Below, piece by piece: positions 1-64,000 of a stretch of 64,000 bases of DNA (positions are counted from its first letter, which is position 1; every line of letters begins with the position of its first letter). The position numbers and the translations under genes are program-made. Below the pieces are notes generated by a model. That model did no database searches, was not told the DNA's origin, and saw nothing but the letters and a program-made list of their open reading frames with translations. Source of the stretch: Prevotella sp. (GTDB lineage Bacteria > Bacteroidota > Bacteroidia > Bacteroidales > Bacteroidaceae); NCBI GenBank assembly GCA_017470055.1, contig JAFUFD010000050.1, positions 1 through 64,000 of the forward strand, given 5' to 3'.

Positions 1-1
1 C

Positions 2-127
2 AGCAAGTATCCTTGGATCGAGTGGGACGAGCAGACCAAGAGCGGTAAGTTCCTGCACAAGCCTGAGCGTGCCGACATCCCTGAGAATATTAAGGAGCAG
101 TTAATCGTTGAGTTGTACTCTAAATAA
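2..127 (+). CDS. rpsD: 30S ribosomal protein S4, C-terminal fragment
   Basis: Partial gene cut by the window start. The frame beginning at base 2 reads [11 protein letters not shown] and ends IVELYSK before a TAA at 125-127, which matches the C-terminal end of ribosomal protein S4. S4 is a 30S assembly protein that binds 16S rRNA. It stands 11 bases upstream of rpoA, the usual bacterial alpha-operon order, so the two are almost certainly co-transcribed. Only about 41 residues are visible, so the rest of the protein cannot be checked. Confidence 0.9.
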
Positions 128-138
128 TCATTAAATTA

Positions 139-1131
139 ATGGCGATATTAGCATTTCAAAAACCTGATAAAGTCGTAATGTTGGAAGCAGACGACAAGTT
201 CGGCAAGTTCGAATTTCGTCCTCTGGAGCCGGGTTTCGGTGTAACCATTGGTAACGCCCTGCGCCGCATTCTTCTTTCATCGCTGGAGGGTTATGCCATC
301 AACACCATTCGTATCAGTGGTGTGGAGCATGAGTTCTCGTCAGTACCTGGTGTAAAGGAAGACGTGACCAACATTATCTTGAACCTGAAGCAAGTTCGGT
401 TCAAGCAAGTAGTGGAAGAATTCGAGAACGAAAAAGTCTCAATCACCGTCGAGAATTCTACCGAGTTTAAAGCCGGTGATATAGGCAAGTATCTGACTGG
501 ATTTGAAGTGTTAAATCCCGATTTGGTGATTTGTCATTTAGATTCCAAAGCCTCGATGCAGATAGACCTGACTATCAACAAGGGTCGCGGTTATGTCCCC
601 GCTGAGGAGAACCGTGAGTTCTGTACTGATGTCAATGTGATAGCCATCGACTCTATCTACACCCCAATCCGTAATGTGAAATACTCAGTAGAGCCCTATC
701 GTGTCGAGCAGAAGACCGACTACGACAAACTCGTGCTTGAGATTCAGACGGATGGTTCCATACACCCGAAGGACGCTTTGAAGGAAGCCGCTAAGATCCT
801 TATCTATCACTTCATGCTCTTCTCCGACGAGAAGATCACCCTTGAGAACACAGACAACGAGGGTAACCAGGAGTTTGATGAGGAAGTGCTGCACATGCGT
901 CAGTTGCTCAAGACCAAGTTGGTTGACATGAACCTCTCCGTTCGTGCCCTCAACTGTCTGAAGGCAGCCGATGTAGAGACCCTTGGTGATCTCGTGCAGT
1001 ACAACAAGACGGATCTCCTGAAGTTCCGTAATTTCGGTAAGAAATCGCTCACTGAGCTTGATGATTTGCTCGAGAGTCTGAATCTGTCGTTTGGAACCGA
1101 TATTACAAAGTATAAATTAGACAAGGAGTAA
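139..1131 (+). CDS. rpoA: DNA-directed RNA polymerase subunit alpha
   Basis: 330 residues, the usual size for this family. The N-terminal half has the dimerisation and assembly signature ([17 protein letters not shown], about residues 33-49), and the C-terminal domain, from about residue 250, has the helix-hairpin-helix form that contacts DNA and activators ([20 protein letters not shown], then [13 protein letters not shown]). It nucleates assembly of core RNA polymerase. The ATG at 139 lies 11 bases after rpsD, and rplQ follows after 27 bases, so this is the tail of the ribosomal alpha operon. No internal promoter is visible. Confidence 0.98.
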
Positions 1132-1158
1132 GAGACTCCCTGAAAAGAAAAACGAAAA

Positions 1159-1680
1159 ATGAGACACGGAAAGAAATTTAACCATCTGGGTCGTACTGCA
1201 GACCATCGCCGTGCCATGCTTGCCAACATGGCTATCTCGCTGATCATGCACAAAAGAATCACTACGACCCTTGCCAAGGCAAAGGCACTTAAGAAGTATG
1301 TTGAGCCACTGATCACACGCTCAAAAGACGATAGCACTAACTCACGTCGTGTAGTCTTCAGTTACCTGCAGAACAAGGAGGTCATGAAAGAACTCTTCGG
1401 TCCTGTAGCACAGAAGGTAGGTGACCGCCCTGGTGGTTACACACGTATCATCAAGTTAGGTTCTCGTCTGGGTGACGGTGCTGACATCGCTTTCATCGAA
1501 CTCGTAGACTTCGATGAGAACATGGCTAAGACTCCTAAGGCAGAGAAGAAGACTCGCCGTTCACGCAAGTCTGCTCCAAAGGCTGAGGCTCCCGCTGAGG
1601 CACCTGTTGCTGAGGAGGCTCCCAAGGCTGAGGAAGCACCTGTTGCTGAGGCTCCTGCTGAAGAGGAGAAGGCTGAGTAA
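1159..1680 (+). CDS. rplQ: 50S ribosomal protein L17 with long Ala/Pro/Glu tail
   Basis: 173 residues. The first ~120 are a standard L17 ([20 protein letters not shown] at the start), a large-subunit protein near the exit tunnel. After about residue 125 comes a basic linker (KKTRRSRKS) and then about 40 residues made almost only of Ala, Pro, Glu and Lys in repeats such as [14 protein letters not shown]. The DNA of the tail is itself a set of imperfect tandem repeats (about 1570-1675). Acidic, low-complexity extensions on L17 are known in Bacteroidetes; the function is not known. It is the last gene of the operon and is followed by a strong terminator. Confidence 0.97.
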
Positions 1681-1705
1681 GATCTTGGTTGAAACTCACC
1701 ATAGA

Positions 1706-1741
1706 GTGGGGCGTTGCATATTTGCAATGCCCCACTTTTTT
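1706..1741 (+). terminator. Rho-independent terminator after rplQ
   Basis: A hairpin with arms GTGGGGCGTTGCA (1706-1718) and TGCAATGCCCCAC (1723-1735; one G-T pair) is followed by six T residues. It closes the rpsD-rpoA-rplQ unit. The stretch from here to the promoter at 1877 holds nothing I can identify. Confidence 0.93.
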
Positions 1742-1876
1742 GTTCCTATGAATTCCTATATTTCTTCAGATTGCGGTAGAACGAACTGAGTGAGGCAAAA
1801 CCCGACTGGATGACAATATCGCTTGTTCTATCATTCTCTTTAGGGAATCCCCTAAACGATTTTCGGGAATTACCCC

Positions 1877-1906
1877 TTGCGGATTTGTGGAAAATCAGTA
1901 TCTTTG
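1877..1906 (+). promoter_or_regulatory. Bacteroidetes-type promoter for the glycine-zipper lipoprotein
   Basis: TTG at 1877-1879, 19 bases, then TATCTTTG at 1899-1906, followed by CA. This fits the Bacteroidetes -33/-7 consensus. Transcription would start near 1910, giving a leader of about 25 bases before the ATG at 1935. Confidence 0.8.
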
Positions 1907-1934
1907 CATCGTGAACTTTAATACGGAAAGCGAT

Positions 1935-2735
1935 ATGAAGAAGATTGGAATATATTTGATTGGTGCCGCCTTACTGGTGAGCAGTTGTGGTACTTACACA
2001 GGACAGGGTGCTTATGCGGGAGCCACCTTCGGCTCTATCCTCGGTTCGGCAATCGGAGGCATCTCGGGTGGCTGGCGTGGCAGTGACATCGGTACGATTG
2101 TCGGTATGGCAGGCGGTGCTGCCGTAGGTGCCGCTATCGGTGCTGCCGCAGACCAGAAGCAGCAGGAGAAGATAGAAGGCTACCATAAGCGCGTCGAGCA
2201 GCGTGAGCGTCAGTATGACAACCAGCAAGGCTCTTACGACCAAGGCTCCTATCAGTCGGGCGACAGTGGTTTCGACGCTACGAATAGTGGTGACGACCGT
2301 ATCGATATCGGCATCGAGGGTCCCAAAGGTGAGGTCACCGCTCCTACGAGTAGGGTAGAGCGGATGGATAACAGTCATGCCGCTGAGCGCATTGTCATCC
2401 GTAATGCCCGTTTCATGGACAATAATCAGGACGGAGTCTTGAAGGCGGGCGAGGAATGCAAGATATCCTTTGAGATCATGAACTACTCTGGTCGCACACT
2501 CTATGATGTACAGCCTATGGTCTATGAGGTGACAGGTAATAAGAACCTGCATATCTCACCCAATCTCCATGTGGAGAGTATCGCCCCCAATAGTGGTGTA
2601 CGCTATACCGCCACGGTTCTTGCAGGCAAGAAACTCAAGGACGGTACGGCAAAGATTCGTGTAGGAGCCACCGTAGGCAGCCGTGAACTCAGTGCACAGG
2701 AGAAGGAGTTTACCGTCGTCACGAGAAAGAAATAA
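1935..2735 (+). CDS. Outer-membrane lipoprotein with glycine-zipper region
   Basis: 266 residues from the ATG at 1935. An in-frame ATG at 1887 would lie upstream of the predicted transcript start, so it is not used. The N-terminus is a lipoprotein signal peptide with lipobox LVSSC (Cys18). Residues about 25-75 are a Gly/Ala-rich glycine zipper (GATFGSILGSAIGGISGGW and so on) of the kind that packs in membranes. A Gln-rich linker follows, then a C-terminal beta-rich domain. Residues about 162-173 (DNNQDGVLKAGE) match a calcium-binding EF-hand or dockerin-like loop. The role is probably envelope-related, but I cannot name a specific function. It is monocistronic. Confidence 0.85.
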   Translation: MKKIGIYLIGAALLVSSCGTYTGQGAYAGATFGSILGSAIGGISGGWRGSDIGTIVGMAGGAAVGAAIGAAADQKQQEKIEGYHKRVEQRERQYDNQQGSYDQGSYQSGDSGFDATNSGDDRIDIGIEGPKGEVTAPTSRVERMDNSHAAERIVIRNARFMDNNQDGVLKAGEECKISFEIMNYSGRTLYDVQPMVYEVTGNKNLHISPNLHVESIAPNSGVRYTATVLAGKKLKDGTAKIRVGATVGSRELSAQEKEFTVVTRKK

Positions 2736-2749
2736 GTAACTCAAGAAAA

Positions 2750-2829
2750 TTCCCAATGTGGGAATTTTTCTTTCCCACATTGGGAAAAAAGATTCCCAGC
2801 ATTGGAAATAAATATTCCCGCCTTGGGAA
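2750..2829. repeat. Array of four 15-bp quasi-palindromes between convergent genes
   Basis: Four copies of TTCCC-n5-KGGAA type dyads lie at 2750-2764, 2772-2786, 2793-2807 and 2815-2829 (TTCCCAATGTGGGAA, TTCCCACATTGGGAA, TTCCCAGCATTGGAA, TTCCCGCCTTGGGAA). Starts are 21-22 bp apart, two helical turns. The first two are exact reverse complements of each other and form a hairpin with a 15-bp stem and a 7-base T-rich loop. They lie between the 3' ends of the lipoprotein gene and gdhA, so they could act as a two-way terminator, but the regular spacing is more than a terminator needs. Confidence 0.85.
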
Positions 2830-2835
2830 TTTCTG

Positions 2836-4173
2836 TTATACGATACCCTGTGCGAGCATAGCCTTTGCCACCTTCATGAAGCCTGCCACGTTGGCACCTT
2901 TCACGTAGTTGATGTAGTCGCCCTGCTTGCCGTACTTCACGCACTGCTCATGGATGCCTGACATGATATGATGCAGTTTCTGGTCGACCTCCTCGCCAGT
3001 CCAAGCGATGCGCATGGAGTTCTGCGTCATCTCCAAGCCAGATGTTGCCACACCGCCTGCGTTGACAGCCTTGCCAGGGGCAAACAGTTGTCCAGCGGCA
3101 ATGAACTTGTTGACAGCCTCGGCAGTGCATCCCATGTTGCTGACCTCAGCGACGCATAATGGCTTATGGGCAAGAATCTTATCAGCATCCTCGCCATTGA
3201 GTTCGTTCTGGGTTGCACAAGGTAGGTAGATATCCGCTTTCTGCTCCCATGGCTTCTTGCCCTCGAAGAACTGGGCTCCGTCGAACTCCTCGGCGTATGG
3301 TGCGCAGACATCATTGCCAGAGGCACGCAACTCCAGCAGATACTCAATTTTCTCGTCGTCGAGACCTGCGGGGTCGTAGATATAGCCGTCAGGACCACTG
3401 ATGGTGATGACCTTCGCTCCCAACTCGGTAGCCTTCTTGGCGGCACCCCATGCCACATTGCCGAAGCCAGAGAGGGCGATGGTCTTACCCTTGATGTCGA
3501 GTCCGTGTGTGTCGAGCATCTGGTGGACGAAATAGAGGGCACCATAGCCAGTAGCCTCTGGGCGCAGGATAGAGCCGCCCCATTCCAGACCCTTGCCCGT
3601 CAGGGTGGCGCCATGGAACTGACTGGTCAGTTTCTTGTACATCCCGAAGAGATAGCCAATCTCACGACCGCCCACGCCGATATCGCCAGCAGGAACGTCG
3701 ACATCAGGACCTATCACCTTATATAACTCACACATGAACGCCTGGCAGAAACGCATGATCTCCGCATCGCTCTTTCCACGGGGGGAGAAGTCGCTACCAC
3801 CTTTTCCACCGCCCATCGGCAGGGTAGTGAGGGCGTTCTTGAAGGTCTGCTCGAAACCGAGGAACTTCAGGATACTCAGATTCACCGAGGCATGGAAGCG
3901 TAAACCTCCCTTATAGGGACCGATAGCGCTGTTGAACTGCACACGGTAGCCGATATTCACCTGTACCTCACCCTTGTCGTCTACCCAAGGCACACGGAAG
4001 GTGATGATGCGCTCCGGCTCGACGATGCGCTCCACGATCTTCGCTTTCTCAAACTCTGGGTGCTCGTTGTACACATCCTTGATGGATTCCAATACTTCGC
4101 GTACAGCCTGTAAGTACTCCACTTCGCCTGGGTGTTTCTTCTCCAGGCCCTGCATGATTTTTTCCACGTTCAT
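2836..4173 (-). CDS. gdhA: NADP-type glutamate dehydrogenase
   Basis: 445 residues, the normal length of the hexameric bacterial enzyme. It interconverts 2-oxoglutarate plus ammonia and glutamate, the main route of ammonia assimilation in Bacteroidales at high ammonia. Visible motifs: substrate site GPYKGGLRFH (about 85-94), the glycine-rich loop with the catalytic Lys (MGGGKGGSDF, Lys124), PAGDIGVGGRE (161-171) with the catalytic Asp, and the Rossmann fold GFGNVAWGAA (235-244). Cofactor preference for NADP is inferred from similarity to the 445-residue family. It is monocistronic, with its own promoter embedded in an inverted repeat upstream. Confidence 0.97.
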   Translation of the reverse strand: MNVEKIMQGLEKKHPGEVEYLQAVREVLESIKDVYNEHPEFEKAKIVERIVEPERIITFRVPWVDDKGEVQVNIGYRVQFNSAIGPYKGGLRFHASVNLSILKFLGFEQTFKNALTTLPMGGGKGGSDFSPRGKSDAEIMRFCQAFMCELYKVIGPDVDVPAGDIGVGGREIGYLFGMYKKLTSQFHGATLTGKGLEWGGSILRPEATGYGALYFVHQMLDTHGLDIKGKTIALSGFGNVAWGAAKKATELGAKVITISGPDGYIYDPAGLDDEKIEYLLELRASGNDVCAPYAEEFDGAQFFEGKKPWEQKADIYLPCATQNELNGEDADKILAHKPLCVAEVSNMGCTAEAVNKFIAAGQLFAPGKAVNAGGVATSGLEMTQNSMRIAWTGEEVDQKLHHIMSGIHEQCVKYGKQGDYINYVKGANVAGFMKVAKAMLAQGIV

Positions 4174-4220
4174 AGTTTTAAGGTTTTATTGTTAAACTGA
4201 CATTTTGTTATATTCTTAAT

Positions 4221-4252
4221 GCAAAAATAGGGAATTTTCTGGAAAGAACCAA
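4221..4252 (-). promoter_or_regulatory. gdhA promoter
   Basis: On the minus strand, TTG (4252-4250), 20 bases, then TATTTTTG (4229-4222) followed by C. The ATG of gdhA is about 50 bases downstream. The -7 box lies inside one arm of an 18-bp perfect inverted repeat (see the terminator entry), so promoter and hairpin share DNA. Confidence 0.75.
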
Positions 4253-4269
4253 GAAAATTCCCTATTTTT
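4223..4269 (-). terminator. Terminator of the DASS transporter gene; perfect 18-bp inverted repeat
   Basis: Arms at 4223-4240 and 4252-4269 are exact reverse complements (18 bp) around an 11-base loop. Read on the minus strand the hairpin ends in a T-run, so it can terminate transcription from the transporter gene. It overlaps the gdhA -33/-7 elements, so it may also be an operator. Confidence 0.8.
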
Positions 4270-4304
4270 TTAGTCTAAAGTTTACAATATGTTAATTCTG
4301 AGGG

Positions 4305-5810
4305 CTACAATACGTGTAAAGTACCCAAGAAATAGAGCAAGATGTACCCTAATACCATGCTGATGATACCCATGATGAGTCCGATTTTCGACATATCTTT
4401 CTGCTGTACTAAGTTAGTAGCGTAGGCAAGGGCATTTGGTGGGGTAGAGATAGGCAGTACCATCGCACTGGAAGCCGCAACGGCGACACCAATCAAGACG
4501 GTAGGTGTTCCACCGATCGCATCCAGTTTATCACCCATAGCGGCGCATACCACGGCAAGGATAGGCATCAGCAGTGCCGCTGTTGCGGAGTTGCTGATAA
4601 AGTTGGACAGGATGTAGCAGATAAGTCCAGAAAGTAACAGGATGAGCAGTGGTGAGAACTCGCCAAACGGAATGCTCTTCACCGCATTGGCGGCAAGACC
4701 AGAGGCATTCAGTCCATAGCCAAGGGCAAAACCACCCGCCACCATCCAGATGACGCTCCAGTTGATCTGCTCCAAGTCACGCTTGGTGATAACGCCTGTC
4801 AAAGCGAATATCACAAATGGGATCAAAGCCACCGTATACGAGTTGATGCCTGTCACAGCATCCAGTAACCAGAGTGCTACCGTTACGAAGAAGGTCACGA
4901 TGACGATATAGGTGTGCTTGTCTTTCTTCATTTCACCCTCAATCTCCAGTTCCACCGTTTTCTGGCTAAAGGGGAAAATCGTCTTCAGCAGATACCAGCC
5001 AAGCAATAGCAGAATCACTACCAAAGGTGTCATGAACATCATCCACTCGCCAAAGCCCAGACCCATGTTCAGTCCCTCAGGGTCGTTGAGGTATTTCAGG
5101 GCGATGGTGTTAGGAGGTGTACCGATAGGCGTTCCCATGCCACCGAGGTTGGCGGCAACAGGAATAGACAATGCCATGGCGATGCGTCCCTTGCCTTCAG
5201 GGGGCAACTGGCGGAACACAGGTGTCAAGAAGGTCAGCATCATAGCCGCTGTCGCTGTGTTGGACACGAACATCGAGAAAAGACCTGTGATGAGGATGAA
5301 GCCTAACAGCACGTTGTCACTTTTGTTGCCGAAGGGCTTCAATAGCACCTTGGCAAGTTGGGCATCCAGTCCTGTCTTCGTCGCAGCGATGGCGAGGATG
5401 AAGCCGCCGATGAACAACATGATGACAGGGTCGGCGAAAGTCGCCATGACACTCTTGTAACTGAGCAGCGTGCCCACTTGCTCCGGGTCGCACATCCATT
5501 TGATACCGCTATCCGAGGTGAAGAGCAGCATCAGTCCAATGATGGCAACTGAGGTGGCCCATGATGACACCACCTCCAGGATCCACATCAGGGTGGCAAA
5601 TGCGAAGATAGCGATGATACGTTGTTGTACCACAGTCAGTCCGTCGATGCCAAACCATGACGATGGGATATTCCAGAGGAATAATGTCACGATGAGTACG
5701 ATGAGTGCCTGAGTGGTCTTCTTGAATCCCTCACTGGGATGGAATCTTCTGGCGAATCGCATCTTGTGGTAAGCCTCCACAAGTTCGTAGCCTTTGTAAA
5801 TATGAAACAT
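4305..5810 (-). CDS. DASS (SLC13) family anion:sodium symporter
   Basis: 501 residues with 11 or more hydrophobic segments. The two inverted-repeat substrate/sodium motifs of the divalent anion:sodium symporter family are clear: SNTATA (183-188) with GTPIGTPPN (226-234), and SNSATA (406-411) with STPPNA (455-460). Family members import dicarboxylates such as succinate, or sulfate; the motif set favours dicarboxylates but does not fix the substrate. The first ~30 residues form a basic cytoplasmic stretch. The gene is monocistronic on the minus strand, has a candidate promoter at 5855-5862 and a hairpin terminator after it. Confidence 0.92.
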   Translation of the reverse strand: MFHIYKGYELVEAYHKMRFARRFHPSEGFKKTTQALIVLIVTLFLWNIPSSWFGIDGLTVVQQRIIAIFAFATLMWILEVVSSWATSVAIIGLMLLFTSDSGIKWMCDPEQVGTLLSYKSVMATFADPVIMLFIGGFILAIAATKTGLDAQLAKVLLKPFGNKSDNVLLGFILITGLFSMFVSNTATAAMMLTFLTPVFRQLPPEGKGRIAMALSIPVAANLGGMGTPIGTPPNTIALKYLNDPEGLNMGLGFGEWMMFMTPLVVILLLLGWYLLKTIFPFSQKTVELEIEGEMKKDKHTYIVIVTFFVTVALWLLDAVTGINSYTVALIPFVIFALTGVITKRDLEQINWSVIWMVAGGFALGYGLNASGLAANAVKSIPFGEFSPLLILLLSGLICYILSNFISNSATAALLMPILAVVCAAMGDKLDAIGGTPTVLIGVAVAASSAMVLPISTPPNALAYATNLVQQKDMSKIGLIMGIISMVLGYILLYFLGTLHVL

Positions 5811-5854
5811 TGTTTATCAATGATTAATTAGAAATGAATTCTCTAAAACAGGTG

Positions 5855-5862
5855 CAAAATTA
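5855..5862 (-). promoter_or_regulatory. -7 box for the DASS transporter
   Basis: The minus strand reads TAATTTTG followed by CACC, a typical Bacteroidetes -7 element and start region, about 45 bases before the ATG. No good TTG is found 19-20 bases upstream, so the -33 half is weak. Confidence 0.55.
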
Positions 5863-5906
5863 CAAAGAAAATATGAAATGGAGAGCGATAATGCGAAAAA
5901 AAGTGA

Positions 5907-5914
5907 TAACTTTG
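5907..5914 (+). promoter_or_regulatory. -7 box for the PEP-synthase-like gene
   Basis: TAACTTTG followed by CA, 21 bases before the ATG at 5936. No clear TTG lies 19-20 bases upstream. It is divergent from, and close to, the DASS promoter. Confidence 0.55.
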
Positions 5915-5935
5915 CAACAGAATCAATAACAAATT

Positions 5936-8900
5936 ATGAGTGAGCCGAATAAAATACCCAACGAGTGGAATCAATTTTACTTGAAAGATGTGTCGTTTGT
6001 CAATCTGATGACACGTCGTATTTTCAATATCCTGATTGTTGCGAATCCCTATGATGCGTTTATGCTGGAAGATGACGGGCGCATTGATGAGAAACTGTTT
6101 GACGAGTATAGTGAACTGGGAATGCGTTATCCGCCGACGTTCACGCAGGTCAGTACGACCGAGGAGGCAGAGGAGGTGCTGCGGACGATGGATATCGACC
6201 TGATTATCTGTATGCCTGGTAATGCCGACAATGACGCTTTTGCCGTGGCACGTGATGTCAAGCAGTCGGCGCCACAGATTCCTTGTGTCGTTCTGACTCC
6301 TTTCTCTCATGGTATCACCAAGCGTATTGAGAATGAGGATATGTCCATCTTCGACTACGTGTTCTGCTGGTTGGGAAATACCAACCTTATTCTCTCTATC
6401 ATCAAACTGATAGAGGATAAGATGAACATCGAGCATGACATCAAGGAGGCGGGTGTGCAGATGATTATGCTGGTGGAGGATAATATCCGTTTCTACTCTT
6501 CCGTGTTGCCCAACCTCTATAACTATATCCTTGCCCAAAGCAAGAACTTCTCTACCGAGGCGTTGAATCCCCATGCCGCGGCACAGCGGAAGCGTGGTCG
6601 TCCCAAGGTTGTACTTGCTACCAATTATGAAGAGGCAATGGAATGGTATAACAAGTACCATGATAACGTATTGGGCGTTATCAGTGACACTCGTTTCCCC
6701 ATCAGGACTACCGCAGGCAGACTCTCCCATGTGGAGGAGGGAGATGCGGAGGCAGGTCTGAAACTGTTGAGGGAGATTCGCCAACGGGATGAGTATGTGC
6801 CGTTGATCTTGCAGAGCAGTGAGATAATCAATAAGGAGAAGGCGGAGGCAGAGGGTTTCGACTTTATCGACAAGAACTCCAAGAAAATGAATGTCGACCT
6901 GCGTCACGTCATCGAGGAGCACATGGGTTTTGGTGACTTCATCTTCCGTGACCCCGTGACGAAAGAGGAAGTTGCCCGTGTGTCGACGCTGAAGGAGTTG
7001 CAGGATAATATCTTCAAGATTCCCAATGACTCCATGCTCTACCATATATCCCGCAACCATATGAGCCGTTGGCTCTGCGCCCGTGCCATCTTCCCCGTCT
7101 CCGCTTTCCTGAAGACAGTGACGTGGCATAAGTTGCAGGATGTGGATGCCCATCGGCAGATTATCTTCGATGCCATCGTGCAGTATCGTCGGATGAAGAA
7201 TATCGGTGTCGTTGCGGTCTTCGATCGTCTGAAGTTCGACCGCTATGCCCATTTTGCCCGTATTGGCGAGGGCTCACTTGGAGGAAAGGGGCGTGGCCTT
7301 GCCTTCTTGGACAATATCATCAAACGGCATACGGAGTTGAATAAGTTTGAGAATGCCACAGTGTCGATTCCGAAGACCGTTGTGCTCTGTACTGACTTCT
7401 TCGATGAGTTCATGGATAAGAATAATCTCTGGGGAATCGCTTTGAGTGACGCTTCTGACGAGGAGATCCTGCAGCATTTCCTCCGTGCCCAATTGCCCGA
7501 CTCTCTGATAGCCGACTTCTTCACGTTCTTCGATGCGGTGAAGTCGCCTATTGCCGTACGTTCCAGTTCCCTGTTGGAGGATAGCCATTATCAGCCGTTC
7601 GCAGGAATCTATAGTACCTATATGATACCTTACCTGGAGGATAAGTATGAGATGCTGCGCATGCTTGCCTGTGCCATCAAAGGTGTCTATGCCTCCGTCT
7701 ATTATAAAGATTCTAAGGCATATATGACAGCGACCTCTAACGTCATCGATCAGGAGAAGATGGCTGTCATCCTACAGGAGGTGGTAGGACATCAGTACGG
7801 CGACCATTATTATCCTACTTTCAGTGGTGTGTTGCGCTCCCTCAACTATTACCCCATCGGTGATGAGACGGCAGAGGAGGGTATCGCCTCCCTCGCCTTG
7901 GGCTTGGGCAAGTATATCGTGGATGGCGGACAGACCTTGCGTGTATCGCCCTATCATCCGACTCAGGTGCTGCAGACCTCCGAGATGGAGACGGCACTGA
8001 AGGAGACGCAGACAAGGTTCTATGCCTTGGATATGTCACATGTGGGCGACGACTTCAAAGTGGATGATGGCTTCAATATCAAGAGCCTGCGTGTGAAAGA
8101 GGCGGATAAGGATGGAGCCCTGAATGGTATCGCCTCCACTTACGACCCCTACGACCAGATTATCCGTGACGGTATCTATGAGGGGGGACGTAAGGTGATC
8201 TCTTTCTGTGGTGTGTTACAGCATGGCATCTTCCCATTGCCCGAGATCCTGCAGATGGCGCAGAAGTATGGCGCGGAGGAGATGCGCCGTCCTGTGGAGA
8301 TAGAGTTCGCTTGTAATCTGACCAGTACCCCTCAAGGGACAACGGGCGATTTCTACTTGTTGCAGATCCGTCCTATCGTCGACTCTAAACAGGTGTTGGA
8401 CGAGGACCTTGCCGCTATTCCAGACGAGCAGTGCCTGTTGCGCTCCCACAACTCCCTTGGTCATGGTATCTCTGAGGATGTGGTGGATGTGGTCTATGTG
8501 AAGACCGATGATGACTTCACGGCGGCAAACAATCCTTATATCGCTGACGAGATAGAGCAAATCAACCGTAAGTTCCTCAATGCGGACAAAAACTATGTCC
8601 TGATAGGACCTGGACGCTGGGGAAGTAGTGACTATTGGTTGGGTATTCCCGTGAAATGGCCCCATATCTCCGCAGCCCGTGTCATCGTGGAGGCAGGACT
8701 GAAGAACTATCATGTCGACCCCTCTCAGGGTACGCACTTCTTTCAGAACCTGACCTCTTTCGGGGTGGGGTACTTCACGATCAATACCTATACAGGTGAT
8801 GGTGTCCTCCAGAGGGATATCCTTGACAGTATGCCTGCCATTGAGGAGACCCAGTATGTACGCCACGTGCGATTCGACCGTCCCCTGAAAATCATGATGG

Positions 8901-8947
8901 ATGGTAAGAAACAGCATGGGGTCGTCCTATTGCCCACCGAGGCGTGA
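5936..8947 (+). CDS. PEP/pyruvate-binding (PPDK N-terminal) protein with receiver-like N-terminus
   Basis: 1003 residues. Residues about 440-800 form the nucleotide-binding domain of pyruvate phosphate dikinase/PEP synthase: GEGSLGGKGRGLAFLD (about 443-458), AVRSSSLLEDS with FAGIYSTY (about 540-562), and the closing FYLLQIRPIVD (about 797-807). The swivelling phospho-histidine domain and the PEP-binding TIM barrel of true PEP synthases are absent; instead there is a ~200-residue C-terminal domain I do not recognise (GPGRWGSSDYWLG). The first ~330 residues look like two response-regulator-type folds (for example MIMLVEDNIRFYSSVL near 175). It resembles a Bacteroidetes protein often labelled PEP synthase, but it cannot be a complete one. 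It may use ATP to phosphorylate another target; function unknown. Confidence 0.85.
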   Translation: MSEPNKIPNEWNQFYLKDVSFVNLMTRRIFNILIVANPYDAFMLEDDGRIDEKLFDEYSELGMRYPPTFTQVSTTEEAEEVLRTMDIDLIICMPGNADNDAFAVARDVKQSAPQIPCVVLTPFSHGITKRIENEDMSIFDYVFCWLGNTNLILSIIKLIEDKMNIEHDIKEAGVQMIMLVEDNIRFYSSVLPNLYNYILAQSKNFSTEALNPHAAAQRKRGRPKVVLATNYEEAMEWYNKYHDNVLGVISDTRFPIRTTAGRLSHVEEGDAEAGLKLLREIRQRDEYVPLILQSSEIINKEKAEAEGFDFIDKNSKKMNVDLRHVIEEHMGFGDFIFRDPVTKEEVARVSTLKELQDNIFKIPNDSMLYHISRNHMSRWLCARAIFPVSAFLKTVTWHKLQDVDAHRQIIFDAIVQYRRMKNIGVVAVFDRLKFDRYAHFARIGEGSLGGKGRGLAFLDNIIKRHTELNKFENATVSIPKTVVLCTDFFDEFMDKNNLWGIALSDASDEEILQHFLRAQLPDSLIADFFTFFDAVKSPIAVRSSSLLEDSHYQPFAGIYSTYMIPYLEDKYEMLRMLACAIKGVYASVYYKDSKAYMTATSNVIDQEKMAVILQEVVGHQYGDHYYPTFSGVLRSLNYYPIGDETAEEGIASLALGLGKYIVDGGQTLRVSPYHPTQVLQTSEMETALKETQTRFYALDMSHVGDDFKVDDGFNIKSLRVKEADKDGALNGIASTYDPYDQIIRDGIYEGGRKVISFCGVLQHGIFPLPEILQMAQKYGAEEMRRPVEIEFACNLTSTPQGTTGDFYLLQIRPIVDSKQVLDEDLAAIPDEQCLLRSHNSLGHGISEDVVDVVYVKTDDDFTAANNPYIADEIEQINRKFLNADKNYVLIGPGRWGSSDYWLGIPVKWPHISAARVIVEAGLKNYHVDPSQGTHFFQNLTSFGVGYFTINTYTGDGVLQRDILDSMPAIEETQYVRHVRFDRPLKIMMDGKKQHGVVLLPTEA

Positions 8948-9907
8948 GAAGTATTCGATGATCTCTTCCCATGTCTTGAACGTGTCGGAACCATATTCAA
9001 GGAGGGTTGCCATGGTGTCGCCCTCCTTTTGCTTGGAGATGAGATAGTCGCCATAGAGCAGGTCACGGCGGTCGGTATAGATAGTATGATGCCAAGCGGG
9101 GACATTGACATGCTCCTCTAACCACGGCATGGTCGTGGCATACGTGGACGGAGTGGCGACGAAATACACTTGGTAGTGCTCTATCAGTATACGTACAGCC
9201 TTCATCATCGAACTGGTAGGTTTTTGATAGGCGTCTATCAAAGTCTCTATACCTATATATATAATAGGACGCTCTCGTTTCTCCTGTTGGTCATCAATCC
9301 AGCGGATGACGGGTACGACAGAGTGCATGAACGACTTATCGTTCATGCGATGCTCCCCATGGAAATGAATGGTCTTTGGATAATGCTCATGAAAGAGGTC
9401 ATACGTGTCTACCGTCGTGTCCTCGTCGCCAAAGAGACCATAGACTCGTTGCTGCTCTTCTGCGTTTATTCTCTCAAAGCGGTGCTCTGACTGTTCCTTG
9501 TATTCCTTGATGAGCGCTTTGTCAACATAGAATTCCTGGACACCATCCAGTCGGGGGTTCTGAAACTGTTGGGTCCCCGTCATGCCGTGAGCCTTCATCG
9601 TCTCGCCCATCTCTAAGGCGGGATTCACACAGATACGGTCATAGCCATAGAGTTGTTCGGTATACATGCCTCCCATCGAAGTGCCGATAATCAGGTGGGG
9701 ATGCTCCTGCTCGCAAGTCTGGCGCAACAAGTCGATAGCCTTCTGCGGATGGATGGGCAGGTCGGGGGCTATCACTTTTGCCTGTGGCATCACCTCACGA
9801 AGTCGTGATACTGTTCCAGACTGGCCACTGGAGGCAAAGCCATGAACATAGAGCACTGTCTTGCCTGCCATCAGTTCTGGATATTGTTTTGTATAAGGAT
9901 TTTCCAT
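8927..9907 (-). CDS. YqiA-like alpha/beta hydrolase fused to a 5'-nucleotidase-like domain
   Basis: 326 residues. The first ~190 resemble the YqiA/UPF0227 esterases: oxyanion-side HGFASSG (22-28), the nucleophile elbow GTSMGG with Ser77, and a late HGEHRM that could supply the catalytic His. From about residue 212 (IIYIGIETLIDAYQ) the sequence resembles the C-terminal part of HAD-type deoxyribonucleotidases (RRDLLYGDYLI ... GSDTFKTWEEIIEYF), but without the family's DxDxT nucleophile motif. The second half may be a degenerate or regulatory domain. The 3' end overlaps the convergent upstream gene by 21 bp. Confidence 0.75.
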   Translation of the reverse strand: MENPYTKQYPELMAGKTVLYVHGFASSGQSGTVSRLREVMPQAKVIAPDLPIHPQKAIDLLRQTCEQEHPHLIIGTSMGGMYTEQLYGYDRICVNPALEMGETMKAHGMTGTQQFQNPRLDGVQEFYVDKALIKEYKEQSEHRFERINAEEQQRVYGLFGDEDTTVDTYDLFHEHYPKTIHFHGEHRMNDKSFMHSVVPVIRWIDDQQEKRERPIIYIGIETLIDAYQKPTSSMMKAVRILIEHYQVYFVATPSTYATTMPWLEEHVNVPAWHHTIYTDRRDLLYGDYLISKQKEGDTMATLLEYGSDTFKTWEEIIEYFSRLGGQ

Positions 9908-9927
9908 AAATTAGAGTTTGACAGGTG

Positions 9928-9935
9928 CAAAGATA
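9928..9935 (-). promoter_or_regulatory. -7 box for the hydrolase fusion gene
   Basis: The minus strand reads TATCTTTG followed by CACC, about 20 bases before the ATG at 9907. It is back-to-back with the dnaG promoter, and the two upstream regions overlap. No good -33 element is visible. Confidence 0.6.
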
Positions 9936-9944
9936 GTAAAAAGA

Positions 9945-9976
9945 TTTGGTTTTTCAGTCAGTTTGCATTATCTTTG
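9945..9976 (+). promoter_or_regulatory. dnaG promoter, probably giving a leaderless transcript
   Basis: TTTG at 9945-9948, 20 bases, TATCTTTG at 9969-9976. Counting the 8-mer as centred on -7 puts the transcript start at about 9980-9982, which is the dnaG ATG itself (9982). Confidence 0.75.
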
Positions 9977-9981
9977 CACAC

Positions 9982-11901
9982 ATGATTGACAGAGCGACGA
10001 TAGACAAGATCATGGATGCCACCAATATCGTGGATGTGGTGGGTGAGTTCGTGAGCCTCCGCAAGGCAGGGGTGAACTATAAAGGCTTGTGCCCTTTCCA
10101 TGACGACAAGACCCCGTCGTTCATGGTGTCGCCCTCAAAGCAGATATGCCATTGCTTTGCTTGTGGTGAGGGAGGCAATGCCGTCAATTTCCTAATGAAG
10201 CACGAGCAGATCACCTATCCTGAGGCACTTCGCTGGTTGGCGAAGAAATACAATATTGAGATTGAGGAGCGTGAACTCTCCGACGAGGAGAAAAAGGAGC
10301 AGAGTGACCGTGAGTCGATGTTTATCGTCAACGAGTGGGCTTGCCAGTATTTTCATGAGATTTTGAGTCATGATGTCGACGGACAGGCTATCGGTAAACA
10401 GTATTTCCGTAGCCGTGGTGTACGTGATGATATTATCAAGAAGTTCCAGTTGGGCTTTGCCCTCACCAAGCGTGACGCCCTTGTCAACGAGGCCCGCCGT
10501 AAGGGCTATAAGGATGAGTTTTTGGTAAAGACGGGTCTGTGTATCGAGAATGAGCGTGGCATCTACGACCGTTTCGCAGGTCGTGCCATCTTCCCGTGGT
10601 TGAATGTCAGTGGTAAGGTCGTTGCCTTTGGTGGTCGTAAACTTGATGCCGCTACGAAGGGTGTACAACAGAAATATGTCAACTCGCCCGATTCGGAGAT
10701 ATACCATAAGGAGCGTGAGTTGTATGGCATTTATCAGGCGAAAAAGGCTATCGTGAAAGAGGACTGTGTCTATATGGTCGAGGGCTATACCGATGTGATA
10801 GCCATGCACCAGTGTGGACTGGAGAACGTGGTGGCTAACTCAGGTACGGCACTCTCTGTCTACCAGATCCGTCTGCTACGCCGTTTTACCCAGAATATCG
10901 TATTGCTTTACGACGGCGATGAGGCTGGTATCCATGCCGCCATGCGAGGTACTGACATGCTGCTGCAAGAGGGGATGAACGTGAAGGTGCTGCTGTTGCC
11001 TGACGGCGATGACCCAGACTCTTTCTCCCACAAGCACACAGCAACGGAGTTCCGACAATATATCGAGGACCATCAGACTGACTTCATCCAGTTTAAGACT
11101 GACCTGTTGTTGAAAGGGGTGAAAGACCCTATCAAACGAGCCGAGGCGATAAACAGTATTGTGCGCTCCGTGAGTGTGATACCTGATTCCATCGTGCGCT
11201 CTGCCTATATCACCGACTGTTCCCGCCGTTTGGAGGTAGACGAGCGGACCTTGATATCGCAGACGAATAAGTATATCGCTGGCGACAAGGAGGAACAGCG
11301 CAAGGAGGCAGAGCGTGAGGAACGTCAACAGGAGCAGGAAACGACACCAGAGCCTATTGGACTGCATACCCCTCAAGAGCAGACCTCAGAGGTGGAGCGC
11401 ATGCTCATCCAACTGATTATCCGTCATGGCGACATGGTGATTATGAGGGGACTGGAGACCGAGGATGGCGGCTTTATTGATATGAATGTCGCCCAGTATG
11501 TTGATTTCGACTTCAGTGGCGACGGCCTCTCCTTCAGCAACGACCTCTATAACCGTATCCTGCATGAGGCGGTGATGCATTCCATGGAGGATGGTTTCAA
11601 GGCGGAGACCTATTTCACCCAGCATCCTGATATTGAGGTGAGCCAACTCGCCACCCGCCTTGCCGTGGACAACTACCAACTGGGACGTGGCTTCGAGATG
11701 CGACAGACGGAACAGGGCATGCGCCAACAGGTGGAGCACTTGATTCTCGATTTCCGCTATGTCATCGTGGGTGCCCGGCTGAAGGAAATCAACTGCGCAT
11801 TGAAGGAGAAGCACGACCAGGAGCGGATGCGTGAACTGATGCAAGAGTATATAGAGGCAAACAAACTCTATCAGCAGTTAGGACGTGAATTAGGACGATA
11901 G
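9982..11901 (+). CDS. dnaG: DNA primase
   Basis: 639 residues starting MIDRATIDKIMDATNIVDVV, the standard DnaG start; the in-frame TTG 36 bases upstream is inside the promoter and is rejected. The CHC2 zinc finger has Cys37, His40, Cys58 and Cys61 (CPFHDDKTPSF ... CHCFACGEGG). The Toprim catalytic core follows at about 255-345 (VEGYTDVIAMHQ, LLYDGDEAGIHAA), with a C-terminal helicase-binding region rich in charged helices. The enzyme makes RNA primers for replication. The next gene, cls, starts on the base after the stop codon, so both share a transcript. Confidence 0.97.
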   Translation: MIDRATIDKIMDATNIVDVVGEFVSLRKAGVNYKGLCPFHDDKTPSFMVSPSKQICHCFACGEGGNAVNFLMKHEQITYPEALRWLAKKYNIEIEERELSDEEKKEQSDRESMFIVNEWACQYFHEILSHDVDGQAIGKQYFRSRGVRDDIIKKFQLGFALTKRDALVNEARRKGYKDEFLVKTGLCIENERGIYDRFAGRAIFPWLNVSGKVVAFGGRKLDAATKGVQQKYVNSPDSEIYHKERELYGIYQAKKAIVKEDCVYMVEGYTDVIAMHQCGLENVVANSGTALSVYQIRLLRRFTQNIVLLYDGDEAGIHAAMRGTDMLLQEGMNVKVLLLPDGDDPDSFSHKHTATEFRQYIEDHQTDFIQFKTDLLLKGVKDPIKRAEAINSIVRSVSVIPDSIVRSAYITDCSRRLEVDERTLISQTNKYIAGDKEEQRKEAEREERQQEQETTPEPIGLHTPQEQTSEVERMLIQLIIRHGDMVIMRGLETEDGGFIDMNVAQYVDFDFSGDGLSFSNDLYNRILHEAVMHSMEDGFKAETYFTQHPDIEVSQLATRLAVDNYQLGRGFEMRQTEQGMRQQVEHLILDFRYVIVGARLKEINCALKEKHDQERMRELMQEYIEANKLYQQLGRELGR

Positions 11902-13344
11902 ATGCAGTCACTACTATATATCACAGGTGTCACCCTCATGTGGATTGTCATCGCCATGGCTGTCATACATGTGGTGATGGACAACCGACAGCCTGCCAAG
12001 ACGATGGCATGGGCGTTGGTGATTATCTTTGTGCCTGTCATCGGACTGGTGTTCTACCTCTTCTTCGGCATCAACCATCGCAAGGAGCGACTGGTCAGTC
12101 AGCGCAGTCTCGACCAGTTGACGAAACGCTCCATGTTGAGTTTCGTGGAGCAGCAGAACCTACGTGTGCCTGAGCGACAGAAGCAGTTGGTCGACCTCTT
12201 TGTCAACCAGTCTTTTTCCTTACCTTTCAAAGACAATCAGGTGGATATCATGACAGACGGCTATGCCTTCTTCCCAGAGTTGCTGCGGGACATTGCCCAG
12301 GCAAGTCATCATATCCATATTGATATGTATATCATTGAGGACGATGCTTTAGGACGACTGGTCGCCGATGCGCTCATCGATAAGGCGAGGGCGGGGGTGC
12401 ATATCCGTGTCATCTATGATGATGTGGGATGCTGGAATGTGGGGCATGCCTTCTTCGAGCGGATGCGAGAGGAGGGGATCGAGGTAACTCCTTACCTGCC
12501 TGTGCGCTTCCCCTCATTCACGAGTAAGGTCAACTATCGCAACCACCGGAAACTGATTGTCATCGATGGCAGGGTGGGGTATGTCGGTGGTATGAATATC
12601 GCCTTGCGCTATGTGAAGGGAACAGGTGAGCAGCCATGGCGTGATACGATGTTGCGTATGACGGGTGGCGCCGTCTATGGCATCCAACGTGCCTTCCTCG
12701 TCGACTGGTATTTCGTCGACCGCACCTTGATTACCGACCGTGTCTATTATCCCCAGCACCTAACGCCTAACACCCAATCCTCGACACCTAACAACTGCCT
12801 TGCCCAGATAGTCACGAGTGGTCCCACCAATCCCTATCCCGAGATTATGCAGGGCTATGTCCGTGCCATCCAGTCAGCACGTCGTTATATCTATATCGAG
12901 ACACCTTATTTCCTGCCTAACGAACCCGTGCTCTTTGCTTTGAAGACCGCTTCAGTGGCAGGCGTCGATGTACGCATTCTCTGTCCCCGTCGTTCCGATG
13001 CTCGTTTCGTGGAGTGGGCGTCACGCTCCTACCTTCGTGAGGCTTACGAGGCGGGCATTAAAGTATATCTCTATGAATCAGGGTTCCTCCACTCTAAAAT
13101 GATGGTGTGTGACGACTCGCTGACTACCTGTGGCTCCACCAATGTCGACTTCCGCTCCTTCGAGAATAATTTCGAGGCGAATGTGTTTATCTACGACGAG
13201 GGAATCGCCTTGCGTATGAAGAATATCTTCCTGAAAGATCAGGAGCAGTCAGTCCTTTTGGGTGATATTCCCCAAAGGATTCATCCCTCTTTCAAGAAAC
13301 GCTTATGGGAGAGTCTCACCCGCCTGTTGTCTCCCCTATTATGA
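11902..13344 (+). CDS. cls: Cardiolipin synthase (phospholipase D type)
   Basis: 480 residues. Two N-terminal membrane segments (about 5-25 and 35-55) anchor two phospholipase D domains, each with an HKD motif: NHRKLIVIDG near residue 213 and LHSKMMVCDD near 396, the latter followed by GSTNVDFRS. The enzyme condenses two phosphatidylglycerols to cardiolipin at the inner membrane. A short low-complexity insert (HLTPNTQSSTPNN, about residues 286-298), encoded by CCTAAC repeats, sits between the two domains. The start codon abuts the dnaG stop, and mutY follows after 13 bases, so translation is probably coupled. Confidence 0.95.
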   Translation: MQSLLYITGVTLMWIVIAMAVIHVVMDNRQPAKTMAWALVIIFVPVIGLVFYLFFGINHRKERLVSQRSLDQLTKRSMLSFVEQQNLRVPERQKQLVDLFVNQSFSLPFKDNQVDIMTDGYAFFPELLRDIAQASHHIHIDMYIIEDDALGRLVADALIDKARAGVHIRVIYDDVGCWNVGHAFFERMREEGIEVTPYLPVRFPSFTSKVNYRNHRKLIVIDGRVGYVGGMNIALRYVKGTGEQPWRDTMLRMTGGAVYGIQRAFLVDWYFVDRTLITDRVYYPQHLTPNTQSSTPNNCLAQIVTSGPTNPYPEIMQGYVRAIQSARRYIYIETPYFLPNEPVLFALKTASVAGVDVRILCPRRSDARFVEWASRSYLREAYEAGIKVYLYESGFLHSKMMVCDDSLTTCGSTNVDFRSFENNFEANVFIYDEGIALRMKNIFLKDQEQSVLLGDIPQRIHPSFKKRLWESLTRLLSPLL

Positions 13345-13357
13345 ATGATCAAAGAAG

Positions 13358-14347
13358 ATGAGTTTCACCACCACGATATTGCAATGGTTTGAGGAGAACG
13401 GTCGTGCGCTGCCATGGCGTGAGACACATGACCCTTATGCCATCTGGTTGTCGGAAATCATCCTGCAACAGACGCGCATCGAGCAGGGACGCCCTTACTG
13501 GGAGCGTTTCATGGAACGGTGGCATACAGTGGAGGACCTTGCCGCTGCCTCAGAGGATGAGGTCTTGCGTGAATGGCAGGGACTGGGCTACTACAGTCGT
13601 GCCCGTAACCTGCATCATGCCGCCAAGCAGATCGTGGCGATGGGGGGATTCCCACAGACACTGGAGGGTATCAAGAGCCTGAAAGGGGTGGGCGACTATA
13701 CGGCTGCCGCCATCGGCTCTATCGCCTTCGACCTCCCCGCCGCTGTGGTCGACGGCAATGTCTATCGGGTACTGGCACGTCATTATGGTATCGCCACACC
13801 CATCAATACCACAGAGGGTAAGAAAGAGTTCACGGCATTGGCGCAGAGCCTGTTGCCAGAGAAGAAAGCCTCTGCCTTCAACCAGGCGATGATGGACTTT
13901 GGCGCCCTTCAATGTCGCCCGTTAAACCCATTATGCCCATTATGCCCACTCCAAGAGACCTGCGTTGCCTTCCGAGAGGGCAGGGTGGAGGAATTGCCTG
14001 TCAAGCAGAAAACACTGAAAGTCAAAGAGCGGCACCTTACCTATGTATATATAAGGTGTCAGGGGCAGACCGCCATCCATCGTCGTTCCGCAGGGGATAT
14101 CTGGCAGGGATTATATGAGCCGTGGATGACAGAAACACCTCCTGCTGATGCCATCTTACTGCGACAAAATGTCAAGCATGTGTTGACGCATCGCATTATC
14201 TATGCTGACTTCTGGTTGTGGAAACCTCGAGAAAAGCCTCTGTTGCCAGCCGACTATCAATGGATACCGGAAGACGATATCGACAACTATGGGGTGCCTC
14301 GGCTGATAGAGATACTACTTGACTCCTTAACTTCTTTAACTCTATAA
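13358..14347 (+). CDS. mutY: A/G-specific adenine glycosylase
   Basis: 329 residues. It removes adenine mispaired with 8-oxoguanine. The helix-hairpin-helix (LKGVGDYTAAAIGS, 108-121), the catalytic Asp in VVDGNV (Asp132) and the early Glu in LSEIILQQTR (Glu33) are present. The 4Fe-4S cluster ligands are intact as C-x6-C-x2-C-x5-C (Cys186, 193, 196, 202). A NUDIX-like C-terminal domain senses 8-oxoG. The DNA of the cluster loop is a short tandem repeat (CCCATTATG twice, 13926-13943), and the last codons (LTSLTL) come from a TTAACT-type repeat at the 3' end. Confidence 0.96.
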   Translation: MSFTTTILQWFEENGRALPWRETHDPYAIWLSEIILQQTRIEQGRPYWERFMERWHTVEDLAAASEDEVLREWQGLGYYSRARNLHHAAKQIVAMGGFPQTLEGIKSLKGVGDYTAAAIGSIAFDLPAAVVDGNVYRVLARHYGIATPINTTEGKKEFTALAQSLLPEKKASAFNQAMMDFGALQCRPLNPLCPLCPLQETCVAFREGRVEELPVKQKTLKVKERHLTYVYIRCQGQTAIHRRSAGDIWQGLYEPWMTETPPADAILLRQNVKHVLTHRIIYADFWLWKPREKPLLPADYQWIPEDDIDNYGVPRLIEILLDSLTSLTL

Positions 14348-14358
14348 CTTCAAAAAGA

Positions 14359-14934
14359 ATGATTAATATTGCTATCTTTGTATCGGGAAGCGGCACGAAC
14401 TGTGAGAACCTGATTAAGTATTTCGCCACCTCGGAGCGATACCGTTGTGCGTTGGTTGTCAGCAACAAGCTCGAAGCCTTTGCCCTGACTCGTGCGGAAC
14501 GGTTGGGAGTGCCTACGGCAGTGGCTCCCAAACCTCAGTTGAACGATGAGGCAGTGATGTTGCCGTTGCTCCGCCAGTATGATATCCAGTTTATCGTGCT
14601 GGCTGGCTTCCTGCCCCTTGTCCCTAACTTCCTTATCGATGCCTTCCCCCGTCGTATTATCAATATCCATCCGGCACTGTTGCCGAAGTATGGCGGTAAG
14701 GGTATGTGGGGACACCATGTCCATGAGGCAGTGAAGGAGGCTGGTGAGACAGAGACGGGTATGACCGTCCACAGGGTGACTCCCGTCTGTGACTCTGGTG
14801 AGATTATCGCCCAGTATAGGGTCGCCCTTTCTCCTGCGGATACCGCCGACGACATTGCGGCGAAAGAGCATCAGTTGGAGATGGCGTATTTCCCGAAAGT
14901 TGTGGAGCAGGTACTGGATGAAACGTTCTTTTAG
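14359..14934 (+). CDS. purN: Phosphoribosylglycinamide formyltransferase
   Basis: 191 residues, normal size. It transfers a formyl group from 10-formyl-THF to GAR in purine synthesis. The GAR-binding loop SGSGTNCENL (9-18) and the catalytic trio Asn102, His104 (NIHPALLP) and Asp145 (VCDSGEII) are visible. It starts 11 bases after mutY in a spacer that continues a TTAACT repeat, and yraN follows after 9 bases. Confidence 0.97.
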   Translation: MINIAIFVSGSGTNCENLIKYFATSERYRCALVVSNKLEAFALTRAERLGVPTAVAPKPQLNDEAVMLPLLRQYDIQFIVLAGFLPLVPNFLIDAFPRRIINIHPALLPKYGGKGMWGHHVHEAVKEAGETETGMTVHRVTPVCDSGEIIAQYRVALSPADTADDIAAKEHQLEMAYFPKVVEQVLDETFF

Positions 14935-14943
14935 TTCATAGTT

Positions 14944-15297
14944 ATGGCGGAGCATAACGACATCGGCAGATGGGGTGAGGATATCGCTGCGGACTACCTG
15001 CAGCGTAAGGGCTACCAAATCATAGAGCGTGACTGGAAGAGCGGTCACCGTGACTTGGACATCATAGCCCTTGACGGTGACACGGTGGTCTTTGTCGAGG
15101 TGAAGACCCGTAGCAACCGTCTGTTTACCGACCCTGTCGAAGCCGTAGGCTACCAAAAGATTCACAACCTGCAACAGGCTGCGAATCATTATGTGAAATA
15201 CCGTCGTATCAACCACGATATCCGCTTCGATATCGTCTGCGTCATCGGTACGCCAGACACAGAGCCAGAGATCGATCATATCGAGGATGCGTTCTGA
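14944..15297 (+). CDS. YraN/UPF0102 family endonuclease-like protein
   Basis: 117 residues. It has the restriction-endonuclease-like fold signature of the UPF0102 family: an early Glu (WGEDIAADYLQRKGY), DLDIIALD (37-44) and VEVKTRS (51-57), which together give the D-x(n)-E-x-K metal site. Its role is not established; family members are linked to DNA processing or repair. The last gene of the dnaG-to-yraN unit, it is followed by a two-way terminator. The start ATG is preceded by TTCATAGTT, the same 9-mer found before cysN. Confidence 0.88.
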   Translation: MAEHNDIGRWGEDIAADYLQRKGYQIIERDWKSGHRDLDIIALDGDTVVFVEVKTRSNRLFTDPVEAVGYQKIHNLQQAANHYVKYRRINHDIRFDIVCVIGTPDTEPEIDHIEDAF

Positions 15298-15303
15298 CAA
15301 AAA

Positions 15304-15339
15304 AATAATCCGATGAGTCGCCTGCCCCATCGGATTATT
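15304..15339. terminator. Bidirectional terminator between yraN and the acyl-CoA dehydrogenase gene
   Basis: Arms AATAATCCGATG (15304-15315) and CATCGGATTATT (15328-15339) are perfect complements. A-runs on the left and T-rich sequence on the right let it act for both convergent genes. Confidence 0.85.
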
Positions 15340-15358
15340 CTTATTGAGTTTGTTTGTA

Positions 15359-17086
15359 TTATGCCTCTGTCTCAGGCTCCGCAGCCTTGAAGTTTGCCAA
15401 GTCCTCAACCTTGAAGTTCTTGATGTAGGCGGACTTACCATAGACATCCTCCTCAGTCATGCGGACATAGACCTGTGCACTCTTGGCGAAGAGTTCAGGA
15501 GCCTTGGCGGCATCACGGATGATGAGCAGGCTCATCACCAGTTCTGCGGTCATGTCGTAGAGACGACGGGCGAGGAAATCGAAGGCATCCTGGTTGTCCA
15601 GTTCCTTGGCGTAGTTCAGTGCGTCCTCGTAGATGGGGAGCAACTTCTCCACACGAGCCTTCAGGGCTGCGTCGGCATTCTCTGGCAGAGCGGCAATCAT
15701 GTCCTTGATGTTCTGCAGCATCGTTCCGTTAGAGATATAACGGATAGCGGCGACAACCTGCAACTGGGTGGTACCCTCGTAGATAGAGAAGATACGGGCA
15801 TCACGGAACAGGCGCTGGCTCTTGTACTCCATGATGAAGCCTGAGCCACCGTGGATAGAGATGGCATCGTAGGCATTCTGGTTGGCGTACTCTGAGTTCA
15901 TACCCTTGGCAAGTGGGGTGAAGGCATCGGCAAGACGCTGGTATTTCTTCAACTCCTGCTTCTCCTCGGGCTCCAACTTGCGGTCACGCTCGATATCCTC
16001 CAAACACTTATAGACATCCACATAGGCGGCTGTCTCGTAGAGCAGACTGCGACCTGCGTCGAGTTTAGCCTTCATACGAGAGAGTATGTCATAGACAGCG
16101 GGGAAGTTGATGATCTTCTCACCAAACTGCTGACGCTCCTTGGCGTAGGCAAGTCCCTCGTTATAAGCCTCCTGCTCCACACCGACACTCTGTGCGGCGA
16201 TACCCAGACGGGCACCGTTCATCAGAGCCATCACGTACTTGATCAGACCAAGACGGGTGCTTCCGCAGAGTTCAGCCTTAGCGTTCTTATAGGTCAACTC
16301 ACAGGTAGGTGAGCCGTGGATACCTAATTTATGCTCGATGTGACGAACATCAACACCACCCTGACGCTTGTCGTAGATAAACATCGACAGACCACGTCCG
16401 TCCTTGGTGCCCTCCTCAGAGCGCGCCAGTACGAGGTGGATGTCAGAGTCACCGTTGGTGATGAAACGCTTCACACCGTTCAGACGCCAGCAGTTCTCCT
16501 TCTCGTCAAAGGTTGCCTTCAGCATCACACGCTGCAAGTCAGAACCTGCATCAGGCTCCGTGAGGTCCATAGACATACCCTCACCGGCGCAAACACGGGG
16601 GATATACTTCTGTCGCTGCTCCTCGCTACCGAACTCATAGAGGGTGTCGATACAACTCTGCAGGCTCCAGATGTTCTGGAAACCGGCATCGGCAGCCGAG
16701 ATCATCTCACTCAGCATGGAGAACACCGTGTTGGGCAGGTTCAGACCACCGTAACGGCGGGGCATGGAGACACCCCACAAGCCAGCCTTGCGGGTGGCGT
16801 CAAGGTTCTCATAAGTCTTGCTTGCGTAGATCATACGGCCGTTCTCAAGGTGTGGACCCTCGAGGTCTACGTCCTCAGCATTCGGCTCGATGATATTAGC
16901 GGCAACGTCGCCTGTGATGTCGAGAATCTGCTTGTAGTTCTCGATGGCATCGCCCAGGTCAACGGGAGCATAGTCATATTCTTTCGCATCAGCGAACCCC
17001 TTTTCTTTCAACTCGACGATACGAGCCATCAGGGGATGGTTCAAGTAGAACCCGATCTCAGGATGATCACTATAATAGTTTGCCAT
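15359..17086 (-). CDS. Acyl-CoA dehydrogenase
   Basis: 575 residues, longer than the ~380 of the common family because of a C-terminal helical extension (after about residue 450), as in the large Bacteroidetes type. FAD- and substrate-binding signatures are present (DLTEPDAGSDLQRV about 174-187, GVKRFITNGDSD, and SIYEGTTQLQ, whose Glu is in the position of the catalytic base). It oxidises an acyl-CoA and passes electrons to ETF. It is the last gene of the minus-strand etfB-etfA operon, which supplies its acceptor. The substrate chain is not predictable from the sequence; use in the reductive direction is also possible. Confidence 0.93.
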   Translation of the reverse strand: MANYYSDHPEIGFYLNHPLMARIVELKEKGFADAKEYDYAPVDLGDAIENYKQILDITGDVAANIIEPNAEDVDLEGPHLENGRMIYASKTYENLDATRKAGLWGVSMPRRYGGLNLPNTVFSMLSEMISAADAGFQNIWSLQSCIDTLYEFGSEEQRQKYIPRVCAGEGMSMDLTEPDAGSDLQRVMLKATFDEKENCWRLNGVKRFITNGDSDIHLVLARSEEGTKDGRGLSMFIYDKRQGGVDVRHIEHKLGIHGSPTCELTYKNAKAELCGSTRLGLIKYVMALMNGARLGIAAQSVGVEQEAYNEGLAYAKERQQFGEKIINFPAVYDILSRMKAKLDAGRSLLYETAAYVDVYKCLEDIERDRKLEPEEKQELKKYQRLADAFTPLAKGMNSEYANQNAYDAISIHGGSGFIMEYKSQRLFRDARIFSIYEGTTQLQVVAAIRYISNGTMLQNIKDMIAALPENADAALKARVEKLLPIYEDALNYAKELDNQDAFDFLARRLYDMTAELVMSLLIIRDAAKAPELFAKSAQVYVRMTEEDVYGKSAYIKNFKVEDLANFKAAEPETEA

Positions 17087-17092
17087 AATCTT

Positions 17093-17257
17093 TTATTTCT
17101 TTAATTTTCTGCACTCTTGATAGAATTCTCCTGCGAACCAAATAACAAAGCATATACTCAATATTCGTTGGAATGTTGAAGTTTCAGAGAATACCAAGTA
17201 TATATTAATAATGGTAAAGACTGCTAAAAAGAGTAACCTGAAAATCTTGAATTTCAT
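17093..17257 (-). CDS. Small membrane protein of 54 residues between etfA and the acyl-CoA dehydrogenase gene
   Basis: An ATG at 17257 opens a 54-codon frame ending with TAA at 17093-17095. The peptide starts MKFKIFRLLFLAVFTIINI and has two hydrophobic segments (about 6-23 and 32-43) and a charged C-terminus (ECRKLKK). It starts 3 bases downstream of the etfA stop and ends 6 bases before the dehydrogenase ATG, filling the gap almost exactly, as a real operon member would. I recognise no family. The start lies in a TAGTAAA repeat that also forms the end of etfA. Confidence 0.6.
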   Translation of the reverse strand: MKFKIFRLLFLAVFTIINIYLVFSETSTFQRILSICFVIWFAGEFYQECRKLKK

Positions 17258-17260
17258 TTA

Positions 17261-18286
17261 CTATTTACTATTCTGTTTGTAGTACTTAATGAGTTTGGGA
17301 ACGACTTCCTCGACGGTACCAACAATCACGTAGTCAGCAATGCGGTTGATGGGTGCATCGGGGTCAGAGTTGACACTGATGATGATACCAGAATCCTGCA
17401 TACCGGCGATGTGCTGAATCTGTCCAGAGATACCGCAGGCGATATAGACCTTCGGATGAACGGTGACACCCGTCTGACCGATCTGGCGGTCGTGGTCAAT
17501 CCAACCTGCATCCACGGCGGCACGAGAGCCACCGACCTCACCATGTAATACCTTGGCGAGTTGGAACAACTGGTCAAAGCCCTCCTTAGAGCCTACACCA
17601 TAGCCACCTGCAACCACGATGGGCGCTCCCTTCAGGTTGTGCTTGGCTGCCTGTACCTCATGGGTCAGCACCTTCACGACGTAAGCCTCAGGGCTCACGT
17701 ACTTAGACACCTCGGGATAAACCACCTCGTTCTTGGCCTGACCTTCGTAGAGCGCCTTCTGCATCACACCGCTACGAACGGTAGCCATCTGGGGACGGTG
17801 GTCGGGGTTCACAATGGTTGCTACGATGTTACCACCGAAGGCGGGACGAATCTGATAGAGCAGGTTCTCATATACCTTATTATTCTTCTTGTCCTCGTAA
17901 GAGCCAATCTCCAACTCCGTGCAGTCAGCAGTCAGACCACTGGTCAATGACGAACTGACACGGGGACCGAGGTCACGACCGATAACGGTAGCACCCATCA
18001 GACAGATTTGAGGCTGCTCCTCCTTGAAAAGGTTGACGAGGATGTCCGTGTGAGGAGCCGAGGTGTAGGGGAACAATCCCTCACCGTCGAAGACAAACAG
18101 TTTGTCGACACCATAAGGCAGAATCTGATTCTCTACCTTGCCTTTGATGCCAGTACCAGCGACAACGGCATGGAGTTCCACCTTCAGTTCATTGGCGAGT
18201 TTGCGACCCTTGGTCAGCAACTCCTGAGATACCTCCTGTACCTGTGTACCTTCTATCTCAACATAAACAAATACATTATTCGCCAT
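17261..18286 (-). CDS. etfA: Electron transfer flavoprotein subunit alpha
   Basis: 341 residues. The C-terminal FAD domain has the family signature (ACGISGQIQHIAGMQDSGI, then SVNSDPDAPINRIADYVIVG), preceded by VAGGYGVGS. With EtfB it accepts electrons from acyl-CoA dehydrogenase. It begins 3 bases after etfB, consistent with coupled translation. The last codons (NSK-stop) lie in a TAGTAAA direct repeat that runs into the start of the next small gene. Confidence 0.97.
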   Translation of the reverse strand: MANNVFVYVEIEGTQVQEVSQELLTKGRKLANELKVELHAVVAGTGIKGKVENQILPYGVDKLFVFDGEGLFPYTSAPHTDILVNLFKEEQPQICLMGATVIGRDLGPRVSSSLTSGLTADCTELEIGSYEDKKNNKVYENLLYQIRPAFGGNIVATIVNPDHRPQMATVRSGVMQKALYEGQAKNEVVYPEVSKYVSPEAYVVKVLTHEVQAAKHNLKGAPIVVAGGYGVGSKEGFDQLFQLAKVLHGEVGGSRAAVDAGWIDHDRQIGQTGVTVHPKVYIACGISGQIQHIAGMQDSGIIISVNSDPDAPINRIADYVIVGTVEEVVPKLIKYYKQNSK

Positions 18287-18289
18287 ATC

Positions 18290-19168
18290 TTAACCAATGA
18301 TTTTCTCTTCCAATAATTCTTTGATCATTCCCTCGACATCAGCATCGGAAGCCGTCAAAGTTTTCGACTCCTTAGCCTGGAACACGATGTTCTTCACTGC
18401 CTTTACCTTCGTAGGAGAGCCTGCGAGACCACACTGGCTGGCATCACCATCGACATCGGCAACGCTCCACTGATTCAGCGTCAAGTAAGGACGCTCGTCG
18501 TACAGGTAGTTATACTCTGAATAGTCATCATCCGTGGTACGCTCCATCGGACAAGTGGCACGTTTGTACTTCATCACCAACTTGGCATTCTGGGGGCGAC
18601 AGGGAGCAGCACTACCGTTGACGGTAATCACAACGGGCAGGGGAGCCTCTACGGTCTCCACACCACCGTCAATCACACGCTTAATAGTAGCCTTGCCATC
18701 CTTCACATTGATTACTTCCTCTGCGTAAGTCACCTGATTGAGACCCAGTTTTTGGGCAACCTGAGGACCTACCTGAGCGGTGTCACCATCGATAGCCTGA
18801 CGACCACCGATAACGATGTCCACGTCACCGATCTTCTTGATAGCAGTAGCAAGGGCATACGAGGTAGCGAGGGTGTCGGCACCGGCAAACAGACGGTCAG
18901 TCAGCAACCAACCCGTATCGGCACCACGATAAAGTCCTTGACGGATAATCTCACCTGCACGTGGAGGACCCATCGTGAGGATTCCTACTGTAGAGCCCGG
19001 ATTCTGCTCTTTCAAGCGAAGAGCCTGCTCCAAGGCGTTCAAATCTTCTGGATTGAAGATAGCGGGTAGGGCAGCACGGTTGACGGTGCCTTCGGCTGTC
19101 ATGGCATCCTTACCCACGTTACGGGTGTCTGGCACTTGCTTCGCCAGCACAACAATCTTTAAAGCCAT
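18290..19168 (-). CDS. etfB: Electron transfer flavoprotein subunit beta
   Basis: 292 residues from the ATG at 19168 (MALKIVVLAKQVPDTRNVG). A longer in-frame reading from 19234 would start upstream of the -7 box and is rejected. Family features are the AMP-binding segment VDIVIGGRQAIDGDTAQVGP (about 112-131) and GVETVEAPLPVVITV. It is the first gene of an operon with etfA, a 54-residue membrane protein and acyl-CoA dehydrogenase. A strong promoter and a set of TTTTGTGCA repeats lie upstream. Confidence 0.96.
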   Translation of the reverse strand: MALKIVVLAKQVPDTRNVGKDAMTAEGTVNRAALPAIFNPEDLNALEQALRLKEQNPGSTVGILTMGPPRAGEIIRQGLYRGADTGWLLTDRLFAGADTLATSYALATAIKKIGDVDIVIGGRQAIDGDTAQVGPQVAQKLGLNQVTYAEEVINVKDGKATIKRVIDGGVETVEAPLPVVITVNGSAAPCRPQNAKLVMKYKRATCPMERTTDDDYSEYNYLYDERPYLTLNQWSVADVDGDASQCGLAGSPTKVKAVKNIVFQAKESKTLTASDADVEGMIKELLEEKIIG

Positions 19169-19209
19169 ATTATTAATAATGTATAATATTGAAATTTCAA
19201 AATCGGGTG

Positions 19210-19240
19210 CAAAGGTACGACTTTTTGCGCACACGGCAAA
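19210..19240 (-). promoter_or_regulatory. etfB operon promoter
   Basis: Minus strand: TTTG (19240-19237), 19 bases, TACCTTTG (19217-19210), followed by CACCCGA. The fit is exact. The sequence around the -7 box is almost identical to that of the rpsO and typA promoters. Confidence 0.88.
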
Positions 19241-19291
19241 ATAAAATGCACAAAATCAATTCTTTTGTGCACACTTCTTCCGTTTTGTGCA
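19223..19291. promoter_or_regulatory. TTTTGTGCA operator-like repeats upstream of etfB
   Basis: TTTTGCGCA at 19223-19231 (between -33 and -7), TGCACAAAA at 19247-19255, TTTTGTGCA at 19263-19271 and again at 19283-19291. The two central copies form a perfect inverted repeat, 9-bp arms around 7 bases. Direct-copy spacings are 40 and 20 bp, multiples of about two helical turns. This looks like binding sites for a regulator of the etf/acyl-CoA dehydrogenase operon. Confidence 0.6.
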
Positions 19292-19370
19292 ATAATATGA
19301 AATGATATTCCGGTTGTTTGTCTCATCCCTTTCTTCTTCATCCTATAATAAAGATTGTTAAATGTGGTGT

Positions 19371-19385
19371 ACCTATATTATAGGT
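19371..19385 (+). promoter_or_regulatory. Palindromic operator candidate for the efflux operon
   Basis: ACCTATATTATAGGT: two perfect 7-base arms around one T. It covers the place where a -33 element would be (the -7 box starts at 19401) and no TTG is seen there. This is the expected position for a repressor of an RND pump operon. Confidence 0.55.
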
Positions 19386-19400
19386 AAGCGGGATTTTTCG

Positions 19401-19408
19401 TAACTTTG
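19401..19408 (+). promoter_or_regulatory. -7 box of the RND efflux operon
   Basis: TAACTTTG followed by CA, 84 bases before the ATG of the adaptor gene. No TTG lies at the right distance, so the promoter may need an activator or be weak. Confidence 0.6.
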
Positions 19409-19491
19409 CAAGCCGAAAACCGAAAGAAGACGTTAAGGTTTTCATATAGACAAGAGGTTTATTCGAATAAGTAATTATAATTAAAATAGGT

Positions 19492-20658
19492 ATGAAAATG
19501 AAAAGAATGATGATGTTTGCAGCATTGGCTGCAACGCTTGTTTCTTGTGGTGGTGGCGGTGGTCGCCCCAATTTTGGCGATAACGAGTATCCTGTGGTAA
19601 CAGTGGGTACCTCCAGTGCCGACATGCAGACCACCTATCCTGCCACGATTAAAGGTGTTCAGGATGTTGAGATTCGTCCGAAGGCAACAGGTTTCATCAC
19701 ACAGATTAATGTGAGAGAGGGACAGACCGTTGGCGCAGGGCAATTGTTGTTTGTTTTGGATAATGAGACTTACCAGGCTCAGGTGCGTCAGGCTCAGGCT
19801 GCGGTGAATACCGCCCAGCAGCAGGTGAATACCGCCCAGTTGACTTATGAGAACTCCAAACAATTGTATGAGAATAAAGTGATTGGTGACTATGAGTTGC
19901 AGACCTCTCAGAATACGTATGAGAGTGCCAAAGCTCAACTGGCTCAGGCACAGGCTGGTCTTGCCTCAGCCCGTGAGGCACTGAGTTTCTGCTATGTGAA
20001 GAGTCCTGCCGCTGGTGTGGTAGGTACTCTGCCTTTCAAGAAGGGTGCGCTGGTCAGTGGCTCTAATGTGCTGACAACCGTCTCGAACATCTCCTCGATG
20101 GAGGTGTATTTCTCAGTGACGGAGAAAGATGCGATGAACTTGTCGCGTAATGGGGAGGGACTGAATGCCCTGCCTCCAGTGAAACTGAAACTCGCTGATG
20201 GTAGCACCTATGCCCATGAGGGTAAAGTGATGAAGATGAGTGGAGTCATCGACCAGGCTACTGGTACGGTGCAGTTGATAGCCGTGTTTACCAATCCCGA
20301 GAAATTGTTGAAGAGTGGTGGCGCAGGTACGATTATCATTCCCCGCATTGCCTCTTCTGCTATCATCATCCCACAGTCGTGTGTGATGGAGGTGCAGAAT
20401 AAGAAATTTGTCTACACTGTGGGTAAAGATAATAAGGTAAAATATACGGAGATCAAGGTTGATCCGCAGGATGACGGTAATAACTATATCGTGACAGATG
20501 GCTTGAAGGCTGGAGATCAGTATGTGACCAATGGTGTTACCAAACTGAATGACGGTATGGAGATAGTACCTATCACCCCCGAACGCTATCAGCAGAAGAT
20601 TGACGAGCAGGCGAAGGCAATGACTGCGGGTGACATCGTGGATGCGATGAAAAAGTAA
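19492..20658 (+). CDS. RND efflux periplasmic adaptor (membrane fusion protein)
   Basis: 388 residues, AcrA/MexA type. Lipoprotein signal with Cys19 (ATLVSC) places it on the periplasmic face of the membrane. Barrel-sandwich halves (VEIRPKATGFITQINVREG and SPAAGVVGTLPFKKGALV) flank a coiled-coil hairpin rich in Gln and Ala (about 90-155, QAQAAVNTAQQQVNTAQ). It connects the pump and channel encoded by the next two genes. The gap to the pump gene is 28 bases of AGTAAAA repeats. Confidence 0.95.
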   Translation: MKMKRMMMFAALAATLVSCGGGGGRPNFGDNEYPVVTVGTSSADMQTTYPATIKGVQDVEIRPKATGFITQINVREGQTVGAGQLLFVLDNETYQAQVRQAQAAVNTAQQQVNTAQLTYENSKQLYENKVIGDYELQTSQNTYESAKAQLAQAQAGLASAREALSFCYVKSPAAGVVGTLPFKKGALVSGSNVLTTVSNISSMEVYFSVTEKDAMNLSRNGEGLNALPPVKLKLADGSTYAHEGKVMKMSGVIDQATGTVQLIAVFTNPEKLLKSGGAGTIIIPRIASSAIIIPQSCVMEVQNKKFVYTVGKDNKVKYTEIKVDPQDDGNNYIVTDGLKAGDQYVTNGVTKLNDGMEIVPITPERYQQKIDEQAKAMTAGDIVDAMKK

Positions 20659-20686
20659 AAAAGGTAGAAAAGTAAAAAAGTAAAAT

Positions 20687-23600
20687 ATGACTTTTACAAC
20701 ATTTATCAAACGCCCAGTACTATCAACGGTGATCTCAATCCTTATCGTGTTGCTGGGTTTTATCGGACTGGTATCGCTGCCTATTGAGCAGTACCCAGAT
20801 ATCGCACCGCCTACCGTTGTGGTATGGACCAGTTATCCTGGTGCAGATGCGGAAACAGTGAAGAACTCTGTCATCACCCCATTGGAGGAGAGTATCAACG
20901 GTGTGGAAGGCATGGACTATATCTCCTCAACGGCATCCTCTGGTTCAGCGCAGATCTCTGTGTTGTTCCGTCAAGGTATGAATGCTGATATGTGTGCCGT
21001 CAACGTACAGAACCGTGTGTCTCAGGCTTCAGCCTTGTTGCCTGCGGAGGTCAACCAGATTGGTGTGACGGTCATGAAGCGTCAAACCTCACAGGTAATC
21101 ATGTATACCTTGACTTCTGACGGTCGCTATGACGATGAGTTCCTGACGAACTATGCGAACATCAATATTATCCCAGCCATCAAGCGTATTCAGGGTGTGG
21201 GTGATGTACAGTCACCTGGTCTGAAGACCTACTCTATGCGTATCTGGCTGAATCCGGATGTGATGAAGCAGCATAACCTGATGCCTTCTGACATCGTTGG
21301 TGTACTTGCCGAGCAGAATATCGAGGCGGCTCCTGGTTCCTTTGGTGAGCAGTCGAATGTTGCCTATGAGTATGCCATGCGTTATACAGGTCGTCTGAAG
21401 ACCGCTGAGCAGTTTGGTGAGATTATCATTGCGAATGATACAGAGGGGCAGACCCTGAAACTGAAGGACGTGGCGAAGATTGAGTTGGGCGGACAGCAAT
21501 ATACCGTATCCATGAAGAACAATAACATTCCCTCTGTGATGGGTATGGTACAGCAGATTGCCGGTTCTAATGCCAACGAGATTGCCAAAAATGTGAAGAA
21601 AGAGTTGGAGGAGCAGGCGAAGTCATTCCCTCCAGGTATGAAATATAAGATCAACTACGATGTCACAGAGTTCCTCTATGCGTCTATTGAGGAGGTGGTG
21701 TTCACTTTGGTGTTTACCCTCATTCTCGTGTTCATCGTAATCTATGTATTCCTGCAGGACTGGCGTTCCACCCTGATCCCGTTGATTGCCGTGCCAGTGT
21801 CATTGATTGGTACGTTCTTCTTCCTGTCAGTGTTCGGTTTCTCCATCAACTTGCTGACGCTGTCTGCCTTGTTGCTTGCCATCGCTATTGTGGTGGACGA
21901 TGCTATTGTGGTCGTTGAGGCGGTACACGCCAAACTGGACCAGGGCTATAAGAGTGCGCTGACAGCAAGTATTGATGCGATGAACGAAATCTCTGGTGCT
22001 ATTATCTCTATTACGCTGGTGATGGCCTCTGTATTTATCCCGGTGTCATTCATCGGAGGTACCTCAGGAACGTTCTATCGTGAGTTCGGTGTGACGATGG
22101 CTGTTTCCATCTTCATTTCCGCCCTGAACGCCCTAACACTGTCACCAGCCTTGTGTGCTATCTTCCTGAAGCCACATGACAAGGAGGGACATGCTAAGAA
22201 GATGTCGATGATAGACCGCTTCCACGCCTCGTTTAATACAGCATACGACTCTGTCTTAGGCAAATATAAGGGTGCTGTGGAGAAACTGGTACGCAAGCCC
22301 CTTGTCATTATGATAACGGTAGTGATTGGTATTGTGGCATTGGTAGGTACGATGCTGACGACAAAGACAGGTTTGGTACCAGATGAAGATACAGGTACCA
22401 TCTTCTGTACCATTTCGATGCCTCCTGCCACCTCCGTGGCACGTACCACACAGGTTATCAATCAGGTGGACTCGATTCTTGGTGCTGACCCTGCTATCCA
22501 GAGCCGTGAGCAGATCCAGGGATATAACTTCATTGCTGGATCAGGTTCGGACCAGGCAACCTTCATCATCAAACTGAAACCGTTTGCAGAGCGTCAAAAG
22601 GGTTTCTTCTGGAAACTCAGTGGATTGTGGCAGGGTGATGGAATCTATCGTTTCTTCTTGAATCCATACGAGTCGACGGGTGTGCTTGCCCAGATATATC
22701 TGAAGACCGCTCATATCAAGGACGCGCAGATTCTCGCTTTCGCACCGCCCATGATTCCTGGCTTCTCTGCTAACAGTGGTGTGTCACTGGTGATGCAGGA
22801 CCGCACAGGTGGTAGTCTTTCCCGTTTCTTTGAGATCGTAAAAGATTATCTTGCCGAGTTGAACAAGCGTCCTGAGATACAGACGGCGCAAACCTCCTAC
22901 AACCCGAACTATCCGCAGTATATGTTGTATGTGGATGTAGCGAAGTGTAAGCAGGCTGGTGTCTCACCGTCTACCGTGCTGTCAACGCTGCAAGGATATT
23001 ATGGAGGACTTTATGCCTCAAACTTCAATGCCTACGGAAAACTCTATCGTGTCATGATACAAGGCTCTCCCGAGACTCGTATGACACCAGAGTCTCTGAA
23101 CAGCATTTATGTCCGTACCCCAGGTGGTATGTCTCCCGTACAGGAGTTCTGTCGCATGGAGCGTGTATATGGACCGTCGAACATTAACCGTTTCAACCTG
23201 TTTACGTCTATTAACGTGACGGCGACAGTGGCTGACGGCTATTCAACAGGTGAGGCAATCAAGGCTGTACAGGAGGTCGCCGCAGATATGTTGCCACAAG
23301 GATATACCTACGACTACTCTGGTTTGACGCGTGAGGAGGCAAAGGCGTCGAATACTACCGCAGTGATCTTCCTGCTGTGTATTGTGTTTATCTACCTTAT
23401 CCTGTCCGCACAGTATGAATCGTACATCCTGCCTCTTGCTGTTATCCTATCCGTACCTTTCGGACTTGCAGGCTGTTTCCTGTTCACGATGCTGTTCGGG
23501 CACTCTAACGACATCTACATGCAGATATCGTTGATTATGTTGATTGGTCTGTTGGCGAAGAATGCCATTCTGATTGTACAGTTCGCCTTGGAGCGTCGCC

Positions 23601-23944
23601 AGACGGGTATGGCAATCTCGTGGTCGGCAGTATTGGGTGCCGCCGCCCGTCTGCGTCCTATCCTGATGACCTCCCTTGCCATGGTTATTGGTCTGTTGCC
23701 AATGATGTTCGCATCGGGTGTAGGAAAGAATGGTAACCAGACACTGGGTGCCGCCGCTGTTGGTGGTATGTTGATAGGTACGCTCTGTCAGGTATTGGTG
23801 GTTCCTGCCTTGTTTGTCATCTTCCAAAGTTTACAAGAGAAGATCAGTCCGATGAAGTTCGAGGGCGAGGAAGAGAATCCTGACGTTTCCACGGAGATTG
23901 CTCAGTATGCTCATCGTCCAGTAGACTACAAATTAGAGGAGTAA
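20687..23944 (+). CDS. RND multidrug efflux pump, AcrB type
   Basis: 1085 residues, slightly longer than AcrB (1049) because of a C-terminal cytoplasmic tail after about residue 1045. Hydrophobe/amphiphile-efflux features are clear: the N-terminal FIKRPVLSTVISILIVLLG, the proton-relay pair of Asp in AIAIVVDDAIVVVEAV (about 404-405), and the PLAVILSVPFGLAG and LIGLLAKNAILIVQF regions in the second half. Large periplasmic loops follow helices 1 and 7. It exports drugs, bile salts or similar compounds by proton antiport. Central gene of a three-gene operon. Confidence 0.97.
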   Translation: MTFTTFIKRPVLSTVISILIVLLGFIGLVSLPIEQYPDIAPPTVVVWTSYPGADAETVKNSVITPLEESINGVEGMDYISSTASSGSAQISVLFRQGMNADMCAVNVQNRVSQASALLPAEVNQIGVTVMKRQTSQVIMYTLTSDGRYDDEFLTNYANINIIPAIKRIQGVGDVQSPGLKTYSMRIWLNPDVMKQHNLMPSDIVGVLAEQNIEAAPGSFGEQSNVAYEYAMRYTGRLKTAEQFGEIIIANDTEGQTLKLKDVAKIELGGQQYTVSMKNNNIPSVMGMVQQIAGSNANEIAKNVKKELEEQAKSFPPGMKYKINYDVTEFLYASIEEVVFTLVFTLILVFIVIYVFLQDWRSTLIPLIAVPVSLIGTFFFLSVFGFSINLLTLSALLLAIAIVVDDAIVVVEAVHAKLDQGYKSALTASIDAMNEISGAIISITLVMASVFIPVSFIGGTSGTFYREFGVTMAVSIFISALNALTLSPALCAIFLKPHDKEGHAKKMSMIDRFHASFNTAYDSVLGKYKGAVEKLVRKPLVIMITVVIGIVALVGTMLTTKTGLVPDEDTGTIFCTISMPPATSVARTTQVINQVDSILGADPAIQSREQIQGYNFIAGSGSDQATFIIKLKPFAERQKGFFWKLSGLWQGDGIYRFFLNPYESTGVLAQIYLKTAHIKDAQILAFAPPMIPGFSANSGVSLVMQDRTGGSLSRFFEIVKDYLAELNKRPEIQTAQTSYNPNYPQYMLYVDVAKCKQAGVSPSTVLSTLQGYYGGLYASNFNAYGKLYRVMIQGSPETRMTPESLNSIYVRTPGGMSPVQEFCRMERVYGPSNINRFNLFTSINVTATVADGYSTGEAIKAVQEVAADMLPQGYTYDYSGLTREEAKASNTTAVIFLLCIVFIYLILSAQYESYILPLAVILSVPFGLAGCFLFTMLFGHSNDIYMQISLIMLIGLLAKNAILIVQFALERRQTGMAISWSAVLGAAARLRPILMTSLAMVIGLLPMMFASGVGKNGNQTLGAAAVGGMLIGTLCQVLVVPALFVIFQSLQEKISPMKFEGEEENPDVSTEIAQYAHRPVDYKLEE

Positions 23945-23948
23945 GATT

Positions 23949-25337
23949 ATGAAGAAACTAATGATATTCGCAGCCGTCTCGCTACTCATGAGTAGTTGCG
24001 GCTTATATAATAAGTACGAGCGTCCTGACGTGGATACCAAGGGACTGATTCGTGACACCATCTCGGATGTTGACACGCTTGCCGTGCAGGATACCGCCTC
24101 TTTCGGTAACCTGCCTTGGCGTAGTGTATTCACGGATGCACAGTTGAGGACTCTCATCGAACAGGGATTGGAGAAGAATGCCAATCTGCAGAATGCGGCA
24201 CTCACCGTACAGATGTATGAGACGATGCTGAAAGCAGCGAAACTGGCTTTCCTACCTGCTGTCTCTTTAGGTGGTACTACCCCTATTGGAACCATCAGTA
24301 CCCTGTATACTGATCCCTCAATGACGACGAAGGCATACTCGATTCCTGTAGCGGCAAGTTGGACGTTAGACCTCTTTGGCAACATCCTGTCGCAGAAGCG
24401 TTCCACGCAGATGAAACTGCTGGGCATGAAAGACTACCAGATGGCTGTCCGTGCCCAAGTGATTGGCGGTATCGCCAATGCCTACTATACGTTGCTGATG
24501 CTGGACGAGCAACTCCGTATCGTAACGGAGATGTCAGGCATGGCAAAAGAGACTTGGGAGATGATGCAGTTGCAGTATAAACTGGGACGTATGCGCTCTA
24601 CCAGTGTGCAGAGTGCGGAGGCTGCCTACCTGTCGACACTGACACAGGCGAACGACTTCAAGCGTCAAATACGTGCTACGGAGAATGCCCTCTCCCTGCT
24701 GATTGGACAGGCAGGACAGCAGATTCCCCGCTCGACACTCGCAGAGCAGTCGCTGCCCTCTGAGTTCAGTACAGGTGTGGGTGTCGCTTTGTTGAAGAAC
24801 CGTCCTGACGTGCATAATGCGGAGATGACACTGGCATCCTGCTTCCATGATGTGCAGACGGCTCGCTCACAGTTTTATCCCAATATCTCGATAGGTGCTT
24901 CTGCCGCTTTCACTAACAGCAATGGTGCCTTTAATCCTGGTAAATGGTTGACGACACTGTTCGGTTCCCTGACACAGCCCATCTTCGCCCGTGGTGCCTT
25001 GATTGCCAATCTGAAGGTAAGTAAGTTGCAGTATGAGCAGGCGTTCAACACATGGCAGAATGCGATTCTCTCGGCTGGTAACGAGGTGTCTAACGCCCTT
25101 GTCAACTACAACAGTTACGATGCCAATAGTAAGATAGAGGCACAGCGTATTGAGGTGTTGACGAAGAATGTGGAGGACACGAAGGCTCTTTATAAGAGTA
25201 GTGGAGCCTCTTATCTGGAGGTGCTGACAGCACAGACCCAGTTGCTCAGCGCTCAGTTGCAGATGGTGACAGATGACTTCTATAAGATGCAGGCTGTCGT
25301 GTCACTGTATACGGCACTTGGTGGTGGCGGGAAGTAA
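23949..25337 (+). CDS. RND efflux outer-membrane channel lipoprotein
   Basis: 462 residues, OprM/NodT family. Lipobox LMSSC with Cys17. The two outer-membrane-efflux repeats are visible (about 60-250 and 260-455), with the typical NRPDVHNAEMTLAS and SQFYPNISIGASAAFTN, then FARGALIANLKVSKLQYEQA. It completes the tripartite pump, starting 4 bases after the pump gene. The NodT-type ending is Gly-rich (ALGGGGK). Confidence 0.95.
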   Translation: MKKLMIFAAVSLLMSSCGLYNKYERPDVDTKGLIRDTISDVDTLAVQDTASFGNLPWRSVFTDAQLRTLIEQGLEKNANLQNAALTVQMYETMLKAAKLAFLPAVSLGGTTPIGTISTLYTDPSMTTKAYSIPVAASWTLDLFGNILSQKRSTQMKLLGMKDYQMAVRAQVIGGIANAYYTLLMLDEQLRIVTEMSGMAKETWEMMQLQYKLGRMRSTSVQSAEAAYLSTLTQANDFKRQIRATENALSLLIGQAGQQIPRSTLAEQSLPSEFSTGVGVALLKNRPDVHNAEMTLASCFHDVQTARSQFYPNISIGASAAFTNSNGAFNPGKWLTTLFGSLTQPIFARGALIANLKVSKLQYEQAFNTWQNAILSAGNEVSNALVNYNSYDANSKIEAQRIEVLTKNVEDTKALYKSSGASYLEVLTAQTQLLSAQLQMVTDDFYKMQAVVSLYTALGGGGK

Positions 25338-25364
25338 AGTTTTTATAGTTTATTGTTTAGAGTT

Positions 25365-26144
25365 ATGGCAAGTGAAATAAGTCCTAAAGCCGAGATCGAC
25401 CCCAGAGCGAAAATCGGTAATAATTGTAAGATATTCCCATTCGTCTATATCGAGGGTGATGTGGAGATAGGTGATGATTGTATTATCTTCCCCTTCGTCA
25501 GCATCTGTAATGGAACCCGCATGGGTAATAAGAATAAGGTGCACCAGGGTACTGTGATAGGTGCGTTGCCACAGGACTTTGAGTTCCGTGGCGAGAAGAC
25601 TGAGTGTATCGTGGGTGACAATAATATCTTCCGAGAGAATGTTGTCGTCAACCGTGCTACCCATAAGGGCGGTCAGACCGTTATCGGCAATGATAATGTG
25701 CTGATGGAGGGTGCCCATATCTCACATGACACGAAGGTCGGTAACCGTTGTGTCTTCGGCTATGGTACGAAGATTGCTGGTGATTGTGAGATAGAGGATG
25801 GTGTTATCTATTCATCCAGTGTGATTGAGAATGCCAGGACCCGTGTGGGACGTGGCTCTATGATACAGGCTGGCACGACGTTCTCCAAGGATGTGCCACC
25901 TTTCATCATCTGTACCAAGCATGTGGAATATGGTGGTGTGAATATGCAGGTGGCTCGTCAGCATGGTGTTGACGAGAAGACCCTGAAGCATATCGCCAAT
26001 GCCTACCGTCTGCTGTTCCATGGTAAGACCTCTACTTTCGACGCTGTCAACCAGATAGAGGAGCAGGTGCCTGACGGTCCTTTTATCCGTCACATCATTG
26101 AGTTTATCCGTGCCTCGCAGATAGGTATTATCACGAAGATGTAA
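25365..26144 (+). CDS. lpxA: Acyl-ACP:UDP-GlcNAc O-acyltransferase
   Basis: 259 residues from the ATG at 25365; an in-frame upstream start at 25353 would add MFRV and is less likely. The N-terminal ~190 residues are a left-handed beta helix of hexapeptide repeats (IGNNCKI, VEIGDDCI, MGNKNKV), followed by a C-terminal helical domain. The catalytic His of LpxA is present (AHISHDTKVGN; His118 and His121 correspond to E. coli His122/His125). The family carries out the first step of lipid A synthesis. It stands away from lpxC/fabZ, and some Bacteroidetes carry two homologues, so this may be the second copy. It starts 27 bases after the efflux operon. Confidence 0.85.
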   Translation: MASEISPKAEIDPRAKIGNNCKIFPFVYIEGDVEIGDDCIIFPFVSICNGTRMGNKNKVHQGTVIGALPQDFEFRGEKTECIVGDNNIFRENVVVNRATHKGGQTVIGNDNVLMEGAHISHDTKVGNRCVFGYGTKIAGDCEIEDGVIYSSSVIENARTRVGRGSMIQAGTTFSKDVPPFIICTKHVEYGGVNMQVARQHGVDEKTLKHIANAYRLLFHGKTSTFDAVNQIEEQVPDGPFIRHIIEFIRASQIGIITKM

Positions 26145-26152
26145 GGACAGGA

Positions 26153-26929
26153 TTAGTAACTGGCGGAGCAGGGAATCCCTGCTGCTATTACACGGTCGCG
26201 AATGACATCCAGTTGTTCGCGACTTGCTTTTTCCAGTCCTTGGGCAGGTGTCTCACGGTCGATGGTATAGACCATCACCTGTTGGGGTTTGATCTGCCTC
26301 ACTACTTCCAGCCAAGGAGCCACATATTCCTCGCCGGTATTGTCGACGCTCTCCCCATGGCAGTTGCCACGCATGAACATCGTCTGGATGATGATATGTC
26401 CATGGAACGCTTTCATGCGCTCGATAATCTGGTTGACATCATAGGTGCCGTTGGGGTGGTCTACCTTATTAATATATAGGGGGTCAACGGTGTCGAGTTT
26501 CAGGATGTTGTCATCTACCTTCATCAAGGCATCATGTACTTGCTTGCGATGTATCATGGTAGAGTTGCTTAGTACACACACCTTTGCTTTCGGACAGTAT
26601 TTGTCACGCAGACAGATGGTGTCATCGATAATCTCCGCGAAATGGGGATGACAGGTAGGCTCTCCGTTCCCGGCAAAGGTCAGCACATCAGGGAGTTGCC
26701 CCTCGGTTTTCATCTCTTGTAGTTTCTTCTCCAAGGCTTGCGTCACTTCCTGTTGGGTAGGCAAGGGGAGGGAAGGACGGTGGTCCTCATTGAAACCACA
26801 TTCACAGTAGATGCAGTCAAACGAGCATACCTTGCCATCGGCAGGCAGCAGGTTGATGCCTAACGAGATGCCCAGTCTACGACTATGCACTGGACCGAAT
26901 ATAGGGGAAGGATAAATAACTGTACTCAT
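26153..26929 (-). CDS. Radical SAM protein (COG0731-like)
   Basis: 258 residues. The 4Fe-4S/SAM motif is CSFDCIYC (Cys35, Cys39, Cys42; Cx3Cx2C), followed by FAGNGEPTCHPHF, a typical SAM-binding and substrate region. It belongs to the group of small radical SAM oxidoreductases often found next to unrelated genes; the reaction is not known. A second Cys in CECGF may be structural. It converges on lpxA with only 8 bases between stops. Confidence 0.82.
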   Translation of the reverse strand: MSTVIYPSPIFGPVHSRRLGISLGINLLPADGKVCSFDCIYCECGFNEDHRPSLPLPTQQEVTQALEKKLQEMKTEGQLPDVLTFAGNGEPTCHPHFAEIIDDTICLRDKYCPKAKVCVLSNSTMIHRKQVHDALMKVDDNILKLDTVDPLYINKVDHPNGTYDVNQIIERMKAFHGHIIIQTMFMRGNCHGESVDNTGEEYVAPWLEVVRQIKPQQVMVYTIDRETPAQGLEKASREQLDVIRDRVIAAGIPCSASY

Positions 26930-26951
26930 GCCAGATTCATTGTTTTGCCTG

Positions 26952-26959
26952 CAAAATTA
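26952..26959 (-). promoter_or_regulatory. -7 box for the radical SAM gene
   Basis: Minus strand TAATTTTG followed by CA, 22 bases before the ATG. No TTG at the expected -33 position. Confidence 0.5.
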
Positions 26960-27062
26960 TGAAAATAATCTGAAAGTCATTCGCTTTTAGGCGTTAAATA
27001 TGAAATTTGGTATTGGTGATGTAACTATCTCGATGATAAAAATACCATATTGAAGAGTTCGT

Positions 27063-27109
27063 ACGCATCCTAAACATTAGGTATGCGTTATCACATTTGT
27101 TTGGTATTT
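27063..27109 (+). promoter_or_regulatory. Upstream operator sites of the sulfite reductase promoter
   Basis: An imperfect dyad covers 27063-27088: ACGCATCCTAA, three bases, TTAGGTATGCGT (one-base gap in the left arm). Its right half contains GGTATGC (27080-27086). A second GGTAT is at 27103-27107 and a degenerate third (GGATTGT) at 27127, so three copies lie 23-24 bp apart. The same box occurs before hemA-hemC, the porin and pstB, with a degenerate form before hemN. Confidence 0.6.
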
Positions 27110-27129
27110 AAAATACTCCTTGCGTGGGA

Positions 27130-27160
27130 TTGTGGGTAAAAGGAAAAATAGGTACTTTTG
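27130..27160 (+). promoter_or_regulatory. Promoter of the sulfite reductase-siroheme operon
   Basis: TTG at 27130-27132, 20 bases, TACTTTTG at 27153-27160, followed by CAACC. The start site would be about 20 bases before the ATG at 27186. The region from the radical SAM start to here is a 250-base divergent control region. Confidence 0.8.
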
Positions 27161-27185
27161 CAACCGCAAACCAACACAAGGACTT

Positions 27186-29513
27186 ATGTACATTATTCCA
27201 GAGAGTCTGACAGCAGACATTCAGTACAATCAACGGCTCATAGAGCAGTTTAGAAAAGGAGAAATCAGTGGTGCGCAGTTGAAGTCGAACCGTGTACCAA
27301 TGGGTATCTACGAACAGAGGCAGGACGGACACTATATGTTGCGTATCCGCTGTACGGGTGGGCTTATTACACCACGACAGTTGCGGCGTGTGGCTGAGGT
27401 TGGCAGACAAGTGAACTGTTCGCATATTCATATTACCACTCGGCAAGAGGTACAGATCCATGATGTGAGCATCGACCGTGCCACTGAGGCGCTTCTTGCG
27501 TTGAAAGAGGAGGGACTGGCAACGCAGGGCGGAGGTGGAAACACCGTGCGTAATATGTTGGTAAATGAGCAGGGTGGTATTAATAGCCGTCAGACGTTCG
27601 ACCCCTATCCCTATGCAATCGGATTGACAACTCGCCTGATAGCCGAGAAAGATTCGTGGTCGATGCCTCGCAAACTGAAGATAGCCTTCGATATCAATGA
27701 GGAGGACGCTAATTTCTCGCTGGTTGCAGACTTAGGGTTGATTCCCGTAATCAAGGACGGTCAGCGTGGCTTCCGAGTGCTTTTAGGCGGTTCGGTGGCA
27801 AGCCATCCACACAAGGGGTGGTTAGTGTTCGATTTTCTGCCAGAGAAAGACCTATTCCGTGCGGCTAAGGCTGCAAAGAACTTCTTCAACTTGAATGGTA
27901 ATAGAAAGAACCGTCACAAGGCGCGCATACGGTACATATTCTATAAGAATGGCGAGGAAGAGACGCGGAGACTTTATCTTGAGGAATACGATAAGTTGAC
28001 CAGTGATAAAGCGTTGGATTTCGAACCTGCAGTTCTTCCATTTGAATATAAGACACCATCATTCGCTCCTGTTGTAGATGAGAGCGAGGCTTTTAGGACA
28101 TGGAAACGTCGCTATGCGCAAAAGCAGAGTGTGGGGAATGGTTTTTGTATTGTTATCCCGTTCTTGCATGGTAACACATCGCCTGACGTTTTTCTTAAGA
28201 TTGCGGAATTCTTGGAAGGATTCGGCAATGATATTATCCGCTTCACACCACGCCAGAGCATGCAGTTGCGCAATATTCCTGAGGAGTATCTGCCTAATGT
28301 CTATCAGTTCTTCCATGGGCTGGGGCTGTCATTGGATGTCCCTGTTATACTCAATAATCTAACCTCCTGTACGGGTGCCGATACCTGCCGCTTGGGTATC
28401 TGCCTGCCAAAAGGACTGGTAAAGGGTATTCGTCGTCAATTGGAGAAGAGTGGGCTGGATCTCGACCAGTTGCCTGATTTGAAAATCAATATCAATGGTT
28501 GTTCCAACTCGTGCGCTCAGAATGCATGGTCGGACTTAGGCTTCAGTGGACGTATTGGTCGTGTAGATGATCATCCATATCCTGCCTATACTGTGTGGGC
28601 ACGTGTGAATGGTAAGACAGAGTTGGCTGAGGCACTGGGCTATCTGGCTGCTAAGGATATCCCGCAGTTCGTTGTAGACTATTTAGGATATTATCTCAAG
28701 GTGAGAGACCAGTACGAGAGTTATGATGCTTTTGTACGTACAGAGGGTGCCGAGGTTGTTAAGAATGCGATTTCCAAGTACAAAGACGTTCCTTCATTCG
28801 ATGAGGACAAGAACTACTATTTCGACTGGGGGGCTGATGAAGTCTTCTCATTGACCAGTCATGGGCAGGCAGAATGTTCGGCAGGTCTGTTCGACATTAT
28901 CGAATTAGATCAGGCTACCATTAAGGAAAAACAGGTCGCATTGACTCAGCCAGGTGCCGATGAGGAAAAACTGTTACGCGACATCGTGTTCTCTGCTTCC
29001 CGTATGTTGCTCGTTACTCGTGGTGCTGATCCTCGAACTGATGACGAGGTCTACAGTAATTTTGAAGAGTTATTTATTGATGCAGGCATCGTCTCTGCTG
29101 ATTTTAAGGTTGTCGTAGAGAAAGCCCGTCATGGAGAGACATTGCTGTCAGACCAGGAACAGATAGAGTCATTGGTTGATAAAGTCAATGAACTCTATGC
29201 CTCAATGGATGATTCTTTGCAGTTCAAGGCTGTAACTCCTGTGGAGCAAAAGAAGGAGAATCAACAAATCACGGAAAGTACGAGTGACGGCGCCAATGTA
29301 AAGAAGGATTTTCGTGGAGTGGCATGCCCCATGAATTTCGTGAAGACAAAGATAGAATTGTCATCCATGCAGAGTGGTCAGTTATTAGAGATTCTGCTTG
29401 ATGATGGTCAGCCCATCCAAAACGTGCCAGGCAGTGTACGTCAAGAAGGACATGAGGTGATCTCTACAGAGAAAGTCGACAATTATTGGAAGGTACTCAT
29501 CAGGAAAAAATAG
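27186..29513 (+). CDS. Sulfite reductase (ferredoxin type) fused to a TusA-like domain
   Basis: 775 residues from the ATG at 27186; a longer in-frame start lies inside the promoter. The first ~560 residues are a siroheme sulfite/nitrite reductase: duplicated ferrodoxin-like halves (GGLITPRQLRRVAEVGRQVN near 53) and the siroheme-4Fe-4S ligands CTGADTC (about 395-401) and CSNSC (about 439-443). A middle helical segment follows, then residues about 706-775 form a TusA/SirA-like domain (RGVACPMNFVKTKIEL) with its reactive Cys. Sulfite rather than nitrite is favoured by the neighbouring cysDNH genes. The TusA-like part may accept or pass on sulfur; this is inference. Confidence 0.9.
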   Translation: MYIIPESLTADIQYNQRLIEQFRKGEISGAQLKSNRVPMGIYEQRQDGHYMLRIRCTGGLITPRQLRRVAEVGRQVNCSHIHITTRQEVQIHDVSIDRATEALLALKEEGLATQGGGGNTVRNMLVNEQGGINSRQTFDPYPYAIGLTTRLIAEKDSWSMPRKLKIAFDINEEDANFSLVADLGLIPVIKDGQRGFRVLLGGSVASHPHKGWLVFDFLPEKDLFRAAKAAKNFFNLNGNRKNRHKARIRYIFYKNGEEETRRLYLEEYDKLTSDKALDFEPAVLPFEYKTPSFAPVVDESEAFRTWKRRYAQKQSVGNGFCIVIPFLHGNTSPDVFLKIAEFLEGFGNDIIRFTPRQSMQLRNIPEEYLPNVYQFFHGLGLSLDVPVILNNLTSCTGADTCRLGICLPKGLVKGIRRQLEKSGLDLDQLPDLKININGCSNSCAQNAWSDLGFSGRIGRVDDHPYPAYTVWARVNGKTELAEALGYLAAKDIPQFVVDYLGYYLKVRDQYESYDAFVRTEGAEVVKNAISKYKDVPSFDEDKNYYFDWGADEVFSLTSHGQAECSAGLFDIIELDQATIKEKQVALTQPGADEEKLLRDIVFSASRMLLVTRGADPRTDDEVYSNFEELFIDAGIVSADFKVVVEKARHGETLLSDQEQIESLVDKVNELYASMDDSLQFKAVTPVEQKKENQQITESTSDGANVKKDFRGVACPMNFVKTKIELSSMQSGQLLEILLDDGQPIQNVPGSVRQEGHEVISTEKVDNYWKVLIRKK

Positions 29514-29969
29514 ATGGACTTCTTACCTATCAACATACGCATCAGTGATGCACGAATTCTGATAGTCGGTGGAGGTCGGGTGGCTACTCATAAAGCAACG
29601 ATACTCAGTCATTTCACTTCAGCGGTCACAGTCATTGCTCCACGAGTGAGTGATGATATTAAGGCTTTGCCGTTCTGCTGGGAAGAACGTGACTTTGCTG
29701 AAACTGATCTGGATGGTGTGACATTGTTGTTTATCTGCACAGGCGACCATACGCTAAATCATCATATCCACTCTTTGGCGCAGCAGCGTGGTGTCTTGAG
29801 CAGTGTCTGTGACTCACCTGCTGAATGTGACTTTACCTCACCAGCCATCTTCCGAGAAGGTGGACTGACTATTGCTGTCGCCTCCGACGCCAAGGACGTG
29901 AGACGTAGCATCCGAGTGCGTGACCGTATAAAGAATCAGATAGAAAATGGAACGCTCTCCGTTGAGTAA
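29514..29969 (+). CDS. Precorrin-2 dehydrogenase / sirohydrochlorin ferrochelatase, short form
   Basis: 151 residues, the NAD-binding half of CysG/Met8 (ARILIVGGGRVATHKATIL, about 14-32). It oxidises precorrin-2 to sirohydrochlorin and may add iron to give siroheme. It ends before the C-terminal helical domain of Met8, so chelatase activity is uncertain. The ATG follows the sulfite reductase stop directly and the 3' end overlaps the next gene by 23 bases, so the three are translationally coupled. The product would serve the siroheme-dependent reductase upstream. Confidence 0.9.
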   Translation: MDFLPINIRISDARILIVGGGRVATHKATILSHFTSAVTVIAPRVSDDIKALPFCWEERDFAETDLDGVTLLFICTGDHTLNHHIHSLAQQRGVLSSVCDSPAECDFTSPAIFREGGLTIAVASDAKDVRRSIRVRDRIKNQIENGTLSVE

Positions 29970-30675
29970 CCTGCATTTGCAGCCAGGAACAGTGACGCTG
30001 GTGGGCTTTGGACCTGGTGCCCCAGACTTGCTAACCATTCGGGGAGAACGAGCCTTGCGTCAAGCCGATATTATTTTCTACGATGACCTGACGAACCTTG
30101 ATTATCTCAATAGTCTTGCAGCCGAGAAAGTATATGTGGGCAAACGTAGTGGTCGTCATCATACCGAACAGGACGAAATCAACGGTCTGCTGCTTGATGC
30201 CGCTGAGCAAGGAAAACGTGTGGTGAGGTTGAAGGGTGGTGACCCTATGATATTCGCTCATGGTGGTGAGGAGATTCGTTATCTGGAGCAGCATAATATC
30301 CCTGTCGATGTGATACCTGGTGTTACTTCCGCCACCGCCTTGGCTGCCAGCACGAAGGTCTCACTCACGCTACGTGGTGTATCGCAGAGTGTCGCCATTG
30401 TCAATGGTCACTCAAGTAATCCTATCGTGCCTGACACCGATACTCTGGTCTACTATATGGGAGGAGCCAGATTGTCTGAGATTCGGCAACGGCTGATTGC
30501 TCAAGGTTGGCGAGAAGATACCCCCGTGCTTGCCGTACACAATGTATCACTGCCTAGTGAGCAGGTGTTTGATACCACCATTGGTCAATTGGGCAATGAA
30601 ACCTATCCTACTCCCGTTATCATACTGGTGGGTGATGTAGCGGCATACCGTCATTATGAAAATCCATATAAATAG
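29947..30675 (+). CDS. cobA: Uroporphyrinogen-III C-methyltransferase
   Basis: 242 residues. It uses two SAM to convert uroporphyrinogen III to precorrin-2. Motifs: VGFGPGAPDLLTIRGERAL (about 19-37), VRLKGGDPMIFAHGGEEI (about 92-109), and VIPGVTSATALAA. It is the C-terminal half of CysG as a separate protein. Together with the preceding gene it forms a complete two-gene siroheme branch. The 3' end overlaps the annotated hemN reading by 20 bases, and a promoter lies just beyond. Confidence 0.95.
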   Translation: MERSPLSNLHLQPGTVTLVGFGPGAPDLLTIRGERALRQADIIFYDDLTNLDYLNSLAAEKVYVGKRSGRHHTEQDEINGLLLDAAEQGKRVVRLKGGDPMIFAHGGEEIRYLEQHNIPVDVIPGVTSATALAASTKVSLTLRGVSQSVAIVNGHSSNPIVPDTDTLVYYMGGARLSEIRQRLIAQGWREDTPVLAVHNVSLPSEQVFDTTIGQLGNETYPTPVIILVGDVAAYRHYENPYK

Positions 30676-32059
30676 GGATTGCCACACTGTATCGGATGCA
30701 GTAATTTTGCAACCAGAAACTAAACCAGATATTCATAATTTGCAACAGTCAGTTACCGAGAAGTACAATATACCTGTACCTCGTTATACCAGTTATCCGC
30801 CGGCAAACTATTTCCGGACGTTCTCGGAAGAGGACTACATGAAGGCTGTCAGCCAGTCAAACAATGGTACAGACCGACATGTGTCGTTCTACTTGCACCT
30901 GCCTTTCTGTCACCATCTGTGCCATTACTGCGCCTGTAACTCTTATTCCATGCGTAGTCCAGAGGTCGTCAGTCAGTATCTCAAGGCCCTGCATCAGGAG
31001 ATAGACTTGCTGCTGCCGCTCATCGTCAGCGACCGTCAGATATCACAGATACATTATGGCGGTGGTAGTCCTACAGCCATAGCCCCAGATGCCATTAGGC
31101 TACTGAATCAGCATTTGCTTAGTGTGCTTGATACTATTGAGCGACCGGAGATAGCCATAGAGTGTCATCCTGGCTATCTCTCACTTACCTCTTGGAAACA
31201 GTTGCTGGAGGCTGGTTTCACAAGGTTCAGTATTGGTGTACAGGATTTTGATACCGATGTGCTTCGTATCGTAAACCGTCGCCCGTCACAAGAGGCATTA
31301 CCTGATATTTTCAGTGTACTGCGTGACGGTGGCGCACGCATCAATCTCGATTTCTTGTATGGGCTACCAGGGCAGACAGCCGACAGTTTCTGCCGAACTA
31401 TTGACTATGCTATCAGTTTGCGCCCTGATAGGTTGGTGACGTTTAGTTATGCTCATGTACCTTGGTTGAAACGCCAGCAGTTGGTCCTTGAGAAAGCAGG
31501 ATTGCCTACTAATGAGGAGAAAGCCCGTATGTTTCTGAAAGCGGAGCAACGGCTGATAGCAGCAGGTTATGTGCGCATCGGTATAGACCATTTCGTACTG
31601 CCTGATGACGAGTTGTATCAGGCGATGTGCAACGGACAGTTGCACCGTAATTTCCAAGGCTACTGCACTCGTCGCACCACGGGGCAGGTGTACGCCTTTG
31701 GTGTAACGGGGATTAGTCAGTTGGAGACAGCCTATGCTCAGAACACCAAAGACATCGATACCTATATTGCTACAGTAAATCGTGGTCATTTGCCTGTAAG
31801 TAAGGGCTATGGCCTGACTATCGAAGAGCAGCAAATCCGGCAAGTGATAGAGCAGTTGATGTGTAACTATCACATGGAATTGCCTGATGACCAGATTAAC
31901 AATCCTCGACTGAAGGAGATGGCTGACGACGGTCTGATTACCCTGCGGGGGAATATGGTGGCGATGACGAAAGAAGGACTACCCTTCGTAAGGAATGTGG
32001 CGGCAGCCATTGACCCTCTGATGCGGAACACCCAGAAATCATTCTCAAAACCAATCTGA
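30656..32059 (+). CDS. hemN: Oxygen-independent coproporphyrinogen III oxidase
   Basis: 467 residues in the longest reading. HLPFCHHLCHYCAC holds the radical SAM Cys85, Cys89 and Cys92 plus the extra Cys94 seen in true HemN, and PRYTSYPP (42-49) is the HemN N-terminal signature. It decarboxylates coproporphyrinogen III without oxygen. The start is in doubt. A promoter lies at 30679-30709, after the ATG at 30656, and no other ATG follows before residue 62. A TTG at 30740 (Leu29) would give a start like E. coli HemN (LQQSVTEKYN). Both forms may be made. Confidence 0.93.
   Translation: MKIHINRDCHTVSDAVILQPETKPDIHNLQQSVTEKYNIPVPRYTSYPPANYFRTFSEEDYMKAVSQSNNGTDRHVSFYLHLPFCHHLCHYCACNSYSMRSPEVVSQYLKALHQEIDLLLPLIVSDRQISQIHYGGGSPTAIAPDAIRLLNQHLLSVLDTIERPEIAIECHPGYLSLTSWKQLLEAGFTRFSIGVQDFDTDVLRIVNRRPSQEALPDIFSVLRDGGARINLDFLYGLPGQTADSFCRTIDYAISLRPDRLVTFSYAHVPWLKRQQLVLEKAGLPTNEEKARMFLKAEQRLIAAGYVRIGIDHFVLPDDELYQAMCNGQLHRNFQGYCTRRTTGQVYAFGVTGISQLETAYAQNTKDIDTYIATVNRGHLPVSKGYGLTIEEQQIRQVIEQLMCNYHMELPDDQINNPRLKEMADDGLITLRGNMVAMTKEGLPFVRNVAAAIDPLMRNTQKSFSKPI
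30675..30709 (+). promoter_or_regulatory. Promoter inside the 5' end of the hemN frame
   Basis: GGGATTGC at 30675-30682 contains TTG (30679-30681); 20 bases later is TAATTTTG (30702-30709), followed by CAACC. The GGGATTGC has the same place relative to the -7 box (27 bases) as the GGTATTGC boxes before hemA-hemC, the porin and pstB. Confidence 0.65.
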
Positions 32060-32103
32060 ATAAGAGTACTACGACATTGCCCACCAACTATAATCAGTAA
32101 GTG

Positions 32104-33120
32104 ATGACCTCCGAATTCCTCAATACCCTCATGGGACACCCAGGCAAACGCCCGCCTATATGGCTGATGCGTCAAGCAGGCAGAGTGCTTCCCCGCTATC
32201 AGTTATTGCGACAGCAACACTCGTTTACGGAGATTATGAACACGCCCGAATTAGCCGCAGAGGTGACGCTGATGCCCGTGGAAGATTTGGGTGTGGATGC
32301 CGCCATCTTATTCAGTGATATTCTCACTATACCTGTCGCCATGGGCATGGAAATAGAGTGGACGGAGTCTGGTCCTCGTTTCCTCCATCCGTTGCATGGT
32401 TTGGAATGCCCTGTCGACAGACTTGACATACGTCCCGAGCGACTGAAGTATGTCTATGAGGTTATTGACCGTGTGGTGGATCAGAGTCATGTGCCGCTTA
32501 TCGGTTTCTGTGGCGCTCCGCTCACTACGATGTGCTACATGCTACAAGGCATCAGCACTAAACAAACTTTTCCTGCTGCCAAGAAATTCTTCTACGAGAA
32601 TCGTGAAGAGACAGAACGGCTAATTGCTGCTGTGACGGAGATATCTATCGACTATGCCCGTCAGCAGATAGAACACGGTATCGATGCCTTCCAACTTTTC
32701 GAGAGCCATGCAGGTCTGTTGCCTTCAGAGATTTACGCAGAGTTGTTCCTGCCCGCCGTGGTTCGTATTGCTGATGCCGTACGGTCAATGGGTATCCCGT
32801 TTATATTCTTTCCCAAAGGGTTGGGTAGTGGCTTGAGGCTCATTACACCAGATGTGTGCGACTTCGTGAGCATAGACTGGCAGACCTCGTTGCTGGAGGC
32901 ACGTCAGATGGTGCATTCTGATGTGGGCATACAGGGCAACCTTGATCCGCATTTACTCTTTGCGCCTCAAGACGAAATAGCCAAGCGGATGGAGTCCTAT
33001 CGGCAATTTTTCCACAATCACCCGCATTGGATAGTGAACTTAGGACATGGTGTATTGGCGAATACACCCTTGGAAAATATCAAATATCTTGTGAATTGGG
33101 TGAAATATACCCAATGGTAG
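32104..33120 (+). CDS. hemE: Uroporphyrinogen decarboxylase
   Basis: 338 residues from the ATG at 32104; a GTG just before it (32101) is possible. RPPIWLMRQAGRVLPRY (18-34) is the family active-site signature, followed by SDILTIPVAMG with the catalytic Asp, and GFCGAPLTTMCYML. It converts uroporphyrinogen III to coproporphyrinogen III, the substrate of HemN just upstream, so it commits the pathway to heme rather than siroheme. There are 44 bases after hemN with no promoter visible. Confidence 0.95.
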   Translation: MTSEFLNTLMGHPGKRPPIWLMRQAGRVLPRYQLLRQQHSFTEIMNTPELAAEVTLMPVEDLGVDAAILFSDILTIPVAMGMEIEWTESGPRFLHPLHGLECPVDRLDIRPERLKYVYEVIDRVVDQSHVPLIGFCGAPLTTMCYMLQGISTKQTFPAAKKFFYENREETERLIAAVTEISIDYARQQIEHGIDAFQLFESHAGLLPSEIYAELFLPAVVRIADAVRSMGIPFIFFPKGLGSGLRLITPDVCDFVSIDWQTSLLEARQMVHSDVGIQGNLDPHLLFAPQDEIAKRMESYRQFFHNHPHWIVNLGHGVLANTPLENIKYLVNWVKYTQW

Positions 33121-33178
33121 GTATGCGAATATGACATAACATAGGTATTGCGGAAGACAGACAAACTAAGTAATTTTG
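33120..33178 (+). promoter_or_regulatory. Promoter and paired upstream box of the hemA-hemC operon
   Basis: GGTATGC at 33120-33126 and GGTATTGC at 33144-33151 (24 bp apart). The second supplies the TTG (33148-33150); after 20 bases comes TAATTTTG (33171-33178) with CAAA. An inverted ATACC copy lies 13 bp upstream of the first box, making ATACC-n8-GGTAT. Arrangement matches that upstream of pstB almost base for base. Confidence 0.75.
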
Positions 33179-33194
33179 CAAATTAAAATCAGAC

Positions 33195-34724
33195 ATGATA
33201 CAGTATAAGTCGATTAACCACTATAATACGTCGCTCAATGACCGAGAGGACTACTTCAGACAATTCCGTCAAGAAGAGAGAGGACCCTCGGTGTTCTTGC
33301 AGACTTGTAACCGTATAGAGTTATACTATGGCGATGGAGAGATACCTGACGATGTGGCTCGCCATTTATTCCGTGTGACTTGTGGTCTGGAATCGGCAAT
33401 CGTGGGTGAACGTGCCGTACAGGGGCAGGTAAAAGAAGCCTACCTTACGGCTCGAATGCAACAGAAACTGCCCGCAGGACTGCATAAATTATTTGAGTGC
33501 GCTCTGCACATTGGAAAACGTGTGCGCAACGAAACGGAAATCTCGCATGGAGCCGTGAGCCACTCGCTTGCCGCCATTGAGATCATTGAACAGCAAGCCA
33601 TCGACCTGCAGCAAGCCCGCATCGTCATTATCGGCGTAAATACACTGACGGAGGATATTATCAAATTTCTCCAGAACAAAGGAGCCAAGTTAGTGTTCCT
33701 TGCAAACCGCACAGAGGAGAAGGCACGCCGTATGGCAGAGCCTTTTGGAATTGAGGTGTTCCGACTTGCAGACAAACAACATTTTTTGTCGCAGACAGAT
33801 ATTCTGATCTCTGCTACCTCGGCACCCCATCTTATCATAAAAAAAGAGGATCTTTTACCCTGCCGTCGTTTGCTTGCCATTGACCTCGCCTTTCCTCGTG
33901 ACATTGACTCAGCAGTGGCGGAATTGGAGGGAGTGACACTCTACAACGTGCATGACGTGGAGCAGAAGGTGAAAGACAATATCTCCATCCGACAAGACGA
34001 AGTGCTACGTGCGGAGTCGTTGATAGAAGAGGAGATAGCCGAGTTGCACGACATCATGGAGCGGCGAAGAGCGCACACCGTCGGAGGATTAAGAGTTATA
34101 GCCCGTAGTAGCCAGTTGTCGAGAATTCAGGTGGAGGAGGTGATGAGCCGTTTGCCCGACGTGAAGTACTGTATCAATATGATAGAGTCGTTTGGCGACA
34201 GACATTTAGGTATCTCATTGCTCAACGGTGAGGCTCCTGATGATATGTTTACTCGTGAGTTGGACACAGCCCTGCTGACCGACGAAGGAGATGTTGCCAT
34301 CCACTCTGCTAAAGACCTGCCTGAGCAAATGCATCCCGAATTGGAGGTCATCGCACTCTATGAGGCTTTCGACAAGACTGACGCTTTGGTGAGCCGTGGC
34401 CATATCCGATTGCTTGACCTGCCAGCAGGCAGCAGTGTAGGTACCAGTTCACCCTTACGCAGAAAAGAGTTGCTTGCTTTACGACCTGACTTGAGGGTAG
34501 TGGGAATACGAGGCTGTATAGAAGACCGTGTGAGACAAGTGCGCAATGGTATGGTAGATGCCGCCATCGTGGCTACCTGTGCGCTAAAACGACTGGGTAT
34601 GACAGAGGAGATTACGGAAATACTCCCTTTTAGGACTCATCCTATGCAGGGAAGACTTGCCGTAACCGCCCGTAAGGGACGTGATGACCTGAAAGCCATC
34701 TTTAAGAAAGGGAGCATAGTATGA
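33195..34724 (+). CDS. Glutamyl-tRNA reductase fused to a shortened porphobilinogen deaminase
   Basis: 509 residues, one open frame. Residues 1-295 are glutamyl-tRNA reductase (HemA): the catalytic Cys38 (QTCNRIELYY), GQVKEAY, NRTEEKARRMAE. The NADPH glycine loop is altered (IIGVNTLTE in place of GAGET) and the C-terminal dimerisation domain is missing. Residues 298-509 are hydroxymethylbilane synthase (HemC) domains 1 and 2: LRVIARSSQLSRIQ, HSAKDLP with the catalytic Asp374, GTSSPLRR, IRGCIEDR. HemC domain 3, which carries the Cys that holds the dipyrromethane cofactor, is absent. Context (hemD, B, L follow, overlapping) says it serves ALA and uroporphyrinogen synthesis, but either activity may be altered. 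Confidence 0.9.
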   Translation: MIQYKSINHYNTSLNDREDYFRQFRQEERGPSVFLQTCNRIELYYGDGEIPDDVARHLFRVTCGLESAIVGERAVQGQVKEAYLTARMQQKLPAGLHKLFECALHIGKRVRNETEISHGAVSHSLAAIEIIEQQAIDLQQARIVIIGVNTLTEDIIKFLQNKGAKLVFLANRTEEKARRMAEPFGIEVFRLADKQHFLSQTDILISATSAPHLIIKKEDLLPCRRLLAIDLAFPRDIDSAVAELEGVTLYNVHDVEQKVKDNISIRQDEVLRAESLIEEEIAELHDIMERRRAHTVGGLRVIARSSQLSRIQVEEVMSRLPDVKYCINMIESFGDRHLGISLLNGEAPDDMFTRELDTALLTDEGDVAIHSAKDLPEQMHPELEVIALYEAFDKTDALVSRGHIRLLDLPAGSSVGTSSPLRRKELLALRPDLRVVGIRGCIEDRVRQVRNGMVDAAIVATCALKRLGMTEEITEILPFRTHPMQGRLAVTARKGRDDLKAIFKKGSIV

Positions 34725-35335
34725 ATACATTATATATTGGGCTACAGACCCCTAATGCAGACTACATTCACACACCGCTCATAGAGATTGTGCCAGTGAA
34801 GGATGATACCGCTCTCAAAAATGCGGTATTCAATATAGGTGACTACGCTTATGTGCTTTTCACCAGCCGTTATGCGGTAAGATTCTTCTGCCAGTATGGA
34901 CTTCCTGAAGGTGATATACGTGTTGTGTCCATTGGACCTACTACCACGCAGGCTTTGCAAGAGATTGGTGTCCGCAAGGTGACACAGGTGGAGCGTGATG
35001 ATAGTTACGGGGTCATCGACTGGTTCTGCCGACAACCACGTGGGCGAGTACTCATCCCCCGTTCCGATATCGCCCTATCTATCATACCCGATGGGTTGCG
35101 GCAGTTGGGGTTCGACGTGACTACCGTCACCGCTTATAGAAATAGGATGCCCTCCGATGTCAGACGAATAGACCTGAATAGGGTAGACCGTATCGTATTC
35201 ACCTCACCCAGCACCGTTGACAATTTTGTGTATGTGTATGGTAGTTTGCCGCAGGACAAGATTCTGGTGACACGAGGTAGAACTACACAAGAACGACTCA
35301 ATCAATATCTAAAAAATAGAAAGCCGACAAAATGA
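34721..35335 (+). CDS. hemD: Uroporphyrinogen-III synthase
   Basis: 204 residues, shorter than the usual ~250. The family is very divergent. Recognisable pieces are VLFTSRYAVRFF (about 46-57), IGPTTTQALQEIGV (71-84) and IVFTSPSTVDNF (about 160-171), in the two-domain arrangement of HemD. It closes hydroxymethylbilane to uroporphyrinogen III with ring-D inversion. The ATG overlaps the HemA-HemC stop (ATGA), so the two are coupled. No HemC domain-3 remnant is found in it. Confidence 0.85.
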   Translation: MNTLYIGLQTPNADYIHTPLIEIVPVKDDTALKNAVFNIGDYAYVLFTSRYAVRFFCQYGLPEGDIRVVSIGPTTTQALQEIGVRKVTQVERDDSYGVIDWFCRQPRGRVLIPRSDIALSIIPDGLRQLGFDVTTVTAYRNRMPSDVRRIDLNRVDRIVFTSPSTVDNFVYVYGSLPQDKILVTRGRTTQERLNQYLKNRKPTK

Positions 35336-36345
35336 AAAGATTCAGAACATTCAGAAAGGACCAGGTCACACGGGATAAGTATGCCGATGTAACCGTTAAC
35401 GCTCAGGATTTCATTTACCCGTATTTTGTGGTAGAGGGAGAGGGCGTCGTAGAGCCAATACCTACGATGCCTGGTATTAATCGTTATAGTATAGACACGC
35501 TTGTCCAGGATGTGCAGGAGATTAAGAGACTGGGCATTGACAAGGTGTTGCTCTTTGGTGTGGTGGAAGATGACGTGAAAGACGAGCGTGGCTCGGCAGC
35601 CTATGCCGAGGATGCCCTTATTTGCCGTGCCGTGAAGGCGATTAAGCAGGCTGTACCAGATGTGATTGTCATCACTGATGTCTGTCTGTGCGAGTATACG
35701 AGTCATGGGCATTGCGGTCTGTTGGTCACACGGACAGAGCCTGCAGTGGAGGGTGGTGTTATTCAGAAGATTATCGATGTGGATAACGATACCACCCTTC
35801 CGCTACTTGCAGAGATGGCATATGTACATGCCAAGGCAGGTGCCGACTTTGTGGCGCCCTCGGCTATGATGGATGGACAAATAGAGGCATTGGACAAGAG
35901 ACTGCGTGAGGGTGGTCTGCGTGGGCAAACGAAGATCCTGGCTTATTCGGCAAAATATGCTTCTGCCTTTTATGGTCCATTCCGTGACGCCGCTGACTCT
36001 GCTCCGTCGTTTGGTGACCGCAAGACCTATCAGATGGACTATCGTACTCACAATCAGGGATTGGAGGAGATTGCTGCTGATCTGGAGGAAGGTGCCGACT
36101 GGACGATGGTGAAACCAGCACTGCCCTATCTTGACATGATAGCACGTGCTGTGGAGCGTTTCCCTCAGGTGCCAATGGTGGCTTATCAGGTCAGTGGTGA
36201 GTACTCCATGCTGAAGGCTGCCGCTCAGGCGGGATATCTGGACGAGCAGCGTGTGGCCTATGAGAGTCTGATTGCCATCAAGCGTGCAGGAGCGCAATAT
36301 ATCATCACGTATTATGCCAAAGAATATCAACAGCGATGGGCATGA
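35332..36345 (+). CDS. hemB: Delta-aminolevulinic acid dehydratase
   Basis: 337 residues. It joins two ALA to porphobilinogen. Zinc ligands Cys118, Cys120 and Cys128 (DVCLCEYTSHGHCG) mark the zinc-dependent type. Schiff-base lysines are Lys208 (YSAKYASAFYGPFRDA) and Lys261 (MVKPALPYLD). The ATG overlaps the hemD stop (ATGA) and its 3' end overlaps hemL by 10 bases. Confidence 0.97.
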   Translation: MKRFRTFRKDQVTRDKYADVTVNAQDFIYPYFVVEGEGVVEPIPTMPGINRYSIDTLVQDVQEIKRLGIDKVLLFGVVEDDVKDERGSAAYAEDALICRAVKAIKQAVPDVIVITDVCLCEYTSHGHCGLLVTRTEPAVEGGVIQKIIDVDNDTTLPLLAEMAYVHAKAGADFVAPSAMMDGQIEALDKRLREGGLRGQTKILAYSAKYASAFYGPFRDAADSAPSFGDRKTYQMDYRTHNQGLEEIAADLEEGADWTMVKPALPYLDMIARAVERFPQVPMVAYQVSGEYSMLKAAAQAGYLDEQRVAYESLIAIKRAGAQYIITYYAKEYQQRWA

Positions 36346-37616
36346 AACAGAGAATATTATCTGCAGCAGCCTTTGAACGGGCACAACAAGTCATCCCTGG
36401 CGGAGTCAACAGCCCAGTCCGGGCTTTACGCAGTGTGGGGACTACACCCCTCTTTATTGAGCGTGCTAATCGTGCCTATGTGACAGACATTGATGGCAAC
36501 ACGTTCATCGACTTCTGTATGTCGTGGGGCGTTTTCATCTTAGGACACAATAATCCTGCCGTCAGCCGACGGGCTATAGAGGCTGTTCAACGTGGTAGCA
36601 GTTATGGCATACCTACCGAAGTTGAGACCTTGCTGGCAGAACGTGTGCGTGAGGCCTTTCCGTCCATGGAGCGACTGCGTTTTGTCAATAGTGGAACCGA
36701 GGCTACGATGTCAGCCATCCGTGTGGCTCGGGGCTTTACGGGACGTGACACATTGGTAAAGTTCGAAGGCAACTATCATGGTCATGCCGACCATCTGCTG
36801 GTAAGTGCGGGATCTGGAGTGGCTAACATCAGTACAGCCTCCAGTGCGGGTGTTCCGGATGACTTCACGAAACATACGGTATGCCTTCCTTATAATAATG
36901 TAGAGGTGTTGGAGCAGTATTTCCGTGAGCATGGTGACCATGTGGCTGCTGTCATTCTGGAGCCTGTGGCGTGTAATATGGGCGTAGTGGTTCCGTCACT
37001 TGATTTCCTGCGTGCCACACGCCAACTGACTACCCAATACGGTGCTATACTCATCTTCGACGAGGTGATTACAGGCTTCCGTCTTGCCCTTGGAGGAGCC
37101 CAAGAGCGCTTTGGCATTAGTCCAGATATGACTGCTGTCGGTAAGATTGTGGGCGGTGGGTTCCCTGCTGCTGCCTTTGGAGGACGTGCAGACATCATGG
37201 CACAATTGGCTCCTGATGGTCCTGTCTATCAGGCAGGGACGCTCAGTGGAAATCCTGTGGCGATGGCGGCAGGTTTGGAGACACTCCATCAACTGACCTT
37301 CTCAGGTTTTTATGAGAAACTGGAAGAGCGTAGCAATCGGTTCATCACAGAACTAAAAGGCATTGTCCAAGGTAAGGGGATTCAGTTGAATCATTGTGGT
37401 TCGATGTTTACCCTGTTCTTCAATGATGCTCCTGTGTGCAATTTCGCCGATGCCCTTCGTAGCGACAAAGAGCGTTTTGCCCACTACTTCCGCCGTATGT
37501 TGGAACATGGTATCTATGTCTCACCTTCCCAGTTTGAGGGTAACTTTATTTCTGAATGTCATACAGATGACATCCTGGACTACGTATTGAAATCTATTAA
37601 AGAAAGTTTAGAATAA
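36336..37616 (+). CDS. hemL: Glutamate-1-semialdehyde 2,1-aminomutase
   Basis: 426 residues, PLP enzyme that makes ALA from the product of the HemA domain. VPGGVNSPVRAL-type start (IPGGVNSPVRAL, 21-32), GNYHGHADHLL (148-158), FDEVITGFRLALGGAQ with the PLP Asp, and VGKIVGGGFPAAAFGGR with the PLP Lys are all present. Two in-frame ATGs (36336 and 36342) are possible starts; both lie in the hemB overlap. The hem genes here thus form a complete C5 route from glutamyl-tRNA to uroporphyrinogen III. Confidence 0.97.
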   Translation: MGMKQRILSAAAFERAQQVIPGGVNSPVRALRSVGTTPLFIERANRAYVTDIDGNTFIDFCMSWGVFILGHNNPAVSRRAIEAVQRGSSYGIPTEVETLLAERVREAFPSMERLRFVNSGTEATMSAIRVARGFTGRDTLVKFEGNYHGHADHLLVSAGSGVANISTASSAGVPDDFTKHTVCLPYNNVEVLEQYFREHGDHVAAVILEPVACNMGVVVPSLDFLRATRQLTTQYGAILIFDEVITGFRLALGGAQERFGISPDMTAVGKIVGGGFPAAAFGGRADIMAQLAPDGPVYQAGTLSGNPVAMAAGLETLHQLTFSGFYEKLEERSNRFITELKGIVQGKGIQLNHCGSMFTLFFNDAPVCNFADALRSDKERFAHYFRRMLEHGIYVSPSQFEGNFISECHTDDILDYVLKSIKESLE

Positions 37617-38516
37617 ATGAGCAACATCACCCATTTGAAAGAATTAGAATCGGAGAGCATATATGTACTCCGTGAGGTGGCCGCGCAGTTTGAACGCCCC
37701 GTCATTCTCTTTTCTGGTGGCAAGGACTCGATAGTCATTGTCCATCTTGCCTACAAGGCATTCTATCCTGCAAAGATTCCCTTCCCCCTGTTGCATATTG
37801 ATACAGGGCACAACTTCCAGGAGACGCTTGACTATCGTGACGCATTGGTCAATAAACTCGGTGCCGAGTTGATTGTTGGTTCCGTACAGGAAAGTATTGA
37901 TACCGGACGAGTAAAGGAGGAAACCGGCTATTACGCCTCTCGCAATAAACTCCAGACAACGACGCTGCTTGACACTATTGAGAAATACCATTTCGATGCG
38001 GCTATTGGAGGTGCTCGTCGCGATGAGGAGAAAGCGCGTGCTAAGGAACGCTTCTTCAGTCATCGGGATGAGTTCGGACAGTGGAATCCCAAGAATCAGC
38101 GTCCAGAACTCTGGAATATATTCAACGGTCGTAAAGCGATGGGAGAGCATTTCCGTGTATTCCCGATCTCCAATTGGACGGAGATGGATGTATGGCAGTA
38201 TATCTTGCATGAGCAGATAGAAATGCCCAGTCTCTATTTTACCCATGAACGTCAGGTGTTCGAACGTGATGGTCAGTGGCTGGCTGCCGAGCCTTGTATT
38301 AAGTTGAAACCTACGGAGCAAGTGGTCACCAAACAGGTACGCTGTCGTACTATCGGCGACATCACCTGTACAGGGTTGACACTCTCTACTGCCCACTCCT
38401 TAGAGGACATTATTGAGGAAATTGCCGCCACCCGTGTCACAGAACGTGGTGGGCGTGCCGATGACAAACGCAGTGAGACATCAATGGAAGACCGCAAGAA
38501 AGCAGGGTATTTTTAA
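37617..38516 (+). CDS. cysD: Sulfate adenylyltransferase subunit 2
   Basis: 299 residues, ATP sulfurylase small subunit of the ATP pyrophosphatase fold: PP-loop LFSGGKDSIVIVH (31-43), GGARRDEEKARAKER and WTEMDVWQYI. With CysN it activates sulfate to APS. It starts on the base after the hemL stop, which places sulfate assimilation and tetrapyrrole synthesis in one operon. The spacer to cysN (30 bases) is made of TTCATA repeats. Confidence 0.97.
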   Translation: MSNITHLKELESESIYVLREVAAQFERPVILFSGGKDSIVIVHLAYKAFYPAKIPFPLLHIDTGHNFQETLDYRDALVNKLGAELIVGSVQESIDTGRVKEETGYYASRNKLQTTTLLDTIEKYHFDAAIGGARRDEEKARAKERFFSHRDEFGQWNPKNQRPELWNIFNGRKAMGEHFRVFPISNWTEMDVWQYILHEQIEMPSLYFTHERQVFERDGQWLAAEPCIKLKPTEQVVTKQVRCRTIGDITCTGLTLSTAHSLEDIIEEIAATRVTERGGRADDKRSETSMEDRKKAGYF

Positions 38517-38546
38517 TTCATAGTTCATAATTCATATTTCATAGTT

Positions 38547-39875
38547 ATGGCAATAGAAAGAGGTTATTTAGATATGCAGTTGCTGCGCTTTTCGACGGCG
38601 GGCAGCGTAGATGACGGCAAGTCGACACTCATTGGACGACTGCTGTACGACTCTAAGTCAATATTTGAAGACCAGTTGGAGGCGGTGGAGACCGCTTCGA
38701 AATCACGTGGCAACGAGGAGGTGAATCTTGCATTGCTGACCGATGGTCTACGGGCTGAGCGCGAACAAGGCATCACCATCGATGTGGCTTATCGTTATTT
38801 TGCTACCCCCAAGCGAAAGTTCATCATTGCCGATACACCAGGACACATACAGTACACACGCAACATGGTGACGGGTGCTTCGACAGCCGACTTGAGCATT
38901 ATATTGGTTGATGCGCGTCATGGTGTACTGGAGCAGACCGTACGCCATTCCTATATATCATCGCTGCTTGGCATTCCCCATATTGTCGTTGCGGTGAACA
39001 AGATGGATCTTGTGGATTTCTCTGAAGAAGTATTCAACAAGATTGTTGCTGATTATCAGCGGATGGCTCAGACGCTTCATATCCAGAACGTCACTTTCAT
39101 ACCTATCTCAGCAAAGAATGGTGATAACGTAGTAAACCGCTCAGAGCATATGCCTTGGTATACAGGCGTTCCATTGTTAGAGTTCTTGGAAACCGTGCCA
39201 GTCAGCAAATCAGCGTCGAATGTCGAGACCGATATCCAGCGTGCTTTTCGTTTCCCTGTGCAATACGTCATCCGCCCCATCAGTAGTCGCTTCCCCGACT
39301 TCCGAGGCTATGCTGGTCGTGTTGCCAGTGGCATCATCCGTATTGGCGACCGTGTGAAGGTCTTGCCCAGTGGGATGGAGTCTGTCGTGACCCATATCAC
39401 ACAGGCAACTGCGGAACTCACTGAGGCGACACCGCCCCAGAGTGTCACTTTGCAACTTGCCGATGACATAGACATCTCACGTGGTAACCTTCTTGTAAAG
39501 ATTGACGAGCCTCAGCCCCATCAGGAACAAGATATTCGCCTTGATGTCTGCTGGTTTAACGAACAGCCACTGTTACCCCGCTCGAAGTATATTGTACGAC
39601 AGACAACCAGCGAGACTCTCGCCATCGTTCGGACTATCAATTTCCGCCGTAACATCAATACTTTAGAGAAGGAGCCTGGCGTGTCACAACTGAAGATGAA
39701 CGACATTGCGGAGATCAGCATCCATACGGCGCAGCCCCTCACTTTTGACGACTATCGTCTGAACCGCATCACAGGCAGCGTTATATTCATTGACCCAGAC
39801 ACCAACGAGACAGTAGGTGCTGGTATGATTAAAACAGAGACAATATGGAACGAACACAACTCATACGTGATCTGA
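38547..39875 (+). CDS. cysN: Sulfate adenylyltransferase subunit 1 (GTPase)
   Basis: 442 residues. EF-Tu-like GTPase: Walker A GSVDDGKSTLIGRL (15-28), switch ADTPGHIQYTRNM, and NKMDLVDF. It drives APS formation by CysD. There is no fused APS kinase (CysC) domain, and no cysC elsewhere in the cluster, in agreement with a pathway that reduces APS directly. The 3' end overlaps cysH by 31 bases. Confidence 0.97.
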   Translation: MAIERGYLDMQLLRFSTAGSVDDGKSTLIGRLLYDSKSIFEDQLEAVETASKSRGNEEVNLALLTDGLRAEREQGITIDVAYRYFATPKRKFIIADTPGHIQYTRNMVTGASTADLSIILVDARHGVLEQTVRHSYISSLLGIPHIVVAVNKMDLVDFSEEVFNKIVADYQRMAQTLHIQNVTFIPISAKNGDNVVNRSEHMPWYTGVPLLEFLETVPVSKSASNVETDIQRAFRFPVQYVIRPISSRFPDFRGYAGRVASGIIRIGDRVKVLPSGMESVVTHITQATAELTEATPPQSVTLQLADDIDISRGNLLVKIDEPQPHQEQDIRLDVCWFNEQPLLPRSKYIVRQTTSETLAIVRTINFRRNINTLEKEPGVSQLKMNDIAEISIHTAQPLTFDDYRLNRITGSVIFIDPDTNETVGAGMIKTETIWNEHNSYVI

Positions 39876-40555
39876 ACGAGCGTTTCCGCGATGCGTCCGC
39901 CCAGGAGGTTGTCGGCTATTTCCTTCAGGTATATTCAGGACGCATCGCCCTTTCCTCTTCCCTCTCTATCGAGGATCAGACCTTGACTGACATCATTGTC
40001 CGCCAAGATAAGAAAGCCCGTATTTTTACCCTCGACACAGGTCGTCTTTTCCCTGAGACCTATCAACTCATCGATAAGACCAACCTGACCTATGGTATAC
40101 AGATTGAGGTGTTCTTCCCTGACTATCGAGAGGTGCAGCGCATGGTGCGCGAAGAGGGCATCAATCTCTTTTACAATAGTATAGAGAGTCGCCATCGCTG
40201 CTGTCAGATTCGCAAGATAGAACCACTCAACCGTGCCTTTCAGGGACTCGATGTCTGGATTTGTGGTCTGCGTCGTGAGCAGAGCGTCACTCGACAGGAT
40301 ATGCAAGTCGTGGAATGGGACGAGATGCACCAACTTATTAAGGTGAACCCTCTCATCTCATGGACCGAGCAGCAGGTGTGGGACTATATCCGCCAGCATC
40401 ATGTGCCCTATAACAAACTGCACGACAAGAATTATCCCAGTATCGGCTGTGAACCTTGCACCCGTGCCGTCCAGCCTGGAGAGGATGTCCGTGCTGGTCG
40501 CTGGTGGTGGGAGTCACCTGACCACCGTGAATGTGGACTGCATCAGCGACACTGA
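39845..40555 (+). CDS. cysH: Assimilatory adenylylsulfate (APS) reductase
   Basis: 236 residues. It reduces APS to sulfite. The paired Cys119-Cys120 (RHRCCQIRK) and Cys202/Cys205 (GCEPCTR) make the 4Fe-4S site that separates APS reductases from PAPS reductases; the catalytic ECGLH is at the C-terminus (229-233). Its product is the substrate of the sulfite reductase at the start of the cluster. The last gene of the hemA-hemC-to-cysH operon, followed by a hairpin. Confidence 0.95.
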   Translation: MERTQLIRDLNERFRDASAQEVVGYFLQVYSGRIALSSSLSIEDQTLTDIIVRQDKKARIFTLDTGRLFPETYQLIDKTNLTYGIQIEVFFPDYREVQRMVREEGINLFYNSIESRHRCCQIRKIEPLNRAFQGLDVWICGLRREQSVTRQDMQVVEWDEMHQLIKVNPLISWTEQQVWDYIRQHHVPYNKLHDKNYPSIGCEPCTRAVQPGEDVRAGRWWWESPDHRECGLHQRH

Positions 40556-40563
40556 CCGCAGAT

Positions 40564-40593
40564 GGTGGTTATACCAAAGGTTAGCCACCTTTT
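40564..40593 (+). terminator. Hairpin terminator after cysH
   Basis: GGTGGTTA (40564-40571) pairs with TTAGCCACC (40581-40589) with one G-T pair and is followed by four T residues. Moderate strength; some read-through into the porin gene is likely. Confidence 0.55.
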
Positions 40594-40629
40594 ATCACAA
40601 GATTTTGGGAATCAAATTACCCCGCTCAT

Positions 40630-40664
40630 GGTATTGCATGGGTGGGGTTTTGTGTATAACTTTG
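40630..40664 (+). promoter_or_regulatory. Promoter with GGTATTGC box before the porin gene
   Basis: GGTATTGC (40630-40637) includes TTG (40634-40636); 20 bases later TAACTTTG (40657-40664), then CACCC. Same geometry as the other sulfur/tetrapyrrole promoters. Confidence 0.8.
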
Positions 40665-40704
40665 CACCCAGATACACAACAACTGAATAAAGACGATAAT
40701 AGGT

Positions 40705-41673
40705 ATGAGAAATTTGAGAGAAATCAGGATTGCGCTTGTGGGCGTTCTAACCATGGTAGCACTGCTCCCAGCGGTTGCCCAAGAGTTTAAGGCACCGAAA
40801 ATTTCGGGTATGGTGAATGTGCGCTATGCGTGGAGTGACAAGGAGGATGACACGCATGGGTTTGATATTCGTCGTATTCGACTTGCCGCCGATGGCTCAC
40901 TGAGTGATAAATTGGATTATAAGTTTCAGGCGGAGTATGAGACGACGGTCAAGGTGATTGACGCCTTCCTGAGATGGAAGATAACACCAGCGTTTAACAT
41001 ACAGATAGGTGAATATAAGGTGCAGTATTCGCAAGAGACACTCTACGGTCCTGCCACATGGCTGACCATCGAGAATCCCGCTGCAGTGGCTCGGCTGAAC
41101 GGTTATAACGATCTTAGTGGACTGAAAGCCAATGGACGTGACGTGGGCGTGACATTCTATGGCGATTTATTTGATAAGGTGGTAAGTTACCGTGTCGGCG
41201 TGTTCAATGGTAATGGCATCAATACTAAGGACGACAATAACAAAAAGGATTTTGCTGGTCTGATATGGATAAGACCCCTAAAGGAATTGGCTTTCAGCGT
41301 AGGACATTATCAGGGAGTATACGGTGCTAAGGGCGATGAGCATGTGCGCATCCGTACTTCGGCAGGTGTGGAGTATAAAGATGACAGGTTGACCCTGCGT
41401 GGTGAGTACCTCAACGGAAATACGGCTGGTCAGAAAAGTGATGGTGCATATGCCACGGCAGCCTACTGGGTATCGAAAGTTGTACAGCCTGTAGTGAGTG
41501 TAGACTATTTCAAGGCCGACCGAGATCAGGACGAGCAGCAGTGGAACTATCAGGTGGGTGTGAATGTCATTCCCATCAAGAAACTGCGCATTCAGGCGGC
41601 TTATACATATATTAATAATAAGGTGGCAAAAGATGTTAATCAGTTTGAGACCCAATTCATTTTACAATTCTAA
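40705..41673 (+). CDS. OprP/OprO-like outer-membrane porin
   Basis: 322 residues. Signal peptide of about 25 residues (ALVGVLTMVALLPAVAQ) then a beta-barrel with alternating pattern and C-terminal Phe (FETQFILQF), the outer-membrane sorting signal. SGMVNVRYAWSDKEDDTHGFDIRRIRL-type start is shared with phosphate-selective porins O and P. It is transcribed from a promoter of the sulfur set and stands 13 bases before the ABC binding protein gene, so it probably feeds that system with an oxyanion, phosphate or sulfate. Confidence 0.85.
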   Translation: MRNLREIRIALVGVLTMVALLPAVAQEFKAPKISGMVNVRYAWSDKEDDTHGFDIRRIRLAADGSLSDKLDYKFQAEYETTVKVIDAFLRWKITPAFNIQIGEYKVQYSQETLYGPATWLTIENPAAVARLNGYNDLSGLKANGRDVGVTFYGDLFDKVVSYRVGVFNGNGINTKDDNNKKDFAGLIWIRPLKELAFSVGHYQGVYGAKGDEHVRIRTSAGVEYKDDRLTLRGEYLNGNTAGQKSDGAYATAAYWVSKVVQPVVSVDYFKADRDQDEQQWNYQVGVNVIPIKKLRIQAAYTYINNKVAKDVNQFETQFILQF

Positions 41674-41686
41674 AACCAACACGAAT

Positions 41687-42667
41687 ATGAACAAGAAAAA
41701 TTTTACGATTGCGACATTAAGTGCTGTTGTGCTTGCTTTGTCACTTACTGCTTGTGGCGGTAAGAAAGAATCACGAGTTGATGCCGACGGAACGCTCCAC
41801 GGCGAAATCTCCCTGTCAGGAGCCTTTGCGCTCTATCCTCTTGCCGTGCAGTGGGCAAACGAGTTTCAGAAATTGCATCCCGACGTGAAGATTGATGTGT
41901 CGGCAGGTGGTGCAGGTAAAGGTGTGACCGATGCTATCGCTGGTGTGGTGGATTTCGGTATGGTAAGCCGTGATCTGAGTGCTGCTGAGGAAGAGCGAGG
42001 TGCTGTAGGCTTTGCGGTGGCAAAGGATGCCGTAGTGCCTACCATCAATTCCAGCAATCCTGTTTACAATGATCTGAAAAAGCATGGTATTACTCGCGAT
42101 GATTTGGTAGCGCTGTGGATTAAAGGCGAGAAGAAAACATGGGGACAAGTGGCAGGTACGAGCGACGCGACTCAGATCGTAGTCTATACCCGTAGTGACG
42201 CTTGTGGTGCGGCGGAAACCTGGGCTTTATATCTGGGGAAGAAGCAGGAAGACTTGAAAGGAACTGCTGTGTACGGTGACCCTGGTCTGGCTGCCGCTAT
42301 CCAGAAGGACTTGAATGGATTGGGACTGAATAACATAGGATATGCCTATGACACCAAGACAGGTAAGCCTAATCCTGGAATCGCTGTGGCTCCTATTGAT
42401 GTAAACGGTAACGGACAGATTGATCCAGAGGAGGACTTTTATGATACCAAGGAGGGGGTGGTAAAGGCTATCTCCGAAGGTCGCTATCCCTCACCTCCCG
42501 CACGTGATTTGTATTTCGTGTCGAATGGGGTGCCGACAGATCCCGTGGTAGTGGCATTTCTTGAGTATATTTTGACTGATGGACAGAAAGAGAATGAAGG
42601 TCAGGGATATATAGAGATTCCACAGGACAAACTGGATGCAGGACTGAAGAAACTAAAAGGAAATTAA
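41687..42667 (+). CDS. Pst-type ABC transporter substrate-binding lipoprotein
   Basis: 326 residues from the ATG at 41687; a longer in-frame reading overlaps the porin gene and lacks a signal. Lipobox LTAC with Cys23. The oxyanion-binding fold of PstS is visible (SGAFALYPLAVQWANEF, SAGGAGKGVTDAIAG). Residues 238-249 (DVNGNGQIDPEE) match the canonical EF-hand calcium loop exactly, which is unusual in PstS. Annotated by fold it would be a phosphate binder; the location after cysDNH and the shared promoter motif make sulfate a serious alternative. Confidence 0.87.
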   Translation: MNKKNFTIATLSAVVLALSLTACGGKKESRVDADGTLHGEISLSGAFALYPLAVQWANEFQKLHPDVKIDVSAGGAGKGVTDAIAGVVDFGMVSRDLSAAEEERGAVGFAVAKDAVVPTINSSNPVYNDLKKHGITRDDLVALWIKGEKKTWGQVAGTSDATQIVVYTRSDACGAAETWALYLGKKQEDLKGTAVYGDPGLAAAIQKDLNGLGLNNIGYAYDTKTGKPNPGIAVAPIDVNGNGQIDPEEDFYDTKEGVVKAISEGRYPSPPARDLYFVSNGVPTDPVVVAFLEYILTDGQKENEGQGYIEIPQDKLDAGLKKLKGN

Positions 42668-42707
42668 TTGCTGGATTTCGTTTCACAAATTCAGAAAAAT
42701 TGCGTTT

Positions 42708-43598
42708 ATGGCAAAAAATAATCGTTTGTTGAAAGACCGTATAGCAGAGCATCTGATGGCTATCTTGACTGTCAGCAGCCTGCTGTTGGTCGTGGCGATG
42801 GCCGTGGGACTCTATCTGAAGTCAATGCCTATTTTGCAGGAACACTCTTTGTGGGACTTGCTGACCGAAGGAGAGTGGCGTCCGATGAATAACAAATTCG
42901 GTTTCTTCCCTTTCCTGATGGGTACACTCTATGTCTCGGTGTTGGCATTAGGTATCGCCATCCCTATCTCGTTGCTCATGGGTATTTACTTGACGGAGTA
43001 TGCCCATACGGCAGTGAAGCGCTACGTGTTCCCGCTACTCGACATCTTGGCAGGTCTACCGTCGGTTATCTATGGTGTGTGGGGCATGCTGGTCATTGTA
43101 CCGTGGGTGGCGGATGTAGTGGCTCCCTCATTGCACAGGAATAGCAGTGGCTATACGGTATTGGCTACGGGTATCGTACTCGGTGTGACCGTCATCCCAC
43201 TGCTTGTCAGCCTGTTCATAGAGATTTTTAGCAACGTTGGGCGTGACTACCGTGAAGCGGCGTGGTCACTGGGTGCCACACGTTGGCAGACTACCAAGGA
43301 TGTGATTCTGCGCAAGACGGCACCAGGTGTCATTGCCGCCATTGTCCTGGCTGCCAGTCGCACACTGGGTGAGACCATCGCAGTCATCATGGTCTGTGGC
43401 AATCTTGCCATAGTCCCAGGCTCACTACTGGATGCTTGCTATCCCATTCCCGCCCTGATAGCCAACAATTACGGCGAAATGCTGTCGTTGCCGCTTTACG
43501 AGAGCGCGTTGATGTTTGCGGCGTTCATCCTGTTTTTTGTCGTGCTGGTATTTAACCTGTTCTCACGACTTGTCTTACGTAAAATGCAAAACAAATGA
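42708..43598 (+). CDS. Pst-type ABC transporter permease (PstC-like)
   Basis: 296 residues, six membrane segments. The permease EAA loop is REAAWSLGATRWQTTKDVILRKTAPGV (given here in parts: REAAWSLGATRWQ then TTKDVILRKT). The N-terminal periplasmic loop (LLTEGEWRPMNNKFGFFPFLMG) is typical of PstC. It pairs with the next gene, which overlaps by 4 bases, to form the membrane channel. Confidence 0.92.
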   Translation: MAKNNRLLKDRIAEHLMAILTVSSLLLVVAMAVGLYLKSMPILQEHSLWDLLTEGEWRPMNNKFGFFPFLMGTLYVSVLALGIAIPISLLMGIYLTEYAHTAVKRYVFPLLDILAGLPSVIYGVWGMLVIVPWVADVVAPSLHRNSSGYTVLATGIVLGVTVIPLLVSLFIEIFSNVGRDYREAAWSLGATRWQTTKDVILRKTAPGVIAAIVLAASRTLGETIAVIMVCGNLAIVPGSLLDACYPIPALIANNYGEMLSLPLYESALMFAAFILFFVVLVFNLFSRLVLRKMQNK

Positions 43599-44440
43599 AA
43601 AAGGCTGTTGTCATAGAAAAAATATGGAAGGTGCTGATGTATGCCTCCATTGCGCTGGTGTTGTTCTTTGTGCTCAGTGTCATCTGGTCGGTATTCCGTC
43701 GTGGACTGCCCGTACTGTCGTGGGAGATGGTATCGTCGCTGCCAGGTGGTGGCTTTTATATAGGTAAAGAGGGAGGTTTCCTCAATGCCATCGTCGGCTC
43801 GCTCTACATCGTGGGCGGTGCCACCATTCTGGGATTGGCGGTCTCTATTCCCGTAGTATTTTACCTCAATGTCTATCTCAAGCCACACGACAAATTTGGC
43901 GCCATTGCCCGACTTGCCTACGATGTGTTGTTTGGCATACCAAGCATAGTCTATGGTGCTTTCGGCTTTACCATCATGATATTCTTCGGTCTGCGCACCT
44001 CGTTGTTAGGGGGTATTCTTGTGGTCACACTGCTGATCATCCCTATCTTCATCCGTTCAATGGACGAAGTGGCGAAGACCATCCCGCAGGATTTGATGGA
44101 GGCGGGCTATAGCCTCGGCTCTACCCGCTTAGAGACCATCGGCGTTGTGGTGCGTCAGATAGCCCCTGCCATTGCCACGGCGACACTGCTGAGTATCGGG
44201 CGTGCCATTGGTGATGCAGCAGGTGTTATGTTCACCGCAGGATTCAGCGACTCCATTCCGACCAGTCTGACACAGCAGACAGCCTCGCTGCCGTTGAGTG
44301 TGTTCTTCCAGTTGAGTGCCCCCCAGTTGGAGGTGCAGGACCGTGCTTACGCAGCAGCCGTAGTGCTGACGGCTATTGTGCTTGCCCTCTCGTTGAGCGG
44401 ACGTTTCATCATGAACCGTTTCTCACGCAACAAGATATAA
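43595..44440 (+). CDS. Pst-type ABC transporter permease (PstA-like)
   Basis: 281 residues with six membrane segments. FGIPSIVYGAFGF and the EAA loop DLMEAGYSLGSTRLETI are PstA features. It overlaps the preceding permease gene (ATGA), so the two are coupled. The ATPase gene is separated by 107 bases that hold a new promoter. Confidence 0.92.
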   Translation: MKKAVVIEKIWKVLMYASIALVLFFVLSVIWSVFRRGLPVLSWEMVSSLPGGGFYIGKEGGFLNAIVGSLYIVGGATILGLAVSIPVVFYLNVYLKPHDKFGAIARLAYDVLFGIPSIVYGAFGFTIMIFFGLRTSLLGGILVVTLLIIPIFIRSMDEVAKTIPQDLMEAGYSLGSTRLETIGVVVRQIAPAIATATLLSIGRAIGDAAGVMFTAGFSDSIPTSLTQQTASLPLSVFFQLSAPQLEVQDRAYAAAVVLTAIVLALSLSGRFIMNRFSRNKI

Positions 44441-44510
44441 TACCAAACATAGGGTATGCAATTTACTATTCAAAGGGTATTGTATAGGTAAAATAATCAT
44501 CGTAACTTTG
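44440..44510 (+). promoter_or_regulatory. Promoter and paired boxes before pstB
   Basis: ATACC (44441-44445 region) with GGTATGC (44453-44459) form ATACC-n8-GGTAT; GGTATTGT (44476-44483) is 23 bp downstream and includes TTG (44480-44482); 20 bases later TAACTTTG (44503-44510) and CACCC. The arrangement matches that before hemA-hemC. Confidence 0.75.
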
Positions 44511-44547
44511 CACCCACAGAAACCAACATAAAACAATAGTTAAGAAT

Positions 44548-45414
44548 ATGAGTTTTTCAATCAGTTTACCACAAGTGCTTGGCAGTAGCATCAGCCAGCG
44601 TGTCCCTTGGACGGTACATGTGCCATTCATCGTTGACCGTAAGTTCCCCCGTCTGGAGGATACCCATTTGGCTACACATAATCTGAACATCCACATCGGC
44701 AAAGCCCATATCTTGAAGGATGTCAACGTGGAGATTCCGCAGAATAAGATTACGTGTATTATTGGTCCGTCTGGCTGTGGAAAGACGACACTGTTACGCA
44801 CTTTCAATCGCCTTGTAGACTCGATAGAGGGAGTAAAGATAGACGGTGAGGTAAACCTTGGCAAGCAGGATATCATAGCAGCAGGTCCCAGTCAGATGAC
44901 GGAACTGCGTCGCAATATTGGTCTGGTGCCACAACGCCCTTGTCCATTACCCATGAGCATCTACGACAATATCGCCTATGGCTGTCGAATCCATGGGGTG
45001 CGTGGAAAACGCAAACTCGACCTGGTCGTGCAACACTATCTGGAGTCTGTGGGATTGTGGAATGAGGTGAAAGACCGTCTGCATTCTCCTGCTAACAAAC
45101 TCTCAGGCGGACAGCAGCAGCGCCTCTGTCTGGCACGCTCACTTGCCGTTGAGCCCAGTTATCTGCTTGCCGATGAGTCCACCAGTGCCCTTGACCCTAT
45201 TTCGAGCAAGACTGTTGAGGACCTCTTTGTCAAACTGAAGCAGGACTACTCCATCGTGATGGTTACCCATACCCTGCGACAGGCGCAGCGCATTGCCGAT
45301 CATGTCATCTTCATGTATCTTGGTGAAGTTATTGAACAGGGCGATGCCAATGAGATTTTCAATCATCCTAAGCATGAGTTGACCAGAAATTACCTAAGTG
45401 GTGGCATCAGTTAA
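44548..45414 (+). CDS. pstB: Pst-type ABC transporter ATP-binding protein
   Basis: 288 residues, about 35 more than the usual PstB because of an N-terminal extension (MSFSISLPQVLGSS). Walker A GPSGCGKTT (about 74-82), signature LSGGQQQR (about 187-194), Walker B LLADES with a small change from the usual LLMDEP, and the D-loop SALDP. It powers the two permeases upstream from its own promoter. The extra promoter suggests the ATPase may be made in a different amount or also used by another transporter. Confidence 0.93.
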   Translation: MSFSISLPQVLGSSISQRVPWTVHVPFIVDRKFPRLEDTHLATHNLNIHIGKAHILKDVNVEIPQNKITCIIGPSGCGKTTLLRTFNRLVDSIEGVKIDGEVNLGKQDIIAAGPSQMTELRRNIGLVPQRPCPLPMSIYDNIAYGCRIHGVRGKRKLDLVVQHYLESVGLWNEVKDRLHSPANKLSGGQQQRLCLARSLAVEPSYLLADESTSALDPISSKTVEDLFVKLKQDYSIVMVTHTLRQAQRIADHVIFMYLGEVIEQGDANEIFNHPKHELTRNYLSGGIS

Positions 45415-45425
45415 TACCAGTTGGT

Positions 45426-45557
45426 ATGAGTTATGATAATCCCTTTACCAGTTCCTCTGACAACGAGGGGAAGCAGAGTTGGAGTAGTGCCCTTATCTAT
45501 CTGATAGGGGCACTACTCATGCTTATATTGGGATTCATGGGGAATGGGGTGCTATGA
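45426..45557 (+). CDS. Small single-span membrane protein of 43 residues
   Basis: ATG at 45426, TGA at 45555-45557. The peptide has a polar start (MSYDNPFTSSSDNEGKQSW) and one hydrophobic segment (ALIYLIGALLMLILGFMG). It begins 11 bases after the pstB stop and could be its operon partner. A 16-bp near-perfect hairpin (45482-45518, 5-base loop, one G-T pair) lies inside the coding sequence. I know no family. Confidence 0.55.
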   Translation: MSYDNPFTSSSDNEGKQSWSSALIYLIGALLMLILGFMGNGVL

Positions 45558-45598
45558 TAAAAAGGAATTAAATTAATTAGTAAATAAAACGAAAATTG

Positions 45599-45630
45599 TT
45601 TTGCATTTAAACCGATTTGTTGTAATTTTG
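45599..45630 (+). promoter_or_regulatory. ftsX promoter
   Basis: TTTTG (45599-45603), 19 bases, TAATTTTG (45623-45630), followed by CACC. A full match to the Bacteroidetes consensus, with a leader of about 30 bases to the ATG at 45665. Confidence 0.85.
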
Positions 45631-45664
45631 CACCTAAATTAGGTGTATTACGTCTAAAAAGGAA

Positions 45665-46543
45665 ATGGGAAACAAAAGAAAAAGAACCCGCAACCGTCGT
45701 GGAATGCAGGCTGTTACACTTTGTATCAGTACCACCATGGTATTGATCTTGTTAGGAATGGTGGTGTTTTCTGTCCTGTTGGCTCGCAACCTGTCGAACC
45801 ACATGAAAGAGAACCTGACTGTTACGGTGATGTTGAAGGATTATGTAACTGTGAACCAAGGGCATCGTCTTTGCCGTGACCTGTATCATCGCCCCTATTC
45901 TCGTAACATAGATTATATCAGTAAGGAGCAGGCTCAGAAGGAGCAGAGTAAGGAGTTGGGCAGTGACCCGTCGGAATTCCTGGGCTTCAACCCTTTCTCC
46001 GCAACCCTTGAGATACAGTTGAAGTCAGAGTATGCCAATAAGGACTCTTTGAAATGGATTGTCAAGGAGATACGGAAGGATGCCCGTGTCAGTGATATCG
46101 CCTATATGGAGGATTTGGTGGATCAAGTAAACTATAACCTGAGCCGTATCAGTATAATCCTCTTGGTACTCGCTGTCTTGCTGACCTTCGTGTCGTTCTC
46201 CCTGATTAGCAATACGGTGCGGTTGAGCATTTACGCCCGTCGCTTCATCATCCACACCATGAAACTGGTAGGAGCCTCTTGGGGCTTTATCCGTCGTCCT
46301 TTCATCAAGAATGCCGTTATCATAGGAGTGATAGCCGCTATCTTGGCGAATCTCATGTTGGGAGGCTGTTTCTATGGTCTGTATCTGATGCAGCCAGGAA
46401 TCTTGACTATCGTGCAATGGGAGGAACTTGCCATCACGGGAGGTGCCGTCTTCCTGTTCGGACTGCTCATCACATCCCTTTGCGCATGGCTTGCTGTCAA
46501 TAAGTTCCTGAAGATGACAGCAGGTGAACTTTATAAAATTTAA
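45665..46543 (+). CDS. ftsX: Cell-division ABC permease FtsX
   Basis: 292 residues with four membrane segments: one at about 18-40, then a periplasmic domain of ~125 residues, then three clustered near the C-terminus (about 165-290). The basic N-terminus (GNKRKRTRNRRGMQ) is cytoplasmic. FtsX, with the ATPase FtsE (not in this window), controls cell-wall hydrolases at the septum. First gene of ftsX-DUF3098-uppP-truB-queA-folK. Confidence 0.92.
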   Translation: MGNKRKRTRNRRGMQAVTLCISTTMVLILLGMVVFSVLLARNLSNHMKENLTVTVMLKDYVTVNQGHRLCRDLYHRPYSRNIDYISKEQAQKEQSKELGSDPSEFLGFNPFSATLEIQLKSEYANKDSLKWIVKEIRKDARVSDIAYMEDLVDQVNYNLSRISIILLVLAVLLTFVSFSLISNTVRLSIYARRFIIHTMKLVGASWGFIRRPFIKNAVIIGVIAAILANLMLGGCFYGLYLMQPGILTIVQWEELAITGGAVFLFGLLITSLCAWLAVNKFLKMTAGELYKI

Positions 46544-46574
46544 TTTTCGTCATATCGCAATATCGAAAAAGAAT

Positions 46575-46814
46575 ATGGATAGAAAGAATTTAGCGTTTGA
46601 CCGTGTCAACTATATCCTGCTTGTCGTAGGAATGGCTATTGTTGTCATTGGTTTTGTCTTGATGAGTGGAGCAGGCTCTACGGAGAGTGCCTATAATCCA
46701 GATATTTTCAGTGCCCGCCGTATCAAGGTGGCTCCAGTCGTTTGCCTGATTGGTTTTGTGTCGATGATATATGCGGTGATGCGTAAACCAAAAGATAAGG
46801 AGGTAGAGGAATGA
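46575..46814 (+). CDS. DUF3098 family small membrane protein
   Basis: 79 residues from the ATG at 46575 ([19 protein letters not shown]). Two hydrophobic segments (about 13-35 and 51-69) and a charged tail ([10 protein letters not shown]). The family occurs in Bacteroidetes next to ftsX and uppP and its function is unknown. The spacer before it contains the ATATCGCAATATCGAAA repeat also found before queA. The end overlaps uppP by 4 bases. Confidence 0.88.
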
Positions 46815-47644
46815 GTTGGTTTGAGGCTTTGGTCTTAGGACTGATACAAGGATTGACAGAGTATCTGCCAGTCAGCAGCAGTGGTCACCTTGCCATCGGA
46901 CAGGCACTCTTCGGCATGGAGAATGGTGAGGAAAACCTGATGTTCACAGTAGCGGTACATGTCGCTACCGTATTGTCGACCTTGGTAATCCTGTGGAAGG
47001 AAGTCAACTGGATGCTGAGAGGTCTGGCATCTTTCTCGGTCCATCTGGTAAGAGGTGATGCCGACTTGAAGAAGAATGCGGGCATGCGTTATGCTTTGAA
47101 TATCATCATCTCCATGATACCTGTCGGTATTGTGGGTTTATTCTTCAAAGACGAGGTAGAGGAAATCTTCGGCTCTGGGCTGCTGATTGTGGGCTGCTGC
47201 CTGTTGCTCACTGCGGTATTGTTGGTTTTCTCCTATTATGCGAAGCCCCGCCAGAAAGAAAACATATATTGGAAAGACGCCTTTATTATAGGTATTGCGC
47301 AGGCTTGTGCAGTCTTGCCGGGACTATCGCGCTCAGGCTCTACTATCGCCACTGGTCTTTTACTGGGCAATAAGAAAGAGTTGCTCGCCCAGTTCTCGTT
47401 CCTGATGGTGATACCTCCCATCTTAGGAGAGGCATTATTAGATATCCTGAAAATGATAAAAGGTGAGAATGTGATAGGCAGTATCGAGACGTTGCCCCTC
47501 GTCATAGGTTTCGTCGCAGCCTTCCTGTCGGGATGTCTTGCCTGCAAATGGATGATTAATATTGTCAAGAAAGGCAAATTGGTGTACTTCGGCATTTATT
47601 GTGCCGTGATAGGTGTTGTTACCATTATCTGCTCATTGTTATAG
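46811..47644 (+). CDS. uppP: Undecaprenyl-diphosphatase
   Basis: 277 residues, multi-span inner-membrane enzyme that recycles the lipid carrier of peptidoglycan synthesis. Both active-site repeats are present: [14 protein letters not shown] (about 15-28) and [18 protein letters not shown] (about 170-187). It overlaps DUF3098 (ATGA) and its stop precedes truB by 4 bases. Confidence 0.97.
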
Positions 47645-47648
47645 GCAA

Positions 47649-48353
47649 ATGAACTTCACGCAGGGAGAGATTATCTACATCAACAAGCCCTATCGGATGT
47701 CGTCCTTTGGCGCACTTGCCTATGTCCGTACCCGTATCTCTAAGAAGATTGGGGTGAAGCGGGTGAAGATAGGACATGCGGGTACGTTAGACCCACTCGC
47801 TACCGGTGTGCTGATTCTCTGTACTGGGAAGAAGACGAAAGAGATAGAGCGGTTGCAATACGATACGAAGGAATATACGGCGACCCTCCAGTTAGGAGCC
47901 ACCACCCCCAGTTACGACATGGAGCATGAGGTGGATGAGACCTATCCTGTGGAGCATATCACAAGGGAGTTGGTGGAACAGACGCTACCGCAGTTTATTG
48001 GTGAGATCCAACAGGTGCCCCCACAATATTCTGCTGTCAAGATAGGAGGAAAGCGTGCCTATCAGTTGAAGCGCAGAGGCGATGAGGTGGAACTGAAAGC
48101 AAAACCCGTCCGTATCGACGAACTGCAACTGACCTCTTTCGACGAGGAGAAGAAACAAGCCTCTATTCGGGTGGTCTGTGGAAAAGGCACCTATATCCGC
48201 TCTTTGGCTCGGGATATTGGAGAGGCGTTGGGCAGTGGTGCCTACCTGACAGCACTCTGTCGTACGAGGGTAGGAGAAGTGACACTTGCTGACTGTGTTG
48301 AGATGAATGATTTTCCTACATGGCTCGACCAACAGGAAATAGAGATCCCGTAA
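47649..48353 (+). CDS. truB: tRNA pseudouridine(55) synthase
   Basis: 234 residues from the ATG at 47649; a longer frame starts inside uppP at a TTG and is rejected. The catalytic Asp48 lies in [13 protein letters not shown]; later motifs [16 protein letters not shown] and the shortness show the type without the PUA domain, common in Bacteroidetes. It modifies U55 in the T-arm of tRNA. Confidence 0.96.
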
Positions 48354-48403
48354 TCTCGTATTCTCACAACATCGTAATATCGAAATATCGCAAAATAAAA
48401 TAT

Positions 48404-49546
48404 ATGAAACTATCACAATTTAAATTCAAGTTGCCAGAGGCACAAGTGGCTTTAGAACCGCCTCACAAAACATTTGAGAACGAGGATGGCTCCGTCGAGA
48501 AGGTTTATCGTCGCGACGAATGCCGCCTGATGGTGGTGCATCGTAAGAGCCAGACCATTGATTTGTTCCAAAAGGATGACGAAGGAAAGGATACCGACCA
48601 GCCACTGCAGTTCCGTGACTTGGTGAACTATTTCGATGAGGGTGATACGCTGGTGCTCAATGATACAAAAGTGTTCCCGGCACGTCTGTATGGTACGAAA
48701 GAGAAGACGGATGCCAAGATAGAGGTGTTCCTGTTGCGTGAACTCAATGAGGAACTGCGCCTATGGGACGTATTGGTAGAGCCTGCCCGTAAGATTCGTA
48801 TCGGCAACAAACTCTTCTTTGACGAGGATGGACCGATGGTGGCAGAAGTGATAGACAATACGACGAGTCGTGGGCGTACGCTGCGTTTCCTTTACGATTG
48901 TCCTCATGAGGAGTTCAAGCGGGAGTTGTTTGCCTTGGGTGAGGCTCCGCTGCCTCGTTATATCGTGGATCAGCGGGCGGCATTACCAGAGGATATGGAG
49001 AATTTCCAGACCATCTATGCCAAGACAGAGGGCGCAGTGACAGCGCCTGCCTCAGGATTGCATTTCAGTCGTGAGTTGATGAAGCGTTTGGAGATTCATG
49101 GCGTCAATTTCTCGTATATCACCGTTCATTGTGGCTTAGGCTGTTTCGACCCTATTGAGGTGGAGGACCTGACGAAGCATAAGATGAGTTCTGAGCAGAT
49201 GATAGTGAACAAGGAGGCTTGCGAAGTGGTCAACGAGGCGAAGAATGGTGGTCACCATATCTGTGCTGTTGGTGTCAGCACCTTGCGTGCCACCGAGACG
49301 GCAGTAGGTACCGACGGGCTGCTGAAAGAGTTCGACGGGTGGACCAATAAGTTCATCTTCCCTCCCTATGACTTCGGACTCGCCGACTCGATGATTACTA
49401 ATTTCTATCATCCAGAGTCTACCATGATGATGGCAACAGCAGCCTTTGGCGGTTATGAACTCATCTATGAGGCTTACGAGCAGGCAGTGAAAGAAGGCTT
49501 TATGTTCGGGTGCTATGGTGATGCGATGCTGATTCTCGATGACTGA
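48404..49546 (+). CDS. queA: S-adenosylmethionine:tRNA ribosyltransferase-isomerase
   Basis: 380 residues from the ATG at 48404. The upstream in-frame part (from 48320) is intergenic repeat sequence and is not coding. QueA adds the cyclopentenediol part of queuosine in tRNA. Motifs: [13 protein letters not shown] (about 86-98), [15 protein letters not shown] (about 208-222), [15 protein letters not shown], and [17 protein letters not shown] near the end. Overlaps folK by 8 bases. Confidence 0.96.
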
Positions 49547-49970
49547 TCATCAGGTATATCTGGGATTAGGCTCTAATATAGGCGACAGAGAGGCAAACAT
49601 CCGTAAGGCGGTCTCTCTCATCCAAGAGCGGATAGGGGAGGTCGCCCGACAGTCGCCCCTGATAGAGACAGAGCCGTGGGGCTTTGAGTCCGACAATAGA
49701 TTTCTGAATGGTGTCATCCTGTGCCATACAGCACTTACCCCTCGACAGGTATTGAAGGTGACACAGAAGATAGAGCGAGAACTGGGACGGAAGAAGAAAA
49801 CCTCGCCGACCGCTAACCGCTCAACGCTAACCTATCACGACCGTCCTATCGACATTGACATCCTGCTCTACGACGACCTGACGGTGGACGAGCCTGATTT
49901 GAAGATACCGCATCCGCTGATGCGCGAGCGTGACTTTGTCATGATTCCCTTGGAAGAGATAAGAAAATAA
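49539..49970 (+). CDS. folK: 2-amino-4-hydroxy-6-hydroxymethyldihydropteridine pyrophosphokinase
   Basis: 143 residues. HPPK of folate synthesis: [15 protein letters not shown] (6-20), [17 protein letters not shown], and the metal-binding [13 protein letters not shown]. Just before the last motif there is a loop [14 protein letters not shown], longer than usual and coded by CTAACC/CTCAACG-type repeats. Last gene of the ftsX unit. Confidence 0.95.
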
Positions 49971-49995
49971 TACTAACCTACAAAAACAAACTGTT

Positions 49996-51492
49996 ATGAA
50001 GAAACTACTGTTTATAGTGCTTGCTGCATTCGCAGTGTCGTTGGGCACCGCAGCCCAGTCGTGTTGTGAGAAGGCACGAGAGTGCAACCCTTACAAGAAA
50101 TACACGGCAAATCTGCCGTTCCAGATGCCAGAGGTCAAAGCCCCTCAGTTCCCTGATCGTCAGGTGAGCCTGAAGGACTTTGGTGCTGTGGGGGACGGTG
50201 TTACCCTGAATACCGAGGCATTTGCCAAGGCAATCGAGACCTTAAGTAGCCAAGGTGGAGGAAAACTGGTCGTTCCAGCAGGTGTGTGGCACACAGGACC
50301 TATCGTCCTCAAGTCTAATATCAACCTCCATCTTCAGGTGGGTGCCGTTATCATGTTTGCCGCCGACGAGTCGCTCTATCCTATTATCAATACCTCGTTC
50401 GAGGGACTGGACACCCGTCGCTGCCAGTCACCACTGAGTGCCAATGGTGCTGAGAATATTGCTATCACGGGACATGGCGTGATTGACGGGAACGGTCAGT
50501 ATTGGCGTCCTGTCAAGAAAGGTAAGATGACGGATGGTCAGTGGAAGGAAGTGTTGTCACGCCCGGGAGGCGTTGCCGTGCGCAAAGACTACTGGGTTCC
50601 CTCACAGGGTTATGCTGATGCGGAGAAGAATGCCAATATGAACGTGCCCAATGCGCAGACAGAGGAGGAATGGAATGCCATCAAGCGTTTCCTGCGTCCT
50701 GTGATGATCTCACTGGTCGGCTGTAAGAACGTGCTGTTGCAGGGTGTCATCTTCCAGAACTCTCCCGCTTGGAATATCCATCCGCTGATGTGTGAGAATA
50801 TTATATTGGATAATGTACTCGCGCGTAATCCTTTCTATGCCCAGAATGGTGACGCACTCGACCTGGAGTCCTGCAAGAACGCGCTGATTGTCAATTCTAA
50901 GTTTGACGCCGGTGATGACGGTATCTGTATCAAGAGTGGTAAGGATGCTGATGGTCGTCGTCGTGGTAAGCCCTGTGAGAATGTCGTGGTAGATGGCTGT
51001 ACCGTCTTCGCTGGTCATGGTGGTTTCGTGGTAGGCTCAGAGATGAGTGGTGGCGTGAGGAATATCCTCGTGGAGAACTGTCAGTTCCTCGGCACGGATG
51101 TAGGTCTGCGCTTCAAGTCTACTCGTGGACGCGGTGGTATCGTGGAGAATATCTTCATCAAGGGTATCTCCATGACGGATATTAAGACCGATGCCATTAC
51201 CTTCAATATGTATTATGGCGGTAAGTCGGTGGCAGAGATGCTTGCCGATGGCGACAATCCTGATAACACGACCAAGATGCCTGTGACAGAGGAGACTCCT
51301 ATCTTCCGCAATATCAATATCCAGGATATTATCTGCAATGGGGCTGGACGTGCAATGGAGTTCAACGGACTTCCTGAGATGCCTATTGATGGTATCAACT
51401 TGGAGAATGTTCAGATTATCGCTAAGAAGGATGCAGTGTTCACTAACTACAAAAATGTGACGAAGAAAAACGTGAATATCATCATCCAGTAA
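49996..51492 (+). CDS. Secreted glycoside hydrolase family 28 (polygalacturonase-like)
   Basis: 498 residues, signal peptide (LLFIVLAAFAVSLGTAAQS, cleaved near residue 21) and right-handed beta helix. GH28 active-site groups are all seen: NGDALDLES (about 283-291), DDGICIKSG (308-316) with the catalytic Asp pair, GHGGFVVGSE (about 340-349), and RFKS (about 372; R-x-K). It cuts galacturonan or rhamnogalacturonan in pectin. Two Cys near the N-terminus (SCCEKARECN) may form a disulfide. No SusCD pair is near, so it is a stand-alone gene. Confidence 0.93.
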   Translation: MKKLLFIVLAAFAVSLGTAAQSCCEKARECNPYKKYTANLPFQMPEVKAPQFPDRQVSLKDFGAVGDGVTLNTEAFAKAIETLSSQGGGKLVVPAGVWHTGPIVLKSNINLHLQVGAVIMFAADESLYPIINTSFEGLDTRRCQSPLSANGAENIAITGHGVIDGNGQYWRPVKKGKMTDGQWKEVLSRPGGVAVRKDYWVPSQGYADAEKNANMNVPNAQTEEEWNAIKRFLRPVMISLVGCKNVLLQGVIFQNSPAWNIHPLMCENIILDNVLARNPFYAQNGDALDLESCKNALIVNSKFDAGDDGICIKSGKDADGRRRGKPCENVVVDGCTVFAGHGGFVVGSEMSGGVRNILVENCQFLGTDVGLRFKSTRGRGGIVENIFIKGISMTDIKTDAITFNMYYGGKSVAEMLADGDNPDNTTKMPVTEETPIFRNINIQDIICNGAGRAMEFNGLPEMPIDGINLENVQIIAKKDAVFTNYKNVTKKNVNIIIQ

Positions 51493-51501
51493 GTAGTATA
51501 A

Positions 51502-51539
51502 AAAAGAATCCCGCTCCAATTGGAACGGGATTCTTTTTT
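51502..51539. terminator. Bidirectional terminator between the GH28 gene and rpsO
   Basis: A hairpin of about 18 bp flanked by A-run and T-run: AAAAAAGAATCCCG (left) pairs with CGGGATTCTTTTTT (right) around TCCAATTGGA. It serves both convergent genes. Confidence 0.93.
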
Positions 51540-51550
51540 GTCTTTGCATC

Positions 51551-51820
51551 TTATTTACGCAGACCGAGTTCCTTAATCAGAGAACGGTAGCGGTTGATGT
51601 CCTTGTTGTAGAGATACTTCAGGAGTTTACGACGGCGACCTACCAACTTGGTCAGTGAGCGAGCGGTACCATAGTCCTTGTGGTTCTGCTTCAGGTGCTC
51701 TGTCAGGTGCTTGATACGGAAAGTGAACAGGGCAATCTGGCTCTCTGCGGAACCAGTGTCTGTTGCGCTCTTACCATGCTTCTCAAAGATCTCTTTCTTT
51801 TTTGCTTGATCTAAATACAT
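51551..51820 (-). CDS. rpsO: 30S ribosomal protein S15
   Basis: 89 residues: GKSATDTGSAESQIALFTFRI-type core (seen as GSAESQIALFT) and the C-terminal RRRKLLKYLYNKDINRY. Binds 16S rRNA early in 30S assembly. It is monocistronic with a ~85-base leader that contains a 17-codon ORF; S15 is known to regulate its own mRNA in several bacteria, so the leader may be a control site. Confidence 0.97.
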   Translation of the reverse strand: MYLDQAKKKEIFEKHGKSATDTGSAESQIALFTFRIKHLTEHLKQNHKDYGTARSLTKLVGRRRKLLKYLYNKDINRYRSLIKELGLRK

Positions 51821-51840
51821 AATTTTGATGATTTAAATTG

Positions 51841-51894
51841 TTAATATAACACATCTTTCGGATGCCTGCCACGGTCATCATCCATGGGGTACAT
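51841..51894 (-). CDS. Leader ORF of 17 codons in the rpsO 5' region
   Basis: ATG at 51894, TAA at 51841-51843; peptide MYPMDDDRGRHPKDVLY. It lies wholly between the rpsO promoter and start codon, 20 bases before the ATG. No family known; it may be a control ORF or chance. Confidence 0.35.
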   Translation of the reverse strand: MYPMDDDRGRHPKDVLY

Positions 51895-51903
51895 CGTCAA
51901 ATG

Positions 51904-51973
51904 CGGGTGCAAAGGTACAACTTTTTTGCAAAACGGACAAATATTTATTGGAAAAGTTGTACCTTTGCACCCG
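51904..51973. repeat. Perfect 22-bp inverted repeat over divergent rpsO/typA promoters
   Basis: Arms 51904-51925 and 51952-51973 are exact reverse complements, separated by 26 bp. Each arm holds a -7 box (CCTTTGCACCCG on its own strand). Confidence 0.92.
51910..51941 (-). promoter_or_regulatory. rpsO promoter
   Basis: Minus strand TTTG (51941-51938), 20 bases, TACCTTTG (51917-51910), then CACCCG. The -7 region forms one arm of a perfect 22-bp inverted repeat with the typA promoter. Confidence 0.85.
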
Positions 51974-51987
51974 ATTTTACGTAAAAT
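51960..51987 (+). promoter_or_regulatory. typA -7 box and adjacent palindrome
   Basis: TACCTTTG at 51960-51967, then CACCCG, then the perfect 14-bp palindrome ATTTTACGTAAAAT at 51974-51987, just after the expected start site. No clear -33 TTG. The palindrome is in the place of a repressor site. Confidence 0.6.
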
Positions 51988-51990
51988 GTT

Positions 51991-53826
51991 ATGCAGGATA
52001 TTAGTAATCGTTCACAAGAACGCTTAACTCAGTTAAGAAATATAGCGATTATCGCTCACGTAGACCACGGTAAGACAACGCTCGTGGACAAGATGATGCT
52101 GGCAGGCAATCTGTTCCGTGAGGGGCAGAACCTGAGTAGTCAGGTGTTGGACGCTAATGATTTGGAGCGTGAGCGAGGCATCACGATTCTGTCGAAGAAT
52201 GTAAGTATCAACTGGAAAGGAACAAAAATCAATATTATCGACACTCCGGGCCACTCTGACTTCGGTGGCGAGGTAGAGCGTGTGCTGAATATGGCGGACG
52301 GCTGTCTGCTGTTGGTCGACGCCTTCGAGGGTCCGATGCCCCAGACTCGTTTCGTGCTGCAGAAAGCACTACAGATAGGACTGAAGCCCATCGTGGTGGT
52401 GAATAAGGTCGACAAACCGAACTGCCGTCCTGAGGAGGTCTATGAGATGGTCTTCGACCTGATGTTCTCCCTCGATGCTACAGAGGACCAGTTGGACTTC
52501 CCTGTCGTCTATGGCTCAGCGAAGAATGGCTGGATGGGTGAGGACTATAACACACCAACGAATGATATCACTTACCTCCTCGACAAAATTGTGGAGGTGA
52601 TTCCTGCTCCTCAGCAGATGGAGGGTACTCCCCAGATGCTCATCACCTCACTCGACTATTCGAGTTATACGGGGCGTATCGCTGTGGGTCGTGTGCACCG
52701 TGGCAGTCTGAAAGACGGTCAGCAGGTCACCATCGCCCATCGTGACGGGTCTATGGAGAAGACGAAGATCAAGGAACTGCATACCTTTGACGGCATGGGA
52801 CATAGTCGTGCGGAGCAGGTTGACTGTGGTGATATTTGTGCCGTCATCGGCTTGGAGAAATTCGAGATTGGTGATACTATCTGTGACGTTGAGAACCCGG
52901 AGCCACTGCCTCCTATCGCCATCGATGAGCCTACCATGTCGATGCTTTTCACCATCAACGACTCACCATTCTTCGGCAAGGAGGGTAAATTTGTCACCAG
53001 CCGTCATATCAACGACCGTCTGGAGAAGGAACTGGAGAAAAACCTCGCCTTGCGGGTAGAGCCTTTCGAGGACTATACAGATAAGTGGGTAGTCAGCGGT
53101 CGTGGCGTATTGCATCTCTCTGTCCTGATTGAGACCATGCGCCGTGAGGGCTATGAGTTGCAGGTGGGACAGCCACAGGTTATCTATAAGGAGATTGATG
53201 GACAGCGTTGCGAGCCTATCGAGGAACTGACCATCAACGTGCCAGAGGAGTTCGCCTCTAAGATGATTGACATGGTAACGCGCCGTAAGGGTGAGATGAC
53301 CTCGATGGAGAGTCAGGGCGATCGTACGAATATCGAGTTTAACATCCCCTCACGCGGTATCATCGGACTGCGCACCAATGTGCTGACGGCATCGCAGGGT
53401 GAGGCGATTATGGCACACCGCTTCAAGGAGTATCAGCCTTACAAAGGTGATATCGAGCGTCGTGTCAATGGTTCGATGATCGCATTGGAGAATGGTACCG
53501 CCTTCGCTTATTCTATCGACAAACTGCAAGACAGAGGAAAGTTCTTCATCGACCCGGGTGAGGATGTCTATATGGGTCAGGTGGTCGGTGAGCATGTCCA
53601 TGACAACGACCTTGTTGTCAACGTGGCAAAGGCAAAGCAACTCACCAATGTCCGTGCCTCTGGTACTGACGACAAGGCTCGCATCATTCCTAAGACTGTC
53701 ATGTCTCTCGAGGAATGTCTGGAGTATATCAAGGAAGACGAGTTGGTAGAGGTCACTCCCAAGTCCATGCGCATGCGTAAGATTATCCTTGACCACGACC
53801 AGCGTAAAAAGGCGAATAAACAATAG
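51991..53826 (+). CDS. typA: Translational GTPase TypA/BipA
   Basis: 611 residues. G domain: [15 protein letters not shown] (G1, about 20-34), [15 protein letters not shown] (G3), [13 protein letters not shown] (G4). Domains II, III, V and the TypA-specific C-terminal domain follow ([17 protein letters not shown]). It binds ribosomes and is needed in stress and low temperature. Divergent from rpsO, monocistronic. Confidence 0.97.
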
Positions 53827-53886
53827 AAAAAACATCTCCCCTTCTTCCGTTTTTGCTTGAAACGGCGATGTACAGGGGCTTTCAAG

Positions 53887-53915
53887 ACGGGAGTAGAATA
53901 CTTTTCTACTCCCGT
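53887..53915. other. Hairpin of the sequence ACGGGAGTAGAA downstream of typA
   Basis: Arms at 53887-53898 and 53904-53915 are perfect complements (12 bp, 5-base loop). No T-run follows, so it is a weak terminator candidate. The word ACGGGAGTAG recurs at 53953. It immediately precedes direct repeat copy 1. The rest of the 330 bases after typA holds only this and the repeats listed below. Confidence 0.5.
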
Positions 53916-53956
53916 GCCTTGCGCCCTTTACTTATCGGGTTTGCCCCACCTGACGG
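53916..53956 (+). repeat. 41-bp direct repeat, copy 1
   Basis: Identical base for base to 55430-55470. Weaker similarity continues for about 35 bases past the exact part (both have AGTTTTTGCGA). The two copies bracket the AAA ATPase gene, 1514 bp apart. Confidence 0.95.
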
Positions 53957-54103
53957 GAGTAGGGGAGTAGTTTTTGCGAGAAAACTTATTTTGATCTCCT
54001 GTCGGTACGGGGATAGTTAAGGTCACTGTTAAGTACCTGTGGATAACGAATGGAGATAAGAAAGTGAGTAGATTGAGGCTCTAAATACAAATAATAACTA
54101 AAA

Positions 54104-54156
54104 TTTATAGTTGAAACTGCAAAAAGTGACGAAAAATTTGCAGTTTCAACTATAAA
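54104..54156. repeat. Perfect 20-bp inverted repeat before the ATPase gene
   Basis: Arms 54104-54123 and 54137-54156 are exact reverse complements with a 13-base loop. The right arm contains the -33 TTTG of the gene's promoter. Confidence 0.93.
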
Positions 54157-54168
54157 ACTGTACCTTTG
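54137..54168 (+). promoter_or_regulatory. Promoter of the AAA ATPase gene
   Basis: TTTG at 54137-54140 (TTTG in the hairpin arm), 20 bases, TACCTTTG at 54161-54168. Leader of about 20 bases to the ATG at 54193. Confidence 0.8.
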
Positions 54169-54192
54169 TGGCATCATATAGATGTAGTGGCT

Positions 54193-55398
54193 ATGGAAAC
54201 GATAGAAATTCAACCCCTTTACGATAACTATCATCGTAAGATAGCAAAAGTTGATTTGCGCTTTAAACGCTATCTCTATTCCCAAATAAATTGGAAAGCA
54301 GGTATCATAGGTATTAAAGGGGCGCGGGGTGTAGGAAAAACAACGATGCTGCTTCAACATATTCTTGATAATTTCGAGGATATTGACAAAACATTATATG
54401 CCTCACTTGATGATTTGTGGTTTTCAACTCACTCGCTAATGGACTTAATAGATTGGGCATACCAACATGACATTATGCGGCTGTATCTGGACGAGGTTCA
54501 TCGCTATGAGCAATGGGCAGAGTACCTGAAAAATATCTATGACAACTATCCAGATATGAGCATCGTATATACCAGTAGTTCTTTGCTTATCATGGATAAT
54601 GCGAACGTTGACTTGTCACGACGGCAGACTACATACACCCTCTATGGTATGTCGTTCCGAGAGTTCTTGGAATATGAAGGAATCCTTCATGTAGAGTCTA
54701 TTTATCTCGAAGACCTTTTGGAGAATCACGTAAAGTATGCTATGCGGATACAAAAGGAGATGAAGGTGATGCCATTGTTTGAAGCCTATCTTAGACATGG
54801 GTATTACCCGTTCTATCGTGAGGATATCGAAGACTTCCCCATTCGTTTACGCGCAATAGTGTCTGTTGTTATAGAGAACGATTTACCTGCGGTTGAGAAA
54901 ATCTCGTTCGAGACGATTCAGAAGGTTAAAAGACTCTTGATGATTATTAGTGAACGCGTACCTTTTGAGCCCAATATGTCTGAACTATGGAAACAACTCT
55001 CTACCAATAATGAGTTAGGACTCCGCATGCTCTATGCACTTGACAAGGCGCATGTTCTTAGCCTGTTGATGTCGAAGGCAAAAAACTATAAAACGCTTTA
55101 TAAGCCAGATAAGATATTCTTGGGCAATTCCAATCTGATGCACGTGCTTTGTCCTCAGGTCGATAAAGGTAATGAACGTGAGACATTCTTCCTTAGTCAA
55201 TTGGCAGTGCAGAACGAAGTGAGATATCCCCAACGAGGAGACTTCCTTATCAACGACAAGTATCTGTTTGAGGTTGGAGGAAAGAGTAAGACGTTCGACC
55301 AGATTAAAGACATTCCAAATAGTTATCTTGCTGTGGACGATACGGAAACGGGGCATAAGAATAGAATCCCACTTTGGATGTTCGGATTGCTCTATTAG
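54193..55398 (+). CDS. AAA-family ATPase of the AAA_14/DUF4143 type
   Basis: 401 residues from the ATG at 54193; the upstream in-frame start falls inside the promoter. Walker A GARGVGKT (43-50), Walker B LYLDEVH (97-103), sensor-like IVYTSSS (124-130), RQTTYTLYGMSFREFLEY (typical of this family), and a C-terminal restriction-endonuclease-like region (FLSQLAVQNEVRYPQRGDFLINDKY, given in parts). These ATPases are present in many copies in Bacteroidetes genomes and their function is unknown. The gene stands alone, has an inverted repeat at its promoter and is bracketed by a 41-bp direct repeat. Confidence 0.9.
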   Translation: METIEIQPLYDNYHRKIAKVDLRFKRYLYSQINWKAGIIGIKGARGVGKTTMLLQHILDNFEDIDKTLYASLDDLWFSTHSLMDLIDWAYQHDIMRLYLDEVHRYEQWAEYLKNIYDNYPDMSIVYTSSSLLIMDNANVDLSRRQTTYTLYGMSFREFLEYEGILHVESIYLEDLLENHVKYAMRIQKEMKVMPLFEAYLRHGYYPFYREDIEDFPIRLRAIVSVVIENDLPAVEKISFETIQKVKRLLMIISERVPFEPNMSELWKQLSTNNELGLRMLYALDKAHVLSLLMSKAKNYKTLYKPDKIFLGNSNLMHVLCPQVDKGNERETFFLSQLAVQNEVRYPQRGDFLINDKYLFEVGGKSKTFDQIKDIPNSYLAVDDTETGHKNRIPLWMFGLLY

Positions 55399-55429
55399 TC
55401 TTGTACCGTTTCGTAAGATAGGCTATTTT

Positions 55430-55470
55430 GCCTTGCGCCCTTTACTTATCGGGTTTGCCCCACCTGACGG
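55430..55470 (+). repeat. 41-bp direct repeat, copy 2
   Basis: Identical to 53916-53956. It lies 31 bases after the ATPase stop codon. Confidence 0.95.
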
Positions 55471-55525
55471 TAATAGGTTGATAGTTTTTGCGAAAAATTT
55501 TATAATTCATTTTGTATCCTTATTA

Positions 55526-55557
55526 TTTGGTAGTCTGATCAAGTTTTTGTACCTTTG
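55526..55557 (+). promoter_or_regulatory. Strong promoter before a decayed ORF
   Basis: TTTG (55526-55529), 20 bases, TACCTTTG (55550-55557), then CAACTG. Full consensus, yet only a short broken frame follows. Confidence 0.75.
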
Positions 55558-55591
55558 CAACTGATAAGATATTATTCTTTTCAAAGTAGAT

Positions 55592-55805
55592 ATGGAGGAA
55601 ACAAACAATATGTTATCAGTTCTTGAGAGTTATCCTTATGTGTAGAGGGCTACAACGGAGAACATGCCACGTCGGTCAATGGCACTGGTCGTCCTACCAT
55701 GAAAGATTATTGCTGTAGGCACCAAAATCAAAATGAAAGAACAGCGATGCAGGGAAATCATTGACGAGGTTTACAGTAGATGTGGCGACTTGATGCGGTA
55801 CACGA
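55592..55805 (+). pseudogene. Remnant of an unidentified gene
   Basis: An ATG at 55592 opens 17 codons (MEETNNMLSVLESYPYV) and stops at 55643. Coding-like sequence continues in other frames for about 160 bases without a usable ORF. The promoter is intact, which suggests a gene recently broken next to repeat copy 2. The 539 bases between the ATPase stop and 55938 hold only the repeat, the promoter and this remnant. Confidence 0.4.
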
Positions 55806-55937
55806 TAAACTTATAAACAAGTGGATAATTTGACAGTTTCCACATTCAATATAGATTTTCTATTATAGAATTTGTATAATTGGAAAATATTGTCTATATT
55901 TACACTTTCTAAAAACTTTCTTCATACTCACAAATAT

Positions 55938-56987
55938 TTATTCTAAAACATATCCATATTCTACACTCCGAATCACCGAGTCCCTGTTTTCGTTGATACA
56001 AATCGCAAACGGGCTATAATGCTTTGTCGGAATAATGAATTTGTACTCACATGGAATAGTCGTGTGGTAACGGTTCCTGACTCCCATACTCCAGTTCCCT
56101 TTCCCATCCTTTATCACATCCCTACGAATGTACATGTACCCTCTACTATTGCTTAAACCAACGTGCTCGTATTTTGTTGATCGTGCGCCTTCAATACTTT
56201 GATAGACATTGTAGCCTAAAGACATCGTAGGTAGTAGAAATGCAGCCATCAAAAAGGTCAAGGTAGAGACTACCAATTGCCGAGATTTGTAAAGCATCCA
56301 TCCGCAAACTGCGAAGATGATACAGGCACTCGTTATCAGATAAGCAACTCTCTCTCCATCAACCTTGTACTGCGCTTTGTCAAATACATATAAGCCAATA
56401 AGCATTATCGCATATTCTATCCAATAGGGAGTTCTGCCAAGATGTCGGTTCCAGAAATAATATCCCACAACAGGTAAAGACATTAAGGCATAGAAAGATA
56501 AATACTCTTGCATCTCATAACCAATCAGAAATGCGACGAACAGAGGCAAGGCAATTGACAATAGTAATTTGCCAATGCTTTCCTTAAATACGATTCCACC
56601 AATCAGGTAGTACCACGGATAACCATCGTCTTTAGTCTGTTCTGCAGCATATTGTACAATATAGATAGCCACGGGGATCAGCCATACCCAATAGATGATG
56701 CTTCTCATCAGCGTTCCTGGGAAGGGTGCCATATTTATGACTAAATCATGAAAAGCACCCATATAGATGCAAACACCAAAGAGTAAAGCAAAAGTCAGCA
56801 ATGGAATAATCGCCAGTCGCTCTTTCTTATACAATAGCAATGGTACAATGACTCGTAATAAGAGTGCCATGTCTAATAGCGCACTGACAATCCAGTTCTC
56901 GAAGAGCATGGTATGATTGATTGCAAATAATAAGAAACCAAACATCGCCATGTCGAATACATAAAATGCTTTTCTCAATTCACTCAT
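55938..56987 (-). CDS. Unrecognised polytopic membrane protein
   Basis: 349 residues. About eight to nine hydrophobic segments occupy residues 10-265. The last ~85 residues are soluble (GYMYIRRDVIKDGKGNWSMG, IPCEYKFIIPTKHYSPF) with the look of a periplasmic beta-rich domain. It overlaps the preceding small secreted-protein gene (ATGA), so they form an operon with the next three genes upstream. I do not recognise the family. Confidence 0.7.
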   Translation of the reverse strand: MSELRKAFYVFDMAMFGFLLFAINHTMLFENWIVSALLDMALLLRVIVPLLLYKKERLAIIPLLTFALLFGVCIYMGAFHDLVINMAPFPGTLMRSIIYWVWLIPVAIYIVQYAAEQTKDDGYPWYYLIGGIVFKESIGKLLLSIALPLFVAFLIGYEMQEYLSFYALMSLPVVGYYFWNRHLGRTPYWIEYAIMLIGLYVFDKAQYKVDGERVAYLITSACIIFAVCGWMLYKSRQLVVSTLTFLMAAFLLPTMSLGYNVYQSIEGARSTKYEHVGLSNSRGYMYIRRDVIKDGKGNWSMGVRNRYHTTIPCEYKFIIPTKHYSPFAICINENRDSVIRSVEYGYVLE

Positions 56988-57391
56988 TTCTCATCCTCCT
57001 TTCCTTCATCGTTATTGTCATCCTTAGGCATGCTAATGGTTATAAATTGATTGTTGACTTCTGCCACACCTATCACGCCTTTTGTTGCATCTTCATCCCA
57101 TCCGAAATAGGAGTAATACTCTCCTTCGATTTCTTTTCGGAATGAGAACCATAGATCTTTGTATTCAATCCGTGTTACATTCTCCTGTTTTGAGATGTCA
57201 TAGACACCACACTTTCCATCCCGCCAGACAACACCATATCGGTCGCTGTGTGAACTTACTATCAGACTATCGCATTTGTCTAATGGTATTTGAGGAACTG
57301 GGGGATTAGCAATTGAATCCGCCATCTCATTTTCTTGTGCCACTACATTTGTTGTCAGCAGAATGAGAAATAAAAGTATCAATTTCTTCAT
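56984..57391 (-). CDS. Small secreted protein with WG-repeat-like segment
   Basis: 135 residues with a signal peptide (ILLFLILLTTNVVAQ). The region PQIPLDKCDSL ... DRYGVVWRDGKCGVYDISK resembles a WG (tryptophan-glycine) beta-repeat unit. A closely similar segment occurs in the truncated gene at 59018-59332. Ends in an acidic tail (DDNNDEGKEDEK). Function unknown; coupled to the membrane protein downstream. Confidence 0.7.
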   Translation of the reverse strand: MKKLILLFLILLTTNVVAQENEMADSIANPPVPQIPLDKCDSLIVSSHSDRYGVVWRDGKCGVYDISKQENVTRIEYKDLWFSFRKEIEGEYYSYFGWDEDATKGVIGVAEVNNQFITISMPKDDNNDEGKEDEK

Positions 57392-57408
57392 AAGTATATA
57401 AGTTTGAT

Positions 57409-57978
57409 TTAATCCTGTGTCGCTAATAATGCCTTTCCTTCTGCCTCTTTCCGCATCTCATCCAGTTCATTATAGTCCTGAATGGTCCTAAACTTCACCA
57501 AGACCCTTCCTGTTCTGTCAATGAAACCGTAAATATTCACTTCTTCATCATCCGTCATGCCGAAACCATCCTCATCCATATAGTACCTACCATCAGGATT
57601 CAGTTGCCAGTCCACCTCCGCTACGCCGTTTTCAAACTTTCTCACAAAAGACGGGAAATGGAAATTCAATTCACGAGCAAATCTTTTATCGCTGTCCGAT
57701 AAGTCTGCCAGTGAGTCCCAGTCAATATCATTGGGGGTTACCGTAACCAGTCGCTCTTGCGGATTCATAAACTCGTAAGCCTTTCTCTCCCGATGATCTA
57801 ACAGGTAGCGAGGTTTCCAATATTGGTCTATGACCTCATTTACCACGGACATTTCCTCCCCTAACTCGTTCGTCTCAAATGGTCGTTTTTGGTACTCCTT
57901 TGTGTTTAACTGACCATAAAGTCTTTCTGCAGGACTTTTCCGTCCCATCAGAATGTTTAACAAATCCATCATAGCCAT
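57409..57978 (-). CDS. Unrecognised cytoplasmic protein
   Basis: 189 residues, no signal peptide or membrane segment. NIYGFIDRTGRVLVKFR is WG-like, and the rest is acidic (DEDGFGMTDDEEV). It is in line with its neighbours on the minus strand, 17 bases before the secreted protein gene. No function can be given. Confidence 0.65.
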   Translation of the reverse strand: MAMMDLLNILMGRKSPAERLYGQLNTKEYQKRPFETNELGEEMSVVNEVIDQYWKPRYLLDHRERKAYEFMNPQERLVTVTPNDIDWDSLADLSDSDKRFARELNFHFPSFVRKFENGVAEVDWQLNPDGRYYMDEDGFGMTDDEEVNIYGFIDRTGRVLVKFRTIQDYNELDEMRKEAEGKALLATQD

Positions 57979-58005
57979 AATTCTTATTTTTTTAGATTAT
58001 ACAAT

Positions 58006-58566
58006 TTATTTTGCTTCAATCTGTAGCATTTCATAAAAACGAGAGTTTTGCCAGTCAAGAGAAAGTCCAAGAGTTTTAGTCCCATTTACTTTTTGGTACA
58101 CATTCTGCTTTGGCAGGCAATAATTCCAAGTCAGTTTATCAGGATTGAATACTATCTTGTAGCCATCATTATAATCCGCAAAACGAAATGTTCGGCCATT
58201 ATTCACACTATCGGGATCTTCGCCGCTATGGCTATATGCATACCCTTGTTCAAAGGTCATAACCTCCATGGCTTGAAAAATTTCTTCGGCAGGATAAAAC
58301 TTTCTCTGGTGATTGACGTATCGATGTAGTTCCTTTACTGCATTCCATACCTCGATGGACTCTCCTACCTCTGGGTTATGGGTCCATATATCCGCTCCAT
58401 ATTCATGATAGAGCGAGTCAAAGTATGCTATAATGTTCCGAACCGAATCCACGTCATAGACACCAGGGTAAACCCGAATGTCTTTGGCAGCACTGTCCTT
58501 CTGGCTTATCTCTGAACAACTGACAACCAGTAGCAATCCCCAAATATACCAATACAAGTTCTTCAT
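58006..58566 (-). CDS. Unrecognised lipoprotein
   Basis: 186 residues from the ATG at 58566 (a start 27 bases upstream is possible but would spoil the signal). Lipobox LVVSC with Cys17. The mature part has no motif I know; it contains a long helical stretch (VEVWNAVKELHRYVNHQRKF region) and NSRFYEMLQIEAK at the end. Same operon as its neighbours. Confidence 0.68.
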   Translation of the reverse strand: MKNLYWYIWGLLLVVSCSEISQKDSAAKDIRVYPGVYDVDSVRNIIAYFDSLYHEYGADIWTHNPEVGESIEVWNAVKELHRYVNHQRKFYPAEEIFQAMEVMTFEQGYAYSHSGEDPDSVNNGRTFRFADYNDGYKIVFNPDKLTWNYCLPKQNVYQKVNGTKTLGLSLDWQNSRFYEMLQIEAK

Positions 58567-58597
58567 CCGCTTTACGTTTATATGATGTACCATTTCG

Positions 58598-58960
58598 CTA
58601 ATCCTCTATTAGTTCATAGTTTATAAATTCGGGAAACCATCTGTCAAGGATTGCCTCCACCTTATTTTCAATATCTGGCGTGATATACTTCCTTACTTTA
58701 GATATACATACTCCTATCGAACCTATCTCATCTATCCAACCAATCACTGGAAGCCTCTTTGCATCAAGGATGTCAATAGGCAGTATAAGATATGACAATG
58801 TAGATAGTATTAACATCTTATCGGCTTTTGGTGTCTCTTTTGATATGAGAACAAACCAGAGGGTTAATATCGGTCGTGTGCTTACACGTCCTGCCTTCAG
58901 TGCTAATGTGCTGATTCTGTCCCAAAGGACATCATAATTGACAATTCTTGTTCTGCTCAT
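58598..58960 (-). CDS. YkvA-like DUF1232 protein
   Basis: 120 residues. SYLILPIDILDAKRLPVIGW-IDEIG is the DUF1232/YkvA signature, a short membrane-associated motif. Function is unknown, though the family is often found near envelope or toxin genes. First gene of the 58.9-55.9 kb minus-strand group; no clear promoter upstream. Confidence 0.75.
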   Translation of the reverse strand: MSRTRIVNYDVLWDRISTLALKAGRVSTRPILTLWFVLISKETPKADKMLILSTLSYLILPIDILDAKRLPVIGWIDEIGSIGVCISKVRKYITPDIENKVEAILDRWFPEFINYELIED

Positions 58961-59017
58961 AATCGTTCTTACATTAAGTTTTTTGGTGGTATAGAGAGCA
59001 ATTTTTCTTATTTCCTA

Positions 59018-59332
59018 TCATTGTTCTTTAAAAAAATTATGTTTCCACATTAATAATATACCGATACCACACTTCCCGTCTTTATACACCACACCATAAT
59101 GGTCTGTGATGTCACGTGCCATCAAACTGTCACATTCTTCTAATGGTATTTGTGGAATAGGATTAACACTGTTAATCATATCAGTGCTAATCGTGTCTCT
59201 CACTTGTGTAGAATCTGCATAGTAGATGACACCAGTCTCTACATCTATAGAATCTACAACTTCAACTTCTTGTGCTAATGCCACTAATGGCATCAACAAA
59301 CACACCGTTAATAATCTCAGAGTCATGTTCAT
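59018..59332 (-). pseudogene. Truncated paralogue of the WG-like secreted protein
   Basis: 104 codons: signal peptide (LLTVCLLMPLVALAQ), a divergent linker, then PQIPLEECDSL and HYGVVYKDGKCGI, parallel to PQIPLDKCDSL and RYGVVWRDGKCGV in the protein at 56984. After that the frame ends in unrelated residues (GILLMWKHNFFKEQ). In a shifted frame the DNA reads IINVET, similar to the continuation of the paralogue, so a frameshift and truncation are likely. Confidence 0.6.
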
Positions 59333-59345
59333 TCCCTATTTGTTC

Positions 59346-59781
59346 TTATTTCCTTACCTTTACCATTGCTTCTTGAGCCCATTTCATTCTCAATCGCGCT
59401 TTTTCTCTCGCTTCGATTGCCTATTTCATTTGCAAGCGAGCCTTATCCGAAACTTCATTAGCTCACTTTGTATAAGTTTTAGGCTTATTGTATTTCCTGT
59501 TTCGAGAATAATAGTCACCCTCGCGAAGATAGCCTTGGGCTTTCTTATTATAATACTCAGCTTCACGATCATCCCCCGGCTTTCTTTGTATAGTACTCAG
59601 CCTCGCGCATATATTCTTTAGCCTTTTCCATATAGTATCCATCTTGAGATGACGTGAACAATTCATAATTCACCCATGAAAATGGAGATAGAGCTATAGA
59701 GCTCAAAGCTTTCGTATCTTGTATAGATGAGATATAAACTATAATGAATATAATAAAATACAATATCTGTTTCATGCTCAT
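59346..59781 (-). pseudogene. Frameshifted gene for a repetitive secreted protein
   Basis: From the ATG at 59781: signal-like start (ILYFIIFIIVYISS) then KAKEYMREAEYYTKKAG and a stop. Dropping one G of a five-G run near 59575 joins it to DDREAEYYNKKAQGYLREGDYY and on to KYNKPKTYTK. After a TGA the same frame continues with ANEVSDKARLQMK, a TAG, then AIEAREKARLRMKWAQEA up to a TAA at 59346. Charged ~16-residue repeats run through the whole frame, so one repeat protein has been broken by a frameshift and two stops. Confidence 0.6.
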
Positions 59782-59971
59782 ACCTTCTACTGTTTATAGT
59801 ATAGAGTACAACATGCCTTAATTCCTATCAAAAAAGCACCATATTTGATTTGCCGAATGCTGATGTGTTTTTATCATAAGAGAAAATAAGGTATTTCTCA
59901 TGTATGCTAGGTTACCTCTTTTTGCGTTATCTTGCTCCCCCCCAATCTTTTCCACAAGAATATTTGCATAT

Positions 59972-60010
59972 AAAAACTGTTACTTCAATCCTATAGATTA
60001 GAAGCAACAG
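59972..60010 (-). terminator. Terminator after the two Gly-rich peptide genes
   Basis: Minus strand CTGTTGCTTC (60010-60001) pairs with GAAGTAACAG (59986-59977, one G-T pair), followed by TTTTT. It closes the transcript from the promoter at 60446-60477. Confidence 0.7.
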
Positions 60011-60050
60011 CTTTTTCAATTTCTTTTGATTTCATTGTTTTGTTATCTCG

Positions 60051-60158
60051 TTATTTTCTAAGAAGTCCTCTTGAACCAGGAGGATTACCCCCATTACGTG
60101 AATTGTTAAGAAGCATTAAGACTGCAGCACCTGCTGCCATTAACGTTATTGGATCCAT
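60051..60158 (-). CDS. Small hydrophobic peptide, 35 residues
   Basis: ATG at 60158, TAA at 60051. A hydrophobic segment (ITLMAAGAAVLMLL) is followed by a Gly/Pro/Arg tail (NGGNPPGSRGLLRK). It is the second of two such peptides on one transcript. Size and composition suit a membrane-active peptide or a small regulatory membrane protein. No match known to me. Confidence 0.5.
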   Translation of the reverse strand: MDPITLMAAGAAVLMLLNNSRNGGNPPGSRGLLRK

Positions 60159-60217
60159 AATTGAGTTTTTAGAGTTTATATTAATTTAAATTGGAGTCTC
60201 CTAAGTTAATAACAAGA

Positions 60218-60376
60218 TTAACTCCCACCGCCCAAAGCACCGGCTCCTGCGCCAAGCTTAAAACCTGCTACTGCACCAGCCGGACCGCCAACGACTAATC
60301 CTATAGCTCCTACTACAATGCCAACGCCTATTGCGCGACCTACACCTTGCTTGATACCATCAGTAAACTTACTCAT
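60218..60376 (-). CDS. Small Gly/Ala-rich peptide with GxxxG pattern, 52 residues
   Basis: ATG at 60376, TAA at 60218-60220. After MSKFTDGIKQGVGR comes a run of about 35 residues composed mostly of Gly, Ala, Val and Ile with repeated G-x3-G spacing (GVGIVVGAIGLVVGG, then GAGAGALGGGS). Such glycine-zipper peptides occur among bacteriocins and membrane toxins, but also in harmless membrane proteins. It has a full-consensus promoter about 70 bases upstream and a terminator after the second peptide, so expression is likely. Confidence 0.6.
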   Translation of the reverse strand: MSKFTDGIKQGVGRAIGVGIVVGAIGLVVGGPAGAVAGFKLGAGAGALGGGS

Positions 60377-60445
60377 AATTATTCTGTTTTATTTACGCAA
60401 GCAACGGATGACTTTGTGTTAATCCTTTTGCTTTTGTTTCTGGTG

Positions 60446-60477
60446 CAAAGATATAGGATAATTTAAAATGTCCCAAA
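60446..60477 (-). promoter_or_regulatory. Promoter of the small-peptide transcript
   Basis: Minus strand TTTG (60477-60474), 20 bases, TATCTTTG (60453-60446), then CACC. Full match. The ~310 bases between the first peptide and 60689 hold this promoter and an 8-bp hairpin (60620-60658) only. Confidence 0.82.
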
Positions 60478-60688
60478 TAATTATTTATATTTATTAAGAT
60501 CCTGCAATTAAATCAAATAGTATTCATATAACAACAAAGAAAATACATGAAATTTTTCAATGCGCGACTTTTTGAAAGGAATAGATACGAAAAAATAACA
60601 ATTTGAACTTAGGAGACATCGGACAGTTAAAATAACGACAAGAAAATTGCACTGTTCGTGACATTTTGCAATCATAAAACAGCACTAC

Positions 60689-62197
60689 TTAACAAAATAT
60701 TCGACAACATAAATCCTCAAAATTCATTCTTTCATCTTTATCCCTAAACTGTTTCATCTCTTTATCTAGAAGTTTCTCCTCTTTATTGAATTTGATATAA
60801 ACAACATCTTTACAAGAAAAATTTACCACTGCTTTATTGTCCACAACTGCAACATGATATGCTGCGGGTATATCTTTTAGTTTTTGTGCTATTCTTGAGA
60901 CATCAGTGGCTATTCGCCCTTTTCCATCATACAAATCTCCTTCGGCATTTTCTTTTACCATTGTATATATGGAAGCAAATACCTTTTCAACATCCGTCTT
61001 AAATGTGGTTTTTCTTTTTGTGGCCCGATTAACTGGGACCCCCTTTTTGTATGTTGTAAATATAAGCACCAAAAGATATAGACACATTTGCTTATTACTC
61101 AATGAGAATGTCATTGTTCGTCTTTCATCAAAAACAAATTGAACCTTCTTGTTTCCATAAGAGAAATCAAAAAGAACTTTTGTCAATTTTTCTGTGTTTA
61201 AGACATGAGACATGACAAAATTCAAAAATGTTCTATCAAAACCATGCAGCCTAAAGGGGCGACCGTGCAGTTTTCTTTCAGGGATGTGTAAATCCAACGT
61301 ATATTCCTGATATTTGTTTAAAGCTTTTCTAAGCGTGTTTGATATTGATTCTTCAATTGGAATTAAAATGAAATTTGATTTCTTCCTCGGTTTGTCTTCT
61401 GCTACTACCGAAGTGCTTATTTTCATTAAAAACGATGGGATAAGATTTGTATATAACTTGGCTTTATCAGAAAACAAATCTTTAGCAAAATCTTTTGTGG
61501 CAATATTATCTATATTATCTACTATTTTCTGTGCATCTTGATCCTCATATTTGTGGAACGGGCTAACATAGCGCATTAAAGACTTAAGTTTACGTTGCTC
61601 TCGCTTTTCTTTAAGATAAGAACATACTTTTGGAATATAAATTAAACGCATACCAAAAAGTTCAAGTTGTGATTTGTATTCTCCATAATGTTCTTGCATT
61701 TCTTCATATATCTTATAGTTTTCATTATTGTTTTCTAAATATATTATTTCCGACCTTGCAAATCTGTATTCGTTTTTTTTTATAGAAAAAACAATAGCGT
61801 TACTGTTTAGAGCGTATTCTATTGCTAAGAGAAGCCAAGCCTCACTTAGTGAACAGTGACCTTCGATTGTAGTATAACTCTTATTCTTTTCTACAATTCT
61901 TCCAACGCCAGATATAAGTTTCAACTCTTCTATCAAACATTTTACTTCATTTTTATTATCCCAATTCTGTAGTATCTGTAAAGCATCACAGAAGGTTATT
62001 CTGTTCACTTCAAAACCTCTTTCTGGATTACTTAGCCCATACTTGTCGTTAAGTAAACCATCCATTATATTTAACTCTCTATCACTAACATAACCGTCAG
62101 CGCCTACGATATCAAATATTAGTCTTGCTGCTGCGATACAAAATTCTTTTTTCATTTTTAATAATTCATTTAAGATATAGCGAATTGTTACAGTCAT
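60689..62197 (-). CDS. TerB-like N-terminal domain protein, partner of a dynamin-like GTPase
   Basis: 502 residues. Residues about 15-135 resemble the TerB tellurite-resistance/DnaJ-associated helical domain (EFCIAAARLIFDIVGADGYVSD, EAWLLLAIEYAL). The rest is unrecognised: a basic, mixed alpha/beta region with HGRPFRLHGFDRTFLNFVM and several Lys-rich loops. The ATG at 62197 overlaps the GTPase stop (ATGA), so the two are made together. A second ATG (62155) is possible. AT-rich compared with the core genes, which suggests transfer. Confidence 0.7.
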   Translation of the reverse strand: MTVTIRYILNELLKMKKEFCIAAARLIFDIVGADGYVSDRELNIMDGLLNDKYGLSNPERGFEVNRITFCDALQILQNWDNKNEVKCLIEELKLISGVGRIVEKNKSYTTIEGHCSLSEAWLLLAIEYALNSNAIVFSIKKNEYRFARSEIIYLENNNENYKIYEEMQEHYGEYKSQLELFGMRLIYIPKVCSYLKEKREQRKLKSLMRYVSPFHKYEDQDAQKIVDNIDNIATKDFAKDLFSDKAKLYTNLIPSFLMKISTSVVAEDKPRKKSNFILIPIEESISNTLRKALNKYQEYTLDLHIPERKLHGRPFRLHGFDRTFLNFVMSHVLNTEKLTKVLFDFSYGNKKVQFVFDERRTMTFSLSNKQMCLYLLVLIFTTYKKGVPVNRATKRKTTFKTDVEKVFASIYTMVKENAEGDLYDGKGRIATDVSRIAQKLKDIPAAYHVAVVDNKAVVNFSCKDVVYIKFNKEEKLLDKEMKQFRDKDERMNFEDLCCRIFC

Positions 62198-64000
62198 TCA
62201 TTATCCGCTTTTTCTGCTCGTGAGCTATTCAACATATCTGTTACTTTATGGAAATAGGACAACTCTTTTTTCTGTTGACTCCTTAGTAATGCATTTTGGT
62301 TCTCAAATGTTTTTATTTGCTGCATAAGATCTTTTACCAATTTTACATTTGTTGCTGTAGCTTTTGTGTTACACTTATCTAAATATTGTTTAACGCAAGC
62401 ATAAAATTGACTCACCAAATTTCTTAATGGCTTTTCAACAGATTTTAAAGATTCTGCTTTTGCTGCATTAAACATTCTAATGCGTCTATTTCTGTTTGAC
62501 ACCCATGTTGATTCTGTCGCAGCAATAGCTACTGCTCTATATGTGGAATATACAACTTCATTTTGAGTTACCGAGAGACAAATGTCACAATCAAAGCAGG
62601 CTTCTTTGTCAAAAAATATATTAAAATCATTTTCGGCAACAAATACCTTTATTGATTCTTGTATTTGAGATTCCACATTATATATAATTGGATATAATTT
62701 ATCTTTCAAATACTGAATAGTAAGGTTTACAAATGGGGAAAGAGACTCGAGCCTTGCATATCGATAGTCCGTCATGGATTTGAATACATTCAACTTTAAC
62801 GACAATATGTCTTTTTCTAAGGCAAGGTAATCTCCTACGCCAAACGAAACCTGATTGACAAGGGCTTTTTTTAGTTTTTCTTCCCAATCAGCATTCACGC
62901 TTTGGGAGAAATCATTATACAAATTATTAGAAAAACTATATATCTCATTGTAAAGTTTCTCAAACATTAGGTTTATTGAAGCTATAATGTCTTGGTTTGC
63001 CTTTATGTTTTTATTTGTTTCTATGATCTTCAAAGAAATAACATTAATAAGGTTGTCAAATTCAGATTTTCTAACAGCCATCATTTCTGATAGTTGCAAT
63101 TGACTTTTCTGTAGTTGTTTATTAATAGCTTCCTTTCGTGAAGCATCAGCATTTGCATTTACATGTTTACAGACATCATTCATTATTTGAATGAACCCAC
63201 TACGCTCTTGATAGTTTATGCCTTCATGATATTCTTCATAATCTGTGAAGCCATTTGCAAATTCTTGGTAAAGCGATGAAACTTGGAAAATTCTTTTTGA
63301 TGAAAATTCTTTTGCGCAATTAGCTTTATTTAGGATGTCATCCATTTTTAATTTAACAAATTGCAACACTTTGTCTCTTTCATTCTTCTTTACAAGGTCA
63401 ATACGATTTATACACAAGAAAAAATCATCATTATCTGGACAAAGATAAGTAGATATAAATTCTTCGTCTTTATCTGAAAGGCCTCGCTCTCCACATATAT
63501 AAATGATAGCAATAGAATCCCTAATTGACGCAATGGTTTTTTCGTTATCCCTTTCATGAGCCGATAATCCTAATGTGTCAACAATGCATAAATTATTCTC
63601 TTTTAGGAATTCCGACTTAACATACATTACAGCATCAACAACATTCCTAAATCTCCGAATGTCTCCAATATCCATCCTCTCGTGGAAATCATCGAGATTA
63701 AAAGCAGAAAATGCCATAAATGCGTCATACGTCATTTCTTCCTCACTACCATCATTATACCTTATTATAACCTTTGGCTTATTCCCATACTTTATTTTTG
63801 TGATTATAGCTGTTGTTGGATTAGCAGAGACAGGCAATATCCTATCCCCTAAAATCGCATTTACAAAAGTGCTCTTGCCAACAGTAAAGTCACCTATCAC
63901 ACCTATTGTAAATTCTTTATTATTTGCAGCTGTGTAAACTTGATGTATATTCTCCGCAATTTCTGTGACAGCTTTTTGATATTGGTCAGAAAACGATTGT
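62194..64000 (-). CDS. Dynamin-like GTPase, 5' end beyond the window
   Basis: At least 602 codons; no stop or convincing start is found before the window edge, and the frame runs on with QYQKAVTEIAENIHQV upstream of the P-loop, so the gene starts outside. G1 GDFTVGKSTF, G2 Thr in NPTTAIIT, G3 DTLGLS, G4 NRID. After the G domain come long helical, coiled-coil stretches (KSQLQLSEMMAVRKSEFDN and on). No membrane segment. Bacterial dynamin-like proteins remodel membranes; some are linked to phage defence or toxin vesicles. Overlaps the TerB-like gene downstream. Confidence 0.82.
   Translation of the reverse strand, partial: QSFSDQYQKAVTEIAENIHQVYTAANNKEFTIGVIGDFTVGKSTFVNAILGDRILPVSANPTTAIITKIKYGNKPKVIIRYNDGSEEEMTYDAFMAFSAFNLDDFHERMDIGDIRRFRNVVDAVMYVKSEFLKENNLCIVDTLGLSAHERDNEKTIASIRDSIAIIYICGERGLSDKDEEFISTYLCPDNDDFFLCINRIDLVKKNERDKVLQFVKLKMDDILNKANCAKEFSSKRIFQVSSLYQEFANGFTDYEEYHEGINYQERSGFIQIMNDVCKHVNANADASRKEAINKQLQKSQLQLSEMMAVRKSEFDNLINVISLKIIETNKNIKANQDIIASINLMFEKLYNEIYSFSNNLYNDFSQSVNADWEEKLKKALVNQVSFGVGDYLALEKDILSLKLNVFKSMTDYRYARLESLSPFVNLTIQYLKDKLYPIIYNVESQIQESIKVFVAENDFNIFFDKEACFDCDICLSVTQNEVVYSTYRAVAIAATESTWVSNRNRRIRMFNAAKAESLKSVEKPLRNLVSQFYACVKQYLDKCNTKATATNVKLVKDLMQQIKTFENQNALLRSQQKKELSYFHKVTDMLNSSRAEKADNE

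Follow-up and report, generated by a model that had tools for sequence, protein, structure and literature searches.

Growth of the pyrrole chain has been ascribed largely to movement of the cofactor cysteine, and the dipyrromethane cofactor, bound to one cysteine, is described as unique to tetrapyrrole biosynthesis in the accessible text of PMC7242693 and PMC8561815. In E. coli HemC this residue is Cys242, in domain 3. The window analysed here, a stretch of 64,000 nucleotides from Prevotella sp., encodes a HemA-HemC fusion whose deaminase part ends after domain 2, and the question it raises is how such a deaminase could work without the domain carrying the cofactor. On balance we favour, from the comparisons reported below, a working and minimised pair of tetrapyrrole enzymes, in which the primer or the chain of the deaminase would be anchored most likely on Cys462.

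A HemA-HemC Fusion Without the Last Domain of Either Enzyme

The gene and its relevant parts are as follows:

33195..34724, + strand: hemA-hemC fusion frame, 509 aa, with a stop codon overlapping the start of hemD
33195..34082, + strand: HemA part, residues 1–296 (Pfam; 1gpj alignment; column counts)
34083..34721, + strand: HemC part, residues 297–509, domains 1 and 2 only (Pfam PF01379, TIGR00212)
34455..34457, + strand: codon of Leu421, at the E. coli Arg131 position (alignment)
34515..34517, + strand: codon of Cys441, at the E. coli Asn151 position (alignment)
34578..34580, + strand: codon of Cys462, at the E. coli Ala172 position, the proposed cofactor anchor (alignment)

A Pfam search of the 509 aa protein found GlutR_N, Shikimate_DH and Porphobil_deam (PF01379), the last one at residues 299–499 and over model positions 1–205 of 207, and matched neither the HemA dimerisation domain (PF00745) nor domain 3 of HemC (PF03900). 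The longer models end early as well: TIGR01035 (hemA) stops at position 365 of 416 and TIGR00212 (hemC) covers positions 1–213 of 293, and the profile of the short HemC forms was aligned to residues 5–206 of E. coli HemC (1ah5). The protein is a glutamyl-tRNA reductase without dimerisation domain followed by a HemC of domains 1 and 2 only, as the preliminary description of this locus had proposed; its statements that the NADPH loop reads GVNTLT (HemA residues 147–152) and that cysteines 326, 441 and 462 are the only ones of the deaminase part also held on the translation. A second hemA or hemC was looked for in the same genome, an assembly of 125 contigs, 95.25% complete and with 6.84% contamination, and the fusion was the single match for either gene.

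The Double Truncation Marks a Group of Fused and Unfused Genes

To see how far the short form extends, related loci and genomes were compared. A single hemA-hemC frame of about 510 aa was found in 17 of 23 loci, and others carry split genes with HemC parts of 221–230 aa (split forms are L003 of genome G030, L036, L038 and L041). The deaminase end point is the same in the 17 fused loci, and the HemC parts of the split genes end there too. The frame of the nearest named relative (L019), from an independent assembly, is 97% identical to the fusion of the window, and that of L021 (NZ_JHUW01000006, Prevotella sp. MA2016, which we take to be a cultured isolate) is 74% identical.

Within the genus, hemC was matched in 24 of the 398 genomes sampled, with 27 matches in total, 26 of which end at TIGR00212 positions 162–222 of 293; the match ending at 162 is a broken gene of G382, and that of G277 reaches 268. 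By size, 12 of these 27 frames correspond to the hemA-hemC fusion (509–523 aa), 12 run on into further sequence or are cut (287–715 aa), 2 stand alone (221 and 242 aa) and 1, the 859 aa frame of G277, reaches domain 3. In the broken gene of G382 (L065) the hemC frame passes abruptly into hemL-like sequence, which indicates a chimeric assembly or a deletion. Two short hemC matches each were observed in G095, G135 and G223 (contamination 5, 7 and 3%), and in the first two genomes one match has the length of the hemA-hemC fusion and the second continues in the direction of CobA.

In the sample of the order, 69 of 393 genomes matched the short-form profile, and the 30 best loci included 11 short forms, counting the window's own and one cut at a contig end. 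Two of these 11 come from small genomes of 99% completeness, G1130 (L119; 1.0 Mb) and G880 (L118; 1.2 Mb), which have kept a HemC-CobA-HemD protein; no hemA match was obtained in either, and the precursor may be obtained from elsewhere. In the phylum sample hemC was present in 319 of 395 genomes, and five genomes had best E-values weaker than 1e-60 among the matches listed, on which this survey rests (second matches exist in G485, G701, G759 and G807): the window's own, G571, G713, G432 and G540. The matches of G432 and G540 are partial. G571 and G713 were dropped as examples lacking domain 3; their HemC-HemD proteins (512–515 aa), like the HemC-CobA-HemD protein of G277, are fused tetrapyrrole enzymes of the same phylum whose CobA and HemD parts were named by reading and not by family scan, and which, unlike the HemC of the window, read with a domain-3-like segment containing a cysteine. 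PF03900 was over the cut-off in G277 only, and not in G571 or G713.

Larger proteins also occur among the forms lacking domain 3, namely five HemC-CobA-HemD proteins that were scanned and one HemA-HemC-CobA-HemD protein of 981 aa (L122:526-3468, + strand), in which GlutR_N, Shikimate_DH, Porphobil_deam, TP_methylase and HEM4 lie in a single chain. In all 6 larger fusions scanned, the CobA match begins 13–20 residues past the end of PF01379, therefore leaving no space for domain 3. The HemA truncation accompanies that of HemC: TIGR01035 ends at position 333–366 of 416 in 13/13 domain-3-less genomes tested that have hemA, and at 414–416 in 3/3 ordinary genomes. Since other fusions and split forms exist, the constant feature is the double truncation and not the fusion. 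Thus, what had been described as a peculiarity of one HemA-HemC fusion is real but not a one-off, and marks a group with both fused and unfused members.

A maximum-likelihood tree was built from 98 HemC rows, with midpoint rooting and with a warning of long branches from the program; in it the 45 domain-3-less rows, the window's own among them, fall on one side of one branch (support 100/99, length 1.61). The 53 ordinary rows all come from genomes of the Bacteroidota sample, 19 of them from one family, and other phyla entered the comparison as PDB chains only; L065 (chimeric or broken), L124 (at a contig end), L144 (the G277 protein again) and identical duplicates were left out of both the tree and the 45/53 counts. 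Several families are represented within the domain-3-less group, with branches of their own for f92 and f118, which makes transfer or differential loss likely. Moreover, in 12 pairs of fused genes dN/dS was 0.028–0.214 for the hemC part and 0.014–0.151 for the hemA part, and the hemC part is under purifying selection.

The Deaminase Part Keeps Its Catalytic Residues and Has Probably Lost the Classical Cofactor Seat

The residues of the 45 short and 53 ordinary HemC rows were counted in one alignment, using the E. coli numbering. R11, S13, Q19, K83, D84, S129, R132, R155, R176, Q198 and G199 are kept in 45/45 short forms and R149 in 44/45; the window equivalents are Asp374 (D84), Lys373 (K83), Arg304, Arg422, Arg439, Arg445 and Arg466 (R11, R132, R149, R155 and R176) and Gln485 (Q198). 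The HemC part of the window shares with the ordinary enzyme (TIGR00212; E. coli 1ah5) domains 1 and 2, with the catalytic Asp84, the Lys and the five arginines that line the cleft. This conservation suggests that PBG condensation remains.

On the other hand, domain 3 and the dipyrromethane cysteine Cys242 of E. coli are absent from the short forms, and the residues around the cofactor have changed. Arg131 is Arg in 53/53 ordinary rows and in 0/45 short forms (Leu 29, Met 5, Gln 5, Lys 2, others). It has been reported for E. coli HemC, in the accessible text of PMC3945110, that R131L and R132L both lose cofactor binding; of these two required residues only R132 is kept. With Cys242 and R131 lost, the classical cofactor seat would be gone. 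Asn151, found in 53/53 ordinary rows, is replaced in 42/45 short forms (Cys 30, Thr 12) and kept in 3, and in the flexible loop most short forms have other residues in place of K55 and K59; in the ordinary rows, too, K59 is Lys in just 32/53.

At the Ala172 position the short forms have Cys in 45/45 and the ordinary rows Ala in 52, Thr in 1 and Cys in none. This residue, Cys462 in the window, is the only cysteine common to all the 45 short forms; since these rows share ancestry, its invariance does not amount to 45 events. A near-complete switch between the two groups was observed in 8 columns, 462 and 332, 350, 354, 357, 372, 463 and 482, among which the residue following Cys462 passes from Gly (51/53) to Ala (44/45), and residue 482, at the hinge position A195 of E. 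coli, is His in 45/45 short forms vs Ala in 53/53 ordinary rows. According to the accessible text of PMC3945110, V171 and A172 touch the chain when it has four to six pyrroles and N151 when it has five, and in the E. coli simulation as given there Ala172 is not among the residues contacting the bare dipyrromethane but contacts longer chains only; therefore, several substitutions fall on the route followed by the cofactor and the growing chain.

The preliminary description had pointed to Cys441 as the residue of the cofactor region, but Thr or Asn occupies this position in 15 of the 45 group members, and such variation weakens it as an anchor. Cys326 was rejected, as it is not conserved. Being the sole thiol found in all 45 and lying in a loop of the cleft wall, Cys462 is the residue most readily proposed as a new anchor.

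The HemA Part

The HemA part scored 232.9 bits against TIGR01035, over the cut-off of 209.55, and residues 79–330 of 1gpj were aligned to residues 52–296 of the fusion. In common with ordinary HemA (TIGR01035; M. kandleri 1gpj) it has the catalytic Cys of TCNR (Cys38), the GE motif and NRT, and it differs in lacking the dimerisation domain and in having the loop GVNxLT instead of GxGxxG/A. In the 35 truncated HemA rows aligned, T, C and R of TCNR are found in 35/35 and N in 34/35, and residues 147, 148, 149, 151 and 152 (G, V, N, L and T) are invariant; in the 14 ordinary rows G is present at 147 and 149 and G/A at 152. The Rossmann loop is G-V-N-x-L-T in 35/35 near-group rows and GSNKVN, GAHKLN, GVNKIN or GINKMN in more distant short forms, so that the altered loop is a feature of the lineage.

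PF00745 gave no match in the window's own genome at E values up to 1, and it was over the cut-off in 1 of 10 genomes tested (G277); in G369 a match below the cut-off (20.7 of 22.9 bits) lies elsewhere in the genome. Judging by its length, the dimerisation region is also missing from NF001909 (PRK00676), a short glutamyl-tRNA reductase model of 338 positions that is presumably chlamydial; the window protein scored only 84.5 bits against it, well below the cut-off of 478.

Gene Neighbourhood and Pathway End Product

The fusion is part of a run of genes on one strand:

27120..29513, + strand: sulfite reductase with C-terminal TusA domain (Pfam)
29514..30675, + strand: precorrin-2 dehydrogenase (CysG N-terminal type) and cobA, siroheme branch (Pfam/NCBIfam)
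30656..33120, + strand: hemN and hemE (Pfam/NCBIfam)
34721..37616, + strand: hemD, hemB and hemL (Pfam/NCBIfam)
37617..40555, + strand: sulfate assimilation genes of cysD, cysN and cysH types (Pfam)

The order is sulfite reductase-TusA, precorrin-2 dehydrogenase, cobA, hemN, hemE, hemA-hemC, hemD, hemB, hemL and the cysD/cysN/cysH types, and it is the same in L019. The sulfite reductase, which from its family we assume to be a siroheme user, also contains a TusA sulfurtransferase domain at residues 730–796. We read the run as an operon making siroheme for its own sulfite reductase; since this enzyme needs siroheme, hydroxymethylbilane is needed too. Downstream of the fusion, hemD, hemB and hemL are found in 17/17 fused loci. 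In L032 the hemA-C-D-B-L block lies beside siroheme and sulfite genes of opposite direction, with neither hemE nor hemN within the fetched stretch, and in other relatives the block follows hemN and hemE.

The claim that all other pathway genes are intact stands up to uroporphyrinogen III and for the siroheme branch of the window; it does not extend to ferrochelatase (PF00762), for which no match was obtained in the window's own genome, though the window carries hemE and hemN. PF00762 was matched in 2 of the 23 genomes tested and unmatched in 21, the own one included. Because of this missing match, the pathway may end in a product other than haem itself.

Elsewhere in the window, a frame of 502 aa at 60689–62197 on the - strand had no Pfam match at 1e-6; it adjoins a dynamin-family GTPase at 62194–63900.

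A Possible Mechanism and Its Alternatives

The most specific form of our proposal, to which we give somewhat less than an even chance, is that the cofactor has moved to Cys462 in domain 2, giving a two-domain deaminase without the moving loop of domain 3, and that this loss went together with that of the HemA dimerisation domain. Domain 3 and Cys242 would have been lost, most simply once, in an ancestor of the group, and the dipyrromethane primer, or the growing chain itself, would be attached through a thioether to Cys462, which is expected to sit in the domain-2 loop of the cleft wall that contacts the elongating chain in the E. coli enzyme. Arg131, Asn151, Lys55 and Lys59, which formerly contacted the cofactor, would then have been free to change. 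The HemA part would make glutamate-1-semialdehyde without its dimerisation domain, and the product would feed siroheme synthesis for the sulfite reductase encoded in this run and, probably, the formation of later haem intermediates as well. Domain content, conservation, position in the tree, selection and gene order are shown by the sequences; the activity of the pair and the attachment at Cys462 are what we infer from them.

An alternative that we regard as rather unlikely, but worth serious consideration, is that nothing anchors the chain covalently: the reaction would be primed by a di- or tetrapyrrole held non-covalently, such as the enzyme's own product, and Cys462 would be merely structural in a rebuilt pocket. 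A useful comparison is NF002202 (PRK01066), a short hydroxymethylbilane synthase model of 241 positions that by length also ends about the end of domain 2, and which is presumably the chlamydial enzyme. The HemC part of the window covers its positions 20–227, with scores of 152.9 bits for the whole protein and 155.8 for the HemC part that, being below the cut-off of 251, do not make it a member. When single-residue variants were scored, this profile preferred Ala at 462 (158.5 bits vs 155.8 for Cys), and also Thr at 441 and Arg at 421, where the window has Cys and Leu, respectively; Cys placed at ten further cleft positions gained at most 0.9 bit. Since the model does not favour Cys, the chlamydial parallel was rejected as support for a relocated cysteine and it speaks rather for non-covalent priming; should the members of NF002202 be active despite having no cysteine in the cleft, anchoring on a cysteine would not be obligatory. 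The absence in every short form of Arg131, required for cofactor binding in E. coli, and the seven other columns that switched about as completely as 462 point in the same direction. Against this, no other cysteine is present in 45/45 short forms and none of the 53 ordinary rows has Cys there, and the change of Gly to Ala at the adjacent residue 463 looks as if the loop had been rebuilt.

It is improbable, in our opinion, that the HemC part is no longer a deaminase but a decaying or regulatory remnant, with hydroxymethylbilane coming from elsewhere or not being made. Two observations could raise such a suspicion. The short forms have lost both the cofactor domain and Arg131, an arginine whose replacement by Leu inactivates the E. 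coli enzyme, and 374 of the 398 genomes sampled in the genus gave no hemC match. Many of these genomes are incomplete, but a match was lacking also in 165 of the 175 good ones. However, the purifying selection acting on the hemC part, the conservation of the catalytic residues, the adjoining hemD, hemB and hemL in every fused locus, the retention of a short HemC in the two small genomes mentioned above and the failure to find any other HemC in the window's own genome all argue for function. The earlier suggestion that the fusion is probably used was, in this respect, supported.

A separate and very divergent protein might instead provide domain 3 and its cysteine in trans, which seems to us very improbable. 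PF03900 remains below its cut-off even in G571 and G713, despite their domain-3-like segments, so that a domain 3 may be present without being matched. Nevertheless, a separate domain-3 protein was looked for in the window's own genome and PF03900 was never over the cut-off (best E 0.137), nor was it in 22 further genomes of the genus with short hemC, including the single-contig G369, and the CobA domains that follow PF01379 so closely in the larger fusions speak against it as well. Finally, removal of domain 3 by a sequencing or assembly artefact, such as a misread frame end or a frameshift, was rejected as having a negligible probability, because, even if the window comes from a fragmented and partly contaminated assembly and the gene of one relative (L065) is chimeric or broken, the HemC end is identical in independent assemblies, the short form is found also in the single contig of G369, and the hemC stop overlaps the start of hemD in the ATGA at 34721–34724.

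Conclusions

In searches of the open-licence PMC literature, some of which had other aims (titles and abstracts; subscription papers are mostly outside it), we found neither a HemC lacking domain 3 nor a HemA-HemC fusion; the accessible text of PMC7907807, PMC3899948 and PMC8516057 contributed nothing decisive. What is new here, at the level of sequence, is the combination of a Cys462 invariant in the short forms, the loss of Arg131 and the maintenance of the catalytic residues. In some rumen bacteria and related ones, the backbone of haem-type pigments appears to be made by an enzyme devoid of its cofactor domain. The loss of domain 3, together with the kept residues of catalysis and one invariant cleft cysteine, would represent a natural experiment on two questions, how the enzyme stops at four pyrroles and how it keeps hold of the chain, and the short deaminase, of about 213 residues, offers a testable system. 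Moreover, genome surveys that look for domain 3, or that require HemA and HemC to score over their full length, may misjudge these bacteria as incapable of making siroheme or haem.
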